A model generated the notes under the pieces. The model searched no databases and had not been told where the DNA came from. It saw only the letters and a program-made list of their open reading frames with translations. A stretch of DNA of 64,000 nucleotides from Candidatus Obscuribacterales bacterium (GTDB lineage: Bacteria; Cyanobacteriota; Vampirovibrionia; Obscuribacterales; Obscuribacteraceae): contig JAGVKG010000006.1 of the NCBI GenBank assembly GCA_020050685.1, forward strand, positions 1-64,000. The letters run 5' to 3'. The first letter of the stretch is position 1. Each line of letters opens with the position of its first letter. Shown piece after piece: positions 1-64,000 of the stretch. Made by a program: the position numbers and the translations under genes.

Positions 1-75
1 GGTTCACTCCTTTTGCTGCCTGACTGCACAATGGTTTAACGTGCTACGGTCATTTGGCTGGGCTTGACAAATCGG

Positions 76-93
76 GCGCTTTCATGGAAGCGC
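76..93 (-). terminator. possible hairpin terminator after upp
   Basis: A stem GCGCTT/AAGCGC with a 6-nt loop lies 6 bp beyond the upp stop codon. It could end the minus-strand operon, but there is no convincing U-tract after it. The first 75 bases of the window show no gene I can support. Confidence 0.35.
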
Positions 94-98
94 TTAAA

Positions 99-737
99 TT
101 AAGTCCCAAATATGCGGTCGCCTGCATCTCCCAATCCAGGCAATATGTAACCATGCTCGTTCAACTGTTGATCGATAGCACCAACGGTAATTTTTACATT
201 GGGATATTGACTGTGTACTTTTTTGATGCCCTCTGGTGCAGCAACGAATGATACCAATTCAATTGTGCTCACACCGAGATTAGCAAACAAGGAAATAGCT
301 GCGCAAGCCGAACCGCCGGTAGCAAGCATTGGATCTAGGACATAGACGTGGCTATCCGGTGGCAGCGAATCAGGCAACTTAGCATAATAAGAAATTGCCT
401 GTAAGGTTTGCTCGTCTCGCTTCAAACCAACGTGATAAATACGCGCATTGGGGATCATATCTTGAGCTGGTTCAGAAAGAATTAGCCCAGCGCGCAAGAC
501 GGGAGCCAAAATCACATAGTCACTTAAGACGGTGCCAGGAGCTGGTCCAAGCGGCGTTTCCACACCGGAGCCTCTTACACCCAATCCACGCATTGCTTCA
601 TAAACAAGGTAGCGGGAAATTTGTAAAGCCTTAGCCCGAAACTCGGAAGATGGGGTTTGATAGTCTCTCAGTCGTGTCAGCAACTGCTGAATCAGCGGGT
701 GATCGCATACTTTCACGCTGGTTTGCGTAGTCGTCAT
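99..737 (-). CDS. upp: uracil phosphoribosyltransferase
   Basis: This cytoplasmic enzyme makes UMP from uracil and PRPP (pyrimidine salvage). The PRPP-binding loop reads VLDPMLATGGSA, and the uracil-binding C-terminus ends in GLGDAGDRIFGT, both typical of the family. From the ATG at 737 the protein has 212 residues, near the usual 208-210. A good ribosome site (AGGGAGGA) lies about 11 bases upstream. An in-frame GTG at 785 would overlap dxr and add residues unlike the family, so I reject it. The gene starts 19 bases after the dxr stop, so it is probably the last gene of that operon. Confidence 0.95.
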   Translation of the reverse strand: MTTTQTSVKVCDHPLIQQLLTRLRDYQTPSSEFRAKALQISRYLVYEAMRGLGVRGSGVETPLGPAPGTVLSDYVILAPVLRAGLILSEPAQDMIPNARIYHVGLKRDEQTLQAISYYAKLPDSLPPDSHVYVLDPMLATGGSACAAISLFANLGVSTIELVSFVAAPEGIKKVHSQYPNVKITVGAIDQQLNEHGYILPGLGDAGDRIFGT

Positions 738-756
738 TGTATTTAAAATTCCTCCC

Positions 757-1965
757 TCACCTGGCCAAAGCCAGCTTGCTATCACCGATTAATTCGCGGG
801 CACTTGAACGCGCCCAAAGATCAATTTGAATTAGATCATCCAAAGATGCATTGGTCTCAGGTTTGTGTTTATCCAGTACTGCCTCAATAAAATGGGCAAT
901 TTCCCCAAAACGGATTTTCTTTTCCAAATACGCTTCCACTAAAATCTCATTTGCCGCATTCAGCACACAAGCAGAACTATCGTCTTGCGCTGCCACTTGT
1001 TTGGCCAATCGCAAGCAAGGAAAGCGCTTAAAATCCGGCTCTTCAAATGTCAGTGTTGCCAACTTGGTCAAATCGAGCTTCGGTACTTTTTCTTGTACGA
1101 CTCGTCTGGGCCAGTTAAGCGCCAAGTGAATCGGCAAGCGCATATCCGGTACTCCCATTTGTCCAACTATAGAACCATCAACAAACTCTACTGCCGAATG
1201 CAAAATCGATTGCGGGTGGACGACCACACGAATGCGACTTTCCTCAATATCAAAAAGCCAGCGCGCTTCGATTATTTCCAGTCCCTTATTCATCATCGTG
1301 GCAGAATCAATCGTGATCTTCCTGCCCATGCTCCAATTGGGATGTTTCAAGGCTGCTTCCGGTGGTGCGTCTTCCATTTCTTCTCTGGTCTTCGTGCGAA
1401 ATGGCCCGCCCGATCCGGTAAGCCAGATTTGGCGAATATCTTTTGTCGAGAAGCCATGCATGGACTGAAAGATGGCCGAATGTTCGCTGTCCACTGGGAC
1501 AATGGTGGCACCAAACTGCTTCACCATCGGCATGATCACAGAACCACCGGCAACCAAAGTTTCTTTGTTTGCTAAAGCAATGGTTTTACCTTGCTTAATT
1601 GCGCAAGCTGTCGGCACCAGGCCGAGCATGCCTACCACCGCAGTCAAAACCGTATCGACGTCTCTATGAGTGGCACAGGCAACCAAACCGGCCTGTCCAT
1701 AAACAATTTCCGGCTTGCCCGTGAACGTTCCGGCTTTGGCAGCCAGTATTTCCATCAACTGCCTGGCGCTCTTGTCATCCGGCAAGCTAACCAGCTCAGG
1801 CGAAAACAGACGAATCTGCTCACAGAGCAAATCCAGATTACCGGCACCGGCAGCCAATGCCTTGACCTCGATAGAACCGGCAAAAGATTCTTGCATTGAA
1901 GCAATTATCTCTAGTGCCTGGCGGCCAATCGAGCCGGTCGAGCCAAGTATGGCTATCTTCTTCAA
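757..1965 (-). CDS. dxr: 1-deoxy-D-xylulose 5-phosphate reductoisomerase
   Basis: Second step of the MEP isoprenoid pathway: it converts DXP to 2-C-methyl-erythritol 4-phosphate using NADPH and a divalent metal. The N-terminal Rossmann motif is KKIAILGSTGSIGRQALEI. The substrate and metal region has PVDSEHSAIFQ, and a later segment has SATMMNKGLEIIEA and VHPQSILHSAVEF. The TTG at 1965 is preferred because it gives the family N-terminus and has AGGGA 8 bases upstream; a TTG at 1992 is also possible. Length is about 402 residues, normal for the family. It is followed closely by upp and lies downstream of two unknown genes on the same strand. Confidence 0.95.
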   Translation of the reverse strand: MKKIAILGSTGSIGRQALEIIASMQESFAGSIEVKALAAGAGNLDLLCEQIRLFSPELVSLPDDKSARQLMEILAAKAGTFTGKPEIVYGQAGLVACATHRDVDTVLTAVVGMLGLVPTACAIKQGKTIALANKETLVAGGSVIMPMVKQFGATIVPVDSEHSAIFQSMHGFSTKDIRQIWLTGSGGPFRTKTREEMEDAPPEAALKHPNWSMGRKITIDSATMMNKGLEIIEARWLFDIEESRIRVVVHPQSILHSAVEFVDGSIVGQMGVPDMRLPIHLALNWPRRVVQEKVPKLDLTKLATLTFEEPDFKRFPCLRLAKQVAAQDDSSACVLNAANEILVEAYLEKKIRFGEIAHFIEAVLDKHKPETNASLDDLIQIDLWARSSARELIGDSKLALAR

Positions 1966-2030
1966 AGGAGAGTTCCCTAACGTGAGTCGCAAACTGGTTA
2001 TAGAGCCCTTATACAGCCTGGCATTTTACA

Positions 2031-3275
2031 TTAAAAATACGGCGCGTTGTTGAAGTAGGGCTCATTCCCGAAATAAGGCTCATTGCCAAAGTAGGGATTA
2101 TTGTTGAAATAAGGCATATTGCTGAAGCTTGGGCGCGAGTAGCCAGGGAAGGCTGAGCCGCCCGGAAAAGCGCGGTTATACCCAGGCACAGAGTAAGTGC
2201 CAGGCAAGCCATAGTCTGGTGATCGGTAGTAGGGCGCCTGGTAATAAGGTATTTGCACATTGCGCCAAGGGAAGTAATTGTAATAAGGCAAGGTAGTCCA
2301 ATCAGAGAGAAACGGCACATTGTTCTGCCCTGGACGCGAATATTGATGGCCAATACGTTGATCATACTGGCGCGCTATGTGATCCTCTGCCGCGAACACC
2401 GTATCATACAGAGAAAGTCGTTTGCCCGCTTGTGAATGCGCGCCAAGCCAAAATGCATTGGTTGGATAGGGCGCATCATAAAACGGATTGAGTGGCGTAA
2501 CCACGCCGCCATAAAGCGGATCTTCTGCACCAGCTTGACGCAACAAAGCACGTGCCTCGCCGGTCATTTTTGCTACTTCTACTGTCGGTACATTTGTATA
2601 GCCCGCGGGATTGTCCCCTAAAATGTGCTTATAGGATTTAGCCATAAGTACATCAGCTAGAAATATCTTGAAATATGGATTTTCCGGATAACTAGCAATT
2701 GAGCCTCTCAGCCAAGTATCCTCGGCTTGCAAAACGTTTGCCGGCATCGCGGCCATTTTGCGCAAGTAGACTAAAGCTGTATCGCGACTGGCTGAAGATT
2801 CCAGAGTGGCAAAACCGCCGACAATGCCCGAGTGTTTTTCCTGATAGTTTTCGATGGTGGCAATATTAATTTGTTGCTGGAGCTCTCTATGTCCCAGTAT
2901 CCGTGCTTTGGTCATATCATGTTCAACATTGTCGAACTTGATTTTCTCTAATTTGTTAGAGTAATAATGCCGGGTTGTATCGTCGTAGCTATTCTGAAAA
3001 ACAAAATAGTTTTTCCCCTGATGATCCTGGCGATAAACAAACTTCACACAGCCAGGCATGCCCTGAATTTGCACTTCGCGCATATTGGCCAAATAGTAAT
3101 CAAAGCCGGGCTGACCATACTTCCAGGTGCGCTGCCAATTCTCAATTCGCTCATCTGGCACCTTGCTAGATTTTTCATGAGTCTGCGCGGATGCATCTGC
3201 CAATAACGCCGCGCGCGTTTCGACATTGCCTTTCGGCTTGACCAAGTGATTTTCCAACGACCCGATTTCAGACAT
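2031..3275 (-). CDS. unknown protein with NPYF-type C-terminal repeats
   Basis: I do not recognise this 414-residue protein. It has no signal peptide or clear membrane segment at the N-terminus. The middle, around residues 160-260, is helical and TPR-like in feel (FLADVLMAKSY, MTGEARALLRQAGAEDP). The last ~90 residues are rich in Pro, Tyr, Phe, Asn and Gly and finish with six-residue units PYFNNN, PYFGNE, PYFGNE, PYFNNA and a final PYF. The 18-bp DNA repeats for these lie at about 2034-2115. Such a tail suggests a surface-exposed or self-associating protein, but that is inference. It lies 65 bases upstream of dxr on the same strand. Confidence 0.7.
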   Translation of the reverse strand: MSEIGSLENHLVKPKGNVETRAALLADASAQTHEKSSKVPDERIENWQRTWKYGQPGFDYYLANMREVQIQGMPGCVKFVYRQDHQGKNYFVFQNSYDDTTRHYYSNKLEKIKFDNVEHDMTKARILGHRELQQQINIATIENYQEKHSGIVGGFATLESSASRDTALVYLRKMAAMPANVLQAEDTWLRGSIASYPENPYFKIFLADVLMAKSYKHILGDNPAGYTNVPTVEVAKMTGEARALLRQAGAEDPLYGGVVTPLNPFYDAPYPTNAFWLGAHSQAGKRLSLYDTVFAAEDHIARQYDQRIGHQYSRPGQNNVPFLSDWTTLPYYNYFPWRNVQIPYYQAPYYRSPDYGLPGTYSVPGYNRAFPGGSAFPGYSRPSFSNMPYFNNNPYFGNEPYFGNEPYFNNAPYF

Positions 3276-3428
3276 ATTATGATCCCAATTTTGGCATCAT
3301 CAGTATCTAAAGACGGAAGCTACCTGTCCATGTGGGAATTACGTAGACGGTTTTGCCTAGACACACAAGTAGAGGCGGAATGGACATTTGAGCCCATATC
3401 AGGACGGCAAATTAATCCGAGAATTGCC

Positions 3429-4292
3429 TTACTGAGTAACGGATCGACGCCCGGCCAGCTGGCTTGAATTTGGTTCGGACTGGCTGCCATAAGCAGCATA
3501 TTCCTCGCGCCCATCACCTTGTTCAATAACCCAGCCGCGATGTCTGGCTAAAAACCCGCCTCGCCCATCACGCTTTTTATACATGGTATTGAGAGCCGCA
3601 GCTGTCTTTTCAATTTCGCCTATCAATTTGTGATCTTGCGCAGATGGAGATTCGCGCAGCAGTGTAAATATTTTGCCGTGCTTAAGTTTGTCCACGATAG
3701 AAAATTCCAAGACAACCAAATTTTGTTTATTGTCCAGTGGTATCACTTGCGGGCGGCGATAACCAACAGTCGGACAGATCACGACAGACTCCGGCTGCTT
3801 GAAAGATTGGTCTAGTAGTGCGCCCTCAATACCAGGGCTAAGGTTTGCGATTATTTGCCCAGTGACAAGCTGAATTGAATTTCTCGCTCTGTCATGAAAG
3901 TCAAAGACTCTGAGCGCATCTTTGTCCTTGTAAATCACGAATACGGAATGTGCCTTAGCACGTACCGATCCCTTGCAAGTATCAACTTGCATTGGCACCA
4001 ATGTGTTGACCAAGATACAGCCGCAATTCATGCGGTAGTGATTTGGCCCTACTTCCGTCAAATGGGCATCACCGCTCAAGCAAATGCCTCTCAGCTGAGC
4101 CTTGGCGGGAAGAATGAGTGGGGTAAAATGCTGATTTAAGACTAGCTCTTGTCTTGGTATCACATTTGATACGCCGCTAACAGCCAGGGACTTTCCGTTT
4201 GTCTCTGCCGCGAGGGCAATAGGCGAGAAAACGGCAAACATAACTAGTAAAGATGATGCTACTTTAGACACTAAGCCAGTAACGCGAGACAT
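3429..4292 (-). CDS. secreted protein with FecR-like domain, unknown role
   Basis: A 287-residue protein with a clear Sec signal peptide (hydrophobic stretch in residues 8-29, cleavage near ALA-AE). A strong ribosome site, GGAGGT, precedes the ATG. Residues ~65-160 resemble the beta-rich FecR-type domain: a 'G.vLVnt..p' strand, a basic strand, then 'LRVFDFHDRARNSIQLVTGQ' and 'LSPGIEGALL'. The same pattern occurs in the protein at 32371-34047, so the two appear to share a module. It probably acts in the periplasm or at the cell surface. The C-terminus is Ser/Arg-rich and not conserved-looking. First gene of the minus-strand run that ends in upp. Confidence 0.7.
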   Translation of the reverse strand: MSRVTGLVSKVASSLLVMFAVFSPIALAAETNGKSLAVSGVSNVIPRQELVLNQHFTPLILPAKAQLRGICLSGDAHLTEVGPNHYRMNCGCILVNTLVPMQVDTCKGSVRAKAHSVFVIYKDKDALRVFDFHDRARNSIQLVTGQIIANLSPGIEGALLDQSFKQPESVVICPTVGYRRPQVIPLDNKQNLVVLEFSIVDKLKHGKIFTLLRESPSAQDHKLIGEIEKTAAALNTMYKKRDGRGGFLARHRGWVIEQGDGREEYAAYGSQSEPNSSQLAGRRSVTQ

Positions 4293-4401
4293 TTTGCACC
4301 TCCTGCGTTTTCAACTAGTAACTGCTAGCAACAATATGCGCTGCTAACGATTGTTATCCGATTGGACGTGAATGTCCAATAAGTAGATTTTCACAAATCC
4401 C

Positions 4402-6354
4402 TTATATGACTTTGCTATCAATTTCGGACTTGATTTGGGCGATGAACTTTTCCAGAGGCATGACACCAAGATCGCCTGAGCGACGATGGCGTACTGCAAC
4501 GGATGCGGCTTCCGCTTCACGGTCACCGACAACAAGCATGAATGGAACTTGCTGCATTTGTGCTTCGCGAATCCGGTAATTAATTGTCTCGGATCGATCG
4601 TCCAAGGAAACTCGAATCCCTTCTTCATTAAGGCGAGCCACTACTTGCTTAGCATAAGCTGCTTGCTTGTCCGAAATTGGCAAAACAGCTGCTTGGGTTG
4701 GCGCAAGCCAAGTTGGAAAGATTCCAGCATAGTGTTCAATCAAGCCGCCGACAAAACGCTCAAGCGAACCGAGCACTGCCCGGTGCACCATAACGGCCGG
4801 ATGGCGTTCACCATCTTCGCCAATGTAATTAACATCAAAGCGTCTGGGCAAATTGAGATCAACTTGTACAGTCGGTCCCTGCCACTCACGACCAATCGCA
4901 TCATAAAGTTTGATGTCGATTTTCGGAGCATAGAAAACGCCGCCACCCGGATCAATTTCGTAATCCATTTTGCGTGCTTTCAGCGCGGCTTCAAGTGCGC
5001 CGGTAGCCATGGCCCACTCTTCATCGGTTCCGATTGATTTTTCCGGGCGAGTCGAAAGATATGCTTTGTAAGTATATCCAAATGTACTCATCATCATTTC
5101 AATCAGATCAAGAATGCCGTTAATCTCGCCTTCCAGTTGTTCCGGAGTGCAGAAGATATGGGAATCATCTTGAGTGAACCCGCGCACACGCAACATGCCG
5201 TGCAAGACTCCGGATCTTTCATAGCGATAAACGGTGCCCAGCTCTGCAAAACGCAAAGGCAAATCGCGATACGAATGCAATTTGGATTTGTAAATCATGA
5301 TATGACCCGGACAGTTCATTGGCTTAACCCGATAGGGCTGATCGTCAATGTCCATAGCCGAGTACATATTTTCGCCATAAGACTCCAAGTGACCACTTAT
5401 CTTGTAAAGATCCTCGGAGGCAATGTGCGGCGTAAAGACAAAGTCATAACCACGTCGGCGATGCTCGTTGCGCCAGAAGTCCTCAATGGTGGCACGCACC
5501 GTTGCCAAATTTGGATGCCAGAAGACAAGACCTGGTCCAACTTCTTCATGAGTGGAAAACAGATCGTATTGTTTGGACAACTTTCTGTGATCGCGCTTTT
5601 CTGCTTCTTCCAAGCGCTTGAGATAAGCTTCCACATCGGCGGCCTTCCAAAACGCGGTTGCATAAATACGCTGCAGTTGTTCACGCTTCTCATCACCGCG
5701 CCAATACGAACCGGAGACTTTCAAAAGCTTGAAGGCTTTGATATGCCCGGTCGAAGGCAAGTGAGGTCCGCGGCAAAGATCGTTCCAGACCACTTTACCG
5801 TCCTTGTCTTTCATAAGATACAAGGTCGGCGAGTCATTTTTGTGCTCATCCAACAATTCAGCTTTGAACTTTTCACCAGATGCCTTGAATTCAGCTATCT
5901 GTTTATCTACATCAGGAATTTGATAACGCACAATTTGCTGTTTTTCCGCAGCAATGCGCTTCATTTCCTCTTCGATTTTCACCAAGTCATCCGGACTGAG
6001 AGTATGACCAGGAATTTCAAAGTCGTAATAGAAACCATCATCAATAGTTGGTCCAATGGCAATCTTGGCTTGCGGAAATAGTTTCTGCACAGCTTCAGCC
6101 ATGACGTGTGCTGTTGAATGCCTAAGCAACTCCAAGGACTCCGGATTGTCCGGCGTCAAAATCTTGACCTCACTGCCATCTGTCAGGGGTGTAAAGAGAT
6201 CACGGATTTCACCGTTGATCAGCGCCCCAACGGCTTTACCGTAAAGCCCTTGGGAAATGGACTTAGCCAGATCGGCTGCTGTTGCGCCTGGGTCGAATTC
6301 ACGGACTGAGCCATCTGGCAGGCGAACAGATACTTGGGTTTCAGTTTTAGACAT
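4402..6354 (-). CDS. thrS: threonine--tRNA ligase
   Basis: Class II aminoacyl-tRNA synthetase that charges tRNA-Thr; 650 residues, full length. Domains in order: N-terminal TGS domain (VRLPDGSVREFDPGATAADL), editing domain (LRHSTAHVMAEA and CRGPHLPSTGHIK), the catalytic core with the zinc ligands in MNCPGHIMIY, SHIFC and AVMVHRAVLGS, motif 2 (YRYERSGVLHGMLRVRGFTQ) and a C-terminal anticodon-binding domain. AAGGAG lies just before the ATG. It follows mnmE with a 93-base gap containing only a short TGCCG-AGTG-CGGCA hairpin. I looked for a T-box leader and saw none. Confidence 0.97.
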   Translation of the reverse strand: MSKTETQVSVRLPDGSVREFDPGATAADLAKSISQGLYGKAVGALINGEIRDLFTPLTDGSEVKILTPDNPESLELLRHSTAHVMAEAVQKLFPQAKIAIGPTIDDGFYYDFEIPGHTLSPDDLVKIEEEMKRIAAEKQQIVRYQIPDVDKQIAEFKASGEKFKAELLDEHKNDSPTLYLMKDKDGKVVWNDLCRGPHLPSTGHIKAFKLLKVSGSYWRGDEKREQLQRIYATAFWKAADVEAYLKRLEEAEKRDHRKLSKQYDLFSTHEEVGPGLVFWHPNLATVRATIEDFWRNEHRRRGYDFVFTPHIASEDLYKISGHLESYGENMYSAMDIDDQPYRVKPMNCPGHIMIYKSKLHSYRDLPLRFAELGTVYRYERSGVLHGMLRVRGFTQDDSHIFCTPEQLEGEINGILDLIEMMMSTFGYTYKAYLSTRPEKSIGTDEEWAMATGALEAALKARKMDYEIDPGGGVFYAPKIDIKLYDAIGREWQGPTVQVDLNLPRRFDVNYIGEDGERHPAVMVHRAVLGSLERFVGGLIEHYAGIFPTWLAPTQAAVLPISDKQAAYAKQVVARLNEEGIRVSLDDRSETINYRIREAQMQQVPFMLVVGDREAEAASVAVRHRRSGDLGVMPLEKFIAQIKSEIDSKVI

Positions 6355-6447
6355 GTTAGCTCCTTTTCATACGGCATCAACAAACTGCCGCACTCGGCAA
6401 TTTTACCAAGTTTTTGAAATGCCCCGAGCGAGCCTGCCAAGACAGTT

Positions 6448-7866
6448 TTACTTTCCAATACAAAAGTTAGCAAAAACCTTGGTGATTACTTCCTCGGTCA
6501 CTGCCTGACCAGACAGCTCCGACAGGGCATCACAGGAGGCTTTCAAATCGACCGACAGGCAGTCCTGGGGCAAACCAGAACCAAGTGTCTCGCGCACTTG
6601 CTGCAAGGCAGCAATTGCCTTGTCCGCCAGCTCTGCCTGGCGGTTATTTAGCGAAGCACCAATATCCATTTGCGGCTGATCGATAAAAACCCAATTCTGA
6701 ATTACCTTGGTCAGCTCATCGATACCTTGCCCGGTTTTAGCTGATATTTCCAGCTGTGCCAAGCAAGAGTCCAAATCCTGCGGATAGTGATTGGTTCTTT
6801 TCCCATCCGCCAGATCGATTTTATTGGCCAAAAGAATAAATGGCTTTCCTTGCAATGTATGCAAGATTTTTTCTTCCGCCTCACCAAAACCCGCGAGGTA
6901 GTCGGTGGTCAAAAGAACCAAATCGGATTCCGCGAGAGCCTTTTCCGTACGTTCAATGCCAATTTTCTCCACATGATCTTCTGTGGCACGAATTCCTGCC
7001 GTATCAATCAAAATGACAGGAATGCCACCAAGATCCAAAATCTCTTCAATCGAATCGCGTGTTGTACCCGGGATATCAGTAACGATTGCCCGTTCAAACT
7101 GCAAAAGCTGATTAAGCAAACTAGATTTGCCCGCATTAGGCCGCCCACAAATCGAGACCTTCAAACCTTCACGCAAAAATCTTCCTGAACGAGCCGTCTT
7201 GGCCAATTTCTCCAGACGCAAAATACTCTCGTCCACCACTCCGGCAATTTGCTTGGTGTCAGCCTCACCAACTTCATCGGGGAAATCTATTCCGGCAGTC
7301 ACCGCCGATAGTGCCGAGAAAAGTCCATCACGCACTTCGCTAACGCTTTTGCCCAGCTCGCCGGCCAGCGCCGACAAGGCGTTCTTACTTTGCTTGGTTG
7401 TCTTGGCTTGAATCAAATCGAGCACTGCTTCAGCTTGCGTCAAATCCATTCGGCCAGCCAGAAAGGCGCGCATTGTAAATTCGCCCGGCTTGGCCAATCT
7501 GCCACCAAGACTTAAACAGAGCCTGAGAATCTCATTGGCGATAACCGGGCTACCGTGACAGCTTATTTCAATTACGTCTTCACCCGTATAACTGTGTGGT
7601 GCCATATATGCGACAACCACTACCTCATCAAGCTTCTCCAAACTTTTAGGATCAAAAATATAACCGTGCAAAGCCTGATGAGACTTGAGCTTTTTTGCAA
7701 AACTGTCGGCTTGATACTCAGCCTGGCTAGAAAACATTTTATTTGTAATTGCAAATGCCTGATCACCAGAAAGGCGAATTACAGCAATTGCACCAATGCC
7801 AGGCGCAGTAGATATGGCGCAGATAGTATCTGAATCGACTAAAAAGTTGGATGTGATGTTTGGCAC
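6448..7866 (-). CDS. mnmE: tRNA U34 modification GTPase MnmE
   Basis: Works with MnmG to install the 5-carboxymethylaminomethyl group on wobble uridine in tRNA. The 472-residue protein has the N-terminal tetrahydrofolate-binding domain, a helical domain, and an inserted Ras-like G domain: P-loop [11 protein letters not shown], switch region IPGTTRDS, G3 DTAG and G4 NKID. It ends in the family's C-I-G-K motif, whose cysteine is needed for activity. The start is a GTG ([16 protein letters not shown] follows), with only a weak ribosome site. Upstream on the minus strand lies a gene-poor stretch; thrS follows downstream. Confidence 0.96.
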
Positions 7867-7888
7867 GTAAAACTCATGAGGGCAAAAC

Positions 7889-8002
7889 TTAAGAAGCAGT
7901 TACAATCTTAGGCTCGTAGGGGGTAGAATAGAAAGTATCAACCTCATATTTCTTGGTTGATTCCTGGACATACTTCTTAAATTTGGCGTGGAGGATCGGC
8001 AT
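7889..8002 (-). CDS. possible 37-residue small protein
   Basis: An ATG-started frame encodes a basic, polar peptide (MPILHAKFKKYVQEST and onward, ending EPKIVTAS). The mix of Lys, Tyr and Glu and the amphipathic first half look like a real product rather than random sequence. A TATAAT box on the minus strand lies about 50 bases upstream, but no good ribosome site precedes the ATG. It sits 23 bases upstream of mnmE on the same strand, so it could also be a leader peptide for that gene. No known family recognised. Confidence 0.35.
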   Translation of the reverse strand: MPILHAKFKKYVQESTKKYEVDTFYSTPYEPKIVTAS

Positions 8003-8067
8003 AACACTTTAGTAGCGCCGCGACCTAGCCCAACACCAATTGCGGAAGTATGTCCTGATTATATATT

Positions 8068-8136
8068 GTGATTATGCAAATCTATCACATAACTTGGGTG
8101 CACAGAAGTCTCGACATGAAGATTTCTGACAGAAAT
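8068..8136. promoter_or_regulatory. two inverted repeats in the mnmE-HU gap
   Basis: The 482-base gap between mnmE and the HU gene contains, besides the small frame at 7889-8002, two palindromes. TGTGAT-N11-ATCACA lies at about 8068-8090. ATTTCTG-A-CAGAAAT, a perfect 7-bp repeat with one central base, lies at 8122-8136. Either may be a regulator site for the divergent genes. The first has the CRP half-sites but the wrong spacing, so I do not assign a regulator. No RNA gene was seen here. Confidence 0.35.
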
Positions 8137-8282
8137 TATTTTGTCGCCTTTTTGATGCTTCCGGACTAATCACAGGCTCAAATCAATTTGCCCACAAGAT
8201 TCTTCAGACTTGAAGCACATTCTGAAAATCAACTTTCGTGATCGAATGCCGCATCACATCTTTCTGATTTCACGAAAAGGGC

Positions 8283-8311
8283 TTGAACTGTTTAGATCGC
8301 AGTGGTAGTAT
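8283..8311 (+). promoter_or_regulatory. sigma70-type promoter of the HU gene
   Basis: TTGAAC at 8283-8288 and TAGTAT at 8306-8311 are separated by 17 bases. A start near 8318 would give a leader of about 30 bases carrying GGAG just before the ATG at 8349. Confidence 0.65.
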
Positions 8312-8348
8312 CACTCACTGTTTCAGAGGCCTCTTGATGGAGATTAGG

Positions 8349-8750
8349 ATGAATAGAGCAGAATTAGTAGATGATATTGTAGAAATTACCGGTCAACCAA
8401 AAGTTGTTGTACGTGACATTATTGCCACAGTGTTGCACAACATCACCGCTTCGATTGCTTCTGGTAAGAAAGTAACCTTAGTCGGTTTTGGCACATTCGA
8501 GCGTCGCAACCGCTCAGCCAGAATTGGTGTCAATCCACAAAACCCCAAGCAAAAGTTAAAAATCCCAGCAGCAAAGATTCCAGCATTCCGTGCCGGACGC
8601 GAGCTGAAGGCAATTGTTAATGGACGCGAGAAACTTGTTGCTCCTAAAATTGCTGGCGCTTCTAAAGTGAAGAAATCGGCTAAGCCAGTTGCTTCCAAGA
8701 AGAAAGCTGTTGCTAAAAAGGGTGGAGCCAAGAAAAAAGGCCGTCGCTAG
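8349..8750 (+). CDS. hup: HU-family DNA-binding protein with basic tail
   Basis: Histone-like nucleoid protein. Residues 1-92 form a standard HU fold: MNRAELVDDIVEITG, then GKKVTLVGFGTFERRNR, the DNA-binding arm region VNPQNPKQKLKIPA and the closing PAFRAGRELKAIV. After this comes a ~40-residue tail rich in Lys, Ala and Gly (for example SKKKAVAKKGGAKKKGRR). Long Lys/Ala tails on HU are known from actinobacteria, where they strengthen DNA compaction; here that role is inferred. An ATG at 8337 is also in frame, but 8349 gives the family N-terminus and has GGAG 6 bases before it. Ends at a strong terminator. Confidence 0.92.
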   Translation: MNRAELVDDIVEITGQPKVVVRDIIATVLHNITASIASGKKVTLVGFGTFERRNRSARIGVNPQNPKQKLKIPAAKIPAFRAGRELKAIVNGREKLVAPKIAGASKVKKSAKPVASKKKAVAKKGGAKKKGRR

Positions 8751-8793
8751 AAACTAGATAGTTAGTGCCACTTGCGGCACAACTTGAGAAACT

Positions 8794-8824
8794 AAAGGGC
8801 ACACAAATAGTGTGTCCTTTTTTT
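8794..8824 (+). terminator. rho-independent terminator of the HU gene
   Basis: Stem AAAGGGCACAC / GTGTGTCCTTT with a 5-base loop AAATA, followed by a run of T to 8824. It lies 43 bases after the HU stop. Its A/T arms would also let it work for the convergent gene at 8831. Confidence 0.85.
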
Positions 8825-8830
8825 CTTGCC

Positions 8831-9604
8831 CTATTTTGCTTCAGGCATCGTGCCACTATTTTGCATCGGATCGATTTCGTTGCTTGGCGGGGCTGAGCGA
8901 AGCAGCTCAAGCGCAGCATTGAGGCTATGAATTTGTCCTCGCAAATAATTTCCTTGCCGATCAACTGCATTTTGAACAAACGCACCACAAATGAAAACAC
9001 AAAGAATGATCAAGGCAGCAAGATAAAAGAGATGGCGATTCAAATAGCGCTGGGAATCACTGGAGGTTTTCTCATAAAGCTTGACTAGCGCATCATGCCT
9101 ATCTTTAACCTGGCCAAACCTCTCGTCCAGTTTGCCTCTCATATCTGATGAGGCCCTGCTGATCTGCGATTCCAAATAAAGAACTTGTCTTTGCAGCTCA
9201 GGAAAAATATGTGAACCAGAGGCGCTAATCTTTTCCTTGTCGCCTTTGCCTTCAAGGACTTTAGGATCAATGCCTTTGCTTTCCAGCAATTCCATGAGTC
9301 CGGCAATTGCATCTTCGACTTCCTTCGGGCTGCCTTGGCGCATCACGCTTAAGTGGTCTTCGATTTCCTCAAGACGGCGCGTCAATTTGGCCGTCGCCTG
9401 AGTGATGAGTGCCCGCAATTCTTCAATTGAATTGAGGCTAAGCTCCTCTTCCTCCCCATCAATAGGCGACACAAGTTCTTCGGCGTTCACGACTGGCTCG
9501 CCAGACTGTTCGGTCGTGCTCAATCTATCAATAGGCATAGGCTGCCAACCACCAGAATCCCTTGGTACACCTAGATATTCATTCCCCGAGGGCTTGGTTT
9601 TCAA
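8831..9604 (-). CDS. coiled-coil protein with one membrane segment
   Basis: An unrecognised protein of up to 257 residues. The N-terminal third is acidic and polar. Two helical, coiled-coil-like stretches follow (SIEELRALITQATAKLTRRL and LQRQVLYLESQISRASSDM). A single membrane helix follows at about residues 187-205 (FYLAALIILCVFICGAFVQ), then a short C-terminal part (GQIHSLNAALELL). Topology is therefore a large N-terminal domain and a short tail across the membrane. The first possible start is a TTG at 9604 directly after an in-frame TGA; an ATG at 9538 is the alternative. The frame continues upstream of that TGA in a 37-codon frame, described separately. Confidence 0.7.
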   Translation of the reverse strand: MKTKPSGNEYLGVPRDSGGWQPMPIDRLSTTEQSGEPVVNAEELVSPIDGEEEELSLNSIEELRALITQATAKLTRRLEEIEDHLSVMRQGSPKEVEDAIAGLMELLESKGIDPKVLEGKGDKEKISASGSHIFPELQRQVLYLESQISRASSDMRGKLDERFGQVKDRHDALVKLYEKTSSDSQRYLNRHLFYLAALIILCVFICGAFVQNAVDRQGNYLRGQIHSLNAALELLRSAPPSNEIDPMQNSGTMPEAK

Positions 9605-9718
9605 TCACAATTTCTGAGCCGGCATTGCCGTGGAAAGCTTGCTGGAAACCTGCACCGGGCGAATATTTACCCAAATACTTGCGGCAAAAATCACCGCCAA
9701 CCCAAGCTGGGCCAGCAT
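9605..9718 (-). CDS. 37-residue membrane peptide frame ending at the next start
   Basis: An ATG-started frame with AGGA about 9 bases upstream encodes a peptide with a hydrophobic helix (LAQLGLAVIFAASIWVNI) and ends in TGA. The next codon, in the same frame, is the TTG of the 257-residue protein. It could be a separate small membrane protein, an upstream frame coupled to the next gene, or the true N-terminus of the next gene cut by a nonsense mutation. The sequence alone does not decide. Confidence 0.4.
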   Translation of the reverse strand: MLAQLGLAVIFAASIWVNIRPVQVSSKLSTAMPAQKL

Positions 9719-9766
9719 TTTGCTAATCCTGCCCGCCTACCAGGCAGCGTATCTGATTAGTTAAAT

Positions 9767-10024
9767 TTAGCCGGTGCCTTTGCCAGAGGTATAACTGGTC
9801 ATGCCAGCGATTGCCTTATGAGGACTGTAGACTCGCTGCACTTCAATGGTCTTTATCTGCCGTTTGTCAGAGGAATAAGACAAGGGTACATAAGGACCCC
9901 AATAGGTTCCATCGACGGAGACTTTTTTGGATTTGTACTGAGAAACAAATTTCTCAGGAATTGCTAAGAATGCCAAGGCTGCCAATGTGCAGATAAAAGC
10001 TGCTAACAGATAGAGTTCGGTCAT
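9767..10024 (-). CDS. small membrane protein, unknown
   Basis: From the ATG at 10024 this is an 85-residue protein (MTELYLLAAFICTLAALAFL at the start) with an N-terminal membrane helix and a polar remainder (SKKVSVDGTYWGPYVPLSY, TIEVQRVYSPHKAIAG). The frame can be extended to a TTG at 10078, but the hydrophobic N-terminus argues for 10024; neither start has a strong ribosome site. The gene is followed 48 bases later by the small membrane frame at 9605-9718, so three membrane proteins may form one transcript. No family recognised. Confidence 0.6.
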   Translation of the reverse strand: MTELYLLAAFICTLAALAFLAIPEKFVSQYKSKKVSVDGTYWGPYVPLSYSSDKRQIKTIEVQRVYSPHKAIAGMTSYTSGKGTG

Positions 10025-10144
10025 AACCGCTGATTTGCCTCGTTTCCAAGAAACGAAGGAATGATAGAACAGAGCCAATCGGTTGTCGATAGTGAAATTA
10101 CTAATCTCTAAGAATGTCCTGGGAAGAATGCCCTTGGTAAAACG

Positions 10145-10173
10145 CCAAAAGGCAGGTATTACCTGCCTTTTGG
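10145..10173. terminator. strong bidirectional terminator hairpin
   Basis: CCAAAAGGCAGGTA and TACCTGCCTTTTGG form a perfect 14-bp inverted repeat around one base. On the minus strand it is followed by a T-rich stretch, so it can end the transcript of the small gene at 10274-10435. Confidence 0.75.
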
Positions 10174-10204
10174 TTCTGATTGTCCCTTTGGGATTGCCTC
10201 TATG

Positions 10205-10270
10205 AGATTGCGTCTTCTAGATGGCTATTTAGATTGCTCTAGTTAGATTGCGTAATTTTGATGGCTAAAT
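10205..10270. repeat. degenerate 26-bp direct repeat
   Basis: Two 26-base copies at 10205-10230 and 10245-10270 begin AGATTGCGT and end GATGGCTA followed by three A/T bases; a partial copy starting AGATTGCTCT lies between them (10231-10244). They sit between the terminator and the small gene at 10274. No coding sense seen. Confidence 0.7.
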
Positions 10271-10273
10271 TGT

Positions 10274-10435
10274 TTACCGGTTCATAACGTCAGCTAGGTC
10301 TTTGTAAATCACTGCAAGCTGCTTAGTTACTTGAGCACTGGCTGGCTCTTCTTCAGCATATCTAGTGAATTCAGCAGCTTTGCCTTCAAACAGATGGCGG
10401 AGTCGATCCTCGAACGCTTGAATGAGATCTTTCAT
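10274..10435 (-). CDS. small helical cytoplasmic protein
   Basis: A 53-residue acidic protein starting MKDLIQAFEDRLRHLFEGK and ending DLADVMNR, predicted all-helical. The ATG at 10435 is preferred over an upstream in-frame ATG at 10462 because the latter adds a short Cys/His-rich stretch with no family feel. Ribosome site is a weak GGGG. It is followed by the repeat and terminator at 10145-10270, which supports a single-gene transcript. Function unknown. Confidence 0.55.
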   Translation of the reverse strand: MKDLIQAFEDRLRHLFEGKAAEFTRYAEEEPASAQVTKQLAVIYKDLADVMNR

Positions 10436-10573
10436 ATGTGCGCCCCTATCATGCGTGCACAAAAGACACAGACAATGTCTGCGGTTCTTTTATTAAGTTG
10501 GGAGAAGTGAGTTAATTCTTGCTCAAAGTCTGCTGAAGGACAATACCCTGACAGCACCATTTAACCTAAACGG

Positions 10574-10643
10574 CAAAGATTTATCTTTGTCCCTCTGATT
10601 TTTCCAAGGTAACCAACCGGCTCAACAGGGTAAGATCATCTTA
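10574..10643. promoter_or_regulatory. paired AAGAT/ATCTT palindromes before the PucR-like gene
   Basis: CAAAGAT-TT-ATCTTTG at 10574-10589 and TAAGAT-C-ATCTTA at 10631-10643 share the core AAGAT/ATCTT. The second ends 15 bases before the ATG, covering the place of the ribosome site or promoter. They are good candidates for the operator of the adjacent regulator. The rest of the 223-base gap shows nothing clear. Confidence 0.45.
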
Positions 10644-10658
10644 AAAGCAGCACCCTGT

Positions 10659-12287
10659 ATGCAATTTCGAAATCAGCCGACCTTAAGCCAGTTGCTGACT
10701 TCCGAAGCCCTTTCGGAAGTGCAGATTCTCTATGGCAAACAGCATTTTGGCAAACCTATTGCCAATGTGGTGACGAGCCTTTCGCCACCGCCCAGGCAAA
10801 ACAGCCTTTTGGTAATTCGCGCCAATTCCTTGGCTCAGGGCGACTTGCCCGTCTTAAGGACATTGGCAGCGGTAATTGTCGTGCGCCCTTATTTAGTCCC
10901 GCAGGAAGCCAAGGCAGGCGGCATTGCCCAAGCCGGCGCCAGTGCCGTTGCCCAAATATCGCTTGATCACGAATTGCAGAGGCTAATAAAAATTTGTACT
11001 CAGGCTGAGGTGCCCTTACTTCTCATGCCTGGTTTTGGTGAACCAACACAAGCGGCAGAAGATATTCGCCAGGCTTTCTTGGCGGAAGTGAAACGCACAA
11101 GCGCTGGTTTTTATGCCCAACTTATCGGACTCGTTCTTGAGGAAGGGCTATCTGCCCTGATCGAAGAAGTGAGCACTTGGATTGAGCGGCCGATGGCAAT
11201 TGAGACACCGGACTTTAATATCCTGGCTGCCAAGAACATGGGTCCGACACCACCAACTCAACAAAAGACTTTGAAAGATCAAGTGGCTGCACTATTGCAC
11301 AAGGCCCCTGAGTCGCAAGCAGAAGAATCGAGCAAGTGGGTGCCACAACAAGCTATAAAAGTAGGGCGCCGTTATATCATGCCTATCTTTTTGCAAGGCT
11401 CAACCGTTGGTTACATTTCCGCCACCGTGCGTCCAAACGATGATCTCGAGCCGATAAACGAATGTCTTACTGCTGCAGCAATTGCCGCAATGGCTGATCT
11501 CAATTACAGACAAAAAGACGTATCGGCTCAATCGGCAACATACCAAAGTTTGCTCAAGGACTTGCTGGCAGAAAGGCCTTTATCGACATCTGATATCGAG
11601 CGAGTCGAGAGACACTTTGGTTTTGACCTTGCCGATGGCGTGATTGTTTTTGCAGCGCAATCCACAACTTCTCCCTTGCCTGTCGAACAACTGACCACGG
11701 CACCACAAGAGCGTTATGTCTTTTCCGAAGTGGAAGGCACGCAAGTGATTCTGGTGCCAGTAACAAAAAAAGCTGGTCGCACCTGGCAGCAAGAGGCTGA
11801 GCAATTAAACAACTTTTTACGCAAACTGACGCCTGATCTCAAACTGCAAATGGGCGTTAGCCGGCAAGTGGAAAACCTGCAAGACCTGGCTGACAGCTAC
11901 AAAGCGGCAAGGCAGGCCCTGGTGATTGGCTCAATGATCCATGGTGATGAGCCATTTGTAATGAATTACGGTGATCTGGGCATCAAGCGTTTGTTGTATA
12001 TGATGATAGATCATCCGGAGCTTGAGTTATTCTATGAGGAAAACCTCGCGCCTTTGGAAGCATACGATACTGAATGGGACAGCGAGCTAATACCGACTTT
12101 GCGAGTCTATCTAAAAGAGGGAGCCAATCTCAATTCTGCAGCGCGTGCCTTATTTATTCACAGACATACGCTAAGATATCGCCTGGAACAAATTGCTGAG
12201 ATTCTCAATTGCGATATTGATTCACAGGAAGTGCTGCTAAACTTGCAAATCGCGTTTTTGATTAAGGACATGAAGGGAAATACTTAA
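10659..12287 (+). CDS. PucR/CdaR-family transcriptional regulator
   Basis: A 542-residue regulator. The N-terminal ~120 residues match the PucR sensor domain (TLSQLLTSEALSEVQILYG). A GAF-like middle, residues ~160-300, carries an RYIMPIFLQGSTVGYI strand pattern. A degenerate GGDEF-like CdaR domain spans ~310-450 (GVSRQVENLQDLADSYKAARQAL), and the C-terminal PucR helix-turn-helix is at ~485-535 (NLNSAARALFIHRHTLRYRLEQI). This family controls catabolic genes, often for nitrogen compounds, by sensing a ligand. The ATG at 10659 has no evident ribosome site. It is followed 22 bases later by potA-like and potD-like genes, so a polyamine or related amine is a likely signal; that is inference. Confidence 0.85.
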   Translation: MQFRNQPTLSQLLTSEALSEVQILYGKQHFGKPIANVVTSLSPPPRQNSLLVIRANSLAQGDLPVLRTLAAVIVVRPYLVPQEAKAGGIAQAGASAVAQISLDHELQRLIKICTQAEVPLLLMPGFGEPTQAAEDIRQAFLAEVKRTSAGFYAQLIGLVLEEGLSALIEEVSTWIERPMAIETPDFNILAAKNMGPTPPTQQKTLKDQVAALLHKAPESQAEESSKWVPQQAIKVGRRYIMPIFLQGSTVGYISATVRPNDDLEPINECLTAAAIAAMADLNYRQKDVSAQSATYQSLLKDLLAERPLSTSDIERVERHFGFDLADGVIVFAAQSTTSPLPVEQLTTAPQERYVFSEVEGTQVILVPVTKKAGRTWQQEAEQLNNFLRKLTPDLKLQMGVSRQVENLQDLADSYKAARQALVIGSMIHGDEPFVMNYGDLGIKRLLYMMIDHPELELFYEENLAPLEAYDTEWDSELIPTLRVYLKEGANLNSAARALFIHRHTLRYRLEQIAEILNCDIDSQEVLLNLQIAFLIKDMKGNT

Positions 12288-12309
12288 TAAGTATTCGAAG
12301 AGGATAATT

Positions 12310-13518
12310 TTGAACGATATTGCTATCGATGTCATAGACGTTTGCAAATCATTTCAGTCTATGACGGCACTGAAGAAAATCAATTTGCAAATTGGTCAGG
12401 GTGAATTCTTTTCCCTGCTCGGCCCTTCTGGTTGTGGCAAGACCACGCTTTTACGCATCATTGCCGGATTTGAAACACCAACCGAAGGAAAAATTTTGGT
12501 GACAGGCCACGACATGTCGAATGTGCCACCACATAAGCGTCCAGTCAACATGGTGTTCCAAAGCTATGCGCTATTCCCTCATCTTTCCATTTTCGACAAC
12601 GTTGCTTATGGACTGAGAGCAAAAAAGTTATGCGCGGCATCTGAGATTCCCGGAAAAGTCAAAGCCGCACTTTCTATGGTCCGACTGCAAGAATATTCAG
12701 ATCGGCACCCGGCCCAGCTTTCAGGCGGTCAGCAACAACGCGTCGCCCTGGCGCGCGCCATCGTCAATCGTCCACAAGTGCTTTTGCTTGATGAACCACT
12801 TTCGGCGCTTGATTTAAAAATCCGCCAAGAGATGCAAGAAGAACTAAGCCGATTGCAGCGCGAACTTGGTATCACCTTTGTAATGGTGACACACGATCAA
12901 GGCGAGGCCCTTGCACTTTCCGATCGCATTGCTGTTCTGTTTAATGGCGATCTCGAGCAAGTCGGCGCACCAAAAGATATTTACGAGCACCCGAAAACCG
13001 CATTTGTTGCCAACTTCATTGGTCAATCTAATTTGATTGATTGTCAGGTTGTCGAAAGAAAGTCATCTTACGTACAAGTTAAAATCAACGATTCACTAAA
13101 CTTATGGGCGCTGGACAATCAAGACGTCTGTGCCATCACGGGCGATGACACGGTTATTTGGATTAGAACCGACGCGCTCAAACTTTTCACAAGTGAAGTT
13201 GGCGTTGGTTCGGTTCCTTCATCACCGGTAAACGTACCAGTCAATCGCTTCCCCGCTCGCGTAGTTAACAGAAGCTATCAAGGCACAACTATCGACTATC
13301 TTTTACGTACCGCATCCGTTGTCGATTTCCGCGCCTCCTGTGCAAACGAATCAGACCCAGGATTCTCTACCGGCGATACAGCTTTCATCGAACTCTCAGC
13401 AAATTGTGCCACCATTTTGCCCCGTCAGGCCCGCTGCCAAAGCCAGAGTGCCTCATCAGAGGCAACTCAACCGACGCAGTCCAAATCCCCAGATCAACAA
13501 GCTCTCGCCACTCGCTAA
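12310..13518 (+). CDS. potA: spermidine/putrescine-type ABC transporter ATPase
   Basis: ATP-binding subunit of a polyamine-type importer, 402 residues. Walker A is GPSGCGKTT, Q-loop FQSYALFPH, signature LSGGQQQRVALARA, Walker B VLLLDEPLSALD, and H-loop VTHDQ. A C-terminal TOBE-like domain follows from ~residue 240. The last ~40 residues are Ser/Gln/Thr-rich and unusual for PotA. The start is TTG with GAGGA 6 bases upstream. It follows the PucR-like regulator and precedes potD. Genes for the two permease subunits (potB, potC) are not found here or elsewhere in the window. Confidence 0.88.
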   Translation: MNDIAIDVIDVCKSFQSMTALKKINLQIGQGEFFSLLGPSGCGKTTLLRIIAGFETPTEGKILVTGHDMSNVPPHKRPVNMVFQSYALFPHLSIFDNVAYGLRAKKLCAASEIPGKVKAALSMVRLQEYSDRHPAQLSGGQQQRVALARAIVNRPQVLLLDEPLSALDLKIRQEMQEELSRLQRELGITFVMVTHDQGEALALSDRIAVLFNGDLEQVGAPKDIYEHPKTAFVANFIGQSNLIDCQVVERKSSYVQVKINDSLNLWALDNQDVCAITGDDTVIWIRTDALKLFTSEVGVGSVPSSPVNVPVNRFPARVVNRSYQGTTIDYLLRTASVVDFRASCANESDPGFSTGDTAFIELSANCATILPRQARCQSQSASSEATQPTQSKSPDQQALATR

Positions 13519-13615
13519 CGCCCATCCCAAATGTCATCCCGCGTCCCAAAATGTCATCATGGAAGCAAAGCGAAGGACCTCTCATACTTCGACGAAGCAC
13601 CAATTGCGAAGCAAC

Positions 13616-14698
13616 ATGCCCACCGACCAACTATCTCGCCGCCAATTCATCGCAAGCGCAATTACTGCTTGCAGTACATTCTCGTTAGCTGGTTGCACAA
13701 ACACACCAATGACGACTCAACCATCAACCCAACTAAATATCTTCAGCTGGGCAGATTATCTCTTTCCAGATGCGATTGCCCAATTCGAACAACGCTACGG
13801 CATTCACGTCAATTACGATACATACGCTTCGAACGAGTCATTACTTGCCAAACTGCAAGCCGGTGCCTCAAATTATGACGTGATAGTTCCGACCAGCTAC
13901 ATGGTAATTACACTCAACAAATTAGGACTCTTATCCAGGCTCGACAAAGCGAAGCTGCCGAATTTCAAATACGTGCTGCCTAGATTTCAAAATCCAACTT
14001 TCGATCCGCATTGCGAACACACCGTTCCATACACTTGGGGCACGACAGGAATTGCCTTTAACGCAAAAGCCTTCAGCAATGACGAAAAACAATTTCCCAA
14101 AGATTGGGATGTTTTTTGGGACAAAAACCTTGCCTTGCGCATGACACTTCTCGATGATGCAAGAGAAACTCTCGGAATGGCTCTCAAGCGCAGAGGACAT
14201 TCTTACAACAGCCTGGATAAAACGCAGATACAAGACGCCTGCAACGATCTAAAACAGCAAAAGCCACTGGTCATGAGTTACACATCAGATCAAGTAATTA
14301 TCCAGTTGGCATCAGGTGACAGTCTCGCATCGCTTGCATACAGTGGCGACGTCTACCAAGCAATTCGCGACAACAAAGATGTGCGATACAGGATTCCAGA
14401 AAGTGGTGCATCCATCTGGAGCGATAACCTTTGCATCCCAGAATCTGCCCCACACAAAGAAAATGCCTACAAGTGGCTGAACTTTATGATGGAGCCAGAA
14501 ATTGCTGCAGCCTGTGCAAACTACACTCGTTATGCAACGCCCAATGAAAAAGCGCAAAAACTGATCGAGCCCGAGCTGCTCACCGACAAAAATCTCTATC
14601 CACCAGAAAACATCTTGGCCAAGTGCGAAGAAATCGGCGACATCGGCTCAATGATTTTCTTTTACGATCAAATGTGGACAGAATTGAAATGCTCATAA
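13616..14698 (+). CDS. potD: polyamine-binding lipoprotein of an ABC transporter
   Basis: Solute-binding protein of the SBP_bac_1/PotD type, 360 residues. The N-terminus SRRQFIASAITACSTFSLAGC combines a twin-arginine-like SRRxFI motif with a lipobox (LAGC), so a Tat-exported lipoprotein is likely. The mature part opens LNIFSWADYLFPDAI and contains YDVIVPTSYMV and PYTWGTTGIAFN, typical of PotD, and ends with the CIPESAPHKENAYKWLNFM segment. The frame extends upstream, but the ATG at 13616 gives the proper signal peptide. A near-duplicate TCCCAAAATGTCATC lies twice between potA and this gene (13525-13558). Confidence 0.88.
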   Translation: MPTDQLSRRQFIASAITACSTFSLAGCTNTPMTTQPSTQLNIFSWADYLFPDAIAQFEQRYGIHVNYDTYASNESLLAKLQAGASNYDVIVPTSYMVITLNKLGLLSRLDKAKLPNFKYVLPRFQNPTFDPHCEHTVPYTWGTTGIAFNAKAFSNDEKQFPKDWDVFWDKNLALRMTLLDDARETLGMALKRRGHSYNSLDKTQIQDACNDLKQQKPLVMSYTSDQVIIQLASGDSLASLAYSGDVYQAIRDNKDVRYRIPESGASIWSDNLCIPESAPHKENAYKWLNFMMEPEIAAACANYTRYATPNEKAQKLIEPELLTDKNLYPPENILAKCEEIGDIGSMIFFYDQMWTELKCS

Positions 14699-14728
14699 AA
14701 TGCTGTTCAATTTCACCGGTTGCCTGAC

Positions 14729-14757
14729 TTGACAAAAAAATCCCAAAGCGGGATAAT
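14729..14757 (+). promoter_or_regulatory. higBA promoter with embedded palindrome
   Basis: A near-consensus promoter: TTGACA at 14729-14734, a 17-base spacer, GATAAT at 14752-14757. The spacer and -10 contain ATCCC-AAAGC-GGGAT (14740-14754), placed where a bound HigA would block RNA polymerase. The expected transcription start (~14764) coincides with the higB GTG codon. The same palindrome with a 6-base spacer occurs before the orphan HigA-like gene at 54431-54446. Confidence 0.75.
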
Positions 14758-14763
14758 GACAAT

Positions 14764-15045
14764 GTGCAAATCATCAATCACAATGCAATTGTCAGATTTG
14801 CGGATGCTCAACCAGCATCTCGGCGGGCATTGTCCAGATGGGTCCAAATCTGTCAGTCCGCCAATTGGCGTAATCTAGTGGATGTCAGACACGATTTTAG
14901 ACACGCAGACACAGTCAAAGGAAGAACCATCTTCAATATACATGGCAATCATTACCGTCTAATTTGCGCAATTAATTATGCAACGCAACAAGTATTCATA
15001 GATCAGGTTTTGACACACGAGGATTACAACAAATGGAAGCCATAA
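14764..15045 (+). CDS. higB: HigB-type mRNA interferase toxin
   Basis: A 93-residue toxin of the HigB (RelE-superfamily) type that cuts mRNA on the ribosome. Family features are the ALSRWVQICQSANWRNLVDV helix-turn, the DTVKGRTIFNIHGNHYRLI strand pair and the closing VFIDQVLTHEDYNKW, which carries the conserved TH-x-YDK-like motif. The start is GTG and there is no ribosome site, since the promoter places the transcript start on or next to this codon. The toxin comes first and overlaps the antitoxin by 13 bases, the usual order for higBA. Confidence 0.9.
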   Translation: MQIINHNAIVRFADAQPASRRALSRWVQICQSANWRNLVDVRHDFRHADTVKGRTIFNIHGNHYRLICAINYATQQVFIDQVLTHEDYNKWKP

Positions 15046-15476
15046 GAAGTAAAAACAAAGAAAGAGTTGTAACCAAGCAATACCTTGGTTTAATTCACAA
15101 ATTTCCTCTAATGCCCATTTCGAACGAAAGACAACTCAAGCTGGCCATTGAGGTAATGCGTGATCTAATGACAAGATTTGACAAATTAACAACCAGTGAA
15201 AATGCTTATTTGTCTGTTTTAGGGGATTTAATTGCCAAATACGAAAAAGAACACTTCAGACCTCTATCCGCACCAATGACACCGGCCGAAGCACTGCAAT
15301 TTCTTTTAGAAGAAAGTGGTATCACTCAAACTGAACTTGCCAAAAGAACTGGTGTACAACAATCTCACATTTCAGAGTATATATCAGGCAAGCGGGATTT
15401 GGGCAAGGACAGCGTTGTCCGCCTAGCAAACTACTTTCGAGTAACAACCGATCTCTTTCTGCCACAAATTACTTAA
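15033..15476 (+). CDS. higA: HigA-type antitoxin
   Basis: A 147-residue antitoxin with an N-terminal helical toxin-binding part (LGLIHKFPLMPISNERQLKL, then ENAYLSVLGDLIAKYEKEH) and a C-terminal Xre helix-turn-helix (ALQFLLEESGITQTELAKRTG, SHISEYISGKRDLGKDSVVRL). It is expected to neutralise HigB and repress the shared promoter through the palindrome at 14740-14754. The architecture matches the orphan gene at 54505-54912 along the whole length (FPLxPI, LTxxExxYLxVLxDLIxKYE), showing the two are paralogues. Confidence 0.9.
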   Translation: MEAIRSKNKERVVTKQYLGLIHKFPLMPISNERQLKLAIEVMRDLMTRFDKLTTSENAYLSVLGDLIAKYEKEHFRPLSAPMTPAEALQFLLEESGITQTELAKRTGVQQSHISEYISGKRDLGKDSVVRLANYFRVTTDLFLPQIT

Positions 15477-15498
15477 GCAGCCTTACGTACAAGCAAAC

Positions 15499-16266
15499 TT
15501 GGCAGCTCCAGTGGACTACTTTAAACATCAGCTTACACATTTTTTGACGATATTGATCTTGTTCACTGTCCTTCCCGACACTTGCATTGGCAAAGATTCG
15601 TCAACAGATCAACGTGTCGATTACTCCGCGAGGCGCATCAATATGGTTGAAAGCCAAATCAGGCGACGCGGAATCAACGATGCGCGAGTTCTCGATGTGA
15701 TGCGCACCACACCAAGACATCTCTTCGTACCAAACAGCGTGAGAAGATTCAGCTACGAAGATGGCGCATTACCAATTGGCTATAGTCAAACAATTTCGCA
15801 ACCAATTGTCGTTGCCACCATGACCGAGGCCTTACGATTGAAACCAACCGACCGCGTATTGGAAATCGGCACCGGCTCAGGCTATCAGGCAGCAATACTT
15901 TCCAAGCTCGCGTCTCAGATCTATACAATTGAAATCGTAAAACCGCTTGCCGAGCAAGCCAGAAGGACGTTATCGGCACTTGGCTATCGCAATGTCTTTG
16001 TGCGTTCCGGTAATGGCTATTTAGGCTGGCCGGAAAAGGCACCATTTGATGCCATCATTGTTACCGCTGCTCCGGATGAGGTTCCTCAAACGTTGATCAA
16101 TCAACTAGCTGACAATGGTCGCATGGTAATTCCGGTTGGCACAGGACTACAAAGTCTAATTCGATTGACAAAGCAAGGCACAAGAATCAAGAAAGAAGAA
16201 CTGCTGCCAGTCATGTTCGTACCCATGATCGGCAAGCCCGGTAAGAGCAAACATCCACTCAATTAG
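15499..16266 (+). CDS. pcm: protein-L-isoaspartate methyltransferase, probably exported
   Basis: Repairs isoaspartyl residues in damaged proteins using S-adenosylmethionine. Core motifs are complete: RHLFVP, ALPIGYSQTISQPIVVATMT, VLEIGTGSGYQAAIL (SAM site), DAIIVTAAPDEVP and GRMVIPVG. Unlike the usual cytoplasmic enzyme, it carries ~35 extra N-terminal residues with a hydrophobic stretch (FLTILILFTVLPDTCIG), so export or membrane anchoring is likely. The start is TTG at 15499 without a clear ribosome site. It lies between two toxin-antitoxin pairs, 22 bases after higA, and may share its transcript. Confidence 0.9.
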   Translation: MAAPVDYFKHQLTHFLTILILFTVLPDTCIGKDSSTDQRVDYSARRINMVESQIRRRGINDARVLDVMRTTPRHLFVPNSVRRFSYEDGALPIGYSQTISQPIVVATMTEALRLKPTDRVLEIGTGSGYQAAILSKLASQIYTIEIVKPLAEQARRTLSALGYRNVFVRSGNGYLGWPEKAPFDAIIVTAAPDEVPQTLINQLADNGRMVIPVGTGLQSLIRLTKQGTRIKKEELLPVMFVPMIGKPGKSKHPLN

Positions 16267-16268
16267 TA

Positions 16269-16301
16269 CATTTGATATAATTACTATAGTTATATCAAAT
16301 G
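16269..16301 (+). promoter_or_regulatory. operator-promoter of the Phd/PIN pair
   Basis: A perfect 12-bp inverted repeat, CATTTGATATAA and TTATATCAAATG, around a 9-base spacer. The left arm contains TATAAT (16276-16281), a good -10 box, so repressor binding would block transcription. GGGGA just downstream serves as ribosome site for the antitoxin. This is the expected autoregulatory site of a type II toxin-antitoxin operon. Confidence 0.75.
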
Positions 16302-16312
16302 GGGACAATAGC

Positions 16313-16582
16313 ATGATCCGCAAAGTGCCTGCCATGACAGTACGCCAAAACCTGGGCGAGATATTGAATGAAGTTCAATATCGCAAGGCTTCCGTTTTGA
16401 TAATCAAAGGCAAAAAAGCAGTGGCAGCAATAGTTGATGTAAATCTTTTTGAGAAGATACGCTTGCTTGATTCCGAGTTCCAGCAACTGACAAAACAACT
16501 AGGCAAAGCTTACGCGGGTGTTGCTCCTGAAAAAGCAGAAGCAGAAATTTCCGAAGCGCTAAGAGCAGCTCGCAAAAAATGA
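16313..16582 (+). CDS. Phd/YefM-type antitoxin
   Basis: An 89-residue antitoxin. The N-terminus (MTVRQNLGEILNEVQYRKASVLIIKGKKAVAAIVDV, in two parts) is the DNA-binding Phd/YefM fold. The C-terminus is helical and acidic (PEKAEAEISEALRAARKK), suited to wrap the toxin. Its last codons overlap the toxin gene as ATGA. The palindrome at 16269-16301 is its likely operator. Confidence 0.82.
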   Translation: MIRKVPAMTVRQNLGEILNEVQYRKASVLIIKGKKAVAAIVDVNLFEKIRLLDSEFQQLTKQLGKAYAGVAPEKAEAEISEALRAARKK

Positions 16583-16986
16583 AAATCGTCTTGGACACGA
16601 ACGTTATCGTGTCTGGGCTAATGCTGCCCCAAAGCGTTCCTGGGCATATTCTCCAAGCCTGGAATGATAATCAGCTTGACCTAGTACTATCAAAACCAAT
16701 CCTAAATGAAATTTCCACAGTGCTCGCTTACGCCAAAATCCAGAAGCGTCTTGGCTGGAGCAAAGCAGTAATACGGCTATACGTGGGTCTTTTAACTCTC
16801 AAAGCAGATCTGGTCATTACTGAGTCAGTCAGTGTTAGAGTACCAGCAGATCCTCAAGACAATCCAATTCTTGCTACGCTGATTGCCAGTAATGCCGATT
16901 ATTTGGTTACCGGCGACAAGGGCTTGTTAGCTCTGAAAGAGAAATATCCAATAGTCACGCCCGCAGAATTTGTGAAAATGCTTTAG
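16579..16986 (+). CDS. PIN-domain toxin (ribonuclease)
   Basis: A 135-residue PIN-domain protein of the 'putative toxin component, PIN family' kind (TIGR00305-like). The acidic metal-binding residues are visible: Asp in VLDTNVIVSGL at the N-terminus, Glu in ILNEISTVL, and the Asp residues of NADYLVTGDKGLL near the C-terminus. PIN toxins cleave RNA with Mg2+; the target here cannot be told. It is translationally coupled to the antitoxin and ends before a strong hairpin. Confidence 0.85.
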   Translation: MKIVLDTNVIVSGLMLPQSVPGHILQAWNDNQLDLVLSKPILNEISTVLAYAKIQKRLGWSKAVIRLYVGLLTLKADLVITESVSVRVPADPQDNPILATLIASNADYLVTGDKGLLALKEKYPIVTPAEFVKML

Positions 16987-17001
16987 ACAAGCTACAAACT
17001 C

Positions 17002-17034
17002 AAATGCTCATGAGAGGAGGGCTCATGAGCATTT
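17002..17034. terminator. bidirectional hairpin terminator
   Basis: AAATGCTCATGAG and CTCATGAGCATTT form a 13-bp stem with a 7-base loop between the convergent PIN toxin and LysM genes. TTTT follows on the plus strand and the A run serves the minus strand. Confidence 0.8.
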
Positions 17035-17086
17035 TGAATTTTACCGGTTGTACCGGCAAGTTTGTGAAGGCAAGAACGCCTTGTGG

Positions 17087-19183
17087 TTATTTGGTATCGT
17101 CCTTGAGGAGACCCTGCTTACGCAAGTTTTCTTTTTGCTCTTCTACTTTTGCTTTTAGCGCTGGATCAGTTATCGGCTCTGCAATGTTTGTTTTGGCCAA
17201 TTTGACCTCACTCGCATTGGGATCGACAGTTTTTGGAGCAACATTTTCAATATTTATTTGTGGAGCTTTGATCTCAAGCTTATTAGGATCGGAAGCAGGA
17301 AGAACAACCTTATCATCAACCTTAATTCGTGGAACTTCGATTGGTGTCACAGGAGTAGTTGAGTCCTCAGCTGGTGCTGGAGCAGTCTCTTTAGCTTTAT
17401 CCTTGTTACCTTTCTTATCGTGGAAGAAATGCCACACCTTTCCATGTTTTTTCTCTTCCTTCGGCTTGTCCTTTGCTGCGTCGGATGCTGAGCCAGTAGC
17501 AGACTTGTCCTTATTTGCATCGGATATTGCACCTGCAGCAGTTCCGGTATCGTTAGCTTGTGCTGCAGCTGCTGAAATATCTTTAGCCGCACCTGGTACA
17601 AGCTGCAGCTTGCCGTCTTTCATTTCAACATGCCTAGCTTGTAGATCAACTCCTTGCGATCCGAGAATGGAATTAGCTTCTGGTTTACCAACTACCAAAG
17701 GCTTTTCGGGATGAGGCGTGGTTGTTGATGCCGGACCATCTTTAGTGACAAACTTGCCAGTCTCTTTGTCAAATTCAACATGCTGGTGTCTTAAGCCACT
17801 TGAGAAAATTGGACCGACACCACTACCAGTTCTTTCTGGTGCTTTCGGTTTGTCGGCTTCACCAACAGACTTTGAGCCAGCTGGCTTTTCTTTCTCTGTT
17901 GCAGCGGCAGGAGCAGCTTTGCTTTTCTCGCCAGGAATCTTGATCGCGTCACCAACATAAATGCGGTTGACGTTCTTAATTTGTGGATTCTCGGCACGAA
18001 TCTTGTTAATGAGAGCGCTAACTTCAGAAGGGCTGGCTTTACCACCCAAATGCTCACGAGCAATCTTGTAAAGCGTGTCGCCCTGCTGCACTTCGTGAGT
18101 CTTGCCGGTCGCATCAGAATCTTTCTTTGATGCTGCAGTTACTTTGTCATCTTTCTTAGGCTCGCTGCCATCTTTCTTCGTTGCTGCAGTTACCTTATCG
18201 TCGCTATCTTTCTTTTGCTCAGCAGCCTTTTTCACTTCAGGCTTTTCAGGCTTATGCTCAGCTTCTTTCTTCGGCTCAGCCTTAGTCTCTTGCTTACCTG
18301 TCTTATCAGAGTAAGCATACTTAGCAGCATCTTCAGCTTCCTTTTGGCCAATACGCAATTTCTTGGCAAATTTCTGGATGTCTTCGTAACTAATTACACC
18401 GAATTGTTTATCAACAATCTCATCTGCATATTTCTTAAGTGTCTGCAGCCCCTCTAGCTCTTTCTTCCATTGCTTATGCGTTTTGCTTTCTTCAGAACCA
18501 AGGGTTGCTCCCTGTTTGATTCTGTCTTCGTATGGTTTCATTTTATCTCGGAGGTTGCCAACGGCAGCGTCGATCTCGTCCTTACCAATATGCTTGTCAC
18601 CGTATTTCAAATATGGACCAACCGCATGTTTAAAGGCGGCAGATTCCTTTCCATCTTTATCTGTAGCCGGGAAGGATCTCAACAAGGCTTCGGCCACGCG
18701 AGACTTCCAGGTATAGTCTTTCAAATCCTTATCGGTAACATCCCATGAATAGTCTGAATCGGCACCCTGTCTAATTCCGTTGAATTTGTCTTGGGCAGCA
18801 CCCAAAATTATTTTGTCGGCTGCCTTTAGTCGGTGATCCTGGAGACCTTTGTCCAAATCACGCGGCGCTATATTGTTGCCGGCTAACTGTAAATCCCAGT
18901 TGACCAAGGGTACATGTAGGGTGGCAGGTTCGTTGATGTTTGTCTTGTTATCGCTCAAATACTTTGTTATGGCTTCAGGGCGACTCTTGATGCCCTCTGC
19001 CAAAGCCTTCTCATACTTGCTCACGAAGGCAGTGTCGTTTGAATGCTCAGTAACGTTAGAGTTAATTTCCTTGATGAAAGCATCAAGATTACTAGCATCC
19101 GGCTTCAGGTGCTGCATGGTTTCCTTTGCTAACTTCTCGGCGCTGTCATTGCCTTTGCCACCGGTTCCACCTGACTTATCCAT
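17087..19183 (-). CDS. LysM-domain protein, Lys/Ala/Pro-rich
   Basis: A ~698-residue unrecognised protein with no signal peptide. Residues 1-290 are mainly helical with DKxGK-type segments. Residues ~295-360 are a charged, low-complexity linker (EPKKEAEHKPEKPEVKKAAEQ, DSDDKVTAATKKDG repeats). A LysM domain follows at ~361-415 (HEVQQGDTLYKIAREHLGG to YVGDAIKIPG), which binds peptidoglycan-like glycans. The C-terminal ~280 residues are again low-complexity with short VDDKVVLPASDPNKLEIKAP strands. AGGAG lies 8 bases before the ATG at 19183; an ATG at 19189 is also possible. The lack of a signal peptide is odd for a LysM protein; non-classical export or a cytoplasmic scaffold role is possible. 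Confidence 0.75.
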   Translation of the reverse strand: MDKSGGTGGKGNDSAEKLAKETMQHLKPDASNLDAFIKEINSNVTEHSNDTAFVSKYEKALAEGIKSRPEAITKYLSDNKTNINEPATLHVPLVNWDLQLAGNNIAPRDLDKGLQDHRLKAADKIILGAAQDKFNGIRQGADSDYSWDVTDKDLKDYTWKSRVAEALLRSFPATDKDGKESAAFKHAVGPYLKYGDKHIGKDEIDAAVGNLRDKMKPYEDRIKQGATLGSEESKTHKQWKKELEGLQTLKKYADEIVDKQFGVISYEDIQKFAKKLRIGQKEAEDAAKYAYSDKTGKQETKAEPKKEAEHKPEKPEVKKAAEQKKDSDDKVTAATKKDGSEPKKDDKVTAASKKDSDATGKTHEVQQGDTLYKIAREHLGGKASPSEVSALINKIRAENPQIKNVNRIYVGDAIKIPGEKSKAAPAAATEKEKPAGSKSVGEADKPKAPERTGSGVGPIFSSGLRHQHVEFDKETGKFVTKDGPASTTTPHPEKPLVVGKPEANSILGSQGVDLQARHVEMKDGKLQLVPGAAKDISAAAAQANDTGTAAGAISDANKDKSATGSASDAAKDKPKEEKKHGKVWHFFHDKKGNKDKAKETAPAPAEDSTTPVTPIEVPRIKVDDKVVLPASDPNKLEIKAPQINIENVAPKTVDPNASEVKLAKTNIAEPITDPALKAKVEEQKENLRKQGLLKDDTK

Positions 19184-19406
19184 GTTCATATCTCCTATTT
19201 AGCTGCTTTGCTTAATGAATTCTCTGTGTGCATGACGCCATTTAAGATAGGCGTTAGTAAAGCTGTACGAGGCTGGCTGAATTATCGTGCAAGGAGTCAA
19301 GATTGCAATTGGGGAAATTACGTACACCCTCGAAAAATTTCTGCCGACCCCGATCATTTAATGTTAAGACCGCCACCGCCAGTCCTTTTGTACCCAAAAT
19401 TGAACA

Positions 19407-20450
19407 TTATTTCCCGGCTAAAACCAGGCGAAGCTGCTTGTAGCGCCCAATGCGTTTAATGTCGGCATTGTCTTCCTGGCGAAAAATGTTTCTTAAATGA
19501 ATCGCCCTGGAAACCAGTAAGGGCAAAGACTTTGCGTAGCTCTCGTTTTCTATGATTTTAGAAATGTCGTCCTTACTTACCGATTTAAGGTTATTACGGC
19601 GCGCATAATCCCAAAGAATTGCTGCCGCCACGCGAACCGGACCACTCACCGGCAGGTCACGCAATGTCTTATAAAGCGAATCCGCGCTAATCGTTTCGTC
19701 TTCATTTAGAGGCAGTTCTTCAAATTTAATTTCCAGCATTTCGCTTAAGATTTCTAGAGTCGAAATCTCATTAACGTAACTGCCATCAGCGCGGCAAATC
19801 ACCACTTGTTGTTCTTCACCACGTCCAGCATTTAATCTGACAAAAATGAATATTCCATCTTCTCCGACTTCCATTACTGCATGTACATCTTGTCTGCAAG
19901 TTGGCCATTGGCGCCAAAGCAGTTCATCATTGGCGTTCCAGATTGAACCATCTGTTGCAGTGTACTTGCTGATTTGATTGAAGCGGTTGTACTCAAAGGC
20001 TCTGAAGCTCCCGTCCGGATATCCAATGCGCGCCACTCTTCCATGCGAGTCGGTTCCAACGCAAGACAAATCGAGCTTCTCCACAAAGTGAATGACATTG
20101 GAGTCGATTGTTCTGCTGTAAGTAAGATTGCCAATGTTGTCGACCTGTAGATCTTTGAGTCGATACTTTTGAGTCGGGGTCTTGCGCATCCATTCGCCAT
20201 TCACATCCGGTCGAATGTAGGATCCATCGCTGTCGCTAACCCAACGCAGTCGTAGTAAGCTATCGAACCGAAATTTGCGAATCACGCCATTGGTCAACTG
20301 CACTTCACGCTTGATGCCAGCAATAAAGCCTTCCGGAACCAGCTCTCGATCCGATTCATCAACGGTTTGAACTTGATTCTGCGTGCGAATTTGCCGAAGC
20401 TTGCGGCTTACTGCTATGAGATCTTCTAGTTCTTCTTGTCGTAGTGCCAT
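19407..20450 (-). CDS. YD-repeat-like protein, unknown
   Basis: A 347-residue protein. Residues ~50-190 show spaced YD/RHS-type beta strands (GRVARIGYPDGSFRAFEY, FNQISKYTATDGSIW, NLTYSRTIDSNVI), as in Rhs proteins but without a full repeat array. The C-terminal ~110 residues are helical. Within them, VRVAAAILWDYARRNNLKSV resembles YAARLLFNWCADNGHESV in the protein at 22194-22682, followed in both by a [SK][KE]xD[IL] turn. No signal peptide. Its neighbours on the minus strand are the LysM gene (217 bases downstream) and other unknown genes. Role not known. Confidence 0.65.
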   Translation of the reverse strand: MALRQEELEDLIAVSRKLRQIRTQNQVQTVDESDRELVPEGFIAGIKREVQLTNGVIRKFRFDSLLRLRWVSDSDGSYIRPDVNGEWMRKTPTQKYRLKDLQVDNIGNLTYSRTIDSNVIHFVEKLDLSCVGTDSHGRVARIGYPDGSFRAFEYNRFNQISKYTATDGSIWNANDELLWRQWPTCRQDVHAVMEVGEDGIFIFVRLNAGRGEEQQVVICRADGSYVNEISTLEILSEMLEIKFEELPLNEDETISADSLYKTLRDLPVSGPVRVAAAILWDYARRNNLKSVSKDDISKIIENESYAKSLPLLVSRAIHLRNIFRQEDNADIKRIGRYKQLRLVLAGK

Positions 20451-20579
20451 GGAGTTGGGACCTGAGTAATGCTTGAAAGAATGGGGGCTTTTCCGGGAAT
20501 GTGTAATTATTGAACAAAATTCATCTCGACTAGAATGGGGTAAACACGTATTAGATCGAAATATTTAAGGTGAGGCTGC

Positions 20580-21629
20580 TTGGAACGCAAAGAACTAGCA
20601 AAGAAATACAAGTACCTGCAGCGCATTATCTGGGCTGCCTCGATGATTTGGGCTCTCGTCGTTTTAGTGCAAAGTATTCCTTACTACCAAAGTATTTCAG
20701 CCGGCAAGCAGTCCTTCAAAGCTGGGCTTTATGATCAGGCGGAACAACACTTTAAGTCGGCACTTAAGACAGCCGAATCGTTTCACAGTCAGGATTCACG
20801 CCTTGCTAATTCGCTGAATAATCTTGCCGAGCTTTATCGCACACAGGCTCGCTATGCTGATGCCGAGCCAATTTACAAACGACTGCTTTCTGTCGCCGAA
20901 AAATCATGGTGGCAAAAAGATATTGGCATAGCCATTTCGCACCACAATCTTGCTTCTCTTTATCGAGATGAATGCAAAGACGACGAAGCTTTGCAAGAAA
21001 GCAATTTAGCTCTTTCCATTTGGAATGAGAAAGTTAAACGCCCTAACGATGCGATTAAGGCCAGTCTCTTAAACGGCTTGGCCAAGACCTATCGAGACAA
21101 GGGCGACTATGTTCAATCAGAAAAGTTAGCGCTTGAAGCATTGGCAATTAAGGAGAATGCTTTGGGCAAAGACCACATAGAAGTGGCGGCAGTGCTGGAT
21201 AATCTTGGTGGCATCTATCGCGACGAACACAAATATGGGGATGCGGAAGTGGCTTACCAACGAGCCTTTGCGATTGACAAAGCAAGTTGGGGACTTGATC
21301 ATCCAGATACAATAGGCGACTTAAACAACTTAGGCGAGCTGTTTTGCGACGAGGGGAAATATACCGATGCGGAGCCGCTCTTACGAGATGCTTTGGCAAA
21401 ACGGCAAAAGATTTTCGGACCGAATCATCCTTTGATTGCCACAAGTCTCTACGATTTGGGGATCGTATATAAGGATACAAAAAGGAAGGATCAAGCAAGG
21501 CCGCTGCTTGAGCAATCGCTAGCAATTAGACAGAAGATGCTCGGACCGAACCACCGAGATACAAAAGAAAGTCAGCAAGCCCTCGAAAGTCTGTCCAAGA
21601 ACACCCGAGTGCTGGGAACGAAACACTAG
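20580..21629 (+). CDS. membrane-anchored TPR protein
   Basis: A 349-residue protein starting with TTG, preceded by AAGGTGAGG. An N-terminal membrane helix at ~residues 15-38 (IIWAASMIWALVVLVQSI) is followed by about six kinesin-light-chain-type TPR units of 42 residues. Each carries the pattern 'LAxLYRdxgkydeAExlykrAL.I....g.dHp' (for example IAISHHNLASLYRDECKDDEAL and VAAVLDNLGGIYRDEHKYGDAE). Such repeats form protein-binding scaffolds. Proteins of this type are abundant in Obscuribacter-like genomes. Partner unknown. A second member, with a signal peptide, lies at 39576-41060. Confidence 0.8.
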   Translation: MERKELAKKYKYLQRIIWAASMIWALVVLVQSIPYYQSISAGKQSFKAGLYDQAEQHFKSALKTAESFHSQDSRLANSLNNLAELYRTQARYADAEPIYKRLLSVAEKSWWQKDIGIAISHHNLASLYRDECKDDEALQESNLALSIWNEKVKRPNDAIKASLLNGLAKTYRDKGDYVQSEKLALEALAIKENALGKDHIEVAAVLDNLGGIYRDEHKYGDAEVAYQRAFAIDKASWGLDHPDTIGDLNNLGELFCDEGKYTDAEPLLRDALAKRQKIFGPNHPLIATSLYDLGIVYKDTKRKDQARPLLEQSLAIRQKMLGPNHRDTKESQQALESLSKNTRVLGTKH

Positions 21630-21638
21630 CCAGATATT

Positions 21639-22127
21639 CTATTTCTTTTTCTGCTTATCTAAATATTGAGATTGAAAGTCCGGTGTAGGCAAAGTTACTG
21701 CACCACCAGTCCATTCCACATGCGGCAGCTTATAACCTTGTGCTGCAAAACGCTGTTCATTGGCATTAATGTACTTTTGCACTTGAGCGTTAACACCTGG
21801 ATCGGTGACGCGATATTGTGTGCCGGCAACATTCCTTTTCGTATATTCTGCGACTTGGCCGTACGTTGCAGGTGAAATTTCCATGGTTGCTTGCGGATCA
21901 GAGGCAGCCGCTCTTGCCCGCCGCGCCAATTCCGCATCTCTTTGCCGGTTCAATTCCGTGTACCGAGCAACCTGAGCATCAACTGCTTTATCGCCAACGG
22001 AAGCACCATGAGCCTGATCACGATAAGTTTGAAACTTATCGTTTGAATCAGCAGAATCCATCGGTCGCTGGTTCTGCTCATGCATCCAATTTAGGAAATT
22101 CGTGATTTGTTCGTATCGCGACATCAC
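21639..22127 (-). CDS. small helical protein, unknown
   Basis: A 162-residue polar protein without signal or membrane segment, starting MMSRYEQITNFLNWMHEQNQ. The segment ATYGQVAEYTKRNVAGTQY and a later VNAQVQKYINANEQRFAAQGY are two related helical units (xxQVxxYxxxN), also seen at VDAQVARYTELNRQRDAELA, so an internal three-fold repeat is likely. It stops 10 bases from the convergent TPR gene and is followed upstream by another unknown gene on the same strand. No family recognised. Confidence 0.6.
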   Translation of the reverse strand: MMSRYEQITNFLNWMHEQNQRPMDSADSNDKFQTYRDQAHGASVGDKAVDAQVARYTELNRQRDAELARRARAAASDPQATMEISPATYGQVAEYTKRNVAGTQYRVTDPGVNAQVQKYINANEQRFAAQGYKLPHVEWTGGAVTLPTPDFQSQYLDKQKKK

Positions 22128-22193
22128 CCGTCTCCCCGCAATTCCATTTCTTATCTTAGCTCATACAGTTGCGGCAACATTAATTCATACCAG

Positions 22194-22682
22194 TTATTGC
22201 TGTTCCGAAAGTGGTCTCAGCCTGAGGGCATATTTTGTCACGGCAGCCAGATCCTCTTCTTTCACACTTTCATGTCCATTATCAGCACACCAATTAAAGA
22301 GAAGGCGTGCTGCATATTTTGTTTCGTTGGCAGACTGACGATCGCCAATCACGTCAAAAAGCTCAGGAGTGGTCAACTCGCGAAGCGGCAATTGCTTACC
22401 ATGCAGCAGTTCGTCAATTTGATTAAATCCAGATTTTACTTGCTGCTCTGTTGCTCTGCAGATTTCTTCTTGAGTGCGTTTTGCCTTAGCAAGGTTGGCT
22501 TCACTCGGTTTTCCAAAACTTTGATTGCGAACATCACCTAGGTTATCGCTTTTATCATCATCTTCATGCTTGCGATGCTTGAGTTTATCCAGTCCTTTTT
22601 TGAACAAACGAACACCAAAATCCGTGGCTGCGCCTGCGGCTCGATTAGTGAGCTGATTAACTCCGAACTGTTCGTATCCCAT
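22194..22682 (-). CDS. small helical protein with shared C-terminal module
   Basis: A 162-residue charged protein. The N-terminal half is Lys/Asp-rich (LDKLKHRKHEDDDKSDNLGD). The C-terminal ~60 residues (LTTPELFDVIGDRQSANETK, YAARLLFNWCADNGHESV) resemble the end of the YD-repeat-like protein at 19407-20450. The ribosome site before the ATG is weak (AAGGTG). Function unknown; the shared module suggests that both belong to one gene family or system. Confidence 0.6.
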   Translation of the reverse strand: MGYEQFGVNQLTNRAAGAATDFGVRLFKKGLDKLKHRKHEDDDKSDNLGDVRNQSFGKPSEANLAKAKRTQEEICRATEQQVKSGFNQIDELLHGKQLPLRELTTPELFDVIGDRQSANETKYAARLLFNWCADNGHESVKEEDLAAVTKYALRLRPLSEQQ

Positions 22683-22791
22683 AAGATTTCACCTTAACGA
22701 CAATGCGATCGACTATAAACAGACAAATTGCCCAGTCTAATTAGGCATTCTAGTGAACACCGCAGCAAACGAGAATGGTGCAACTACTAAT

Positions 22792-23487
22792 CTAGGCGCG
22801 CGCCCAGATTAAACGGCTACCGCTCTCAATTGTTTCGAAGGAAATTATTTGCCACATGGCAAACAACTCTTTTAACTCTTCATCGGAAAAGCAGCGCAGC
22901 AACATGCCGGCTCTGCCTTTGTCCGTATAAACATGAGTGCCATCGTCTAATTTGTAATACTCGCCAGGTCCGGTGCCGACTTTATCGAAGCAACCGAAAA
23001 ATACGCCACCCGGCTTGAGCACACGTTTTGCTTCAAGCAATGCTGCTTGCGCCAGCTCTAATGTTAAATGTTCAAAAATGGAATTTGCCACCACTGCATC
23101 AAAGCGGCCTTCTTCGTAGGGCAAAGCAGCCACATCGCCAACCCTAAATTTAATGCTTAACCCATCTTCGGAAGCCCACTGTTCTGCCAATTTAATTGCC
23201 TGTGGCGCAAGGTCAATACCGGAAATTTCCAATTCACTTTGGCAATTGGCTAAATAGACGGACAACCATCCGCTGCCACAACCCAAGTCCAATACGGTAA
23301 CAGCGTTCTCGCCTTTTAATCTTTCAGCAATTGATGTCAGATAAGGTAAATCTGGCATTTGCTTATAAGGCGTCTTGAGCGGCGCCCAGGCCTTCGTCCA
23401 AAAGGCAATGTTCTCTTCCCAGACACCTTGCCAGAGGCTCTTGTTTCCCGATAGATTGGGCGTTCCCGCCCCCTCAGTTCCCGCCAT
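22792..23487 (-). CDS. SAM-dependent methyltransferase
   Basis: Class I methyltransferase of the Methyltransf_11/25 type, 231 residues. Motif I is TVLDLGCGSGWLSVYLA, followed by the acidic residue of ISGIDLAPQAI, motif IV region FDAVVANSIFEHL, and VLKPGGVFFGCF. The substrate cannot be inferred. The ATG at 23487 is chosen because AAGGAAAG precedes it; the frame extends to 23541. It is divergent from the GGDEF protein gene, with about 150 bases between the two starts. Confidence 0.82.
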   Translation of the reverse strand: MAGTEGAGTPNLSGNKSLWQGVWEENIAFWTKAWAPLKTPYKQMPDLPYLTSIAERLKGENAVTVLDLGCGSGWLSVYLANCQSELEISGIDLAPQAIKLAEQWASEDGLSIKFRVGDVAALPYEEGRFDAVVANSIFEHLTLELAQAALLEAKRVLKPGGVFFGCFDKVGTGPGEYYKLDDGTHVYTDKGRAGMLLRCFSDEELKELFAMWQIISFETIESGSRLIWARA

Positions 23488-23640
23488 ACGACAATCTTTC
23501 CTTCTTAAGATAGCCCCCCATTTTACGCGCTTTAAGGACAAATCATGGTGAATTCCTGATTAGCGAGAGCTTGCTGGTGGTATGGAAGCTCTGAGGAGAC
23601 TCATGGCACTGCTATCTTGACAGGGGGATCCGAAAGCATC

Positions 23641-26600
23641 ATGGATCAAGGGCTAACGCCGCTACAGATGATGCTCATTAAGCAGGCTGGACCAAAGCTG
23701 CTCTCTCTCAGCAACCTCCTGCCAGACGAGTTTTTGCGCTTTGTGCACCAAGTCGAGCAAATGATCCTCGACGAAAAGGTGACGCCAGTTATCGTTTATT
23801 CTTCCAGCCACGATGCTTCGCGGCTTTTGCCGAGTGAGCAGCAATATCGGCATCTGCGCTCGGACGCGTTTTATTTTGCTTGTTTTTCTGAGAACCGCCG
23901 CGACGGTTTGGACGAATGGTGCTTTTTAGTGGAAAGTCAGCGCCTGAGTTTGATTGTTTGTGGACAAATAAACAACAATCCGGAAGCAGCTGGGCGCTAC
24001 CAGTGTGTCGGATCTCTCGATCCACAAATTGTGCACCAGGCATTTTTGAAAATGATACCAGTCTGGCAAGCGATTGATTTTGAAGAGACCAATCACCTGG
24101 AAGACGCGCGCAACAACTTGGGAGAATGTGGCACAGAGCCAACCTTGGCAGACTTTTGCCGGCGCAATTGGCCTGTAATTAAGTTATTGTCCTCAGAAAC
24201 AAAAGTCTTGCAACCACAATCAATTGTCGATCCGATCACTGGCATGGTACGCCAGCCGACCATGCCGTCAGTGCCTAACGCCAGTGAAATTGCTCTGCCG
24301 ATTCTCAAAAGTTCAATGGGTGATACGGCGGACGACGACAATAAAAGCGAGAAAGTTGAGCTGCTTTCTCTAGCCGACGTCGAAGACACGCAAGCAGACT
24401 CGACTAGTGCAAATGAAATTGCCGAAGAAGCAAAGGCAGAGAAAGTTGAATTGCCCTCTGTCATTCCACCTCAAGCGCAAACAATTATTCGCGATATTGT
24501 CGGACAATTGCGCCAATCAAACGATCTTTCTTCCATTTTACAATTGGCAATTGAAAGCCTGACCAACGCAGCCAGCGTAGACCGCGGACTAATCTGGCAA
24601 ATTGTCGGCAACGATCAACTAGCGGTAACAAACGAATTTGCGGTCAGTGGTCATACACCATTTGTTGGCAATCAATTGAGCAATGAAGAATCGGCTGCAA
24701 TCGTCATGGATTTTCTCTCGCGTTTTCCGGATGAGACTGGCGCAAGCGTGATCAGCATTCCAGACACTCATAAAGACACAAAGCTGCACAAGATGTCGCC
24801 CACGCTTTCATCCTTGCTGGAATTAGGCGATGTGCGCGCACGTCTAGTGGCACAGTTGCGCAGCCAAGGCGAAGTAAATGGATTCTTGGAATTGCAACAA
24901 TGCGGCAAAACGAAACAGTGGAGCGAAGAGGATGCAGCCGAATTACAAAGCGTTGCCGAAATATTGTCGGTTGTCGTAGCACAATCATTCCACGAAGCAA
25001 AAATTGAAATTGATGCTCAAGAGAAGAAACTGATTAACGACATTGCCAGCCTCTTCCGTGAATCAAGCGGACAAAAGGGACACGACACATTGGCAAAATC
25101 CCTTCGCTTAGTTGCAGGACACATGGGTTTCGAGAAAGCTGAAATTTATTTGTACATCAAAGAAGAATCGGTTCTGGCACCACAAATCGAAGAGAATGGG
25201 CAGCAGGCCGTGCACATTCTGGACAAGGATAATCACTTCGTCACCGTGTTTGAATCTGGGCGCGCCAAAATCATCAATGCAGAATATAGTCGCAAAGGTG
25301 ATAAATTCTTTGGTCATGACTCAGCGCTTGTTGTGCCACTGGTGGCAGAGGGCGAGTCGCTCGGCGTCTTGGGGCTCTGGATGCGGGCGTCCAATCGGGC
25401 TCAACTTTCCGAGCACGATCAAAACTTGGCCTTAGCAATTGCCGGTCAGCTAGCTAGTTTCATTCGTGCCGATCAAGCCATTGCCCGCATCCGCGAAGAT
25501 CAAGCACGCGAAATTCTCTACAATCGCGTCTCGGACGCCTTACGCGAGCACTGGAAAGACCAGAACCAAATGCTCAATGTCTTTCTCCAAACCATACACG
25601 AACATTTCAAACTGGCACTGTCTGTGGTATCACTTTGCGACAAGCAGGCGCAAGACTTCATCAAATCACAAAGCATGGGCGGACTTGGTGATTACAAAAA
25701 CGATGCGTCTAACCCACTTTCACCCAATCTCGGCGAAGAGTTAATTCTTTCTGCAGCAGAGGATCTCAAAGCCGGCAAGTTGGTCTTGCTTTGCCAAAGA
25801 GAAATTAGCGATAAATTGTCTAAGTCCAAACAGGAAGCACCAAAGTCTGCCGGATCTGCGGCACTGATTCCACTTGTACACGGCAAGATGCTAAAAGCAG
25901 CCTTGTGTCTTGTAGCCAACACTGAGGAATTTCCCTTGCCGGAAAAAGATTTGAAGATGGTGGCAGACTTAGCAGAACGCGTGGCTGGTGCCATTGCTCA
26001 CCATGAGCTCTTTATTGAGCGGGAGATGCAGGCAATTACCGATCCGATGACAGGCTTGTATAACCGTCGTCACTTCCAAGAACAACTATCCAAAGAACTT
26101 GATCGTTCAAGCCGTTACGGCAAACCATTCTCATATATTATTGCCGACTTGGATTTCTTGAAGAAAATCAATGACACACTTGGTCACCAATATGGCGATG
26201 CGGCAATTAAGCATATAGCCAACGCACTCAAGCTAACTGTGCGAGAGCTGGATACCGCAGCCCGTTACGGCGGCGAAGAATTTGTTATTCTCTTACCGGA
26301 AACAGATATTAAGGCGGCTCGCATCGCAGCCGAACGCATTTGTGCGGCAGTGCGCGAAAAAGAGGTAGAGGGTATTGGCACGATCACGGCTTCCGTCGGC
26401 GTTGCCACATATCCCACCGATGCTGAGGATAGAGACACATTAACTGAGCTTGCCGACCAAGCTTTGTATCTGGCGAAACACCGCGGGCGCAACCAGGTTT
26501 GTTCTGCATCCGAGGATTTATTCCCGACGCTGAAAGCGCGCGGCGAAGAGGCTTTAGAAATCCAGAAGGCCTCTATCAAAGCCAAAGCGCAAGAGATGGC

Positions 26601-27222
26601 CTCGATTGATCTCAAACTCATAGCCGAACATGGCATTCTCGGCATTCTGGGAGCGATAATCAAAATAATTGAAGCACGTGATTCATACTCTAATGAACGT
26701 TCGCCGAGAGCCGCAGAATATGCAAGCCGGCTGGCGCATTCACTGCACTTATCCAAGGATCACATCACGATTATTTCTTTAGCGGCTGTCCTGCAAAATG
26801 TCGGCAAGATTGCCTTGCCTGAAGATATCCTCAAGAAGAAAGGACCTTTGACCGATGAGGAGCGAAAGATTGTCGAGCAAAGCCCAACCATTGGCGCCAA
26901 GATTTTAGAGCCGGCAAAACATTTGCACTCAGTTGCATCGGTTATCGAGTCTTATCATGAATGTTGGGATGGAAGCGGTTACCCGAAAGGATTGAAGGGT
27001 GAAGATATACCGCTCGAATCACGAATCATTGCCCTAATTGATGCTTATGTGGCAATGACTTCCGATCGTCCATGGCGACCAGCGCTTTCCAAAGAAGAGG
27101 CCATTCAGACCATTAAGGATGAGGCAGGCAAAAAATGGGATCCTCGCCTAGTTAAATTATTCCTTGGCGTGCTGCAAAAGGAAAGTTCCGGGGTCGGCTC
27201 AGCCGTGAATACGCAAAGCTGA
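23641..27222 (+). CDS. GAF-GGDEF-degenerate HD-GYP signalling protein
   Basis: A ~1193-residue cytoplasmic sensor. After an N-terminal ~270-residue region come three GAF-like domains at roughly 280-450, 463-616 and 630-790. A GGDEF domain follows at ~800-960 with intact GGEEF (~878-882) and an RELD inhibitory I-site five residues before it, so c-di-GMP synthesis with product inhibition is likely. The C-terminal domain (~1003-1187) is an HD-GYP fold, but the metal ligands are changed: the HD pair is QN (LQNVGKIALP), the first His is missing (SNERSPRAAEY), and the later His before 'G.kIL' is Ser/Pro. The YHECWDGSGYPKG loop is kept. Hence it probably binds rather than cleaves c-di-GMP. A TTG at 23617 is an alternative start. 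Confidence 0.88.
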   Translation: MDQGLTPLQMMLIKQAGPKLLSLSNLLPDEFLRFVHQVEQMILDEKVTPVIVYSSSHDASRLLPSEQQYRHLRSDAFYFACFSENRRDGLDEWCFLVESQRLSLIVCGQINNNPEAAGRYQCVGSLDPQIVHQAFLKMIPVWQAIDFEETNHLEDARNNLGECGTEPTLADFCRRNWPVIKLLSSETKVLQPQSIVDPITGMVRQPTMPSVPNASEIALPILKSSMGDTADDDNKSEKVELLSLADVEDTQADSTSANEIAEEAKAEKVELPSVIPPQAQTIIRDIVGQLRQSNDLSSILQLAIESLTNAASVDRGLIWQIVGNDQLAVTNEFAVSGHTPFVGNQLSNEESAAIVMDFLSRFPDETGASVISIPDTHKDTKLHKMSPTLSSLLELGDVRARLVAQLRSQGEVNGFLELQQCGKTKQWSEEDAAELQSVAEILSVVVAQSFHEAKIEIDAQEKKLINDIASLFRESSGQKGHDTLAKSLRLVAGHMGFEKAEIYLYIKEESVLAPQIEENGQQAVHILDKDNHFVTVFESGRAKIINAEYSRKGDKFFGHDSALVVPLVAEGESLGVLGLWMRASNRAQLSEHDQNLALAIAGQLASFIRADQAIARIREDQAREILYNRVSDALREHWKDQNQMLNVFLQTIHEHFKLALSVVSLCDKQAQDFIKSQSMGGLGDYKNDASNPLSPNLGEELILSAAEDLKAGKLVLLCQREISDKLSKSKQEAPKSAGSAALIPLVHGKMLKAALCLVANTEEFPLPEKDLKMVADLAERVAGAIAHHELFIEREMQAITDPMTGLYNRRHFQEQLSKELDRSSRYGKPFSYIIADLDFLKKINDTLGHQYGDAAIKHIANALKLTVRELDTAARYGGEEFVILLPETDIKAARIAAERICAAVREKEVEGIGTITASVGVATYPTDAEDRDTLTELADQALYLAKHRGRNQVCSASEDLFPTLKARGEEALEIQKASIKAKAQEMASIDLKLIAEHGILGILGAIIKIIEARDSYSNERSPRAAEYASRLAHSLHLSKDHITIISLAAVLQNVGKIALPEDILKKKGPLTDEERKIVEQSPTIGAKILEPAKHLHSVASVIESYHECWDGSGYPKGLKGEDIPLESRIIALIDAYVAMTSDRPWRPALSKEEAIQTIKDEAGKKWDPRLVKLFLGVLQKESSGVGSAVNTQS

Positions 27223-27453
27223 GTGGCTTTCCGCGCTTTTTGCCGATTTCTAGTTGATTTACATTCTGCAATTAACATGATTAGTCGCCCCAAAATCAGC
27301 GCTCTTGAGTCATAATGAAAGTAGATCAAACGCCAACGGCAGCAGAGGAAGAGCGGGCATACCAGGTGTTTTATTGGACCCCGAATTAGTCTCACAACGA
27401 GTTGCAAGCCGAGCGCAAGATTTTAGAAAAAGCGGTTGTTAAACCATTAGGAG

Positions 27454-27496
27454 CAGGTCCCTTTGGGCCCGGTGAGTGAACCGGCAAGGGGACCTG
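27454..27496. terminator. long hairpin after the small Cys-rich gene
   Basis: CAGGTCCC pairs with GGGACCTG, and inside it CCGGT pairs with ACCGG around GAGTGA. The structure begins 8 bases past the minus-strand gene at 27504. It lacks a T-run, so it is a possible terminator or a structured RNA end. The stretch 27223-27453 shows no gene I can support. Confidence 0.5.
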
Positions 27497-27503
27497 GTTG
27501 TAT

Positions 27504-27689
27504 CTACACATTCCTTTTATATGCGAAACAAATGGTCGCCTTGGGCCGGGCTGGTTTATTACAGAGCTCCGGTTGATTAAATTGGCAATCATCACAAAGA
27601 TAGCGGTCGCCGCGCCAAAGCCTGGCGGCGTTTAAGGTAATGGCAGCTGCTGCGATGGCGACAGCAAATAAAATTGCCCAAGTTAACAT
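27504..27689 (-). CDS. small membrane protein with four cysteines
   Basis: A 61-residue protein: an N-terminal membrane helix (MLTWAILFAVAIAAAAITL) followed by a short cytoplasmic or periplasmic domain holding CDDC, a third Cys seven residues on (ELC) and a fourth (ATIC). The CxxC...C...C pattern could bind a metal. AAGGGG lies about 9 bases before the ATG, and a long hairpin lies just after the stop, both of which support a real gene. Family not recognised. It stands alone between the GGDEF gene and the opp operon. Confidence 0.6.
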   Translation of the reverse strand: MLTWAILFAVAIAAAAITLNAARLWRGDRYLCDDCQFNQPELCNKPARPKATICFAYKRNV

Positions 27690-27844
27690 CCCTTAAATCC
27701 CCTTGCCCCTAAATTCATTCACCTAAGTCTTTCTACCTAAGTCGCTTCAATAAATTACGCCTATTTGCCTTCAGCCGATTAGCGTACAAAAGTCTAGCAG
27801 ATCGCCAATTTTTGCGGGAGCACCGCTTTCTTGCCTCGGGCATG

Positions 27845-29065
27845 CTAGATCACTCCGTGTGATTTCGGATCAAGCACATCACGCAGTACGTCACCGACAG
27901 AGTTGAAACAAAAGATCGTAATGAAAATCAAAATACCCGGCGCGATCAGCCATGGTTGATTGAGCAAATCATTTACATTATCGAGAGCAGCCTTAAGCAT
28001 ATTACCCCAGCTAGCATCAGGCTGTTGAATTCCTAGACCAATGAAGCTCAGCCCGGACTCGGACAAAATGAAGTTAGGCACTTGCAGAGTTGCCGCGACG
28101 ATAACGAAACTGGCAGTCTGCGGCAAAACATGGCGAATGATTGTCGCGAATTTGCTTCTACCACAGGCCAGTGCTGCCTGAACAAAATCTTCCTCACGAA
28201 TTGCCAAAACCATCCCACGAATAACACGTGCAAGTTCTGCCCAACCAATAAGCGAGAGAATAACCGTGATCAAAGCAAATCTTTCTGACGAACTCATGCC
28301 TGGTGGCAAGATGGCAGCCAGTGCTATCAATAAATAAAATCCCGGAATAGACATAATGGCTTCTGCCACACGCATCATCACCGTATCAACAATTCCGCCA
28401 GCAAAACCAGCAATGCCACCATAAGTGATGCCAATCGGAAAAGCAATGAACAGGCCAAGAAATCCAATGGTCAGACTTTTTTGCGCACCAAAGAAAAGTC
28501 GAGAAAAATTGTCGCGCCCATTGATGTCTGTTCCAAGCAAGAATAAACGTGGTGGCGCTGCAAATTCCGATCCTGATTCAGGCGCATCAGATGTAGGTTG
28601 CACTTCACCGGATACCTGATCGGCTGAGTTGGCGTTTGCCGACTCCACACCAAACAAATGAATATTGCCTGGTATCAACCCAAATATTTTGTAGTCTTCG
28701 CCACGCACCAAAAGCTTCAGTGGATATGACCGTTCTTTCTTTTCTGTATAAATTTGGCGAAAAGTTGCTGGATCAAAAGCCCGTTCCACTGGATGCACGT
28801 ATGGCCAACAAAGATGTTCATTTGCATCACGGAAATAAAACACCGTAGGCGCTGCATTGGCCAGATCCGGATCGTTAAAGTACATGCTATACGGCGCCAA
28901 GAAATCTGCAAAGAGCGCACAAGAATAAAGACAAGCCAGAATAATGATTCCCAAGCGAGCCACAGGATCGCGCCAAAGTTTTTGCCAAACATTTTTACGC
29001 ACGCGCACCACAACCTCAGTCGTATTATCGACGCTCGGCGGCATAAGTGGTGCTTCCATGATCAT
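27845..29065 (-). CDS. oppC: oligopeptide-type ABC transporter permease (OppC-like)
   Basis: Inner-membrane permease of the peptide/nickel family, 406 residues. A cytoplasmic N-terminus and the first membrane helix (LGIIILACLYSCALFADFLAPY) are followed by a ~120-residue extracytoplasmic insert (~residues 65-185). The ABC-permease core comes next, with the LGTDINGRDNFSRLFFGAQKS motif and the EAA loop (EEDFVQAALACGRSKFATII). It is the last gene of an oppA-oppB-oppC operon. No ATPase genes (oppD/oppF) follow, so the motor must be encoded elsewhere. An 18-bp tandem repeat lies at its start. Confidence 0.88.
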   Translation of the reverse strand: MIMEAPLMPPSVDNTTEVVVRVRKNVWQKLWRDPVARLGIIILACLYSCALFADFLAPYSMYFNDPDLANAAPTVFYFRDANEHLCWPYVHPVERAFDPATFRQIYTEKKERSYPLKLLVRGEDYKIFGLIPGNIHLFGVESANANSADQVSGEVQPTSDAPESGSEFAAPPRLFLLGTDINGRDNFSRLFFGAQKSLTIGFLGLFIAFPIGITYGGIAGFAGGIVDTVMMRVAEAIMSIPGFYLLIALAAILPPGMSSSERFALITVILSLIGWAELARVIRGMVLAIREEDFVQAALACGRSKFATIIRHVLPQTASFVIVAATLQVPNFILSESGLSFIGLGIQQPDASWGNMLKAALDNVNDLLNQPWLIAPGILIFITIFCFNSVGDVLRDVLDPKSHGVI

Positions 29066-29098
29066 TTAACTAAGCTCAATTCTTTAACTAAGTTCAAT
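29065..29098. repeat. 18-bp tandem duplication at the oppB-oppC junction
   Basis: TTTAACTAAGYTCAAT occurs at 29065-29080 and 29083-29098. The second copy encodes the end of oppB (IELS and its stop) and the first is a non-coding duplicate with its own in-frame-looking stop, placed directly before the oppC ATG. Confidence 0.8.
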
Positions 29099-30052
29099 CC
29101 TGGGATCAACAAACTTCAACAATATATCTGCCAACAAATTCCCAGCAATCAGCATACAAGCGCCTAACATTACAGAAGCCATCACCAAGTTGATGTCCTT
29201 GGTCAAGACAGCCTCAAGCGTAAGCCTCCCCAATCCCGGATACGCTAAGACTGTTTCTGTCAGTGCAGCGCCACTGAGAAGCGTCGCCAGCTCAAAACCG
29301 AGCAAAGTGATCAAAGGATTAATCGCATTGCGCAAAGCATGATGATAAAGGACCTTATTTTCCGGCAATCCCTTTGCCCGAGCCATGCGCACATATTCAT
29401 GCCGCAAAACATCAAGTAAGTTTGCCCGCATCTGGCGTTGAATAACAGCCAAGCCTACAAAGGTCAAAACAAAAACCGGTATAACCAGATGTCGAGCCAC
29501 ATCAATTATTTGTCCAATCAAGTCTTTCTCGAAAAAGTCTGGGCTTGTTAGTCCGCCAATTGGCAATAAGCCGGTCGCCAAAGCCACCATTAGCAAAAGC
29601 AATGCCAATAAAAATGTCGGCATAGACATTCCAATAGTTGTGATCATAGAAAACAATTTGTCTTGCCATTTCCCACGATGCACGGCTGCCCATATGCCGG
29701 CAGGAATTGCTATCAACCAAGTGAAAAACAATGTCAAAACACTCAAGAGCAACGTATTGCCTGCCCGCTGCATCAAGAGCACAAACACGGAACTTCCTGA
29801 CGTGGAAACACCAAGATCCCCACGCACAATATTGGAAAGCCAAATTACATATTGAATCGCAGGCGGTTTATCCAAACCCAAACGATGTTCCTCTGCCCGG
29901 ATTGCTTCTGCTGAAATGGCTGGATTAGCCTTGAGCGAAGCAAGCGGATCAACTGGCGCTATCTTGAGCATCGTAAAACTCATGATCGAGACGATCAGAA
30001 GCAATGGCAATGCTTGCAAAAACCGTTTCAAGATATAACTAGGAATGGACAC
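29084..30052 (-). CDS. oppB: oligopeptide-type ABC transporter permease (OppB-like)
   Basis: A 322-residue permease with the usual six membrane segments. The N-terminus ILKRFLQALPLLLIVSIMSF is typical of DppB/OppB, and the EAA loop reads HEYVRMARAKGLPENKVLYH, followed by ALRNAINPLITLLGFE. It forms the channel with OppC. It lies 63 bases after oppA and is followed by oppC. The substrate is not told by sequence; peptides are the commonest. Confidence 0.92.
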   Translation of the reverse strand: MSIPSYILKRFLQALPLLLIVSIMSFTMLKIAPVDPLASLKANPAISAEAIRAEEHRLGLDKPPAIQYVIWLSNIVRGDLGVSTSGSSVFVLLMQRAGNTLLLSVLTLFFTWLIAIPAGIWAAVHRGKWQDKLFSMITTIGMSMPTFLLALLLLMVALATGLLPIGGLTSPDFFEKDLIGQIIDVARHLVIPVFVLTFVGLAVIQRQMRANLLDVLRHEYVRMARAKGLPENKVLYHHALRNAINPLITLLGFELATLLSGAALTETVLAYPGLGRLTLEAVLTKDINLVMASVMLGACMLIAGNLLADILLKFVDPRIELS

Positions 30053-30115
30053 TACGACTTATCTTTGCCGAAATTTTCAGCGGGCAGTGCATAAGAGGGC
30101 TGGGTGCACCTTCGG

Positions 30116-32029
30116 CTATTTCTTGTAGATTTCCTCTACATTATGCACGCCATTTTCCGTTTGCGACAACCGGGTCGGCACATAATTGCCAACATTTTTG
30201 CGGCAAGCAGCAATACTGAATGGGCTGACCAGATATATGAACGGTGCTTGATCGTAAACTATTTTCTGATACTCATCGTACAGAGCTTTGCGTTTGACTT
30301 TATCAAGCGTGCCAACACCTTGATTGAAGATTTGATCAATGCGCTTTTCCCAATCTCTGGCATCGGTAACTTTTACATTACCCGACTTATCAGCTAAGCG
30401 TTGATCAAACAAATGCAAGCGGCCAGCAGTCTTGAAGACATTAGCGCCATCATTTGGCTCCAGCGGATCGCCGGCATTGAAAGCAAACAAACAAGCTTGC
30501 CAATCAAGTGAGTGTTCTAGCTTGTCACCCAAGACATTGAAATCAATCAACTGGTAGTTGACCTTAATTCCCAAATGCTTGAGGTCTTCCACAACCATAT
30601 TGCCCACGCCTTCTTGCCAGCCGCCACCCGCAGCGGCGAGCATGTCAAACTCAACTTTATGTCCATCCTTGTCGTACAAGAAACCATCAGCACCCTTTTT
30701 GAATCCCGACTTAGCAAGCAGCGACATGGAGTAACGAAAATCAGCGGCAAATGGACGCAACTTGTGGTTGTACCAAGGCGTGTGATAAGGAACACAAACA
30801 TACATTGGATAACCAATGCCACGATAGACATTTGCCACCATCATGTTTCTGTCCACTGCATGATTGACAGCTTGACGGAAATTGACATCGTTGAACCATG
30901 CTTGTTTGACTGCATCAACATATGGTTTGTGCGTGCTTGGATCAGAGCGTCTGTTCATATTGAACATCATGAAGATCTGTTTGAAATCCTGCCCGAGATT
31001 CCAAATCTTGAAATTCTCTGTTTCTTGCTGCGAAATCATTGGCACAACATCACGAGCTTCCACAGGAATCAAATCAATTTCCCTAGCATGGAACTTCATC
31101 AGGTTTGTCTTTGGGTCCGGAACGATCAAATAGATCAACTTGGACAAGTAAGGTAGTTTTTCGTGTTGTTTGTTCACCATGAAGAAGTTCTTGTTTGGCA
31201 AAAACTCCACTCTTTGCGATGGTACAAAACGCGACAATGTAAATGGACCGCTTGTGACAAACTGCGATGGTGCAGTGTTTGCCACATAAAGTCTTTGGAA
31301 AACCAGGCGACCATCTTTTCCCTTAATCATAGGTTCGATAATATGCTTAGGAGCAATTTGCACATTGAGAAAACGCGCAAATGGAGCAAACGTTTTCGGC
31401 ATCACGAATTTGTTGGTCAGGGCATCCACGGCTGTAACTTGCGGTGACTTACCATCAATCGTGGTCATATCACGCACGGATGAGCTACCATAGCCGCCCT
31501 TTACCAAAGTGTTCCAGGTAAAAGCCACATCTTCTGCAGTTATTGGCTTACCGTCGGACCACTTCAGACCTTTGCGCAAATGCGTTGTGTAAGTCACACC
31601 ATCTTTGTCGAGTTTAAAATCAGAAGCCAAATCCGGAACTACCTCACCAGTAAACGGATCAACATCAACCAGTCCGCGCCACATCAAGCGAGTAAGTGCA
31701 CTTGATTGCGCATCCAATTCTGTCCAAGGATTAAAGCTGCGTGGATCAAAACCAACAATTGAACGCACAAGCACACCTCCGGCAAAGCCTGCGGCGAAAC
31801 GTCCTTGCTTGCATTCTTGTCCATTCACAAGCACCGTTTTGTGTACGCCTGGATTTGCCGGATTGACAATTGCCAGCGAGTCAGATGAATCTGTTGTTTC
31901 AACTTTTTTCGATTGGGCGCGCTTTGAAATGTTGCCACTCGAACTAATTGCTTTGGACATTGCCACTTGCGGCAGCACAGACGATCCAAAAACCAATGCA
32001 GCTAGCAGCAAGGAAATCTGTTTTTGCAT
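30116..32029 (-). CDS. oppA: extracellular solute-binding protein family 5 (OppA-like)
   Basis: A 637-residue periplasmic binding protein with a signal peptide (LLLAALVFGSSVLPQVAMSKA). The family-5 core is clear: LTRLMWRGLVDVDPFTGEVVP, the YTTHLRKGLKWSDGKPITAEDVAFTW signature (in two parts), and FNDVNFRQAVNHAVDRNMMV. The first ~90 residues before the core form a Ser/Lys linker. It delivers peptides or similar solutes to the OppBC channel. First gene of the operon; a 9-bp imperfect palindrome lies at 32216-32240 in the divergent promoter region. Confidence 0.92.
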   Translation of the reverse strand: MQKQISLLLAALVFGSSVLPQVAMSKAISSSGNISKRAQSKKVETTDSSDSLAIVNPANPGVHKTVLVNGQECKQGRFAAGFAGGVLVRSIVGFDPRSFNPWTELDAQSSALTRLMWRGLVDVDPFTGEVVPDLASDFKLDKDGVTYTTHLRKGLKWSDGKPITAEDVAFTWNTLVKGGYGSSSVRDMTTIDGKSPQVTAVDALTNKFVMPKTFAPFARFLNVQIAPKHIIEPMIKGKDGRLVFQRLYVANTAPSQFVTSGPFTLSRFVPSQRVEFLPNKNFFMVNKQHEKLPYLSKLIYLIVPDPKTNLMKFHAREIDLIPVEARDVVPMISQQETENFKIWNLGQDFKQIFMMFNMNRRSDPSTHKPYVDAVKQAWFNDVNFRQAVNHAVDRNMMVANVYRGIGYPMYVCVPYHTPWYNHKLRPFAADFRYSMSLLAKSGFKKGADGFLYDKDGHKVEFDMLAAAGGGWQEGVGNMVVEDLKHLGIKVNYQLIDFNVLGDKLEHSLDWQACLFAFNAGDPLEPNDGANVFKTAGRLHLFDQRLADKSGNVKVTDARDWEKRIDQIFNQGVGTLDKVKRKALYDEYQKIVYDQAPFIYLVSPFSIAACRKNVGNYVPTRLSQTENGVHNVEEIYKK

Positions 32030-32215
32030 AACAACCTCTTTAACGTCGGCGGTTTTGCTTGGACACCCAGCACCAACCGCACCAAATTTTTGTCCCGGAA
32101 CTAAGACTCCGAAGACTTTCCCATGCGCCCTTCACTGAAACAGGCGCAATTTCCCATATTTTAGACCAATACGATGTCATGCACTTGGCAGTCCCCTACT
32201 AATCTTTAGGATGCA

Positions 32216-32240
32216 CTGTTGTCATACCCATTGATAACAG
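32216..32240. promoter_or_regulatory. palindrome between oppA and the FecR-like gene
   Basis: CTGTTGTCA and TGATAACAG (one mismatch) flank a 7-base spacer in the 341-base divergent region 32030-32370. It could control either gene. No convincing promoter and no other feature was seen in this stretch. Confidence 0.35.
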
Positions 32241-32370
32241 TCACAAACGGTGCTAAATTTCAACTAATTATTGAAGTTACTATTTTTATTTCTAGATTGG
32301 CTGTTCAAATCTCTTGGCAAGCGCGTCACACAAAACGCAATTCACTCGATTGATAAACAGAGGTAGTTTC

Positions 32371-34047
32371 ATGCGTCCAAGCATATTCACATCATTACTC
32401 GCATCACGCCAGGCACCACGGGTGATACTAGCAGCAGCATTAGCTCTGGCTGCAACAGCAAGCGCGTCCATGGTGGCATTTGCCCAGTCCCCTCCATTGC
32501 CCTCAGGAAAGGGAATCCCGTTACCCGAATTTCCCGCTGTCCACGAAGACCCAAACATGGACAAGGAAATGAGGAAGTGGATGACTCTGCCACTCAATTT
32601 TGGTTCGCCAAACCCGCAACCATTTTCAGCCGACGTGACTCGTGGCAGAGTACCGGCATCGGTCGAACAAGTCTTGGAACAAACTCTGAAAGTAAACCCT
32701 GGCACTTATGTTTTTGCCACCAACAACTGTTACGGTCTGGCTGATGCCAACGAGCACTTTAGAGTCTACGCCTTGCGCGGAACGCTTTATGCCGTGGAAG
32801 GGCCGTTCACACTTAAGTTAGCTCGCGGTCGCATGTTGATCATTGCCAATGACAAAACAGTAAGAACCAATGTGAGCGGAAATGACGTCACAGTTTTGCC
32901 ACATAGCTCCGCAATTGTAGAAACCGGACCGGCCGGTTCTGATTTGATTAGAGTTTACGCCCTGACAAGAGCCAACGACAAACAAGATGCAGCGCGAATT
33001 TCCTTTACAACAAATACAGACAAACAAGCAAATATCAGTTTGGTTTGTGGGCAAGAACTTGTGGTTGGCGGACACAATCTTGCCGATTCAGAGTTAAAAA
33101 CAACCGATGGCATTGCCCGACGACCGGTGACAAACGCTGTCATTGCCGCGCAAACTCGCTTGTATGAATTTTCACTAGCACAATTGGCAGACTTCGATGC
33201 AATCTTTGCTTGTCCACGCAAGCTCAGCCAAACCGGAAAGAAAGATTCAGCCCTGAAACATCTCTATCATCGCATTTTGGAAGAAGCAGCCAAGCAACAA
33301 GAATTTGCTGCCGTGCTGGCCGACGCCAAGCCGGGCATTTCTGTTGACGCAACATACGAGTCGGTAAGCGAACAAGAAAAGACTTTGCTTGCCAGCAAGG
33401 CAGCACCAGAAGAATGCAATATGCTAATTTCCGAGCAGAATCGTCTGGTCTTAGCGCCTGGTACGGCTCTATATAAAGTAGAGAATGATGACACCCTTGT
33501 TCTTGAGTCCGGCTCTGTTCTGGCAAGTAGCAAGCGTCCATTGAACATAAAAGTGGGCGACAAGACCATACAAGTTTCCCGCTCGGCAATTGCCTTGGTA
33601 AAAATTGATCGTGGCAATCTCAAGGTTGTAAATCTCAGCGATTTACGCACAGAAACAGTCAAGATAATTGCCGGCACACATACGCTTCATCCTGGTATGG
33701 GACAAGAGGTTTTGATCACTAAAGATATTCCATCGCTTGCCGATGTTTTTGATTCTTACAAAGTCGGGCATCGCTTATCAATGATTCGCCAAATCCCTGG
33801 CTTTGGTTGGGTTTCTACTTCCCATGTCGCACTTGGCGATGTGATTACCAATTTGCCTTTAGTTTCTGCCTTGCCGCAAAATCCAAAGAGCAAGTACGAG
33901 AAGAAACTTGCCTGGCGTATAAAAAAATCCGCTGCAACTTTAGCTGAATTCAAAAAGTATCAAGGACAATTCTTGTACGGTGAGCCGGAAGACGAAACTG
34001 GCGCCACGCGCAGAATGGCCGACCGCTGCAATCATTGTTTGAATTGA
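32371..34047 (+). CDS. secreted protein with FecR-like modules
   Basis: A 558-residue protein with a signal peptide (residues ~15-41, VILAAALALAATASASMVAFA). AGAGG lies 8 bases before the ATG at 32371. Two beta-rich FecR-like regions are visible, at ~115-200 (VYALRGTLYAVEGPFTLKLA, LPHSSAIVETG) and ~360-450 (LESGSVLASSKRPLNIKV, VSRSAIALVKIDRGNLKVVN, LHPGMGQEVLI). The second resembles the domain of the secreted protein at 3429-4292. The C-terminus is basic and ends with CNHCLN. Probably periplasmic or surface-attached; function unknown. It is divergent from oppA and convergent with the hydrolase gene, 9 bases apart. Confidence 0.72.
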   Translation: MRPSIFTSLLASRQAPRVILAAALALAATASASMVAFAQSPPLPSGKGIPLPEFPAVHEDPNMDKEMRKWMTLPLNFGSPNPQPFSADVTRGRVPASVEQVLEQTLKVNPGTYVFATNNCYGLADANEHFRVYALRGTLYAVEGPFTLKLARGRMLIIANDKTVRTNVSGNDVTVLPHSSAIVETGPAGSDLIRVYALTRANDKQDAARISFTTNTDKQANISLVCGQELVVGGHNLADSELKTTDGIARRPVTNAVIAAQTRLYEFSLAQLADFDAIFACPRKLSQTGKKDSALKHLYHRILEEAAKQQEFAAVLADAKPGISVDATYESVSEQEKTLLASKAAPEECNMLISEQNRLVLAPGTALYKVENDDTLVLESGSVLASSKRPLNIKVGDKTIQVSRSAIALVKIDRGNLKVVNLSDLRTETVKIIAGTHTLHPGMGQEVLITKDIPSLADVFDSYKVGHRLSMIRQIPGFGWVSTSHVALGDVITNLPLVSALPQNPKSKYEKKLAWRIKKSAATLAEFKKYQGQFLYGEPEDETGATRRMADRCNHCLN

Positions 34048-34056
34048 CAGCGGAGA

Positions 34057-35013
34057 TCAACTGACAAATTCGCGTATATATTGATTGACGAGCACAGGTT
34101 CTTCATGAATAACCCAGTGCGTGCCGTCGGGAATTCTCTGGACGCAGACGTTTGGCACATAGTCTTCTATGCCCTCAAGATTGCCAATTAAGATTGCGTG
34201 ATCTTTTTCACCCCAAATTACAAGCGTCGGCACATTCATTTGCACTGCTTGATTAGCGGCATCTTTATTCATGGCCGCTCTGACCATCGCCCGATCCTGA
34301 GCAGGAACGCCCTGGGCAGCAGGCTTGGGATTGCCATCATTAGCAGCGGCAGCTGCGACTACTGCGTCCAATTGTGCAGCCCGATAATAATTGAGTCCAC
34401 CAGTTAAAGCACCAGGCTGATTCCATGCCTCCAAATATGCTCTCTTGTCCTCCAATGCAAATGCTTCTCGCTTTGCGCATTTTCCAAAGATAACTTGTTG
34501 TAAAGCCTGACAATTATTCGCCAAGAGAGTCGATTCAATTTCGGGATTGCAAAACGTAATCATGTAGCTGCTGGCCTTTTGTTGCGCTGGATTGGTCATA
34601 AGTTCACGTGCAAACATTTCCGGATGAGGCGCATTGATAATTACAAGTTTCTCTAAATAGTCCGGATAACGTTTGGCAAATCTCCAGGCGACGGCCCCGC
34701 CCCAATCGTGCGCTACCAATATTGCTCTCTTAAAACCTGGTGATTGTTCAAATAAGTGATCGAATACAGCTTTGATATCGGCGACCAAAATGTCCACGTT
34801 GTAGTCGTCTACATTGCTTGGTTTTTCGGAAAGATTATATCCGCGCATGTCCAAGGCACAAGCAAGATGATCTTTACCAAATTCTTTTAATTGTTCTTTC
34901 CAGGCATACCAAAATTCGGGGAAACCGTGGAGAAAAAGCATCGGCTTACCTTGCCCGACACAAGCATAATGAAGCTTAATACCATTTGCTTGCACAAATT
35001 TGTGATCAATCAT
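34057..35013 (-). CDS. alpha/beta hydrolase, epoxide-hydrolase-like
   Basis: A 318-residue alpha/beta hydrolase. The oxyanion motif HGFPEFWYAW is at ~29-38, the nucleophile is Asp103 in AHDWGGAVAW, and a third catalytic acid lies near WGEKDHAI. The catalytic His is His299 in GTHWVIHEEP. A lid Tyr is suggested by NYYRA. Nucleophile and lid pattern fit soluble epoxide hydrolases and haloacetate dehalogenases; the choice between them is open. No signal peptide. The gene stands alone, with a ribosome site GGAG before the ATG. Confidence 0.85.
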   Translation of the reverse strand: MIDHKFVQANGIKLHYACVGQGKPMLFLHGFPEFWYAWKEQLKEFGKDHLACALDMRGYNLSEKPSNVDDYNVDILVADIKAVFDHLFEQSPGFKRAILVAHDWGGAVAWRFAKRYPDYLEKLVIINAPHPEMFARELMTNPAQQKASSYMITFCNPEIESTLLANNCQALQQVIFGKCAKREAFALEDKRAYLEAWNQPGALTGGLNYYRAAQLDAVVAAAAANDGNPKPAAQGVPAQDRAMVRAAMNKDAANQAVQMNVPTLVIWGEKDHAILIGNLEGIEDYVPNVCVQRIPDGTHWVIHEEPVLVNQYIREFVS

Positions 35014-35057
35014 CTTTCACTCCTTTGCCAATAACAATATGGCAGGATGCAACCCGC

Positions 35058-36263
35058 TTACTTTGAACTTTCGCCGGCAAACAATTCCGGGGCGAAGTTT
35101 TTCACAACATCGAAAGAAATAGCGCCACCGAAGTTGGGCAGCTCACCACCGCGCGCTGACAGGGCTCGCACTGCCACCACACCAACAACTTTTCCTCGTC
35201 GGCTCACAACCGGACCACCGCTATTGCCAGTTGTAATTGGTGCATCGACTTGAATACGATGCGGTGTTACACGACTAATCCGTCCGGTGTTGAAAGTTGG
35301 TGCATAGTATTGCGACGAATCTACATCAATTTGATCTGAGGCTGTTGGATAACCGATTACTTGAATTTCTTGACCTTCAGTCGGCTCAACTGAATCGAAT
35401 TCGAGCGGTGCAATTGGCAGCGCCGTGGATTGATTGTCGACAGTAATGACTGCCAAATCCGGATCGCTTTCGGTCTTTCCACTCTTATACAGAGATGCCG
35501 TCAGCGCCGTTTGGCTAATCGGCCCCGGTGCATGTAAGTAATATCCCAACTCTTGTGAAAGTCCGGTTTTGGCTAAGTACTTGCGAAACACTTCACGATT
35601 CGGATCTGCCTTTTGCGACAAATAAGTATCATACGTATCCCAAATTGCATCAGCAGTCGTTTGATAAACGGCCAACTCAGCCGAACCAAGATTTTTCTTT
35701 TCCGACAAATTGATAATACCAATCAATTCTTTTACTCTGTCATCGGCATTGCCACTGCCAGCTGTCTGCTCCGCATTTAAATAAAGTGCGGCAAAAAAGC
35801 GTTCGCACTCTTTAGTGATTTGATCCGCCGATTGGACAACATGCCGATTGGTAAGAAAGTAAGTTTTGTCAGAACGATTGGTCTTAATTGGAAATGCTGT
35901 TCCAAAACCAACTACACGGAAGCCCCTATCCTCGTTTGCCACACTAAAAAGTGGATAGTGATACTTTGGCGAAACATCGGCAAGATACGCAAATCGACCG
36001 CCAGATAACATGAGCTTGGCACCAACATTGAGTTGGAATATTTGCGGCTTAATGCGCTTATCCAGCACTTCCCAAGTCGCCAGCTCTTCTGCCGGCGCAG
36101 GAGAGACATTTGCTTGCGCATCCTGAGCAATTGTTTGACTCACCGACTGCGCAATGGACTTTGCTTTGGCAATTGCAGAGATTGGATTCATTGTCTGGCT
36201 AATTGCAGCCAATGCAACAAAAACATTTAAAGTCACAATTGAAGTATTCCTGAGGAAATTCAA
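35058..36263 (-). CDS. secreted trypsin-like serine protease
   Basis: A ~401-residue protease of clan PA with an N-terminal hydrophobic signal (STSIVTLNVFVALAA-like stretch). The catalytic triad is readable: His in TNRHVV (~138), Asp in DPDLAVI (~268) and Ser in TTGNSGGPVV (~346). There is no PDZ domain after the protease, unlike DegP. The TTG at 36263 is preferred: AGGGG lies ~10 bases upstream and it starts one base after the stop of the DUF4127 gene, so the two are translationally coupled. A TTG at 36275 is the alternative. Confidence 0.85.
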   Translation of the reverse strand: MNFLRNTSIVTLNVFVALAAISQTMNPISAIAKAKSIAQSVSQTIAQDAQANVSPAPAEELATWEVLDKRIKPQIFQLNVGAKLMLSGGRFAYLADVSPKYHYPLFSVANEDRGFRVVGFGTAFPIKTNRSDKTYFLTNRHVVQSADQITKECERFFAALYLNAEQTAGSGNADDRVKELIGIINLSEKKNLGSAELAVYQTTADAIWDTYDTYLSQKADPNREVFRKYLAKTGLSQELGYYLHAPGPISQTALTASLYKSGKTESDPDLAVITVDNQSTALPIAPLEFDSVEPTEGQEIQVIGYPTASDQIDVDSSQYYAPTFNTGRISRVTPHRIQVDAPITTGNSGGPVVSRRGKVVGVVAVRALSARGGELPNFGGAISFDVVKNFAPELFAGESSK

Positions 36264-36264
36264 T

Positions 36265-37785
36265 TTAGCGTCCAACCCCTAATTGTTGTCCAGTCAGCAA
36301 ACCAATTTCCACTTCAAATGTTCTATTCCAAGGAAAGCTCAACTTCAAACTTGTCGGTTCAAAATCCAAGGCTTGGGCAATGCGCTCCAAGTATGGTTGC
36401 ATCATTGTCGCCAGTTCGCTATTGGACACCGTGCCCGATAGTTTCGGGCGCACCTGGGTTTGATAAGCCCAATCATCAGCCAAGCGAATGAACAAGGCTT
36501 GCTTAAGTGCTTCAATTGATTTGTTGACCTTGCTGGTGTCACCGTCCATTGTCTTTCTAGCAAACCAATAAGCAATGGCTTGCGACATCGCCGTACCAAT
36601 TGTATTGCCAGTTGTGTTCCAGCCGGCGTATGCCCAAACCTTGTTCAATAAATCTTGGCGATTTAGTAAGGCTTCAATCAAAAGCGGATCAGCACCATTG
36701 GCATAAGCGACATCACAAATCACGCACGGCAAGGCAACGCTCTCCAAAATCTTTATCGTCGACTCAACGGATTCTTGCGTGTCTAACTTTCGCAAATCCT
36801 GGTGACCAGGCAGCCAAATGTGGTCGCCTTGCGCGCCAGGAGTACCATGCACCAAAACCAAGAAATCCAAAACCGGATTTGGTTTTTGTGTTTCGTCAAG
36901 ACCGAGCGCCTTAAGTTGCGCGTGCAACGTATCACCAATTGTTTGTCCCTCGTAGCGGCTGGCACAACTAGCTACTTGCTTAGGACTAAAGCCAATGACA
37001 ATATCCGGCTGTCGACCGACTGTCTGAATCAGAAAGCGCGCGATCATTGTCGACAAAACTTCATCGGCACCAGCGTAAGAAAATACTTTTCCAGACAGAT
37101 TATTCTCGGCGGCCTTTTGCATCAGTCTCTTTTGCTCAGAGACGTTTAGCCCCCACTTGCCCGAATCATCCAAACTATAGGCAAGATAATCAAGTACGTC
37201 AGACTGTACGTAGTCCAAAAGCGCCTGATTGACTTGAAAGTTCCGGCGGCGCGTTGCCAGGTAATCATCGCGTATAGCTTGCGGTATCTTCAGCTCAAGT
37301 TGGCTCAGCTGCCCTTTGTGCAATTGCTCGCCATCGGACAAACGGTGCAAAATTTCCGACCAGGAAAAAATCTCGCGCCCATATTTTTCCCAATAATCTT
37401 TTTCTTCAGTCGCATCATAATTATCCGAAATCCGCATAATGCTCGACTGAGCAAATATTTTTAGCGGACTGCCGGTTAGCGACTTCCAGCTTTTAATTCT
37501 TTCGGCGCGCTTCACAACCTGCTGACAAGTATCCTCTGTGCGGCGAGATGTAATTAGTCCACCGTACAAAAGAGTATCCAAGCACAAATGCAGACTCACA
37601 GGCTTCATACTCGATATGGCAATTTCCAGCCAAGAGCCTAGTTGGTCGATTGACGCCGGCTTAGTCAAGGAACCCATTAAGTCGCGCGGCGGCACGACAG
37701 CCTGAATACCCGCCACTTGCGCAATTAATTGCGGGAATGTGTAGGTAACCGGACGATTATCAATCGGAAGTAGAAGCGTTTTCAT
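36265..37785 (-). CDS. DUF4127 family protein
   Basis: A ~506-residue protein matching DUF4127: N-terminal MKTLLLPIDNRPVTYTFPQ, VPPRDLMGSLTKPA, LCLDTLLYGGLITSR and later CDVAYANGADPLLIEALL and YAGWNTTGNTIGTA. These are conserved in the family, whose biochemical role is not known. No signal peptide seen. The ATG at 37785 gives the family start; a TTG at 37794 is also open. It overlaps or abuts the secreted protease gene, suggesting joint expression. Confidence 0.85.
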   Translation of the reverse strand: MKTLLLPIDNRPVTYTFPQLIAQVAGIQAVVPPRDLMGSLTKPASIDQLGSWLEIAISSMKPVSLHLCLDTLLYGGLITSRRTEDTCQQVVKRAERIKSWKSLTGSPLKIFAQSSIMRISDNYDATEEKDYWEKYGREIFSWSEILHRLSDGEQLHKGQLSQLELKIPQAIRDDYLATRRRNFQVNQALLDYVQSDVLDYLAYSLDDSGKWGLNVSEQKRLMQKAAENNLSGKVFSYAGADEVLSTMIARFLIQTVGRQPDIVIGFSPKQVASCASRYEGQTIGDTLHAQLKALGLDETQKPNPVLDFLVLVHGTPGAQGDHIWLPGHQDLRKLDTQESVESTIKILESVALPCVICDVAYANGADPLLIEALLNRQDLLNKVWAYAGWNTTGNTIGTAMSQAIAYWFARKTMDGDTSKVNKSIEALKQALFIRLADDWAYQTQVRPKLSGTVSNSELATMMQPYLERIAQALDFEPTSLKLSFPWNRTFEVEIGLLTGQQLGVGR

Positions 37786-37883
37786 CACTTCCAATTATAG
37801 AAAGAAATTGTGCGAGAAATTGCCAATCTAAACAAACACTTCGGATATACTTTTTTCTCCTTGAAAAATTGTTGGAAGTTGCC

Positions 37884-39572
37884 ATGTCCAATTCTGCCAA
37901 AAAAGACACGCTCGACGTACTGGTTGTCGGTGCGGGTGCAACCGGTCTCACGTCGGCTTGCGAGCTTGCCCGTCATCAGATGAAACTGCGCGTGATTGAC
38001 AAGGTGCCAGTACGTTCGGACAAATCGCGGGCGCTGGCAGTTCATGCCAGAACTTTGGAACTTTTCCAATACTTGGGCATTGCCGAACAGGCTTGCGCCC
38101 GCGGCAATCCAATAAATACATTCAATATCATCATCAAAAAAGATCCAGCAGTGCATTTGGACTTAAGCAAGTTGGCAAGTCCATACAACTTCACGCTTGG
38201 TCTTTCGCAAAGCGAAACTGAGCGCATTCTCGAAGAGCGGTTACAGGGCTTTGGTCACAAAGTCGAACGCAACGCAGAACTTGTTGATCTTAGCCAAGAC
38301 CAAGATGGTGTCAGGTCGAAAGTCAGACACGCAGATGGCACGATAGAAGAAATTTACTCATCCTGGCTGATTGCCACCGACGGCGCGCATTCAACTGTGA
38401 GGCACAAACTCAATCTCGCCTTTGACGGAGTTCCTTATGAAGAGTTATTTTTGCTTGCCGATTGTCACGTTGATCCCAAATTTCCCGACAACGAAATCAA
38501 CGTCTATTGGGCAGACGATGGAGTGCTAGCATTATTTCCCTTTGGTCAAGGGCGCTATCGCATAATTTGCGACTTGAGCAAACCGGAAGATGTTTCTGAT
38601 TTTACTCAGGAAGATGGCGTCGAACCTTCTTTGGCTAAAGTACAGGCACTGGTCGACAAGCGCAGTAATTTGCCGCTCAAGCTATCTGATTCTGTTTGGA
38701 TTGCCCCTTTTCGCATTCACAGAAGGCTCGTGCAAGAATACAAGCATGGCAGAATTTTTCTGGCGGGCGACGCTGCCCATATTCACAGTCCTGTCGGTGG
38801 ACAAGGTATGAACACCGGCATCCAGGATGCCTTCAATCTTGTTTGGAAGTTGGCATATGTGCACAAGCTTTATGCGCAGGAAGGTCTGCTTTACAGCTAT
38901 CAAGATGAACGCCATCCCGTCGCGCAAGCAGTTTTACATGGCACTGACTTTGCCACCAAAACCTTAGCAACGCCTGGTCCAATCATCAAGCAAATCCGCA
39001 ACCATGTTTTGCCTGTGCTTGCCAGCCAAGACTTTATTCAAAAGCGCATACGAGAATTGATTTCCGAAATTGATGTTAACTATCGCGAGAGCGCCGTCGT
39101 CAAAGATCACCATGCATTTTTAGAAAAGTTCGCTGGGCCTTGTGCTGGAGACCGCGCGCTCAATGCCACGCTCGGTGCCAAATCAAATGGAGCGAACGCG
39201 AAAGAAGAATCAATCGAGATTTACAATTTGCTACGTGATACTAAACACCAGCTATTGCTTTTCACCAGCACTGAAATTGATGACGCTGCCATGGCCAATT
39301 TTGAAAAAATTGCCCAATTGGTAAAGCAGGGTTTTGACATGCTAATTGCCACTCACCTTGTCGTACCGGAGGATGTATTCCCCGGCAAAGCAAATTGGAT
39401 AGCCTCCAATTCTATTCTTATCGACAAAGGCTCCCAGTGCCACAAAATTTATGGCGCTAGTTCCAGTTGTCTTTACTTACTGCGTCCGGATGGTTATGTC
39501 GCTTACCGCGCTATGCCACCAGATGCCGTAGATTTCAGCAACTATTTAGCCCAAGTATTTGTCGGCAAATAG
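37884..39572 (+). CDS. FAD-dependent aromatic monooxygenase (PheA/TfdB type)
   Basis: A 562-residue flavoprotein hydroxylase. The FAD-binding GxGxxG is VVGAGATGLTSACELA, the DG motif is ATDGAHSTVR, and the GD motif is FLAGDAAHIHSPVGGQGMN with GIQDAFNLVWKL after it. The C-terminal ~170 residues include a thioredoxin-like part, as in phenol hydroxylases and TfdB-like enzymes. Such enzymes put oxygen on aromatic rings using NADPH and O2. The substrate is unknown. GGAAG precedes the ATG at 37884. It is alone, convergent with the TPR gene 3 bases away. Confidence 0.9.
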   Translation: MSNSAKKDTLDVLVVGAGATGLTSACELARHQMKLRVIDKVPVRSDKSRALAVHARTLELFQYLGIAEQACARGNPINTFNIIIKKDPAVHLDLSKLASPYNFTLGLSQSETERILEERLQGFGHKVERNAELVDLSQDQDGVRSKVRHADGTIEEIYSSWLIATDGAHSTVRHKLNLAFDGVPYEELFLLADCHVDPKFPDNEINVYWADDGVLALFPFGQGRYRIICDLSKPEDVSDFTQEDGVEPSLAKVQALVDKRSNLPLKLSDSVWIAPFRIHRRLVQEYKHGRIFLAGDAAHIHSPVGGQGMNTGIQDAFNLVWKLAYVHKLYAQEGLLYSYQDERHPVAQAVLHGTDFATKTLATPGPIIKQIRNHVLPVLASQDFIQKRIRELISEIDVNYRESAVVKDHHAFLEKFAGPCAGDRALNATLGAKSNGANAKEESIEIYNLLRDTKHQLLLFTSTEIDDAAMANFEKIAQLVKQGFDMLIATHLVVPEDVFPGKANWIASNSILIDKGSQCHKIYGASSSCLYLLRPDGYVAYRAMPPDAVDFSNYLAQVFVGK

Positions 39573-39575
39573 CTC

Positions 39576-41060
39576 TTAGATCTGTTTACCAGAAAGAATT
39601 GTTTTTGCCTGGTCTTCCATATTCTCCGCTTCCGCCACGCGATCCAGTTTGCGCAAGACTTTTGCATAATCTTGCAAGCACGCTGCTACCAAGGGATCTC
39701 CTGGGCCAACCGCGCCTTCCGTAGAGGCAAGCGCCCACTTGTAGTAGGTTTCTGCATCCTCATATTTTTCTTGGCGGTAACACAAATAAGCCATGTTATT
39801 GAGAATCTTCGCTGTCTCTAAATTGTTTGGACCGAGTGACTTTTGTCCTGCATCGAGTGCAGTTTTATAAAGCGCTTGCGCTTGCTCTGTCTTGCCTTCA
39901 TGTTCATACACGGATCCAAGCAACCCCTTAGTTCTAACCAAGAGCAAATTGTCAGATCCATAATTGCTTTCGTAAATTGCCAAAGCCCGTTTCAAAATTG
40001 GCTCCGCTTCTTGATAGCGCTGCTCTGAAACATAAAGTTGAGCAAGATTGAGCAAATCAAAAGCGACTCCCGGATGATCCGCTCCGAGTGTCTTTTCGTC
40101 AATGGCAAGAATAGTTTTGTAGAGTGATTCTGCTGTCGAATAACGTTGCTGTTGGAAATAAACATCGGCAAGCGTGCTAAGAACTGGTGCCAACTTATTT
40201 GCATCAGTTGTCGATTCAGTCGCGCGTCCAGCAACTTCACGATCTTCATTTGTTTGGGCAAGACCGGAACCAGAACCCTTGGTCAACACTTGTACTTGCC
40301 AGGCTGACTGACTTTGATTACCCGCCGCACCACTGGCTGCCTGAGCCGATGAGGCCGGCTTGTGCAATTGATCTTTGAGCGCGGCAGCTTTGCTTTCCAT
40401 ATCCTTTGCTTCGCTCTTGCGGCTTGTTTGACTTAAGAGTCGCGAATAATCTTGTAACAAGGCAACTAGATCAGCGATGTTAGGATTATTGTTATCCGCT
40501 TGCTTCTCAAAAATGCTCATCGCCTTTTTGTAATAAGGCTCAGCGTCAGTCAACTTGCCGGCATTGTGACTAGACTTGGCAATCTTGTGCAAAGTCTTTC
40601 CCGTTTCCAAATGATATGGACCGAATGCCACCTGATCAATTCCAAGCACACGTTTGTAGAGCACCATGGCTTGAGGATGATTTCCCTCTGCCTCGTATAT
40701 AGAACCAAGGTCAAGCATCGTCTGCACTAAAACCGGACTGCTCGATCCATTTGCTGCCTCCAAAATTCCTAACGAGCGTTTGTACAACGTTTCCGCTTCC
40801 TCAGTTTTATTCTCCAAACAAAGAACAGCAGCCAAAGCATTCAAACATTTCGACTTTTCTTGCGCCGAATCCGAGGACTTCTCGCAAGCAGCCAGAGCTT
40901 GCCTGTACAAATCTTCACTAACCGGCAACTGCCCAGCATCACGCGCCGTCTCCGCCGCCTTGTAAAGCTGCCGCCAAGAACCTTCTGTTGCCGCAAACGT
41001 TGGCGATGCCAATAGAGCTGAGACCAAAAATACAAATGCCACTTTCAGTAGTCTATTCAT
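39576..41060 (-). CDS. secreted TPR protein
   Basis: A 494-residue protein with a signal peptide (VAFVFLVSALLASPTFAA) and two blocks of kinesin-light-chain-type TPRs of 42 residues, at ~35-205 and ~290-480. The blocks are joined by a Ser/Ala/Gln-rich linker (~210-280). Typical units are LVQTMLDLGSIYEAEGNHPQ and VAFDLLNLAQLYVSEQRYQE. It probably scaffolds periplasmic partners. Same repeat class as the anchored protein at 20580-21629. Upstream lies a phosphatase gene on the same strand, 80 bases away. Confidence 0.82.
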   Translation of the reverse strand: MNRLLKVAFVFLVSALLASPTFAATEGSWRQLYKAAETARDAGQLPVSEDLYRQALAACEKSSDSAQEKSKCLNALAAVLCLENKTEEAETLYKRSLGILEAANGSSSPVLVQTMLDLGSIYEAEGNHPQAMVLYKRVLGIDQVAFGPYHLETGKTLHKIAKSSHNAGKLTDAEPYYKKAMSIFEKQADNNNPNIADLVALLQDYSRLLSQTSRKSEAKDMESKAAALKDQLHKPASSAQAASGAAGNQSQSAWQVQVLTKGSGSGLAQTNEDREVAGRATESTTDANKLAPVLSTLADVYFQQQRYSTAESLYKTILAIDEKTLGADHPGVAFDLLNLAQLYVSEQRYQEAEPILKRALAIYESNYGSDNLLLVRTKGLLGSVYEHEGKTEQAQALYKTALDAGQKSLGPNNLETAKILNNMAYLCYRQEKYEDAETYYKWALASTEGAVGPGDPLVAACLQDYAKVLRKLDRVAEAENMEDQAKTILSGKQI

Positions 41061-41140
41061 AAAGTCCTATCTTCGTTTGTCAGATCTATCTGCCTACCTA
41101 AATGCCAATCCACAAAGCCAATCTACATAGAATAGCAAGA

Positions 41141-41821
41141 TCACTTGCTCGCATCCTTAACCGAGTAGCTGTCAAATACATCCCATAAGCCTTTGCGATC
41201 CAAATTGAAACCATACTTGTGCATTTCGTTAAGCGCATCAGCTTGGCACCAGCCATCTTCCACCATTCTGTAGATGCCAATCAGACAACCCGTTCTATCC
41301 TCTCCAAACGAGCAATGAACATAAACAGCATGCATTGCCTTTTTCGTTTCTGGATTGTAAGACGCCTTAGCCAAACGCGCTTCTTTCAATAAAGCATCGA
41401 CTTGAGCTTTCGTCGGACCATCGTGCGCAATCGGCAGGCTGAGGTAGCCAATGCCCAGTTTTTCGCAAAGCAACTTTTCCGACTCAATTGAGCGCTTAGT
41501 CTTGCGCAAATTGATCACGGTTGTCACACCCTTTGCCTTGAGCTTGTACAGTCCTTCCTCCGACGGTTTGCCGCCACAGTATAAATATGGATGCAAGCTG
41601 CGGAAGTTGGGCAAATCATCGTCTTCTTCGACTTCCTTCTTGCCTTCACTCTCGTCGTCATGACGATTATCATCGTAATGGATTTTGGCCTCTTCTCTTT
41701 TCCTCTGGCTTGCCGAATTATCCGCATCTGCAGCACGCACTGCGCCGCACAGAGACAATGCAACCAAGCAGCTGACTAAGCTTACGGTGAGAATTCGTAT
41801 AGGACGGAAACCTTGGTACAT
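41141..41821 (-). CDS. secreted tyrosine/dual-specificity-type phosphatase
   Basis: A 226-residue protein with a signal peptide (ILTVSLVSCLVALSLCGAVRA) and an acidic linker (DDESEGKKEVEEDDD). The phosphatase domain carries the P-loop VHCSFGEDRTGCLIG (C-x5-R-T) and, before it, an acidic residue in LPIAHDGPTKAQ that may be the general acid. The fold matches plant/fungal-like DSP and PTP families found in bacteria. Substrate unknown; location outside the cytoplasm is inferred from the signal. It is divergent from the pilT pair; a palindrome lies between them. Confidence 0.82.
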   Translation of the reverse strand: MYQGFRPIRILTVSLVSCLVALSLCGAVRAADADNSASQRKREEAKIHYDDNRHDDESEGKKEVEEDDDLPNFRSLHPYLYCGGKPSEEGLYKLKAKGVTTVINLRKTKRSIESEKLLCEKLGIGYLSLPIAHDGPTKAQVDALLKEARLAKASYNPETKKAMHAVYVHCSFGEDRTGCLIGIYRMVEDGWCQADALNEMHKYGFNLDRKGLWDVFDSYSVKDASK

Positions 41822-41846
41822 ATATTTTTCGTACCACCAAAAATTG

Positions 41847-41879
41847 GTTACTTATCAAGACTAGTATTTAATAAGTAAC
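41847..41879. promoter_or_regulatory. GTTACTTAT inverted repeat, divergent region
   Basis: GTTACTTAT and ATAAGTAAC, a perfect 9-bp inverted repeat with a 15-base spacer, in the 150-base gap between the phosphatase gene and the first pilT gene. It is a candidate operator for either. Confidence 0.45.
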
Positions 41880-41971
41880 ACTTTGTAGTGATCTTTACTT
41901 GAGCAAGATTAGCGCATTCTAGCAGCGGGTAAATCACTCATAACGCTAGACCCAACTAGGGAGAATTAACT

Positions 41972-43048
41972 GTGCAATCAGTAGCCACAAGTGAAAGCCG
42001 TACGGGTGCAGCCTCGATCGCCGAGCTGCTTAAGAAAGCCGTGGAGGCGAATGCCTCCGATGCACATTTTCATAGTAATTATCCGCCACTGTTTCGCATA
42101 AACGGCAGCGTCAGACCAGTCGGTCAGAGCCCGTTGCAAGAATCGGAGCTCATGCCGCAATTGCTTTCCTGTTTGACTGACGAGCAAAAGGCACGTTTTG
42201 CCGAGAAAAAAGATGTCGATTTTACCTACGCGTTGGATGGTGTGGGTAGGTTTCGAGCTAGCATGTTTCTCACACAATCTGGTGTGAATGCAAGCTTCCG
42301 CATTATTCCGGCCCAGCCGCCCACATTGGCTGATCTTGGCTTACCGCAAGACCTAACTAGGTTTACGGAAATCCACCACGGACTGGTTTTGATCACGGGG
42401 CCGGCGGGCTCCGGCAAGAGCACGACACTGGCAAGTCTTGTGGATATGATCAACCAACACCATGTCGGCGATCACATTCTTACATTAGAAGATCCAATTG
42501 AAATCATTCACAGAAACAAACAATGCATAATCAATCAGCGGCAAGTACCTTTGCATTCGCAAAGCTTCGAGCGCGCAATTCGTGCAGCCCTGCGTGAAGA
42601 CCCGGACGTAATTATTATTGGTGAAATGCGCGATGCGGAAACAATTTCACTAGCCTTGACGGCAGCAGAAACCGGTCACTTGGTTTTAGCCACGATGCAT
42701 ACAACTGATGCGATTAAATCCATTAGTCGAATTATTGACAGTTTCCCACCAGAAAAGCAATCACAAATCCGCACCATGCTTTCTGAATCATTGCAAGGCG
42801 TCTTCAGTCAATTGCTCTTGCCTTCAGCAGATGGAAATTCACGAGTGGTGGCATATGAATTGCTCTTCGTCAATTCAGCCGTATCAAATTTGATTAGAGA
42901 CAAAAAGACATTCCAAATCCCTTCGGTCATGCAATTAGGCAAAGCACAAGGAATGATTACGCTGGCACAAAGCATTGGCGAACTGGTGCGGGCAAACAAA
43001 GTTTCCCGTGAAACAGCTAAGCGTTACGTGGAAGAAGCATATTTCTAA
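41972..43048 (+). CDS. pilT: type IV pilus retraction ATPase, PilT-like
   Basis: A 358-residue secretion ATPase. Walker A is ITGPAGSGKSTTLAS (~141), the Asp box LTLEDPIEIIH, and Walker B with its flanking DPDVIIIGEMRDAETISLAL, followed by the His box LVLATMHTTDA. The C-terminal AVSNLIRDKK matches PilT's AIRNLIRE retraction motif. It powers pilus disassembly and twitching. The start is GTG with GGGAG upstream. A second PilT-type gene follows after 41 bases. No other pilus gene is in the window. Confidence 0.92.
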   Translation: MQSVATSESRTGAASIAELLKKAVEANASDAHFHSNYPPLFRINGSVRPVGQSPLQESELMPQLLSCLTDEQKARFAEKKDVDFTYALDGVGRFRASMFLTQSGVNASFRIIPAQPPTLADLGLPQDLTRFTEIHHGLVLITGPAGSGKSTTLASLVDMINQHHVGDHILTLEDPIEIIHRNKQCIINQRQVPLHSQSFERAIRAALREDPDVIIIGEMRDAETISLALTAAETGHLVLATMHTTDAIKSISRIIDSFPPEKQSQIRTMLSESLQGVFSQLLLPSADGNSRVVAYELLFVNSAVSNLIRDKKTFQIPSVMQLGKAQGMITLAQSIGELVRANKVSRETAKRYVEEAYF

Positions 43049-43089
43049 TTGGCAATCTGATTCAACTTGGCAAAATTTCTGGAGGTTAC

Positions 43090-44169
43090 ATGGCACGATT
43101 AGATGAACTCTTCAAACACTTGAAAGAGAACAAAGGATCAGATTTACATTTAGTTGTCGGCGAGCCGCCGAAAATGCGCTTGCATGGAACAATTTCCAAC
43201 ATCCCTGGCTATGAAGTATTCACGCTGCAATCGATACGTGATTGGTTGGGCGAAATTTTGCGCAAAGAGCAGTTGGATACTTATAGAAAGGATCGCGACT
43301 TAGACTTTGCTTATTCGCTGGAAGGTGTGGCTCGATTCCGCGCCAATTATTTCTTTCAGAACAACGGTCCGGCTGCAGTATTTCGTATCATTCCGGAAAA
43401 GATTGTTTCACTGCTTGATTTAAACTTGCCGCCAATCTTAAGTACATTTGCTGATTACGAGCGAGGACTGGTTCTAGTAACAGGTCCAACCGGAAGCGGC
43501 AAATCAACAACCCTGGCAGCAATCATTAACGAGATCAATCAGCGTTATCAAAAACACATCATTACAATTGAAGACCCGGTTGAATTTGTCCACGCGCCAA
43601 GGACCAGTGTAATTTCTCACCGAGAAATCGGTGCACATTGCGCCAGTTTTGAGACCGCTTTGCGTGCTGCCGTACGCGAAGATCCAGACGTGATTTTGGT
43701 TGGTGAAATGCGCGACTTAGAAACAATTTCGCTTGCACTGACTGCGGCCGAAATGGGTTTTCTCGTCTTCGGCACCTTGCATACAAACTCTGCCTCGAAA
43801 ACCATCGACAGAATTGTCGACGTCTTTCCCTCCGAGCAACAATCGGCCGTGCGCACCATGCTTGCCGGATCGCTAATGGCAGTGGTGTCACAATTACTTG
43901 TCAAAGCAGCAGATGGAAAGGGACGCGTAGCCGTCAACGAGATTCTGCTTTCCAGCTCCGGTCTCGGCAACGCCATCCGTGAAGGCAACATCAACATGAT
44001 CAAATCCATCATCCAATCCGGTGGTGGCAAAGGCATGCAAATGATGGACGACGCCATGGAAAAATTATTGCAAGCCAACAAAATTGATCCCGATGATGCT
44101 TACCTGAAAGCCACCGAAAAACAACGCTTCCAAAAATACCTCAAGCAACAACCCGTCGCCCCACGATAG
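43090..44169 (+). CDS. type IV pilus ATPase, PilT/PilU-like
   Basis: A 359-residue PilT-family ATPase. Walker A is VTGPTGSGKSTTLAAI (~130), Asp box TIEDPVEFVH, Walker B DPDVILVGEMRDLETIS and His box FGTLHTNSASKTI. The C-terminus has GLGNAIREGN in place of PilT's AIRNLIRE. Two tandem pilT-type genes usually mean PilT plus an accessory motor such as PilU; this second copy is the more likely accessory one by its weaker retraction motif. GGAGG precedes the ATG. It ends convergent with a small membrane protein gene. Confidence 0.9.
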   Translation: MARLDELFKHLKENKGSDLHLVVGEPPKMRLHGTISNIPGYEVFTLQSIRDWLGEILRKEQLDTYRKDRDLDFAYSLEGVARFRANYFFQNNGPAAVFRIIPEKIVSLLDLNLPPILSTFADYERGLVLVTGPTGSGKSTTLAAIINEINQRYQKHIITIEDPVEFVHAPRTSVISHREIGAHCASFETALRAAVREDPDVILVGEMRDLETISLALTAAEMGFLVFGTLHTNSASKTIDRIVDVFPSEQQSAVRTMLAGSLMAVVSQLLVKAADGKGRVAVNEILLSSSGLGNAIREGNINMIKSIIQSGGGKGMQMMDDAMEKLLQANKIDPDDAYLKATEKQRFQKYLKQQPVAPR

Positions 44170-44205
44170 CGTTAGGCACATCTAAATTTCGGATTCGTTT
44201 GCCAA

Positions 44206-44472
44206 TTACGATAGCGCAGCTATCGCCGCGACAACTGCTAGAAGTGGCGGCAACCAGATAAGTTTCGATCGTTTGAAACAAAGTACCAATGTCAATCCGA
44301 TCAACAAACCAACAGTGCCGTAGCAAAAACTTTTGATCAGGATCCAGCCGAGCCCGAACGGTTCGAAACTCGCTCCATGCCAATCAACAAACGACTTAAC
44401 AAAGCTGAAGAAAAAGAACGCCGCCACAAATGGCGCTAGGAACCAAAGAAAAAGAATGAATGTTATATTCAT
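44206..44472 (-). CDS. small membrane protein, unknown
   Basis: An 88-residue protein with three hydrophobic stretches (FILFLWFLAPFVAAFFFF; YGTVGLLIGLTLVLCF; LIWLPPLLAVVAAIAAL) and no recognised family. Its ATG overlaps the stop of the preceding gene as ATGA, so the two are coupled and probably act together at the membrane. Confidence 0.65.
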   Translation of the reverse strand: MNITFILFLWFLAPFVAAFFFFSFVKSFVDWHGASFEPFGLGWILIKSFCYGTVGLLIGLTLVLCFKRSKLIWLPPLLAVVAAIAALS

Positions 44473-45185
44473 GGTTTTTTGTTTCTTTGCTGGCGGCGTT
44501 TCGACATTTCGGCAGTTTCCTTAATTGCTGCTTCCGTTTCTAAGAAGTACGCGTCTTCTGGTGCCCGAGTGGTATCAGATATCGGTCCACCACCAACTAC
44601 TCTGATTTTGTCACCCTGAGATCCGGGTAGCGACGATGGTTTTTTGCCTTTGATATAAACCTGAATCACATCGACCCCTAAACATTGATTCTTCTTCAAC
44701 CAGACAGTCAGTCCATCATTACGATGCACTCGCGGCTGAAAGGCTGGCGTCTCCGAAAGCCACTTCTTCGCTTTCTCAACCGAACTAAAATTCAATTGGC
44801 CTTCTTCTGCCACACATCTAGTCACACCATCGTGTGGAAACCAGTGGTTGCCAGCCCCAGGAAAGTACAAACCAAAACTGCCAAACCAACGTTTGTCCCG
44901 AGGGGTCATTTCAACGGATCGCGTATCTCCCTTCCACGTATAAGAACGCTTACGTCCTTTACCCGCCGTGATGGTCATTTCGTCAGTTGGCATTTTCACT
45001 ATGATTTGCATGCCGGGCGACATCACAACTTCATTCACAGCCGGAATCGGCCGATCACCAACCGGAAACAACCAATCCAAATCGCCGCTCATAAACTTAA
45101 GAGTCGTCGCAATCACAATCGTGCCACCAAGCACAACCACGGGTGGCGTCAACAAAATCCATTTTTGCCAAGTCGTCAATTCCAT
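44469..45185 (-). CDS. membrane-anchored protein, unknown
   Basis: A ~238-residue protein with one N-terminal membrane helix (ILLTPPVVVLGGTIVIATTL) and a large outer domain. Beta-rich segments (MQIIVKMPTDEMTITAGKGR, YTWKGDTRSVEMTPRDKRWF) and a basic C-terminal tail are visible; I recognise no domain. The ATG at 45185 puts the helix at the N-terminus; the frame opens at 45218. Translationally coupled to the small membrane protein that follows. Confidence 0.65.
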   Translation of the reverse strand: MELTTWQKWILLTPPVVVLGGTIVIATTLKFMSGDLDWLFPVGDRPIPAVNEVVMSPGMQIIVKMPTDEMTITAGKGRKRSYTWKGDTRSVEMTPRDKRWFGSFGLYFPGAGNHWFPHDGVTRCVAEEGQLNFSSVEKAKKWLSETPAFQPRVHRNDGLTVWLKKNQCLGVDVIQVYIKGKKPSSLPGSQGDKIRVVGGGPISDTTRAPEDAYFLETEAAIKETAEMSKRRQQRNKKP

Positions 45186-45372
45186 CGAATCAAAAATCCA
45201 TTTGCAGGTCGCGGCCAAGCAAGTGGTTGATTTCTTCTTTCTGCTCCGTTTGCTGTGAGATTAAACACAAGCAAAGGCTGGTGACGAAGAGTCTGCGCGC
45301 TATCATGTGTTGCCTGGATAGTAACAATCATGCACAAATGTAACGCATTAAATGAGAATTTACTTTTTATCT

Positions 45373-45441
45373 GTATATACGAGTGAAGAAAACGTTATTA
45401 ATTCTCAATTGAGGATCAAAAATATATACACTAGTATATAC
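45373..45441. promoter_or_regulatory. repeated GTATATAC sites upstream of msrA
   Basis: GTATATAC occurs at 45373-45380 and 45434-45441, with ATATATAC at 45422-45429. The last two form TATATAC-ACTA-GTATATA (45423-45440), a perfect palindrome. They lie in the AT-rich 350-base region before msrA that otherwise holds no gene. They look like binding sites of one regulator controlling the msrAB genes or the divergent membrane proteins. Confidence 0.45.
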
Positions 45442-45536
45442 AATAAATCTCAGGCAAATTGACTATCTAGATTCGCGCAGACAGAAAAGATATACAACCC
45501 GCGCTAAAGTCGTGGCTGAGAACACCGGGAGACACA

Positions 45537-46136
45537 ATGCGAAAAATTGCTGCATATGCTCTGATGTTAGTCATAGTGCTTTGGCTCGGGCAAGTGGGCA
45601 TCCAATTCGCAAAAGCGGCAAAAGGGGGGAAATCTATGTCAGACCACAATTCTCAAATCGCGGGCAAGAATGTTGATCGGGCGATTTTCGCTGCCGGATG
45701 CTTTTGGAAAGTGCAATATGTTTTTAGCCAGGTACTCGGAGTTGTTGCCACCCGTGTTGGCTATACCGGCGGGCAAGTGGATAATCCAACCTACGAACAA
45801 GTCTGCGAGCACAAGACCGGACATGCTGAAGCAGTCCTTGTCGAATACGATCCGAACAAAGTCAGCTACCACAAATTACTGGAGACTTTCTTTGCCAACC
45901 ATAATCCGACAACCATGAACAGACAAGGACCGGACGTTGGTTCACAATATCGTTCCGCCATTTTCTATGTCACACCCGAGCAAAAGGCAGAAGCGCTCAA
46001 ATATAAAGACGAGCTAACCCGTGCGCATAAGTTCACTTCGCCAATCGTAACTCTTATAGAGCCAGCGACTAAATTCTACGACGGAGAAGAATATCATCAG
46101 GACTATTACAAGAAGCACGGCGCAGTCTGTTATTAA
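45537..46136 (+). CDS. msrA: peptide methionine (S)-sulfoxide reductase, exported
   Basis: Reduces Met-S-sulfoxide in oxidised proteins. A 199-residue MsrA with the catalytic Cys55 in AAGCFWKVQYVF, VGYTGGQVDNPTYEQVC, GHAEAVLVEYD and FANHNPTTMNRQGPDVGSQY, all typical of the family. Residues 1-27 form a signal or anchor (ALMLVIVLWLGQVGIQFAKA), so it works outside the cytoplasm. The family's usual Glu after GCFWxV is Gln here, a change also seen in some homologues. Its stop overlaps the first possible start of msrB (TAATG). Confidence 0.93.
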   Translation: MRKIAAYALMLVIVLWLGQVGIQFAKAAKGGKSMSDHNSQIAGKNVDRAIFAAGCFWKVQYVFSQVLGVVATRVGYTGGQVDNPTYEQVCEHKTGHAEAVLVEYDPNKVSYHKLLETFFANHNPTTMNRQGPDVGSQYRSAIFYVTPEQKAEALKYKDELTRAHKFTSPIVTLIEPATKFYDGEEYHQDYYKKHGAVCY

Positions 46137-46156
46137 TGGTCAAGCCAAGTAAACAA

Positions 46157-46678
46157 ATGAACAGAAGAAGATCCTCAACATTGCTAATTGTCGCGGCTAT
46201 AAGCTTAATGCTTGGAGCCTGCGCAAAAGCAGAAGATAATGCCACCACGAAGGAGAAGGTTATGACCAGCGACGAGAAAACAATGCCGACAGATAAGCAA
46301 TCAGACAGTTACTGGAAAGAAAAGCTTGACGAGCATACATATAAGATTACGCGTTGCAGTGGCACTGAAGCCCCGTTTACCGGCAAGTATTGGAACAATC
46401 ACGAAGACGGCACTTACCGTTGCAGCAATTGCGGCGAAGTGCTCTTTAGCTCCAAGGACAAATTCGATTCAGGCACTGGTTGGCCTAGTTTCACCCGCGC
46501 ACAAGGTGATTCCGTCGACACACGCGCCGACAAATCGGCCGGTATGGTGCGTGAAGAAATAGTTTGCAAACATTGCGGCGCGCACCTTGGACACGTGTTT
46601 GATGACGGCCCGGCACCAACCGGTCAACGCTTCTGCGTCAATTCCGCCTCTCTCGATTTCAAAGGAAATGACAAATAG
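46157..46678 (+). CDS. msrB: peptide methionine (R)-sulfoxide reductase lipoprotein
   Basis: Partner of MsrA, acting on the R isomer. The 173-residue protein has a lipoprotein signal (LLIVAAISLMLGAC). The MsrB core follows: YKITRCSGTEAPFTGKYWNN, two zinc CxxC pairs (CSNC and CKHC), GTGWPSFT, and the catalytic Cys in QRFCVNSASLDF. It is anchored outside the cytoplasm, as MsrA likely is, so the two form an envelope protein-repair pair. The ATG at 46157 gives a normal signal peptide; a start at 46136 is also in frame. Confidence 0.92.
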   Translation: MNRRRSSTLLIVAAISLMLGACAKAEDNATTKEKVMTSDEKTMPTDKQSDSYWKEKLDEHTYKITRCSGTEAPFTGKYWNNHEDGTYRCSNCGEVLFSSKDKFDSGTGWPSFTRAQGDSVDTRADKSAGMVREEIVCKHCGAHLGHVFDDGPAPTGQRFCVNSASLDFKGNDK

Positions 46679-46712
46679 AACGGCGAGAACTTTCTCAAAG
46701 AGTACAAGTCAA

Positions 46713-47303
46713 ATGACAAACAGAAGACTCTGTTACGCTTTCAACAAGCCCTACGCCGTCTTGTCTCAATTTAGCCCCGACGGCAGCGACAAGACAACGC
46801 TAGCAGAATTTGGTTTCCCGCGCGACGTCTATCCAATCGGACGCTTGGATTACGACAGCGAAGGTTTACTACTTTTGAGTAATGATGGATCGCTCAACAA
46901 ACTCTTGCTCGATCCATTGCATGCACACGCGCGCACTTACCTAGTGCAAGTAGACAACATTCCCACACAAGATGCCCTCACTCAATTGAGACGCGGCGTA
47001 ATCATTGAAGGCAGAAAAACATTGCCGGCCAAAGCCGAACTCTTGACCGACGAACCAAATCTGCCACCACGCCCAGTGCCGATAAGATTCCGCAAAAACA
47101 TTCCCACAAGCTGGATCGAACTGACAATTTCCGAAGGCAAAAACCGCCAGGTACGAAAAATGACTGCCGCAGTTGGACATCCAACCTTGCGCCTGGTCCG
47201 CATTGCCATCGGTAAGCTTTCACTTTTTGGTTTGGGTCTGGCTCCCGGCGAAATGAAACTTCTTTCCCCAGAAGAAATCGATACAGCACTGGCAAAACAC
47301 TAG
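46713..47303 (+). CDS. rluE: RluE-like 23S rRNA pseudouridine synthase
   Basis: RsuA-family pseudouridine synthase of 196 residues. Catalytic Asp in GRLDYDSEGLLLLSNDG, with the N-terminal YAFNKPYAVLSQFSP and C-terminal ELTISEGKNRQVRKMTAAVGHPTLRLVR, all close to RluE. It lacks the N-terminal S4 domain, as RluE does. RluE modifies U2457 in E. coli 23S rRNA; same target here is inference. The frame extends upstream into msrB; the ATG at 46713 (or one at 46668) is chosen on family length. Ends 10 bases from the convergent carbonic-anhydrase-like gene. Confidence 0.88.
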   Translation: MTNRRLCYAFNKPYAVLSQFSPDGSDKTTLAEFGFPRDVYPIGRLDYDSEGLLLLSNDGSLNKLLLDPLHAHARTYLVQVDNIPTQDALTQLRRGVIIEGRKTLPAKAELLTDEPNLPPRPVPIRFRKNIPTSWIELTISEGKNRQVRKMTAAVGHPTLRLVRIAIGKLSLFGLGLAPGEMKLLSPEEIDTALAKH

Positions 47304-47313
47304 AATCGGCTTT

Positions 47314-47853
47314 CTATGATCCAGAAGTTTGGAAGCGGTGCACATTCACCGGCAAAAAGAGTCTTGTCTCTTCATCGTAAATAGATAGCCAATCATACTC
47401 AGGATCGTAGACAGCCCCACTTACTACCGGCTGCGGGCCAGGCAAGCAACCTGCCAATGCAGATCGGAAAAGTTGCATCTCACGCCATATTATCGCCTCC
47501 GTCTGGCTATAACAGTGCTCGCCGGAGCCGGCAAACTGCACAACATTACTTTCCCGGCTTGGCAATCGCTGGCAACCATGATGTCCACAGAACAAGACAA
47601 GACCTATCTCTGGATTTGCTTGCACGTCGCGAACCAGCCAATTCTGCGAAACATCGGCTTGATCTGCAAGACCAGCCAAGCCTCCCTCCGCCTCAATTAC
47701 CTTCAGCGAACCAACCTGATTCACGATCAGGGATGCATTCATGGCTTGCGGCTCCGAGCAAGTTACCGCAATTACATTAGGCCTTTCTTGATTCAATTCA
47801 AATGGGTTGCGCATTTTTGCAGCAACATCAAGACATGACGATTCGTCACTCAT
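47314..47853 (-). CDS. beta-carbonic-anhydrase-like protein
   Basis: A 179-residue protein with the beta-CA metal pattern: Cys32 in AVTCSEPQ, and His91 and Cys94 in VLFCGHHGCQRL. The Asp-Arg dyad of the family (CSDSR) is replaced by Glu34 and Gln36, so either activity is altered or Glu substitutes for Asp. It is the last gene of a four-gene operon with a SulP transporter, which fits CO2/bicarbonate interconversion next to bicarbonate uptake. AAGGAGA precedes the ATG. The family call rests on these motifs, as overall similarity is low. Confidence 0.6.
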   Translation of the reverse strand: MSDESSCLDVAAKMRNPFELNQERPNVIAVTCSEPQAMNASLIVNQVGSLKVIEAEGGLAGLADQADVSQNWLVRDVQANPEIGLVLFCGHHGCQRLPSRESNVVQFAGSGEHCYSQTEAIIWREMQLFRSALAGCLPGPQPVVSGAVYDPEYDWLSIYDEETRLFLPVNVHRFQTSGS

Positions 47854-47932
47854 GAAATTCTCCTTGCGTCATCACAAATGCCAGGCAGCACATGCCTGTG
47901 CAACCGGGCAAGACAAATTTGGAGATTGATTT

Positions 47933-48391
47933 TTAGAGTAACTTAGAACAGTTCATTAGCCAAATTGGCACTCTTCTATGCGCCTTGGCCACTAAATCTT
48001 GACGCGCAAACAGCTGCCCTTCCGCCTTGACCGCCATATCAAACAAGGTCGGCGAAATCGCCACCTTAACTGTTGCACCACAACTTGTGCTACCACCACC
48101 GGGTTGTCCGCGATAGGAAAGGAGAACCGGATGCAAATGATGCATGGGCTTGCGGCCTGGAAAATCAAGCGACTCATGTTCTTCCGACATTGCAGATTCA
48201 GCCGCCGGCATGGCCAATGAAGTGACAACTGCGAAATTAAAGAGCCAAACAAACAGAAACATAACGGACACGAAAATAGTTGGCGTCAGCCAATTGTGCA
48301 TTCGCCCCAAAGCAGACGGTTGCAAGCTGAACGAAGCTTCACTTCGCCGTGATATCACTTTGCCTGTATCGTTCGTTCCTATGACGCTCAC
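47933..48391 (-). CDS. single-pass membrane protein, unknown
   Basis: A 152-residue protein with one membrane helix (~35-58, TIFVSVMFLFVWLFNFAVV), a His-rich bit after it (PMHHLHP), and a C-terminal domain I do not recognise. Its GTG start lies 5 bases after the UspA-like stop and it is followed by the carbonic-anhydrase-like gene 79 bases on. The tight spacing is the best evidence that it is real. It may be an accessory part of the SulP system. Confidence 0.55.
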   Translation of the reverse strand: MSVIGTNDTGKVISRRSEASFSLQPSALGRMHNWLTPTIFVSVMFLFVWLFNFAVVTSLAMPAAESAMSEEHESLDFPGRKPMHHLHPVLLSYRGQPGGGSTSCGATVKVAISPTLFDMAVKAEGQLFARQDLVAKAHRRVPIWLMNCSKLL

Positions 48392-48396
48392 CTTAT

Positions 48397-49005
48397 TTAA
48401 GTGCGGCCCGTTTGATATTGCATTTCGGGAAGTACTGTCTGCTCTTGTTCTCTAACAACTTGATCGGGACTTAATTGAGTATCTAAAGATTGAATAACCT
48501 GAACATCGCAGCGCGCCGATTTCTTTATTTGCTTGATTAACCCGCCACCAAACAAGCGCTTGCCTTTTTGCGGTTTTGCAAACAATAATATACGATCCGC
48601 TATCCAGTCAATAGCCACCTGGCTGATGGACTGCCCTTCAACGCTGGCAGCCAAGACCTGCCACGATGTTCGAACTCCCGGATGATGCTTGGCCAAGCGC
48701 GATGAGAGAGCCATGAGCAGCTCTTTGCCATTTGCCAGCGCCTCTTCATGCTCATCAGTCATTAGCAGTGCCGCAGCACCGGAATATGGCATATCCGTCC
48801 ACCACTTTGGCTCAACCAGATGAACCAACATCAAATCACATTGAGCCGATTCCGGATTTTTTTCAAGCCAGCCAACCAGCATTTCAGCGGTTTGCTCGTT
48901 CTTTACTGGCACTAATATTTTTTTGAGCATAACATTAGATCTTGCATCAACGGCCTTTGCAAGCATCTCCGATACTACTTGAGTTCTTCCAAACTGGTTA
49001 TTCAT
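48397..49005 (-). CDS. UspA-like universal stress protein
   Basis: A 202-residue protein with a UspA-type fold at ~27-165. The first strand is KKILVPVKNEQTAEML, followed by the DLMLVHLVEP strand, and a helix-strand pair ending in VAIDWIADRILLFAKPQKGK. A G-rich loop follows (GKRLFGGGLIKQI), which may bind ATP, as in many Usp proteins. The ATG overlaps the SulP stop as ATGA, so translation is coupled. Usp proteins encoded with SulP transporters are known in several phyla and probably regulate transport. Confidence 0.75.
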   Translation of the reverse strand: MNNQFGRTQVVSEMLAKAVDARSNVMLKKILVPVKNEQTAEMLVGWLEKNPESAQCDLMLVHLVEPKWWTDMPYSGAAALLMTDEHEEALANGKELLMALSSRLAKHHPGVRTSWQVLAASVEGQSISQVAIDWIADRILLFAKPQKGKRLFGGGLIKQIKKSARCDVQVIQSLDTQLSPDQVVREQEQTVLPEMQYQTGRT

Positions 49006-50486
49006 CGTGAACTCCTTTCTTTAATACTGTCTTCCCGAAGGCTCACTGCTTTATCAACACTGGACTGAACTCTGGCGTATGCAGCGGCTTGCCTCCTGTT
49101 GAGAATTAGTGAACCGACTCCATAAATAATCAGAGCGGACAAGACACCGGTGAGAAAATCCGTAAGCGGCACCATGACAGCTGTGTAAACCATCAAGAAA
49201 GCGTGGAAGCGTCCTTGGTGCCAAACTTCCTTGATCTCAGCGACTTTCACCATATTGGTCGCAACCCAGAGAAGAATCCCACCAATGCAGGCCATGGGAA
49301 CCATTTCCAGCCATGGTGCAAGATAAAGCGCTAAGGCAATTTTGAGAATACCTTTGAAATATCCGGCCATTGGTGTCATGGCTCCGGCTTTGATACTGGT
49401 GGCAGTGCGCGCCAATGCGCCTGTGCACGGGAAGCCATTAACCATTGGTACGATTATTTGTACCAGCCCTTGTCCCCACAATTCTTTGTCGGGATTAAAT
49501 GGCGTCTTCTTGTTATTAGCCAAGCGATCGGCCATTGATGAGCACAACAAGCTTTCGACGCTGGAAACAAAAACAATCGCTAAGACAAAATAGGCAATGT
49601 CCATGCCCAGTTGTGGTGTGAATGCCGGCATGGAAGGCGGCGTGAAAACAAAGAAATTCGAAGGGATGCTGCCATACTTCAAGCCAACATCAGCAATGCC
49701 CCTATCGCTAAAGATTGTCTCAGAAAGTAATGTACATAGAGCAAGCGCCAAGAGTGGTGCCGGAATAAAAATTGAGATCTTCAGCAGTCTTCGTGTCATG
49801 ACAAATGTAAGCATCGCCAAGAAAAATGAATATCCATTGAATTCATGGAAGTACTGACCAATGAGTTTGATTTTTTCAAAGAACTCGCCACGAATTGCGT
49901 GCTCAAGTCCCAACACCTCGCCGATATTTGAAAGTGCGATGACGACTGCAATTCCGACGCTAAAGCCAACGACAATTGAATTTGGCACACGTTTGACATA
50001 TTTGCCCAGCCCCAAAATTCCCATGCCCAGCAAAATTACACCGGCAAAGACTGAACAGAGAACCAAGAGTCCATGCGCTTCGGCAAAACTTCCGCCCGTG
50101 GCATGATGACCATATTTCAACATCAGCGCGGCAATCACAGGAATGAATGCTGCCGTCGGTCCATAGACTTGATATTTTGATCCGCCCCAAGTGCGACCAA
50201 TAATGCAAGCCAGTGCGCCAGCAACAATTCCTTGTTCCGGTCTTAGACCCATGGCGATCGCAAATCCCATGGCCATTGGGATGGCGGTAAGTGCCACCAC
50301 AAATGCGGCGCTTAGATCACGATAAGTTGTACTAAGCCACGACTCGCGAGTTAGATCTTCAAATCGTTGATCGAAGACGGTGTTGAATTGCAAAAGCCGT
50401 TGCCAGAGCATTGGCAAGAAGGCTGCCTCAGCCGCCACCGATTCTTCCAAATTACGCGAAATTATACTGACATTATCCTTAGCCAT
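49002..50486 (-). CDS. SulP-family anion transporter, bicarbonate candidate
   Basis: A ~494-residue inner-membrane carrier of the SLC26/SulP family with 12-14 predicted helices. Family marks: DLSAAFVVALTAIPMAMGFA, the YQVYGPTAAFIPV substrate loop, ESLLCSSMADRL and VNGFPCTGALARTATSIK. No STAS domain follows, so regulation must differ from typical SulP. The ATG at 50486 has AAGGAA about 9 bases upstream; the frame opens at 50609. Linkage to a carbonic-anhydrase-like gene and UspA favours bicarbonate over sulfate, as in BicA/DAUER-like systems; this is inference. Confidence 0.85.
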   Translation of the reverse strand: MAKDNVSIISRNLEESVAAEAAFLPMLWQRLLQFNTVFDQRFEDLTRESWLSTTYRDLSAAFVVALTAIPMAMGFAIAMGLRPEQGIVAGALACIIGRTWGGSKYQVYGPTAAFIPVIAALMLKYGHHATGGSFAEAHGLLVLCSVFAGVILLGMGILGLGKYVKRVPNSIVVGFSVGIAVVIALSNIGEVLGLEHAIRGEFFEKIKLIGQYFHEFNGYSFFLAMLTFVMTRRLLKISIFIPAPLLALALCTLLSETIFSDRGIADVGLKYGSIPSNFFVFTPPSMPAFTPQLGMDIAYFVLAIVFVSSVESLLCSSMADRLANNKKTPFNPDKELWGQGLVQIIVPMVNGFPCTGALARTATSIKAGAMTPMAGYFKGILKIALALYLAPWLEMVPMACIGGILLWVATNMVKVAEIKEVWHQGRFHAFLMVYTAVMVPLTDFLTGVLSALIIYGVGSLILNRRQAAAYARVQSSVDKAVSLREDSIKERSSR

Positions 50487-50635
50487 ACTCACAGATTCCT
50501 TTGTATAGAAGGTGTCTTTGTAGGTAGATGGACACTCAAGCGCTTGAATGCCGGTTTTGAAACACTGCAAAACAGAGCCGCCGCCCCTTGTCGGTGCAGC
50601 CTTTGACATCTATTCGTGTTGTTATATAGCGATAT

Positions 50636-50662
50636 TACAATATGACGATGCGACAATATTAC
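50636..50662. promoter_or_regulatory. possible ArsR operator in the SulP-arsR gap
   Basis: An imperfect repeat, AATATGACG ... CGACAATATT, with flanking ATATTA copies, lies in the region between the divergent SulP operon and arsR-type genes. ArsR family sites are often such AT-rich dyads. The match is weak. Confidence 0.3.
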
Positions 50663-50793
50663 TAGCGATCCCCGGATTTGTCAACATACCGGGAATTTGC
50701 CGCCCCTGCAAGGTTTGCCGCTTTCAGGGCAAATAGCGTCGTGATAGTATTAAGGCGCCCTGGTATTAATGTAGAGTCGAATTCCGAGGTCGC

Positions 50794-51147
50794 ATGCCAA
50801 AACATTTAGTGGCAATCGAACTAGCAAAATTATTCGGAGTGCTGGCACATCCTCTGCGCGTGGAAATTGTCGAAGAGCTGCGCGACCGTGAATTAACTGT
50901 CAACGATTTGCAAAAAGGATTGAGCGTTGCGCACGCCTCAGTCTCGCAACACTTAGCGATTCTGCGCAGCAATCGCGTCGTAATCGAACGTCGTGAAGGA
51001 CGCCACGTCTACTATCATTTGCGCAATCCAGAAATGGCACAAGCCGTCGCGATCTTTTTGTCTTTCGTATCGCCAGACACTTCAGAATCAGACCGCATTT
51101 TATCTGCAATTAAGTCAGCCAAGAGCCAATGGTCTCAAGACAAATAA
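50794..51147 (+). CDS. ArsR-family transcriptional regulator
   Basis: A 117-residue winged-helix protein: LAKLFGVLAHPLRVEIVEEL, then the recognition region LSVAHASVSQHLAILRSNRVV and the wing IERREGRHVYYHL. No Cys-pair metal site is visible, so the signal is probably not a thiol-bound metal. It is divergent from the SulP-Usp-CA operon, which it likely represses. Start ATG at 50794 with GAGG upstream. Confidence 0.85.
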   Translation: MPKHLVAIELAKLFGVLAHPLRVEIVEELRDRELTVNDLQKGLSVAHASVSQHLAILRSNRVVIERREGRHVYYHLRNPEMAQAVAIFLSFVSPDTSESDRILSAIKSAKSQWSQDK

Positions 51148-51172
51148 CCACAGTTGAGCCTTATATAACTAG

Positions 51173-52588
51173 CTATCGGTAACGTGCAGGCATTTTACTT
51201 TTCACAAGCCCAATAGCTTTATAAGTATCAGGAATTCCATAGCCATAATACTGCATCAGGTTTGCTGGCATCGGCGGGCAGGACGCTGCCATAATTTGGA
51301 GAATTTGCGCATTGGTCATTTTCGGGAAAACGGACCATACCATAGCTATTTGCGAGATCAACAACGGCGCGGCCAGGGATGTTCCACCAGTCGAAACAAA
51401 TCCTCCGTCCACATCTTGTGCCCTGACAGAATCGCCTGCCGCCGTAAACCAAACAGGATTACCATAAGTAGAGACAGCGCCGGGATAACCGTAATCAAAC
51501 AAAGTGAGATCCGGATTTATGCCGGAAACACCGACCATATAACTTATTCGCGGATTCGGATCAAAAAATCCGTAATTCCCCATCGGTACTACAACAATCA
51601 TGCCCTTGTTATATAGTGCTTTGCATAGATTATGCATCGTCGGATGCACCCGGGGATTGAAATAACTTCTCTCCGGCTCACTTACTTGTACTTCGATGTT
51701 AACGATCTTAACTCCAATCTTGGTACCATTCTTTTTGAGATAGGTTAGACAACGCAGAGTCAGCTCCTCATTTGTATAGTTACCGTACTCGGGAGTTGAA
51801 TCTATAAGCGGAAAAACATATGAGTGGCCAGCACCAGATGCCAACCCGATGCCATTGTTGGTTGCAGCAAAACCGCCCGTACAAACTAGAGTACCATGAG
51901 ACGAGCGCACCGGTGATGGCCCCACAGTATCAAAATACGCATCGTATGCCTGCAAGACCCTGCCGCTCAACTCAGTCACATTAGCAGTACCTGAATCAAT
52001 ATCGGCGATAACGATACCATCTCCCTGAGCATACGGCAAAGATGCCGGTATATTCATATACGGCAAGTACCATTGCTCGGGGAAGTAAGGGTCATTGACT
52101 GGCGGTTCGGTTGTCTGTGGCAATTCTCCATAATAATTTCGCTGCACTGCCGCAAAATGCTTCTTGTCCTTAGTTAATTTTGCTTCCGTCTCGCTCAGTT
52201 TGCCCTTTTCTGTCTTTACGACAAGAACCAAATCCTCGCCTTCACCAAAGGAACGAATCACAGTGCCATGAATTTCTTTGAGAGCTTCAGCCACCTCATC
52301 TTTCTCGTCTTGAGAGGATGTACCTGCTTTGGCATCTTTGGGTTTTTTCTTTTTGCTGTCCGAATTTGATCCCAAATCTGTTTTCATTGCCGGAGACACC
52401 AAAAGGACATCGTCCTCATAGGCTTTGACCGGTCGACGAGTAGCCGGCTTGCGCGGCTTAAATTGTGGCTCCTTCAATTGATATTGCGGGGCGGCTTTGA
52501 CCGCATTGCCATAGAAGCTTATGGATAGAGCAGCAATGCAGACAATAAATGAAAAGGCAGCAGCCCTTCTCAGCAATTTGCTATCCAT
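51173..52588 (-). CDS. secreted subtilisin-like (S8) protease
   Basis: A 471-residue protease with a signal peptide (AAAFSFIVCIAALSISFYGNAVKA) and a ~160-residue charged pro-region rich in Lys and Ser. The catalytic residues are Asp in IADIDSGTANV (~194), His in SSHGTLVCTGG (~230), the oxyanion Asn in VVPMGNYG (~330) and Ser in STGGTSLAAPLL (~401). Exported, and probably activated by removal of the pro-region. Convergent with arsR. Confidence 0.85.
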   Translation of the reverse strand: MDSKLLRRAAAFSFIVCIAALSISFYGNAVKAAPQYQLKEPQFKPRKPATRRPVKAYEDDVLLVSPAMKTDLGSNSDSKKKKPKDAKAGTSSQDEKDEVAEALKEIHGTVIRSFGEGEDLVLVVKTEKGKLSETEAKLTKDKKHFAAVQRNYYGELPQTTEPPVNDPYFPEQWYLPYMNIPASLPYAQGDGIVIADIDSGTANVTELSGRVLQAYDAYFDTVGPSPVRSSHGTLVCTGGFAATNNGIGLASGAGHSYVFPLIDSTPEYGNYTNEELTLRCLTYLKKNGTKIGVKIVNIEVQVSEPERSYFNPRVHPTMHNLCKALYNKGMIVVVPMGNYGFFDPNPRISYMVGVSGINPDLTLFDYGYPGAVSTYGNPVWFTAAGDSVRAQDVDGGFVSTGGTSLAAPLLISQIAMVWSVFPKMTNAQILQIMAASCPPMPANLMQYYGYGIPDTYKAIGLVKSKMPARYR

Positions 52589-52681
52589 AGGTTTGCTCCT
52601 GCACTTCTGAGCCCAGATTAAATCAAGTAGCCAACTATATATACCCTTTATCTCTCTCGCAATGTCAGCTGTAGACCTTGA

Positions 52682-54379
52682 TTAATGTCCTTGTGCCACC
52701 GGAGTCGGCAAGTGCAGCTTAAGCCAGGAATCCACAGAGTCAATTAATAGCGACGATGGTGCCATTGTCTCAAACATTAAATGTTCGGCAGTGCCAATCA
52801 GCAATAAAGTCTTATCCTCAGATTTGACCGCATCAAATATTGCAAATGTGCCTTCCGGCTTGACCAAACGATCTTTAAGACCTTGAGCAACCAATACAGG
52901 AATCTTGGTGATTTCTGCAGCGTGCTCTTTTGTCGTACGCATGAAGACAGCAAACTTCATCAGCTCAATTGGTGTCATTCCCAACTTAGCCTTGGGATCG
53001 TTTGCCCATTTCTCCCGCACCTGATCATTTGAGGTGGCCCTGTCGGCCACGTAATCGTGAATGCTAAAGCTTGCCTTGGGATCAATCATGAAATGTACCG
53101 CCGTTGTTAATGCCATCTTCCTTTGTTGAAACCGTTCCGCCGACGGTACAGAAGCAATGACACCATCCACAACATCTTGCAATTGGCCGCCAGCCCGCAG
53201 AGCAATTGCTCCGCCCATTGATTCACCAAGAATAAAAATCGGCAGTGTCGGATTTTCTTTTTTGATCACTTGCACTACGTTGGCAATATCGGTAAGGGCG
53301 CGCGAATAATCCAAAGTTTCCAAACCCTTCGTCTGTGTCCAAGAACCGAAGCCACGAACATCCAGGGCGTAAACAATGTAACCACGCTTATTGAGCTCAT
53401 TTGCCGTCGAGAAAAAAGCGCGGTTTTCCAGACCCAAGCCATGCAAACAAACAATTGCTGCTTTGGGCAGATCCTTCAAATTCGCCCATGCCACCACCGG
53501 CAGTGTGCGCATTCTGAAATCACTGCCTGCCCAACATTTTTCCGCCGCCGTATCAGGAGTCAACTCACCGATGTACTGATGACGAAGCAGGCGACCGAGC
53601 GCCTCATAATCGGACACCTTAGCTTGGGCTTGAAAGACGGACCTAGTTCTAATCAACGAAGTAAACAGATCACGAATTTGTTTTCTCATCGCTAGCATCT
53701 TGTCTTGCTGATTCATGTCTCGGTAAAAATCTGCTGCCTGCAAAAGTGCCCAGCAATAGTTTGTCGTATCGTAAAGATTGCCGTTCTTGAGCCGATCCTT
53801 GGTCGTCTCAACCAGCCAAACACAAGATTTTTCCGCATCCGCGTTTTGCTTCAAGTCAATCTGACAGGCTGCCATAGCCTCCAAAATCTCAGACAAGGAA
53901 AGTTGCGCATCCGGCAAATTCTTGCAGGCACTCAAAGCAATCTCATACTGCTCCAATGCCTTCTTCGTATCATGCAATCGGTAGTAACAATCACCAAGCC
54001 GCTTATCCAAAAGCATCTTATCGAAAGAGCCCGGTTTGTAGTTTGCGTTCTGCGAGCTGGCAAATAAATCACGCGCTTCAGTCAAAAACTTGATGGCGTC
54101 CTTATTATTTTCGTGATGCACAGACATGACCGCAAGAAAGTAGGGAATCTCAGGAATCAACGACTTGCTCGCCGTTCCTTCCTTATACGCATCAAGCAAA
54201 ACATCTTCCGCCTTCGGGATCTGATCGGCAAGAATCAAATCAAGCGCCTGATCAGACGCTTTCATTTGTGCGTTTGTGCCACCAGCATTTCCGCCAGCCG
54301 GCAATTGCTCCGCACCAACCGCACCAGCATAGGTCAGAAACAGAACCAAGGCACTCAAGCCAGCAACTAACGTTTTCAT
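52682..54379 (-). CDS. secreted TPR-hydrolase fusion
   Basis: A 565-residue protein with a signal peptide (LSALVLFLTYAGAVGA). Residues ~35-250 form a TPR-like helical part (DKMLLDKRLGDCYYRLHDTK, LSEILEAMAACQIDLKQ). The C-terminal ~270 residues are an alpha/beta hydrolase of the monoglyceride lipase / S33 kind: VCLHGLGLENRAF, ALDVRGFGSW, the nucleophile Ser in ILGESMGGAIAL, the acid in GLKDRLV and His in IGTAEHLMFE. The fusion is unusual and suggests an exported lipase or esterase that is placed by TPR contacts. Confidence 0.82.
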   Translation of the reverse strand: MKTLVAGLSALVLFLTYAGAVGAEQLPAGGNAGGTNAQMKASDQALDLILADQIPKAEDVLLDAYKEGTASKSLIPEIPYFLAVMSVHHENNKDAIKFLTEARDLFASSQNANYKPGSFDKMLLDKRLGDCYYRLHDTKKALEQYEIALSACKNLPDAQLSLSEILEAMAACQIDLKQNADAEKSCVWLVETTKDRLKNGNLYDTTNYCWALLQAADFYRDMNQQDKMLAMRKQIRDLFTSLIRTRSVFQAQAKVSDYEALGRLLRHQYIGELTPDTAAEKCWAGSDFRMRTLPVVAWANLKDLPKAAIVCLHGLGLENRAFFSTANELNKRGYIVYALDVRGFGSWTQTKGLETLDYSRALTDIANVVQVIKKENPTLPIFILGESMGGAIALRAGGQLQDVVDGVIASVPSAERFQQRKMALTTAVHFMIDPKASFSIHDYVADRATSNDQVREKWANDPKAKLGMTPIELMKFAVFMRTTKEHAAEITKIPVLVAQGLKDRLVKPEGTFAIFDAVKSEDKTLLLIGTAEHLMFETMAPSSLLIDSVDSWLKLHLPTPVAQGH

Positions 54380-54430
54380 CGTCCTCCAAAGCCCAAAAGC
54401 AGACCGCGCGATTCCCCAGGCATCAATTCT

Positions 54431-54446
54431 ATCCCAAGTCCGGGAT
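54431..54446. promoter_or_regulatory. ATCCC-GGGAT palindrome before orphan higA
   Basis: ATCCC-AAGTCC-GGGAT, 59 bases before the ATG of the HigA-like gene. It has the same arms as the palindrome inside the higBA promoter (14740-14754) and a spacer one base longer. A TTGACA at 54473-54478 follows, but no good -10 was found after it. Confidence 0.55.
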
Positions 54447-54504
54447 TAACTATCCTCCACACAGGGAAAATATTGACAAGCGAACTGGATACGGAGAATG
54501 AAAG

Positions 54505-54912
54505 ATGTCAGCTGCCGAAATTGACGAAGAATACGAGAAGCTGATTAAGCGCTTTCCTCTGCGCCCGATTCGTGATGACGAGCACAACGACCTTGCAGCC
54601 GAGATTTGCGATAGTCTTACCGATCGCATTGGAGAGCTGACCGCTTCAGAACGCGATTATTTGGAAGTGCTTAGCGACCTTATCTCCAAATACGAATCGC
54701 AGTGGGACAGCGACCTGCCGGAAATGTCTCCGCGAGATTTGATTCAATATCTTATGGATCAAAACGATCTTGCCCAAAAAGATTTAGTAAGCGAATTTGG
54801 TTCTCCCAGCCGCGTCTCAGAATTTCTCAATGGCGAGAGAAGTCTCAGTCTAGAACAAGCCAAACGATTAGCCGAGCGTTTCAAATTGAACATAAGCGCG
54901 TTGATCGCTTAG
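54505..54912 (+). CDS. orphan HigA-like antitoxin/regulator
   Basis: A 135-residue protein similar throughout to HigA at 15033-15476: KRFPLRPIRDDE, LTASERDYLEVLSDLISKYE, and an Xre helix-turn-helix (DLIQYLMDQNDLAQKDLVSEF, RVSEFLNGERSLSLEQAKRL). GGAG precedes the ATG. No HigB-type toxin gene lies on either side: the upstream gene is the divergent TPR-hydrolase and the next gene is 144 bases away. It could repress itself or cross-regulate higBA, because the palindrome at 54431-54446 matches the higBA operator. Confidence 0.85.
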   Translation: MSAAEIDEEYEKLIKRFPLRPIRDDEHNDLAAEICDSLTDRIGELTASERDYLEVLSDLISKYESQWDSDLPEMSPRDLIQYLMDQNDLAQKDLVSEFGSPSRVSEFLNGERSLSLEQAKRLAERFKLNISALIA

Positions 54913-55045
54913 TTACATTTTTTCATACCAAACCAACCCATGACATCAACGATATTTTCCGGCGGAATTCGTGGAATTCCACTTTCGCCAATGCTCTGCG
55001 ATGGCATTGACGGTAAAATTGTTCCGTCGCAGCCTTGGGGAATTG
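54913..55045 (-). pseudogene. degraded WYEKM-tail gene remnant (copy A)
   Basis: On the minus strand the sequence just after the orphan higA stop reads VWYEKM and stop, but the frame is broken: a TGA lies ten codons upstream. One base of frameshift would join it to an upstream frame (GTILPSMPSQSIGESGIP, then PPENIVDVMG), which resembles copy B at 57679-57792 (GAILPKESVIG). The differences from copies B and C in the tail codons are mainly silent. It overlaps the region before the next plus-strand gene. Confidence 0.45.
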
Positions 55046-55055
55046 AGCCAATCCT

Positions 55056-56435
55056 ATGAAAAACGCGCCTGCCAGAGCATGGCAAGCAAATATCATGCTA
55101 ATTCTCTTGCTCAATAGTTGTCCGGCAATGATCGCTAGTGATAATGAAGCCGCGTGGCAAAACACACCGAACAGACTCGATGAGATAAACACTATCATCC
55201 TCAAAAAGGAGGTAGAGATACTCTCAATCAATACAGATCTCATGTGCAACCAGGAAAAGCTATCAAAAGCCAAGTCTATCCGGATTGCTCTATATAATTT
55301 CATTGCTTCCGCTTTCATAGATGCAGGTGTTATTACTGTCGCTTCGACAAAATGGGCAACGATTTCAAACCCGCATAGAGCTAGCGCGGCTTTACTCAAA
55401 TCCGGCTCTATTACAAGTATGATTGGTAACTCGATATTATTGGCCGGTTTGTTTTTTGAATCGGCAAACGATACATTTATTTCTCTAAAGAGAATGACAA
55501 ACCGTGCTTCGCCAGGAGCAAAAATCAGCCAGCTCCGAGATCTTTATCGCCAGCTGTCAAACCTTTTTGATGAGCGAGCGAGATTGGTGCACGACGATCC
55601 CGCAGCAAACCAATTGCAATTGGAATTGAGTCAAAGAGAGGGAAAGATATTGGCGTATATCAAACATTGCTGTGTAGAGGATTCGAAGACAATACTTTCG
55701 CAACGACAATTCAGCAAGACGGCCAAGGTCACTGAATTACTAAGTGAAATCACCGCTGTATCCACAGCTGGATTTGTAGGTGGGCTTTTCAATCTCATTG
55801 CTGCTCAAAAGAAAAATCCGATCATTTCTAGACCGGCAGGCATAGGTTATACAATATCCGGTTCAACTCTGGTTGCTGAGCCAATGCTATCGTACCTCCT
55901 GGCTAAAATGAATCAAAAGCACAGCTTCAAGAAACTCGAAAAGGATTTTGCGGAAACAGAGCAAACGGTTAGCAGTTTATCTAGTTCTGACTTACTCGAC
56001 TCGTCAGAGAAAGGCGCGTTGACTGAATCTTTTAATCAGCGACTTTCCACCTACAAACTGCTTATTGGATTAGCAAAGAATTCGGAAAGCAAATTCAATG
56101 ATGTCAGCAAGAATCGTGCACGAGCACTTGCCCGCAGAGAAATCACAAATGGCATAGTTGGTGGCACTAAATTAGCTTCAGGCATTATGCTGACAAATGC
56201 CGCCTTTTCCTTTGATTCCAATATCAAAAGAGCACACAATGTTCTGACTAAGCGAGTCGCCATACTGGATACTACCTTTATTCCCGGGGCAAGCACCTGG
56301 ATGGCAAACTCTGTTTTAACTCGACGCAGACCGGACTTGCACGTTTTTACTATGGGTACGCAGAACAATTATCTTGCTGAATTATCCTTAGAAAGACGAA
56401 ACACCCTGAGCAAACTGGCGGATTCATTGCACTGA
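55056..56435 (+). CDS. membrane or secreted protein, unknown
   Basis: A 459-residue protein with an N-terminal hydrophobic segment (ANIMLILLLNSCPAMIA) that may be a signal peptide, and further hydrophobic stretches (SMIGNSILLAGLFF; FVGGLFNLIAAQ; GIGYTISGSTLVAEPML). The rest is helical and charged, with coiled-coil-like segments near ~30-70 and ~300-350. No recognised family. The start codon is an ATG at 55056 with no strong ribosome site. It lies in the accessory stretch between the orphan higA and the SRPBCC gene. Confidence 0.65.
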   Translation: MKNAPARAWQANIMLILLLNSCPAMIASDNEAAWQNTPNRLDEINTIILKKEVEILSINTDLMCNQEKLSKAKSIRIALYNFIASAFIDAGVITVASTKWATISNPHRASAALLKSGSITSMIGNSILLAGLFFESANDTFISLKRMTNRASPGAKISQLRDLYRQLSNLFDERARLVHDDPAANQLQLELSQREGKILAYIKHCCVEDSKTILSQRQFSKTAKVTELLSEITAVSTAGFVGGLFNLIAAQKKNPIISRPAGIGYTISGSTLVAEPMLSYLLAKMNQKHSFKKLEKDFAETEQTVSSLSSSDLLDSSEKGALTESFNQRLSTYKLLIGLAKNSESKFNDVSKNRARALARREITNGIVGGTKLASGIMLTNAAFSFDSNIKRAHNVLTKRVAILDTTFIPGASTWMANSVLTRRRPDLHVFTMGTQNNYLAELSLERRNTLSKLADSLH

Positions 56436-56468
56436 CCGCAGCCATCAAATAATATGGCGAATAGATCG

Positions 56469-56924
56469 CTACTCTGGAATCTCCGCCTCGACAAGCAAAG
56501 CAAGAAGCGCTAAAGACTCTTGCCAGCATAAATAACACGCTTCAACTGGAATCATCTCCGGAATGCCGGCTTGCACAATATTCACTTCTGTGCCAACAGA
56601 CACCTTCTTCAAGATAGTCGTTACCTCCATCTCGCCAGGAAGTGCTGGATCATCGAATTTGTCCGTTTTGCGGATCTTCTCATAAGGCGTCAATTCGAGA
56701 AAAGTTCCACCAAACGAATGCGCATTGCCAGTGGTGAAATTTGTAAACGACATTTTATAGCCACCGCCAACCCGCGCATCCATTTCATGCACCTTGCCGG
56801 TAAAACCATTGGGCGGCAACCACTTCTCCATTGCATCGGGATCAATAAATGCTCGATAAATTCGCTCGGCTGGCGCCCGCATTACACGTTGCAAACGTAT
56901 TGTGTTTCCTTCGGCGCTTGGCAT
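56469..56924 (-). CDS. SRPBCC (AHSA1-type) family protein
   Basis: A ~151-residue START-like lipid- or ligand-binding fold. The N-terminus IRLQRVMRAPAERIYRAFID followed by AMEKWLPPNGF, GGGYKMSF and GGTFLELTPYEKI is typical of the AHSA1/SRPBCC group. Function of this member is unknown. The ATG at 56924 with AGAGG 8 bases upstream is chosen over a GTG at 56933. The C-terminus (CYLCWQESLALLALLVEAEI) matches the usual 'gW...l..L' ending. Confidence 0.85.
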   Translation of the reverse strand: MPSAEGNTIRLQRVMRAPAERIYRAFIDPDAMEKWLPPNGFTGKVHEMDARVGGGYKMSFTNFTTGNAHSFGGTFLELTPYEKIRKTDKFDDPALPGEMEVTTILKKVSVGTEVNIVQAGIPEMIPVEACYLCWQESLALLALLVEAEIPE

Positions 56925-57083
56925 GTCACACACCTCTTATTCTGTTAAAGCAAAGACTCAAATGGAGAATCGACTCTGATTGTACAACGCAGTTGCCGAT
57001 GAGATCGGAGATCATTTGCAGTTTAATTGATCGGTCATTTAAAATACTGTGCTAGTGATTCTACGCAAGAAATCTTGAACCAA

Positions 57084-57665
57084 ATGAAAACGAAAATCAT
57101 TAGCAGCAATAAAAAAAAGTTGTTACCAGAAGAACGTGAACAACTACTCCGCGTATTGAAGACCCGTTTTGAAAAAAGCATGAACCGTCACAAAGATCTT
57201 GAATGGGCCAAAGTGCAAGCAAAACTGGAAGTAAATTCTGAAAAGCTATGGTCGCTCAATGAAATGGAAAGAACGGGCGGTGAGCCGGATGTCGTTGGTC
57301 ATGACAAAAAGACGGGAGAATACATTTTTGTTGATTGCTCACCGGAAAGTCCTAAAGGCCGTAGAAGCGTTTGTTATGATCAGGAAGGGCAAGAATCAAG
57401 AAAGGAATTTAAGCCAGCGAATAATGCTGTTGATATGGCAACTTCCATGGGCATTGAGCTGTTGATGGAAGAACAATATCGAGACCTGCAGCAACTGGGA
57501 AATTTCGACACGAAAACGTCAAGCTGGATAAAAACACCTTCTGATATCAGAAAACTAGGCGGCGCCCTCTTCGCTGATCGCCGATATGACACTGTCTTCG
57601 TCTATCACAACAGCGCACCCTCTTACTATGCGGTGAGGGGATTCCGCGGCTGGCTAAGAGTCTAA
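57084..57665 (+). CDS. DUF4256 family protein
   Basis: A 193-residue protein matching DUF4256: LLRVLKTRFEKSMNRHKDLEW, MERTGGEPDVVGHD, FVDCSPESPKGRRSVCYD, NAVDMATSMGIELLMEEQYR and the closing VFVYHNSAPSYYAVRGFRGWL. The family is widespread but its activity is not known. The ATG at 57084 is used; the frame opens at 57027 without a ribosome site. It ends 13 bases before copy B of the WYEKM repeat. Confidence 0.85.
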   Translation: MKTKIISSNKKKLLPEEREQLLRVLKTRFEKSMNRHKDLEWAKVQAKLEVNSEKLWSLNEMERTGGEPDVVGHDKKTGEYIFVDCSPESPKGRRSVCYDQEGQESRKEFKPANNAVDMATSMGIELLMEEQYRDLQQLGNFDTKTSSWIKTPSDIRKLGGALFADRRYDTVFVYHNSAPSYYAVRGFRGWLRV

Positions 57666-57678
57666 ACACATCGTCTGG

Positions 57679-57792
57679 TTACATTTTTTCGTACCAGACC
57701 GGGTCATCATTATGATTGACCGCGATATCGACGGAGAATCTATATTTACTCAACCGTCCGATAACGCTTTCTTTCGGCAAGATTGCTCCCAC
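57679..57792 (-). CDS. 37-residue WYEKM-tail small protein (copy B)
   Basis: A GTG-started frame of 37 residues (GAILPKESVIGRLSKYRF, then NHNDDPVWYEKM) with no strong ribosome site. Its last eight residues match those of the 80-residue protein at 59122-59364 (NDGPVWYEKM) apart from one position. It may be a truncated member of that family or a short gene. The 24 bases at its 3' end are identical to those of copy C. Confidence 0.4.
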   Translation of the reverse strand: MGAILPKESVIGRLSKYRFSVDIAVNHNDDPVWYEKM

Positions 57793-57875
57793 CCTTGAGA
57801 GAATCGCTCAGCCGAAAAGCTGATGAATTCGGCTAAAGAAGAGTCCTGTAATGCTCGTCCCTTGGGGCACACAAG

Positions 57876-57954
57876 AAATCTCTCAAAAAACAGCCCATTT
57901 TTGAGAGATTTCCACAATCTCTCAAATTTTGGATGTATAATAGAGATCTCTCAA
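57876..57954 (+). promoter_or_regulatory. four-copy ATCTCTCAA operator and promoter of fic
   Basis: ATCTCTCAA occurs three times in direct orientation (57878, 57917, 57946) and once inverted. Copies one and two form a perfect 14-bp inverted repeat, AAATCTCTCAAAAA / TTTTTGAGAGATTT, with an 8-base spacer (57876-57911). A TATAAT box (57936-57941) sits between copies three and four. The fic ATG is at 57982. The arrangement suggests tight, autoregulated expression. Confidence 0.75.
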
Positions 57955-57981
57955 TTTTACATATAAAATTGTAGGTATTTT

Positions 57982-59070
57982 ATGGCATTTAATAGACAGA
58001 AGCCTTACAACAATCTACCGAATTTGCCGCCCAGCCAGGATTTGGAAACTGTGCCAATCCTTAAGCGCTGCATTGACGCCGCCTCGGCCCTAGCAGAGCT
58101 CAAAGGAATGGGTGACGTAATACCAAATCAAGATTTGGTGATTCGCTCAATTGGACTGCAGGAAGCTAGAGTTTCATCCGAAATAGAAAACATAGTAACC
58201 ACCACGGACGATCTCTACAGAGCATTGGCAGATACATTTGATAAAGCGACACCCCAAGCCAAAGAAGTGTTGCGGTATCAGGAAGCAATTTCAACCGGTT
58301 TCGATATGGTCAAATCTCGTGCGGTTCTGAGTACCTCTTTATTCTGCGAGCTTGCCACCATAATAAAACAATGCGAAATGCCAGTGCGGAAACTGCCTGG
58401 CACCAAGATCGTGGACATGAGTAAAGACGAAGAAGTTATCTACACTCCCCCCGAAGGCGAGCACATTATTCGAGACAAGCTAAAGAACTTGGAGGAATTC
58501 ATACACGCCAACGATGGGATGCACCCACTGATCAAATTAGCAGTAATGCATTACCAATTCGAAGCGATTCATCCTTTCACGGATGGAAATGGGCGTACAG
58601 GTCGAATCATAAACATACTCTACTTAATTCAACAAGACTTGCTCAAACAACCTGTATTGTATCTTTCGAGTTATTTCATCGAGCACAAGACTGAGTATTA
58701 CAGCAAGTTGCGATCGGTTACCGAAAAAGCTGAGTGGGAACCGTGGATAAACTTCGTACTAGATGCTGTACATAAGACCGCTAACCGTACAAAGGACAAG
58801 ATATTGGGAATTAAAGCCCTAATGGATTCAACACAAGAGGAAATAAGAACAAAAGCCCGACAAGCCTACTCAAAAGATTTGGTGGAACTCCTCTTTTATC
58901 TTCCATACTGCAAAGCCAGATTTCTAGAAGAAAGAGAACTAGTATCGCGAAATACAGCGATGACAAGATTACGTTCACTAGAATCTGCAGGAATCTTACA
59001 AAGCTTGAAATTTGGACGAGATGTTTATTTCATCAACAAACGTCTATTAAATTTTCTTGCTCAACCATAA
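57982..59070 (+). CDS. fic: Fic-domain AMP-transferase, class II
   Basis: A 362-residue Fic protein that transfers AMP (or similar) from nucleotide donors to target proteins. The active-site motif is IHPFTDGNGRTGR (~195-206). An N-terminal SSEIENI (~63-69) fits the class II inhibitory helix motif (S/T-x3-E-G/N), so activity is probably self-restrained. The C-terminal ~80 residues form a winged-helix (LVSRNTAMTRLRSLESAGIL), a DNA-binding module that could bind the upstream ATCTCTCAA repeats. It is similar to SoFic in layout. Targets unknown. It ends 51 bases before the small gene at 59122. Confidence 0.92.
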   Translation: MAFNRQKPYNNLPNLPPSQDLETVPILKRCIDAASALAELKGMGDVIPNQDLVIRSIGLQEARVSSEIENIVTTTDDLYRALADTFDKATPQAKEVLRYQEAISTGFDMVKSRAVLSTSLFCELATIIKQCEMPVRKLPGTKIVDMSKDEEVIYTPPEGEHIIRDKLKNLEEFIHANDGMHPLIKLAVMHYQFEAIHPFTDGNGRTGRIINILYLIQQDLLKQPVLYLSSYFIEHKTEYYSKLRSVTEKAEWEPWINFVLDAVHKTANRTKDKILGIKALMDSTQEEIRTKARQAYSKDLVELLFYLPYCKARFLEERELVSRNTAMTRLRSLESAGILQSLKFGRDVYFINKRLLNFLAQP

Positions 59071-59121
59071 TCCCAGCGTTTGTTCGTAAATTAAACGAGA
59101 ATTATCTGCGCAATAGCCTAG

Positions 59122-59364
59122 TTACATTTTTTCGTACCAGACCGGTCCGTCGTTTTCATTGGCAGTCTTCGCTGCTTGCGCCGGGCTCGCGCTGGCTTGT
59201 GGCAATAGATCCAAAGTACGCATATAGAAGTGAGACATTTCTGAACGCTGTTGATCAGTCCAAGGTAGCGTTCTGAACTCATCGAGAATTTTCATCACTT
59301 TCTCGCGGCTCTCAGCGCCCCTTACTCTTTCAAGCCAAAGTTGTAAGTTGAGGTTCTCGCTCAT
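59122..59364 (-). CDS. 80-residue WYEKM-tail small protein (copy C)
   Basis: A helical, acidic small protein (LNLQLWLERVRGAESREKVMKI and on, ending ANENDGPVWYEKM), with no signal or membrane segment. It is the complete member of the set of three WYEKM-tail sequences. It ends convergent with fic. A weak ribosome site (GAG) lies about 10 bases before the ATG. The strongly kept tail may be a contact or a degradation signal; that is a guess. Confidence 0.65.
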   Translation of the reverse strand: MSENLNLQLWLERVRGAESREKVMKILDEFRTLPWTDQQRSEMSHFYMRTLDLLPQASASPAQAAKTANENDGPVWYEKM

Positions 59365-59577
59365 GTTCTTATTCTCGTCCTAACGCGTTCAATACAATGG
59401 GTGAATCTAAATGGTGGGCAAGAAAAGACTTAAGTCCTTGCGTATTGCTACACTAGATCTTGCCTCGATAGCAATTCATACTTGACAGGCCGAATCCAGG
59501 AAATTAGCCAATCAGAGGAATATATTTGATTTGTCCTTCCATTGTCAACGGTGAATCGCTGTTTCTGTGCGGCTTGA

Positions 59578-62500
59578 TTGACTAGCCTCGGGAAATTGCT
59601 CCAAACACGCGTCGATGCCTTGGGAAACAACGGGCAGCGAGGCACCGAACTGCCCTTGCGCTCCGAACTTTTCAGCGCTGACCAGATGGAGCAGCATGGC
59701 AAGATTCTGGCCGGGCTTCACAAATTAAGTGTCCGCCGGGCAGCGGACAAACTTTTGCCGCGCTTGTCCGAAAATGAGGCCATCCTAACTAGTGTCTGCA
59801 ACTTGCTGGCAGAAACTGTCAATGCCAATCGTCCTATAACCCCAGCCGGTGAATGGTTATTGGACAACTTCTATTTGATCGAAGAGCAAATCCGTACTGC
59901 AAAGAAACACTTGCCCAAGGGATACAGTCTCGAATTACCGAGATTAGCCGATGGGCAATCAGGCGGCTTTCCCCGAGTCTATGACATTGCCTTGGCGACA
60001 ATTTCTCATGGCGATGGACGAGTAGACCCGGAGAATCTCAGTCGTTTTGTCAGTTCATATCAAACCGTTACCGAACTAAAAATTGGCGAACTTTGGGCCA
60101 TCCCGATTATGTTGCGTCTGGCTCTTATAGAGAATCTCAGGCGAGTAGCCTTGCGAATATCGGCCGATATGCGGCATCGAGATCTGGCAAATACGTGGGC
60201 AAACAAAATGTTGGATATTGCCGCCAATGACCCCAAGAGTCTAATTTTAGTAGTGGCTGACATGGCTCGCTCCAATCCGCCCATGGTCAGCTCATTTGTT
60301 TCTGAACTTGCCAGGCGTCTGCAAGGACAAAGTTCTAGTCTGGCTTTAGGACTCACATGGATTGAACAACGCTTATCGGAAGCAAGCACCAGTATCGAGC
60401 AATTGGTTCAGGCAGAAACTCAACGGCAGGCGACGGACCAAGTTTCGATCAGCAATAGCATCGGCAGTCTTAGATTCCTCAGCACTATGGACTGGCGTAA
60501 GTTTGTCGAAAGCGAAAGTATCATCGAACAAATTTTGCTTGGCGACCCACATGGTGCTTACGGACAAATGGATTTTGCCACGCGCGATCTATATCGTCAC
60601 GTCGTGGAAAAAACTGCCAAACAAACACATTCGTCCGAGGGAGAAATTGCCCGCAAAGCGATCAGCTTGTCTTTTGAGCAAGCAGCTGCGACGAATATCC
60701 ACTCGCGGGCAGCACACGTGGGATTCTATTTAATTGACGATGGATTGCCGCTTTTAGAAAAATCGGCAACTGGCAGCGAGACTGGGGGATGGCAGTTCCC
60801 ATTGTTCTTTTATCTTGGGCCAATTTTTGCTATCACTTTAGCTCTCACCACAGCATTGATTGTGAAAACTGAGTTTATCGGACTAACTGGCAGTCAATCT
60901 GATTGGCCGCTTGTCATTCTTACCATTGTCGTACTTCTCAGCACCAGTCAATTGGCTATGGCACTGGTAAATTGGTTGGCTACACTTTCGGCCAAATCGC
61001 AAGCCCTAGCCAAAATGGATTTCGCATCTGGAATCCCGAGCGAGGCAAGAACATTGGTTGTCGTTCCAACCATGCTATCAAGCACGGCGAGTGTACATGA
61101 ATTGGTAGAAGCATTGGAAATACGCTTTCTCGCCAATCGCGATGACTATTTGTATTTTGGACTACTGACGGACTTTCTCGATGCCGATCAAGAAACAGTT
61201 CCAACAGACGAAGAGATATTGCTTCTCGCCAAAAGCAAGATTGAAGAACTGAACAAAAAGTACAAAAGTGGTGCTGACGACATTTTCTTCCTCTTCCACC
61301 GACCGCGAAAGTGGAATCCCCAAGAAAATGTTTGGATGAGCTATGAACGCAAGCGCGGAAAGTTAGCGGACTTAAATGCGCTTTTGCGCGATGGCAAGAA
61401 AGATAACTTCTCGGCAATTGTTGGCGATACAGAAGTATTAGCCAATGTCCGTTATGTAATCACTCTCGATACCGATACCCGATTACCGCGCGACGTGGCT
61501 AAGCAGCTTGTCGGTGCAATGATGCATCCATTGAATCGAGCTTGCTATGACGAAAGCAAAAGGTTGATCACTAAGGGATACGGCATCTTGCAGCCACGCG
61601 TTAGCATCAGCCTGCCTGGTGCAAATCGATCAAGATATGCAGCACTGTGTGGTAGTGATCCGGGGATAGATCCTTACACACGCACGGTGTCAGATGTTTA
61701 TCAAGATGTCTTTCATGAAGGTTCATTTATTGGTAAGGGAATTTATGATGTCGATGCATTTGAAGGAACTCTCAAAGGACGCTTCCCTGAAAATCGCATA
61801 CTCAGCCATGACCTGTTGGAAGGTTGTTATGCACGCTCAGGACTTTTGAGTGATGTGCAATTATACGAGGAATATCCGTCGAGCTATAGTGCCGATGTCG
61901 CACGGCAGCATCGCTGGATTCGCGGCGACTGGCAACTTATCGGCTGGCTGATGCCTTATGTTACTTTCGCAGACAATTCCGGTGAGAAAAATCCTCTATC
62001 ATTACTTTCCCGTTGGAAGATTTTTGACAATCTTCGCCGCAGTCTGGTGCCGGCATCGGTAACCTTAATGCTCTTGCTTGGTTGGACAATTTTGTCACCG
62101 GCTTGGTTCTGGACACAAGCGGCACTAGCAATTCTATTAGTGCCTCCAATCATTTTTACGCTCTCTGAATTGTTCAGAAAATCAGATGATGTTCTGTGGG
62201 GTCAACACCTTGCAGCCACCGCCGCCTCGGCTATCAAACAACTAGAACGATCTGCCTTCTCCATTGCTTGCCTTCCTTATGAAGCCTGTGTCAATTTGCA
62301 CGCGATTGTCAGCACCTTAATAAGGATGACGCTCACGCAAAAGAAACTACTTGCCTGGAACCCATCCGGCGAGCTGAACAAAAAAGATCAGACAGGGCTT
62401 ACCGGTCTTGCCGGACTATTTCTTAAGATGCTAGTTGGTCCACTGCTTGCCACCACGACAACAGTTTATTTGTTGCTCGAAAGGCAAGAAGCACTACTTC

Positions 62501-64000
62501 TTGCCTGGCCAATTTTGTTGTTATGGTTTGTTTCACCTGCAATTGCTTGGTGGATTAGTTTGCCGATTGCCGAACACAAAGCACGACTCAGCGCCGACCA
62601 GCAACTGTTCCTGCACAAGTTGGCCCGCAGAACCTGGGCATTTTTTGAGGTCTATGTTTCACGCGATGATCATTGGCTGCCACCAGATAATGTGCAAGAA
62701 GTACCACTCATACAAGTGGCACACCGCACATCACCAACCAATATAGGTCTTGCGCTTTTAGCGAATTTAACGGCTTATGACTTTGGTTACATCGCAGTTG
62801 GTGAACTGATTGAACGCACTCAAAACACCTTAGCGACAATGCGAAAACTCGATCGCCATCGCGGCCACCTTTATAACTGGTACGACACACAAAGCCTAAA
62901 TGCACTGCCGCCGCGCTATATCTCAACGGTAGATAGCGGCAATCTTGCCGGGCATCTCCTTACCCTTAATGCCGGTCTTTTGGCGCTAGCCGACGAGAAA
63001 ATATTCTCGCATCAAGTTTTTGATGGCATGCAAGACACGCTTTCTCTTTTGATTGATGCCCTGAATCAAACAACCAATATTGAATTGGCAAGATTTGCTA
63101 AAGATCTGAAGGATGTACACGCTACTAGACCCAGCACTTTAGCTTCCGTTTATATCCAGCTCAAGAAGTTGGCCGAAGCCGCCATCGATTTGTCAAAATG
63201 CCTGACCATTCCAGGTGATGTTTGCATGATAGATCGCGATGCATCTTTTTGGGCCGATTCGCTTGAGCGCCAGGCAACAGCTGCCCTGAATGACCTTGTG
63301 TATTTAGCACCATGGTTAGTTCTGCCAAATTCGCCGGATACCCAAACAAAACTTTCATTTCTCGATCGCATACCGACATTGAGAGAATTAGCCACGGTTA
63401 GCCAAAGCGCCATGGGACGAATAGCCATAATTGAGATGCTTGTATCGCAATCGAGCGAACTGGCAAACATGGAATACGATTTCCTCTACGACAAGAGCAA
63501 GCGACTTCTGGCTATCGGCTATAACGTCGATGACCGACGTCTCGATGCCAGTTTTTATGACTTGTTGGCATCGGAGGCGCGGCTTTGCAATTTCGTGGCC
63601 ATTGCCCAAGGTCATCTGCCTCAGGAAAGTTGGTTTGCACTCGGACGCTCGCTAACAACGACTGGTGGCAAACCGGTCCTCTTCTCCTGGAGTGGATCGA
63701 TGTTTGAATATCTGATGCCGCTTCTAGTCATGCCAACTTACGCCAACAGTCTTTTAGATCAAACATACAAGGCGATGGTCGAACGACAAATTGAATATGG
63801 TAAACAGCGCAATACACCCTGGGGAATTTCTGAATCAGGATATTATGCAGTAGATGTTCACCTCAACTATCAGTATCGCGCCTTTGGTGTTCCTGGGCTT
63901 GGTCTCAAGCGCGGACTGTCTCAGGATCTGGTAGTCGCACCATACGCTTCAGCGCTTGCCTTAATGGTGGCACCAGAGGAATCCTGCCGCAACTTGCAAA
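59578..64000 (+). CDS. ndvB: cyclic beta-1,2-glucan synthase, 5' part
   Basis: GT84 enzyme that makes and cyclises beta-1,2-glucan from UDP-glucose at the inner membrane; about 1474 residues are present, with the 3' end beyond the window. The N-terminus RSELFSADQMEQHGKILAGL is typical. Membrane helices lie at ~404-470, 820-860 and 944-998. The GT core follows: TLDTDTRLP (~629), SHDLLEG (~743) and RQHRWIRGDW (~775). The glycoamylase-like part begins near ~1340, with GISESGYY and VPGLGLKRGLSQDLVVAPYA. A stop at 59575 puts the start after it; the TTG at 59578 is the first choice, without a ribosome site. Cyclic glucans serve osmotic adaptation and host contact. Confidence 0.88.
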   Translation, partial: MTSLGKLLQTRVDALGNNGQRGTELPLRSELFSADQMEQHGKILAGLHKLSVRRAADKLLPRLSENEAILTSVCNLLAETVNANRPITPAGEWLLDNFYLIEEQIRTAKKHLPKGYSLELPRLADGQSGGFPRVYDIALATISHGDGRVDPENLSRFVSSYQTVTELKIGELWAIPIMLRLALIENLRRVALRISADMRHRDLANTWANKMLDIAANDPKSLILVVADMARSNPPMVSSFVSELARRLQGQSSSLALGLTWIEQRLSEASTSIEQLVQAETQRQATDQVSISNSIGSLRFLSTMDWRKFVESESIIEQILLGDPHGAYGQMDFATRDLYRHVVEKTAKQTHSSEGEIARKAISLSFEQAAATNIHSRAAHVGFYLIDDGLPLLEKSATGSETGGWQFPLFFYLGPIFAITLALTTALIVKTEFIGLTGSQSDWPLVILTIVVLLSTSQLAMALVNWLATLSAKSQALAKMDFASGIPSEARTLVVVPTMLSSTASVHELVEALEIRFLANRDDYLYFGLLTDFLDADQETVPTDEEILLLAKSKIEELNKKYKSGADDIFFLFHRPRKWNPQENVWMSYERKRGKLADLNALLRDGKKDNFSAIVGDTEVLANVRYVITLDTDTRLPRDVAKQLVGAMMHPLNRACYDESKRLITKGYGILQPRVSISLPGANRSRYAALCGSDPGIDPYTRTVSDVYQDVFHEGSFIGKGIYDVDAFEGTLKGRFPENRILSHDLLEGCYARSGLLSDVQLYEEYPSSYSADVARQHRWIRGDWQLIGWLMPYVTFADNSGEKNPLSLLSRWKIFDNLRRSLVPASVTLMLLLGWTILSPAWFWTQAALAILLVPPIIFTLSELFRKSDDVLWGQHLAATAASAIKQLERSAFSIACLPYEACVNLHAIVSTLIRMTLTQKKLLAWNPSGELNKKDQTGLTGLAGLFLKMLVGPLLATTTTVYLLLERQEALLLAWPILLLWFVSPAIAWWISLPIAEHKARLSADQQLFLHKLARRTWAFFEVYVSRDDHWLPPDNVQEVPLIQVAHRTSPTNIGLALLANLTAYDFGYIAVGELIERTQNTLATMRKLDRHRGHLYNWYDTQSLNALPPRYISTVDSGNLAGHLLTLNAGLLALADEKIFSHQVFDGMQDTLSLLIDALNQTTNIELARFAKDLKDVHATRPSTLASVYIQLKKLAEAAIDLSKCLTIPGDVCMIDRDASFWADSLERQATAALNDLVYLAPWLVLPNSPDTQTKLSFLDRIPTLRELATVSQSAMGRIAIIEMLVSQSSELANMEYDFLYDKSKRLLAIGYNVDDRRLDASFYDLLASEARLCNFVAIAQGHLPQESWFALGRSLTTTGGKPVLFSWSGSMFEYLMPLLVMPTYANSLLDQTYKAMVERQIEYGKQRNTPWGISESGYYAVDVHLNYQYRAFGVPGLGLKRGLSQDLVVAPYASALALMVAPEESCRNLQ

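Follow-up and report, generated by a model that had tools for sequence, protein, structure and literature searches.

What does a small operon that joins an anion transporter to a carbonic anhydrase (CA)-like protein do in a bacterium from a family of Candidatus Obscuribacterales, non-photosynthetic relatives of the cyanobacteria, and how is its expression set? The locus occupies positions 47314-51147 of the window, by which we mean the whole stretch of 64,000 nucleotides that was analysed. The initial annotation listed there an ArsR gene divergent from SulP, UspA-like (Usp), membrane protein and CA-like genes, and read them as a bicarbonate uptake system. With mechanical calling of open reading frames (ORFs), these gene positions hold, as does the operon coupling: the ATGA overlap between SulP and Usp is 4 nt long, and the subsequent gaps are 5 and 79 nt. 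The reading that we favour, with a probability of about 0.5, is that of an ArsR-controlled inorganic-carbon operon containing a pseudo-CA, in which stalling on a leader ORF would tune translation of the CA-like gene.

The gene set is not a chance one, since 11 of the 13 CA-like loci have ArsR nearby, and the same count holds for SulP and for Usp; these are the loci read among the matches (the top matches and about 20 others). The exceptions are L016, which has a leader and CA-like pair with SulP absent nearby, and L053, which lies at a contig end. Among ten modules examined, three SulP types were found, that is, the carrier has been exchanged while the CA-like gene stayed. This arrangement was not found among the papers listed on SulP with Usp or DabA, or among those listed on beta-CA pseudoenzymes.

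The candidate leader ORF and its family

It is important to point out that the gene directly before the CA-like one (47933..48391, minus strand), previously described as encoding a single-pass membrane protein, does have the hydrophobic segment, but is better read as a candidate leader ORF. It consists of an N-terminal hydrophobic segment (hydropathy maximum 2.44 at residue 39, hydropathy being the sole basis on which export is judged), a variable middle and a stop-anchored motif, PIWLMNCSKLL, in the last 11 codons (47936..47968, minus strand). The product has 152 residues from a GTG start, or 122 from an alternative ATG at 48301. No Pfam or NCBIfam family was found for it, and the ten leaders checked gave just weak, unrelated matches below the cut-offs.

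The family comprises 44 candidate leaders of this build, ending in [PRK]LWLLNRSLLI before the stop codon. They were selected by visual inspection among profile matches that extend to the model end, with matches inside longer ORFs excluded; because the gathering profiles include the C-terminus, their uniformity is partly selected. Eight leaders that were recognised from their position ahead of CA-like genes show a looser motif. For 36 of the 44 a same-strand ORF starts within 180 nt downstream, and 35 of these targets belong to a recurring class, namely CA-like, CA, SulP, CPA2 antiporter, efflux or Cys-rich genes. In four of the 44, the gene downstream is that of a repeat protein, no closer than 378-581 nt, and for five others no clear target is seen. 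The middle parts are Cys-rich before Cys-rich proteins, which are probably copper-related, and contain His before CA and SulP. The window's genome holds three strong leader paralogues and a weaker match on contig C31.

Nine of the 13 CA-like genes are preceded by a leader, with spacers of 57-123 nt when chosen downstream starts are counted (mechanical starts would give 3 nt in L014 and 44 nt in L015). In the other four, three genes are tightly coupled (4, 4 and 24 nt) and one stands at 175 nt.

The tail is under constraint at the protein level. In a profile of 33 non-redundant leaders and the eight found by place, the information content is 1.4-4.9 bits at positions -1 to -11, compared to 0.2-1.1 bits at -12 to -40. 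The last 12 codons show 25 synonymous and 10 nonsynonymous differences, against 137 and 224 in the rest of the ORF (Fisher 2e-4), in six of 11 computed pairs selected to share no member. As a regular expression, the motif matched 9 of 5043 ORFs, all nine being leaders, with a sensitivity of 7/11 in the family loci used and 37/44 overall. A pattern search gave 50 matches, for which 20 stretches and some known loci were read; six were true leaders, and matches ending ORFs of 26-46 aa or a 352-aa ORF were discarded as chance. With the R-type form of the pattern, 386 genomes of the phylum gave five matches in three genomes, none ending an ORF of more than 9 codons. This does not establish a restriction to the family, because the window's own genome is unmatched by the R-type form and other genomes of the family were not seen in that sample.

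Predicted RNA structure at the leader spacer

Around the 79-nt spacer, an RNA structure is predicted (47834..47950, minus strand) that covers the Shine-Dalgarno (SD) sequence at 47860-47865 and the CA-like start codon. In the prediction, these pair with UCUCC at 47925-47921 as well as with the final codons of the leader. The minimum free energy of the fold is -36.0 (z -3.10), and only 1 of 200 shuffles is equally stable. Omitting the leader end raises the predicted unpaired value of the SD from 0.06 to 0.31, and the SD is predicted to be open once the first 12 nt after the leader stop are omitted.

Leader spacers as a group are more stable than ordinary ones, with mean z values of -1.76 (n=31, 11 near-copies excluded) and -0.86 (n=97), respectively (p 0.005). 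The predicted SD release exceeds that of shuffles in a set of 42 leaders that includes near-copies and some doubtful targets (p 0.002). Compared to ordinary gene pairs, and with 10 near-copies excluded, the difference in predicted release is weak: values above 0.2 occur for 13/30 leaders and 14/68 pairs (Fisher 0.028), but the rank test is at p 0.08. Nor are SDs that are strongly buried (unpaired <0.1) any commoner among leaders (7/30 vs 13/68). The direction is the opposite one in L015, L018 and L021a.

An alternative that we consider unlikely is that the 152-aa ORF acts in trans, either as a secreted or membrane partner or as the precursor of a C-terminal signalling peptide, with the tail binding a common receptor. 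Exported peptide precursors also begin with a hydrophobic segment and end in a conserved hydrophobic stretch, so these ORFs would fit the type, and several paralogues occur per genome. However, a product acting in trans does not account well for the closeness of the next same-strand start in 36 of 44 cases, for targets that are unrelated protein families, or for spacers folded more stably than ordinary ones.

The CA-like protein

The CA-like protein (47314..47853, minus strand) has the zinc ligands C32, H91 and C94, while the Asp-Arg pair is lost (C-S-E-P-Q). Its resemblance to the beta-CAs is real yet remote: searched alone, the ORF matches nothing in Pfam or NCBIfam at E<=1, and its best PDB match is at E 0.55, whereas a profile of 13 sequences reaches the beta-CA CcaA (5swc) at 2.3e-8. 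The Pro_CA cut-off of 25.7 bits is not reached by L015 (13.8) or L017 (12.8), and the L058 and window proteins are unmatched. Searching with the single protein found matches in the window's own genome only, of 194 in the phylum sample. The AlphaFold2 model has a pLDDT of 74, with canonical CAs included in the input alignment, and its best Foldseek match is again CcaA (6.4e-6), with TM scores of 0.53-0.59 and rmsd values of 8.1-9.5 for the four chains of 5swc that were listed. This beta-carboxysomal beta-CA is the closest solved relative by both sequence profile and fold search, from which the family differs in being without the catalytic pair and in having a conserved C-terminal W/P/E motif.

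The catalytic Asp-Arg pair of the beta-CAs lies in C-x-D-x-R, which is retained in 27 of 28 other CAs with a readable site from 80 SulP loci. In the CA-like family, the Cys-His-Cys ligands are invariant in all 13 members found, no member has Arg at +4, and the Asp position is occupied by E, D or Q. The sequences form one clade with support 99/97, in a tree of 56 rows with long branches. A decaying pseudogene was rejected, as the 13 matches are free of internal stops and dN/dS is 0.08 in the only close pair, the other pairs being saturated or without dS. The working carbonic anhydrase of the original proposal is not supported, the dyad Arg being missing in all 13, and the residues that are kept and lost suggest that the protein is probably a zinc-binding pseudoenzyme or sensor.

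A partial precedent is the gamma-CA-like domain of CcmM, described in the consulted part of PMC13249358 as mostly inactive alongside CcaA. There too, a CA fold is retained in a carbon-concentrating system, although CcmM is of the gamma class and a carboxysome scaffold.

Plain bicarbonate uptake, with an active though divergent CA that the membrane protein anchors near SulP, is rather improbable. In its favour, the zinc ligands are intact in 13/13, a beta-CA fold is tentatively predicted, and the window's SulP type is linked to beta-CAs in 30/80 loci. Against this, the Asp-Arg pair is gone in every one of the 13 while nearly all other SulP-locus CAs (27/28) have it, and two canonical CAs are present in the same genome. 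A second active CA would also be less needed in L018, where a canonical CA adjoins the CA-like gene, and in L017, where one shares its cluster. Moreover, the supposed anchor belongs to an ORF family that stands before antiporter and efflux genes too.

The transporter and its substrate

The SulP gene (49002..50609, minus strand; PF00916 at 202.6 bits, cut-off 23.2) encodes a transporter in which no STAS domain was found in the Pfam search, in agreement with the initial annotation. A sample of 80 loci of relatives of this SulP type shows that the subfamily is a multi-phylum one, with Usp alongside in 54-61 of the loci and fused to SulP in 23; the L080 fusion, the sole one checked by Pfam, has two Usp stretches. 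The UspA-like protein of the window (48397..49005, minus strand; PF00582, 1.9e-8) is probably the cytoplasmic partner of SulP. Beta-CA genes or fusions lie near SulP in 30/80 of the stretches examined, as counted with a CA profile built partly from CAs of those same loci, and DabA in 4/80.

A kinship to BicA had been raised, and the tree argues otherwise: the window type forms another clade (100/99), whereas the BicA clade (100/100) includes L055 and a second SulP of the window's genome, on contig C25. The HCO3-/Na+ ligands of BicA are given in the part of PMC13249358 that was consulted as T69, D258, T262, G300, A301 and T302. The aligned residues here are T, E, C, G, A and L, so that 3/6 are kept. 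Thus, the window's SulP shares with BicA (6ki1) the SulP/SLC26 family and the equivalents of Thr69, Gly300 and Ala301, and differs in the replacement of Asp258, Thr262 and Thr302, the absent STAS domain and the separate clade. The NCBIfam scores are 196.9 bits for DauA, 174.7 for sulP and 125.6 (of 880) for BicA, each below its cut-off. In one relative, by contrast, the SulP of the module is BicA-type, with 5/6 site residues kept and a place in the BicA clade (100/100).

Sulfate is a possible substrate, because the genome has a PAPS-reductase-family gene. Transport of sulfate, a dicarboxylate or another anion, with an incidental association to the CA-like gene, would further be consistent with the DauA and sulP models outscoring that of BicA, none passing its cut-off, and with the change of the Na+ ligands D258, T262 and T302 to E, C and L. 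We nevertheless regard it as improbable, since in several phyla members of the same subfamily occur beside beta-CAs or DabA, or as SulP-CA fusions, and since a BicA-type SulP substitutes in the module of one relative. Inorganic carbon appears to be the likeliest substrate. Of the bicarbonate-uptake proposal, the carbon link is supported (beta-CAs, DabA and the exchanged BicA-type SulP), while the BicA kinship and the working CA are not. For anaplerotic carbon fixation, also suggested, PEP carboxylase and pyruvate carboxylase were looked for by PF00311 and PF02436, and neither is matched in the assembly of the window's genome.

The regulator and the promoter region

The divergent gene (50794..51147, plus strand) encodes an ArsR/SmtB-type winged-helix regulator (NF033788 at 83 bits, cut-off 55; PF01022, 2.6e-9). 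With zero cysteines in its 117 residues, it has no Cys metal or sulfide site, and BigR-like sensing of sulfite or sulfide was rejected on this ground. A consensus scan gives a promoter-like TTGACA-17-TAATAT at 50684-50656 (minus strand), within a feature at 50632..50684; seven such sites occur in the region, against 5.0 expected. Adjoining it, an ATATT-GT-AATAT repeat can be read in the sequence (50643-50632, minus strand), which is a possible ArsR operator.

Proposed mechanism

The favoured reading builds on the gene order, the homologies, the residue losses, and the stop-anchored motif with its recurrence before carbon and ion genes, together with the predicted RNA structure over the CA-like SD. 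In it, ArsR would control the operon, SulP would move an anion, most likely bicarbonate, and Usp would replace STAS as its cytoplasmic partner. The CA-like protein, a putative former beta-CA with the zinc site kept and the Asp-Arg pair lost, would bind zinc and perhaps bicarbonate, with a role in sensing or in regulating SulP being likelier than CO2 hydration. By its N-terminal segment the leader would be targeted to the membrane during synthesis, and at the stop codon its last 11 residues would slow or arrest the ribosome. The parked ribosome would then cover RNA that otherwise pairs with the CA-like SD and start, so that a signal sensed by the exported middle part could tune CA-like synthesis.

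More tentatively, and with somewhat less confidence than in the operon model, we propose that the leaders are an undescribed family of nascent-chain sensors, in which a common non-proline tail stalls at termination and exchangeable exported middles govern, in Obscuribacterales, the translation of genes for inorganic carbon, for pH or ions, and for metals. In the window, the leader would control a zinc-binding pseudo-CA that gates SulP.

Relation to known leader and arrest systems

SecM, VemP and MifM, as described in the parts of the literature consulted, likewise have a membrane-targeted nascent chain that arrests near its C-terminus and releases the downstream gene, but they monitor protein export and stand before Sec or YidC genes. 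To our knowledge, their sequences are unrelated to those of the leaders.

A first precedent for the mechanism is CutF of Rhodobacter capsulatus and the CutF-like leaders, which according to the consulted part of PMC9973294 also precede RND, HlyD/CusB and OEP genes. As far as that part goes, the shared features are a small exported ORF, a short same-strand spacer, a C-terminal motif next to the stop and a predicted SD-burying stem. The limits given there are <150 aa and a same-strand gene within 1000 nt, compared to 152 or 122 aa and a gap of 79 nt here. Unlike those of CutF, the present targets include CA-like, CA, SulP and CPA2 antiporter genes, and no DUF2946 match was obtained in the ten leaders tested. 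In place of the proline-rich CutF tail, PP occurs in the last 15 residues of one leader of 44 (L275), which is not the window's. The published search required a PP motif (same part of PMC9973294), and the leaders without PP would therefore escape it.

In a second precedent, the CruR uORF of Bordetella pertussis, the nascent chain is reported to sense metal and to control the next genes, employing CXXC, RAPP and Rho termination (PMC9426467, consulted in part). Compared to what is described there, the window leader differs in its tail and in a stem predicted to bury the SD. The double proline of the CutF, CruR and RAPP stallers is absent from 43/44 leaders.

Implications

The zinc-keeping, dyad-less beta-CA clade stays with exchanged SulPs, which makes CA-fold regulators of bicarbonate carriers a testable idea. 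If the proposed leader function is correct, the stop-anchored tail would differ from the proline stallers, and the PP-requiring search, as described in the consulted part of PMC9973294, would have missed nearly all of these leaders. Translational sensing by exported leaders, known for protein export and copper, would then extend to inorganic carbon and cation/proton exchange.

Operon layout and transporter

The host assembly comprises 4.2 Mb in 70 contigs, the window being bases 1-64000 of contig 9. The five genes were found at the places and in the order given in the initial annotation: ArsR at 50794-51147 (+), and SulP (49002-50609), Usp (48397-49005), an ORF annotated as a membrane protein and read here as a candidate leader (47933-48391) and a gene related to β-carbonic anhydrases (CA-like, 47314-47853), all on the minus strand. 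The SulP/Usp junction is an ATGA overlap, and gaps of 5 and 79 nt separate the leader ORF from Usp and from the CA-like gene, respectively. Elsewhere in the window, at 45537-46678, lie adjoining MsrA-like and MsrB-like genes followed by an RluE/RsuA-like pseudouridine synthase; from their motifs, we take the former pair to be methionine sulfoxide reductases.

The window SulP has a SulP domain and no STAS domain. Three further SulPs are present in the host genome, two of them in canonical β-CA loci, on contigs C7 (ArsR, CA, bestrophin, SulP) and C16 (CA, SulP). The C7 genes form a single run (L020:9449-13279), which is a second inorganic-carbon operon of the host; in a relative (L017), counterparts of its ArsR, CA and bestrophin genes adjoin the CA-like module, that is, the CA-like gene with ArsR, SulP and Usp. 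The SulP on contig C25 is BicA-like: it scores 428 bits against the BicA model, short of the cut-off of 880, and the alignment gives identity at 6/6 BicA ligand positions, as listed in the available part of PMC13249358. At these same positions the window SulP matches 3/6 (Thr69, Gly300, Ala301), while Asp258, Thr262 and Thr302 are replaced by Glu, Cys and Leu. In a 33-row tree it falls in a separate clade (100/99), and BicA clusters with the C25 SulP and the module SulP of one relative (100/100). Kinship of the window SulP with BicA is thus not borne out.

Four such SulPs, used as queries over named genomes, yielded 80 loci, out of 148 confirmed; identities over the best segment range from 54 to 76%, and the hosts include methanotrophs, Bacteroidota, Planctomycetota and Myxococcota. 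As raw neighbour counts, a Usp gene or fusion occurs in 61 of the 80 with loose thresholds (fused in 23, a separate gene in 42, and both in four) and in 54 at E<=1e-6, a β-CA gene or fusion in 30, and DabA and DabB in four each (one of each checked in Pfam). By association, the window-type SulPs are a putative inorganic-carbon transporter family. SulP and DAB carbon systems stand side by side in methanotroph and other genomes, with DabA near the window-type SulP at L080, L079, L078 and L096, and DabB as well at L080, L079 and L096. One record, L076 (SBAT01000142.1), is titled Chloroflexi bacterium and is probably mislabelled; its gene layout is that of contig 216 of G224, a genome in the window's family.

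Over the ten modules examined, the SulP is of three types (window type, G199/G216 type and BicA type), while ArsR and Usp stand beside the CA-like gene in 11/13 loci. Since the SulP type varies and ArsR and Usp stay, the module would serve an anion common to all three types; the anion carried by the BicA type is bicarbonate. A gene of the PAPS-reductase family is present in the host genome, so the host may also need sulfate.

The observations of the initial annotation stand, and its interpretation was half right. The host does belong to non-photosynthetic relatives of cyanobacteria, as had been guessed (an Obscuribacterales family). The proposed anaplerotic fixation is unsupported for PEP carboxylase and pyruvate carboxylase, since a search of the host assembly matched neither enzyme.

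The CA-like protein

The CA-like protein had no match among curated families. Its relatives were collected with a seven-row profile over 50 genomes of the host family, which also returned many canonical CAs; inspection of its best-scoring matches and some 20 more gave 13 loci, the window's included. All 13 aligned rows keep the zinc ligands C32, H91 and C94, and likewise W155 and P168. The catalytic C-x-D-x-R is lost, position +2 being E, D or Q and +4 never R. The 13 proteins form one group (99/97, and in all 200 bootstrap trees), and dN/dS is 0.08 in one close pair. Their profile finds CcaA (5swc) at 2.3e-8, and CcaA is also closest by Foldseek to a predicted model (pLDDT 74), with only moderate TM scores. 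The simplest reading of these sequences is that the protein would be a zinc-binding pseudoenzyme or regulator.

The 31 CA matches in the 80 SulP loci comprise two CA-like proteins, one truncated, 27 with the Asp-Arg pair and one without. The one without, a Gemmataceae β-CA adjoining the same SulP type (L116:5285-5971), has lost the pair independently (C-S-T-E-C), and Pfam still gives it 75.6 bits.

The candidate leader family

Homologues of this ORF that precede CA-like genes resemble one another only in a hydrophobic N-terminal stretch and in their final 11 residues. Counted from the stop, positions -1 to -11 of 33 non-redundant leaders carry 1.4-4.9 bits, and -12 to -40 carry 0.2-1.1. Eight leaders were picked by their place before CA-like genes; all eight have Leu at -2, Trp or Cys at -9, and Leu or Phe at -8. 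Of 11 computed pairs, six without a member in common were used; their last 12 codons hold 25 synonymous and 10 nonsynonymous changes and the rest 137 and 224 (Fisher 2e-4), which indicates constraint on the protein, at its very end. A tail regular expression matched 9 of 5043 ORFs of at least 60 residues in 110 loci (80 named and 30 from the family, window included), and all nine are leaders, two among them being the same sequences under two names. Since the expression was derived from leaders, this tests specificity alone; it misses 4/11 leaders in the family loci used.

Two more leader-type ORFs occur in the host genome, directly before a canonical CA and before a SulP (contig C16). With a degenerate DNA pattern for the tail, 50 matches were obtained over 50 family genomes, compared to 13 for a backwards control, and six of those inspected are true ORF ends with leader architecture. 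Two profile searches with inspection of places yielded 44 candidates. The next gene encodes a CA-like protein in nine, a canonical CA in one, SulP in two, a SulP-STAS protein ending in a CA-like tail in three (the tail read in one, L233), a CPA2-type cation/proton antiporter in 12 (all matching one query at 5e-152 or better; three checked in Pfam), a homologous Cys-rich protein of 139-156 aa in six (two checked in Pfam, no match), an RND permease in one and HlyD/CusB in one. Recurring or named targets thus follow 35/44 leaders, every gap being at most 180 nt; five have no clear target (L242, L269, L276, L286, L287).

The SulP-STAS proteins behind a leader ORF have 833-834 aa (L233:2258-4762, L234:2096-4597, L245:3127-5631), and the C-terminal tail at L233 is a divergent β-CA-like domain, unseen by Pfam, with C-I-D-Y-R kept. 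The leaders before Cys-rich proteins contain several Cys residues and have the same tail (L273:2183-2584 on host contig C31, L277, L274, L270, L268, L237); their targets possibly serve in copper storage. Tails such as PQPLWLLNRSLLI are found on the leaders at L243, L279, L284 and L285. Repeat proteins homologous to one another lie 378-581 nt downstream of these leaders, and the one checked in Pfam, at L285, is of HEAT/LRV type; a short uncalled gene or an RNA may lie in between.

RNA folding around the spacer

In the window, the 117-nt RNA spanning the spacer has a predicted energy of -36.0 kcal/mol, compared to -25.6 (sd 3.35) for shuffles (z -3.10; 1/200 as stable). UCUCC, 8-12 nt past the leader stop, is predicted to pair with the Shine-Dalgarno sequence (SD) of the CA-like gene, and the last leader codons with the start of that gene. 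A ribosome at the leader stop would cover 12 nt downstream, freeing the SD. When this was mimicked by leaving the first 12 nt past the stop out of the fold, the predicted unpaired probability of the window SD rose from 0.06 to 0.31. For 42 leaders, near-copies and doubtful targets included, the mean rise was 0.20, versus 0.05 in shuffles (p 0.002).

We also compared 30 non-redundant leaders with ordinary gene pairs (n=68) from their own genomes. A rise above 0.2 was found for 13/30 and 14/68, respectively (Fisher 0.028), and starting SD accessibility is lower in the leaders (p 0.016). On the rise itself, a rank test did not reach significance (p 0.08), and strongly buried SDs are not more common among the leaders (7/30 versus 13/68). 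Leader spacers fold more stably, with a mean z of -1.76 (n=31) versus -0.86 for ordinary spacers (n=97; p 0.005). For L015, L018 and L021a, leaders before carbon genes, the SD effect is clearly opposite. The folding models are supportive of leader control, not decisive.

Relation to known nascent-chain sensors

According to the available text of PMC9973294, the leader CutF is exported and its nascent chain senses copper; stalling at the C-terminus opens the stem that covers the SD of the following gene, and CutF-like proteins precede RND, HlyD/CusB and other metal genes. The published search demanded PP in the last 15 residues, and CruR uses RAPP (PMC9426467, likewise in part). The architecture of the present leaders is like that of CutF and CruR. 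However, the proline feature is nearly absent (PP in 1/44), and DUF2946 had no match in the ten leaders tested; the family was therefore not filed as CutF. A limited literature search, including the accessible portion of PMC10987492, found no leader with such a tail or before carbon genes.

By analogy, the family would be a variant of the CutF/CruR-type sensors, new with respect to its tail and with putative stalling. The leader ORF, overlooked in the initial annotation, is the most interesting element of the stretch.
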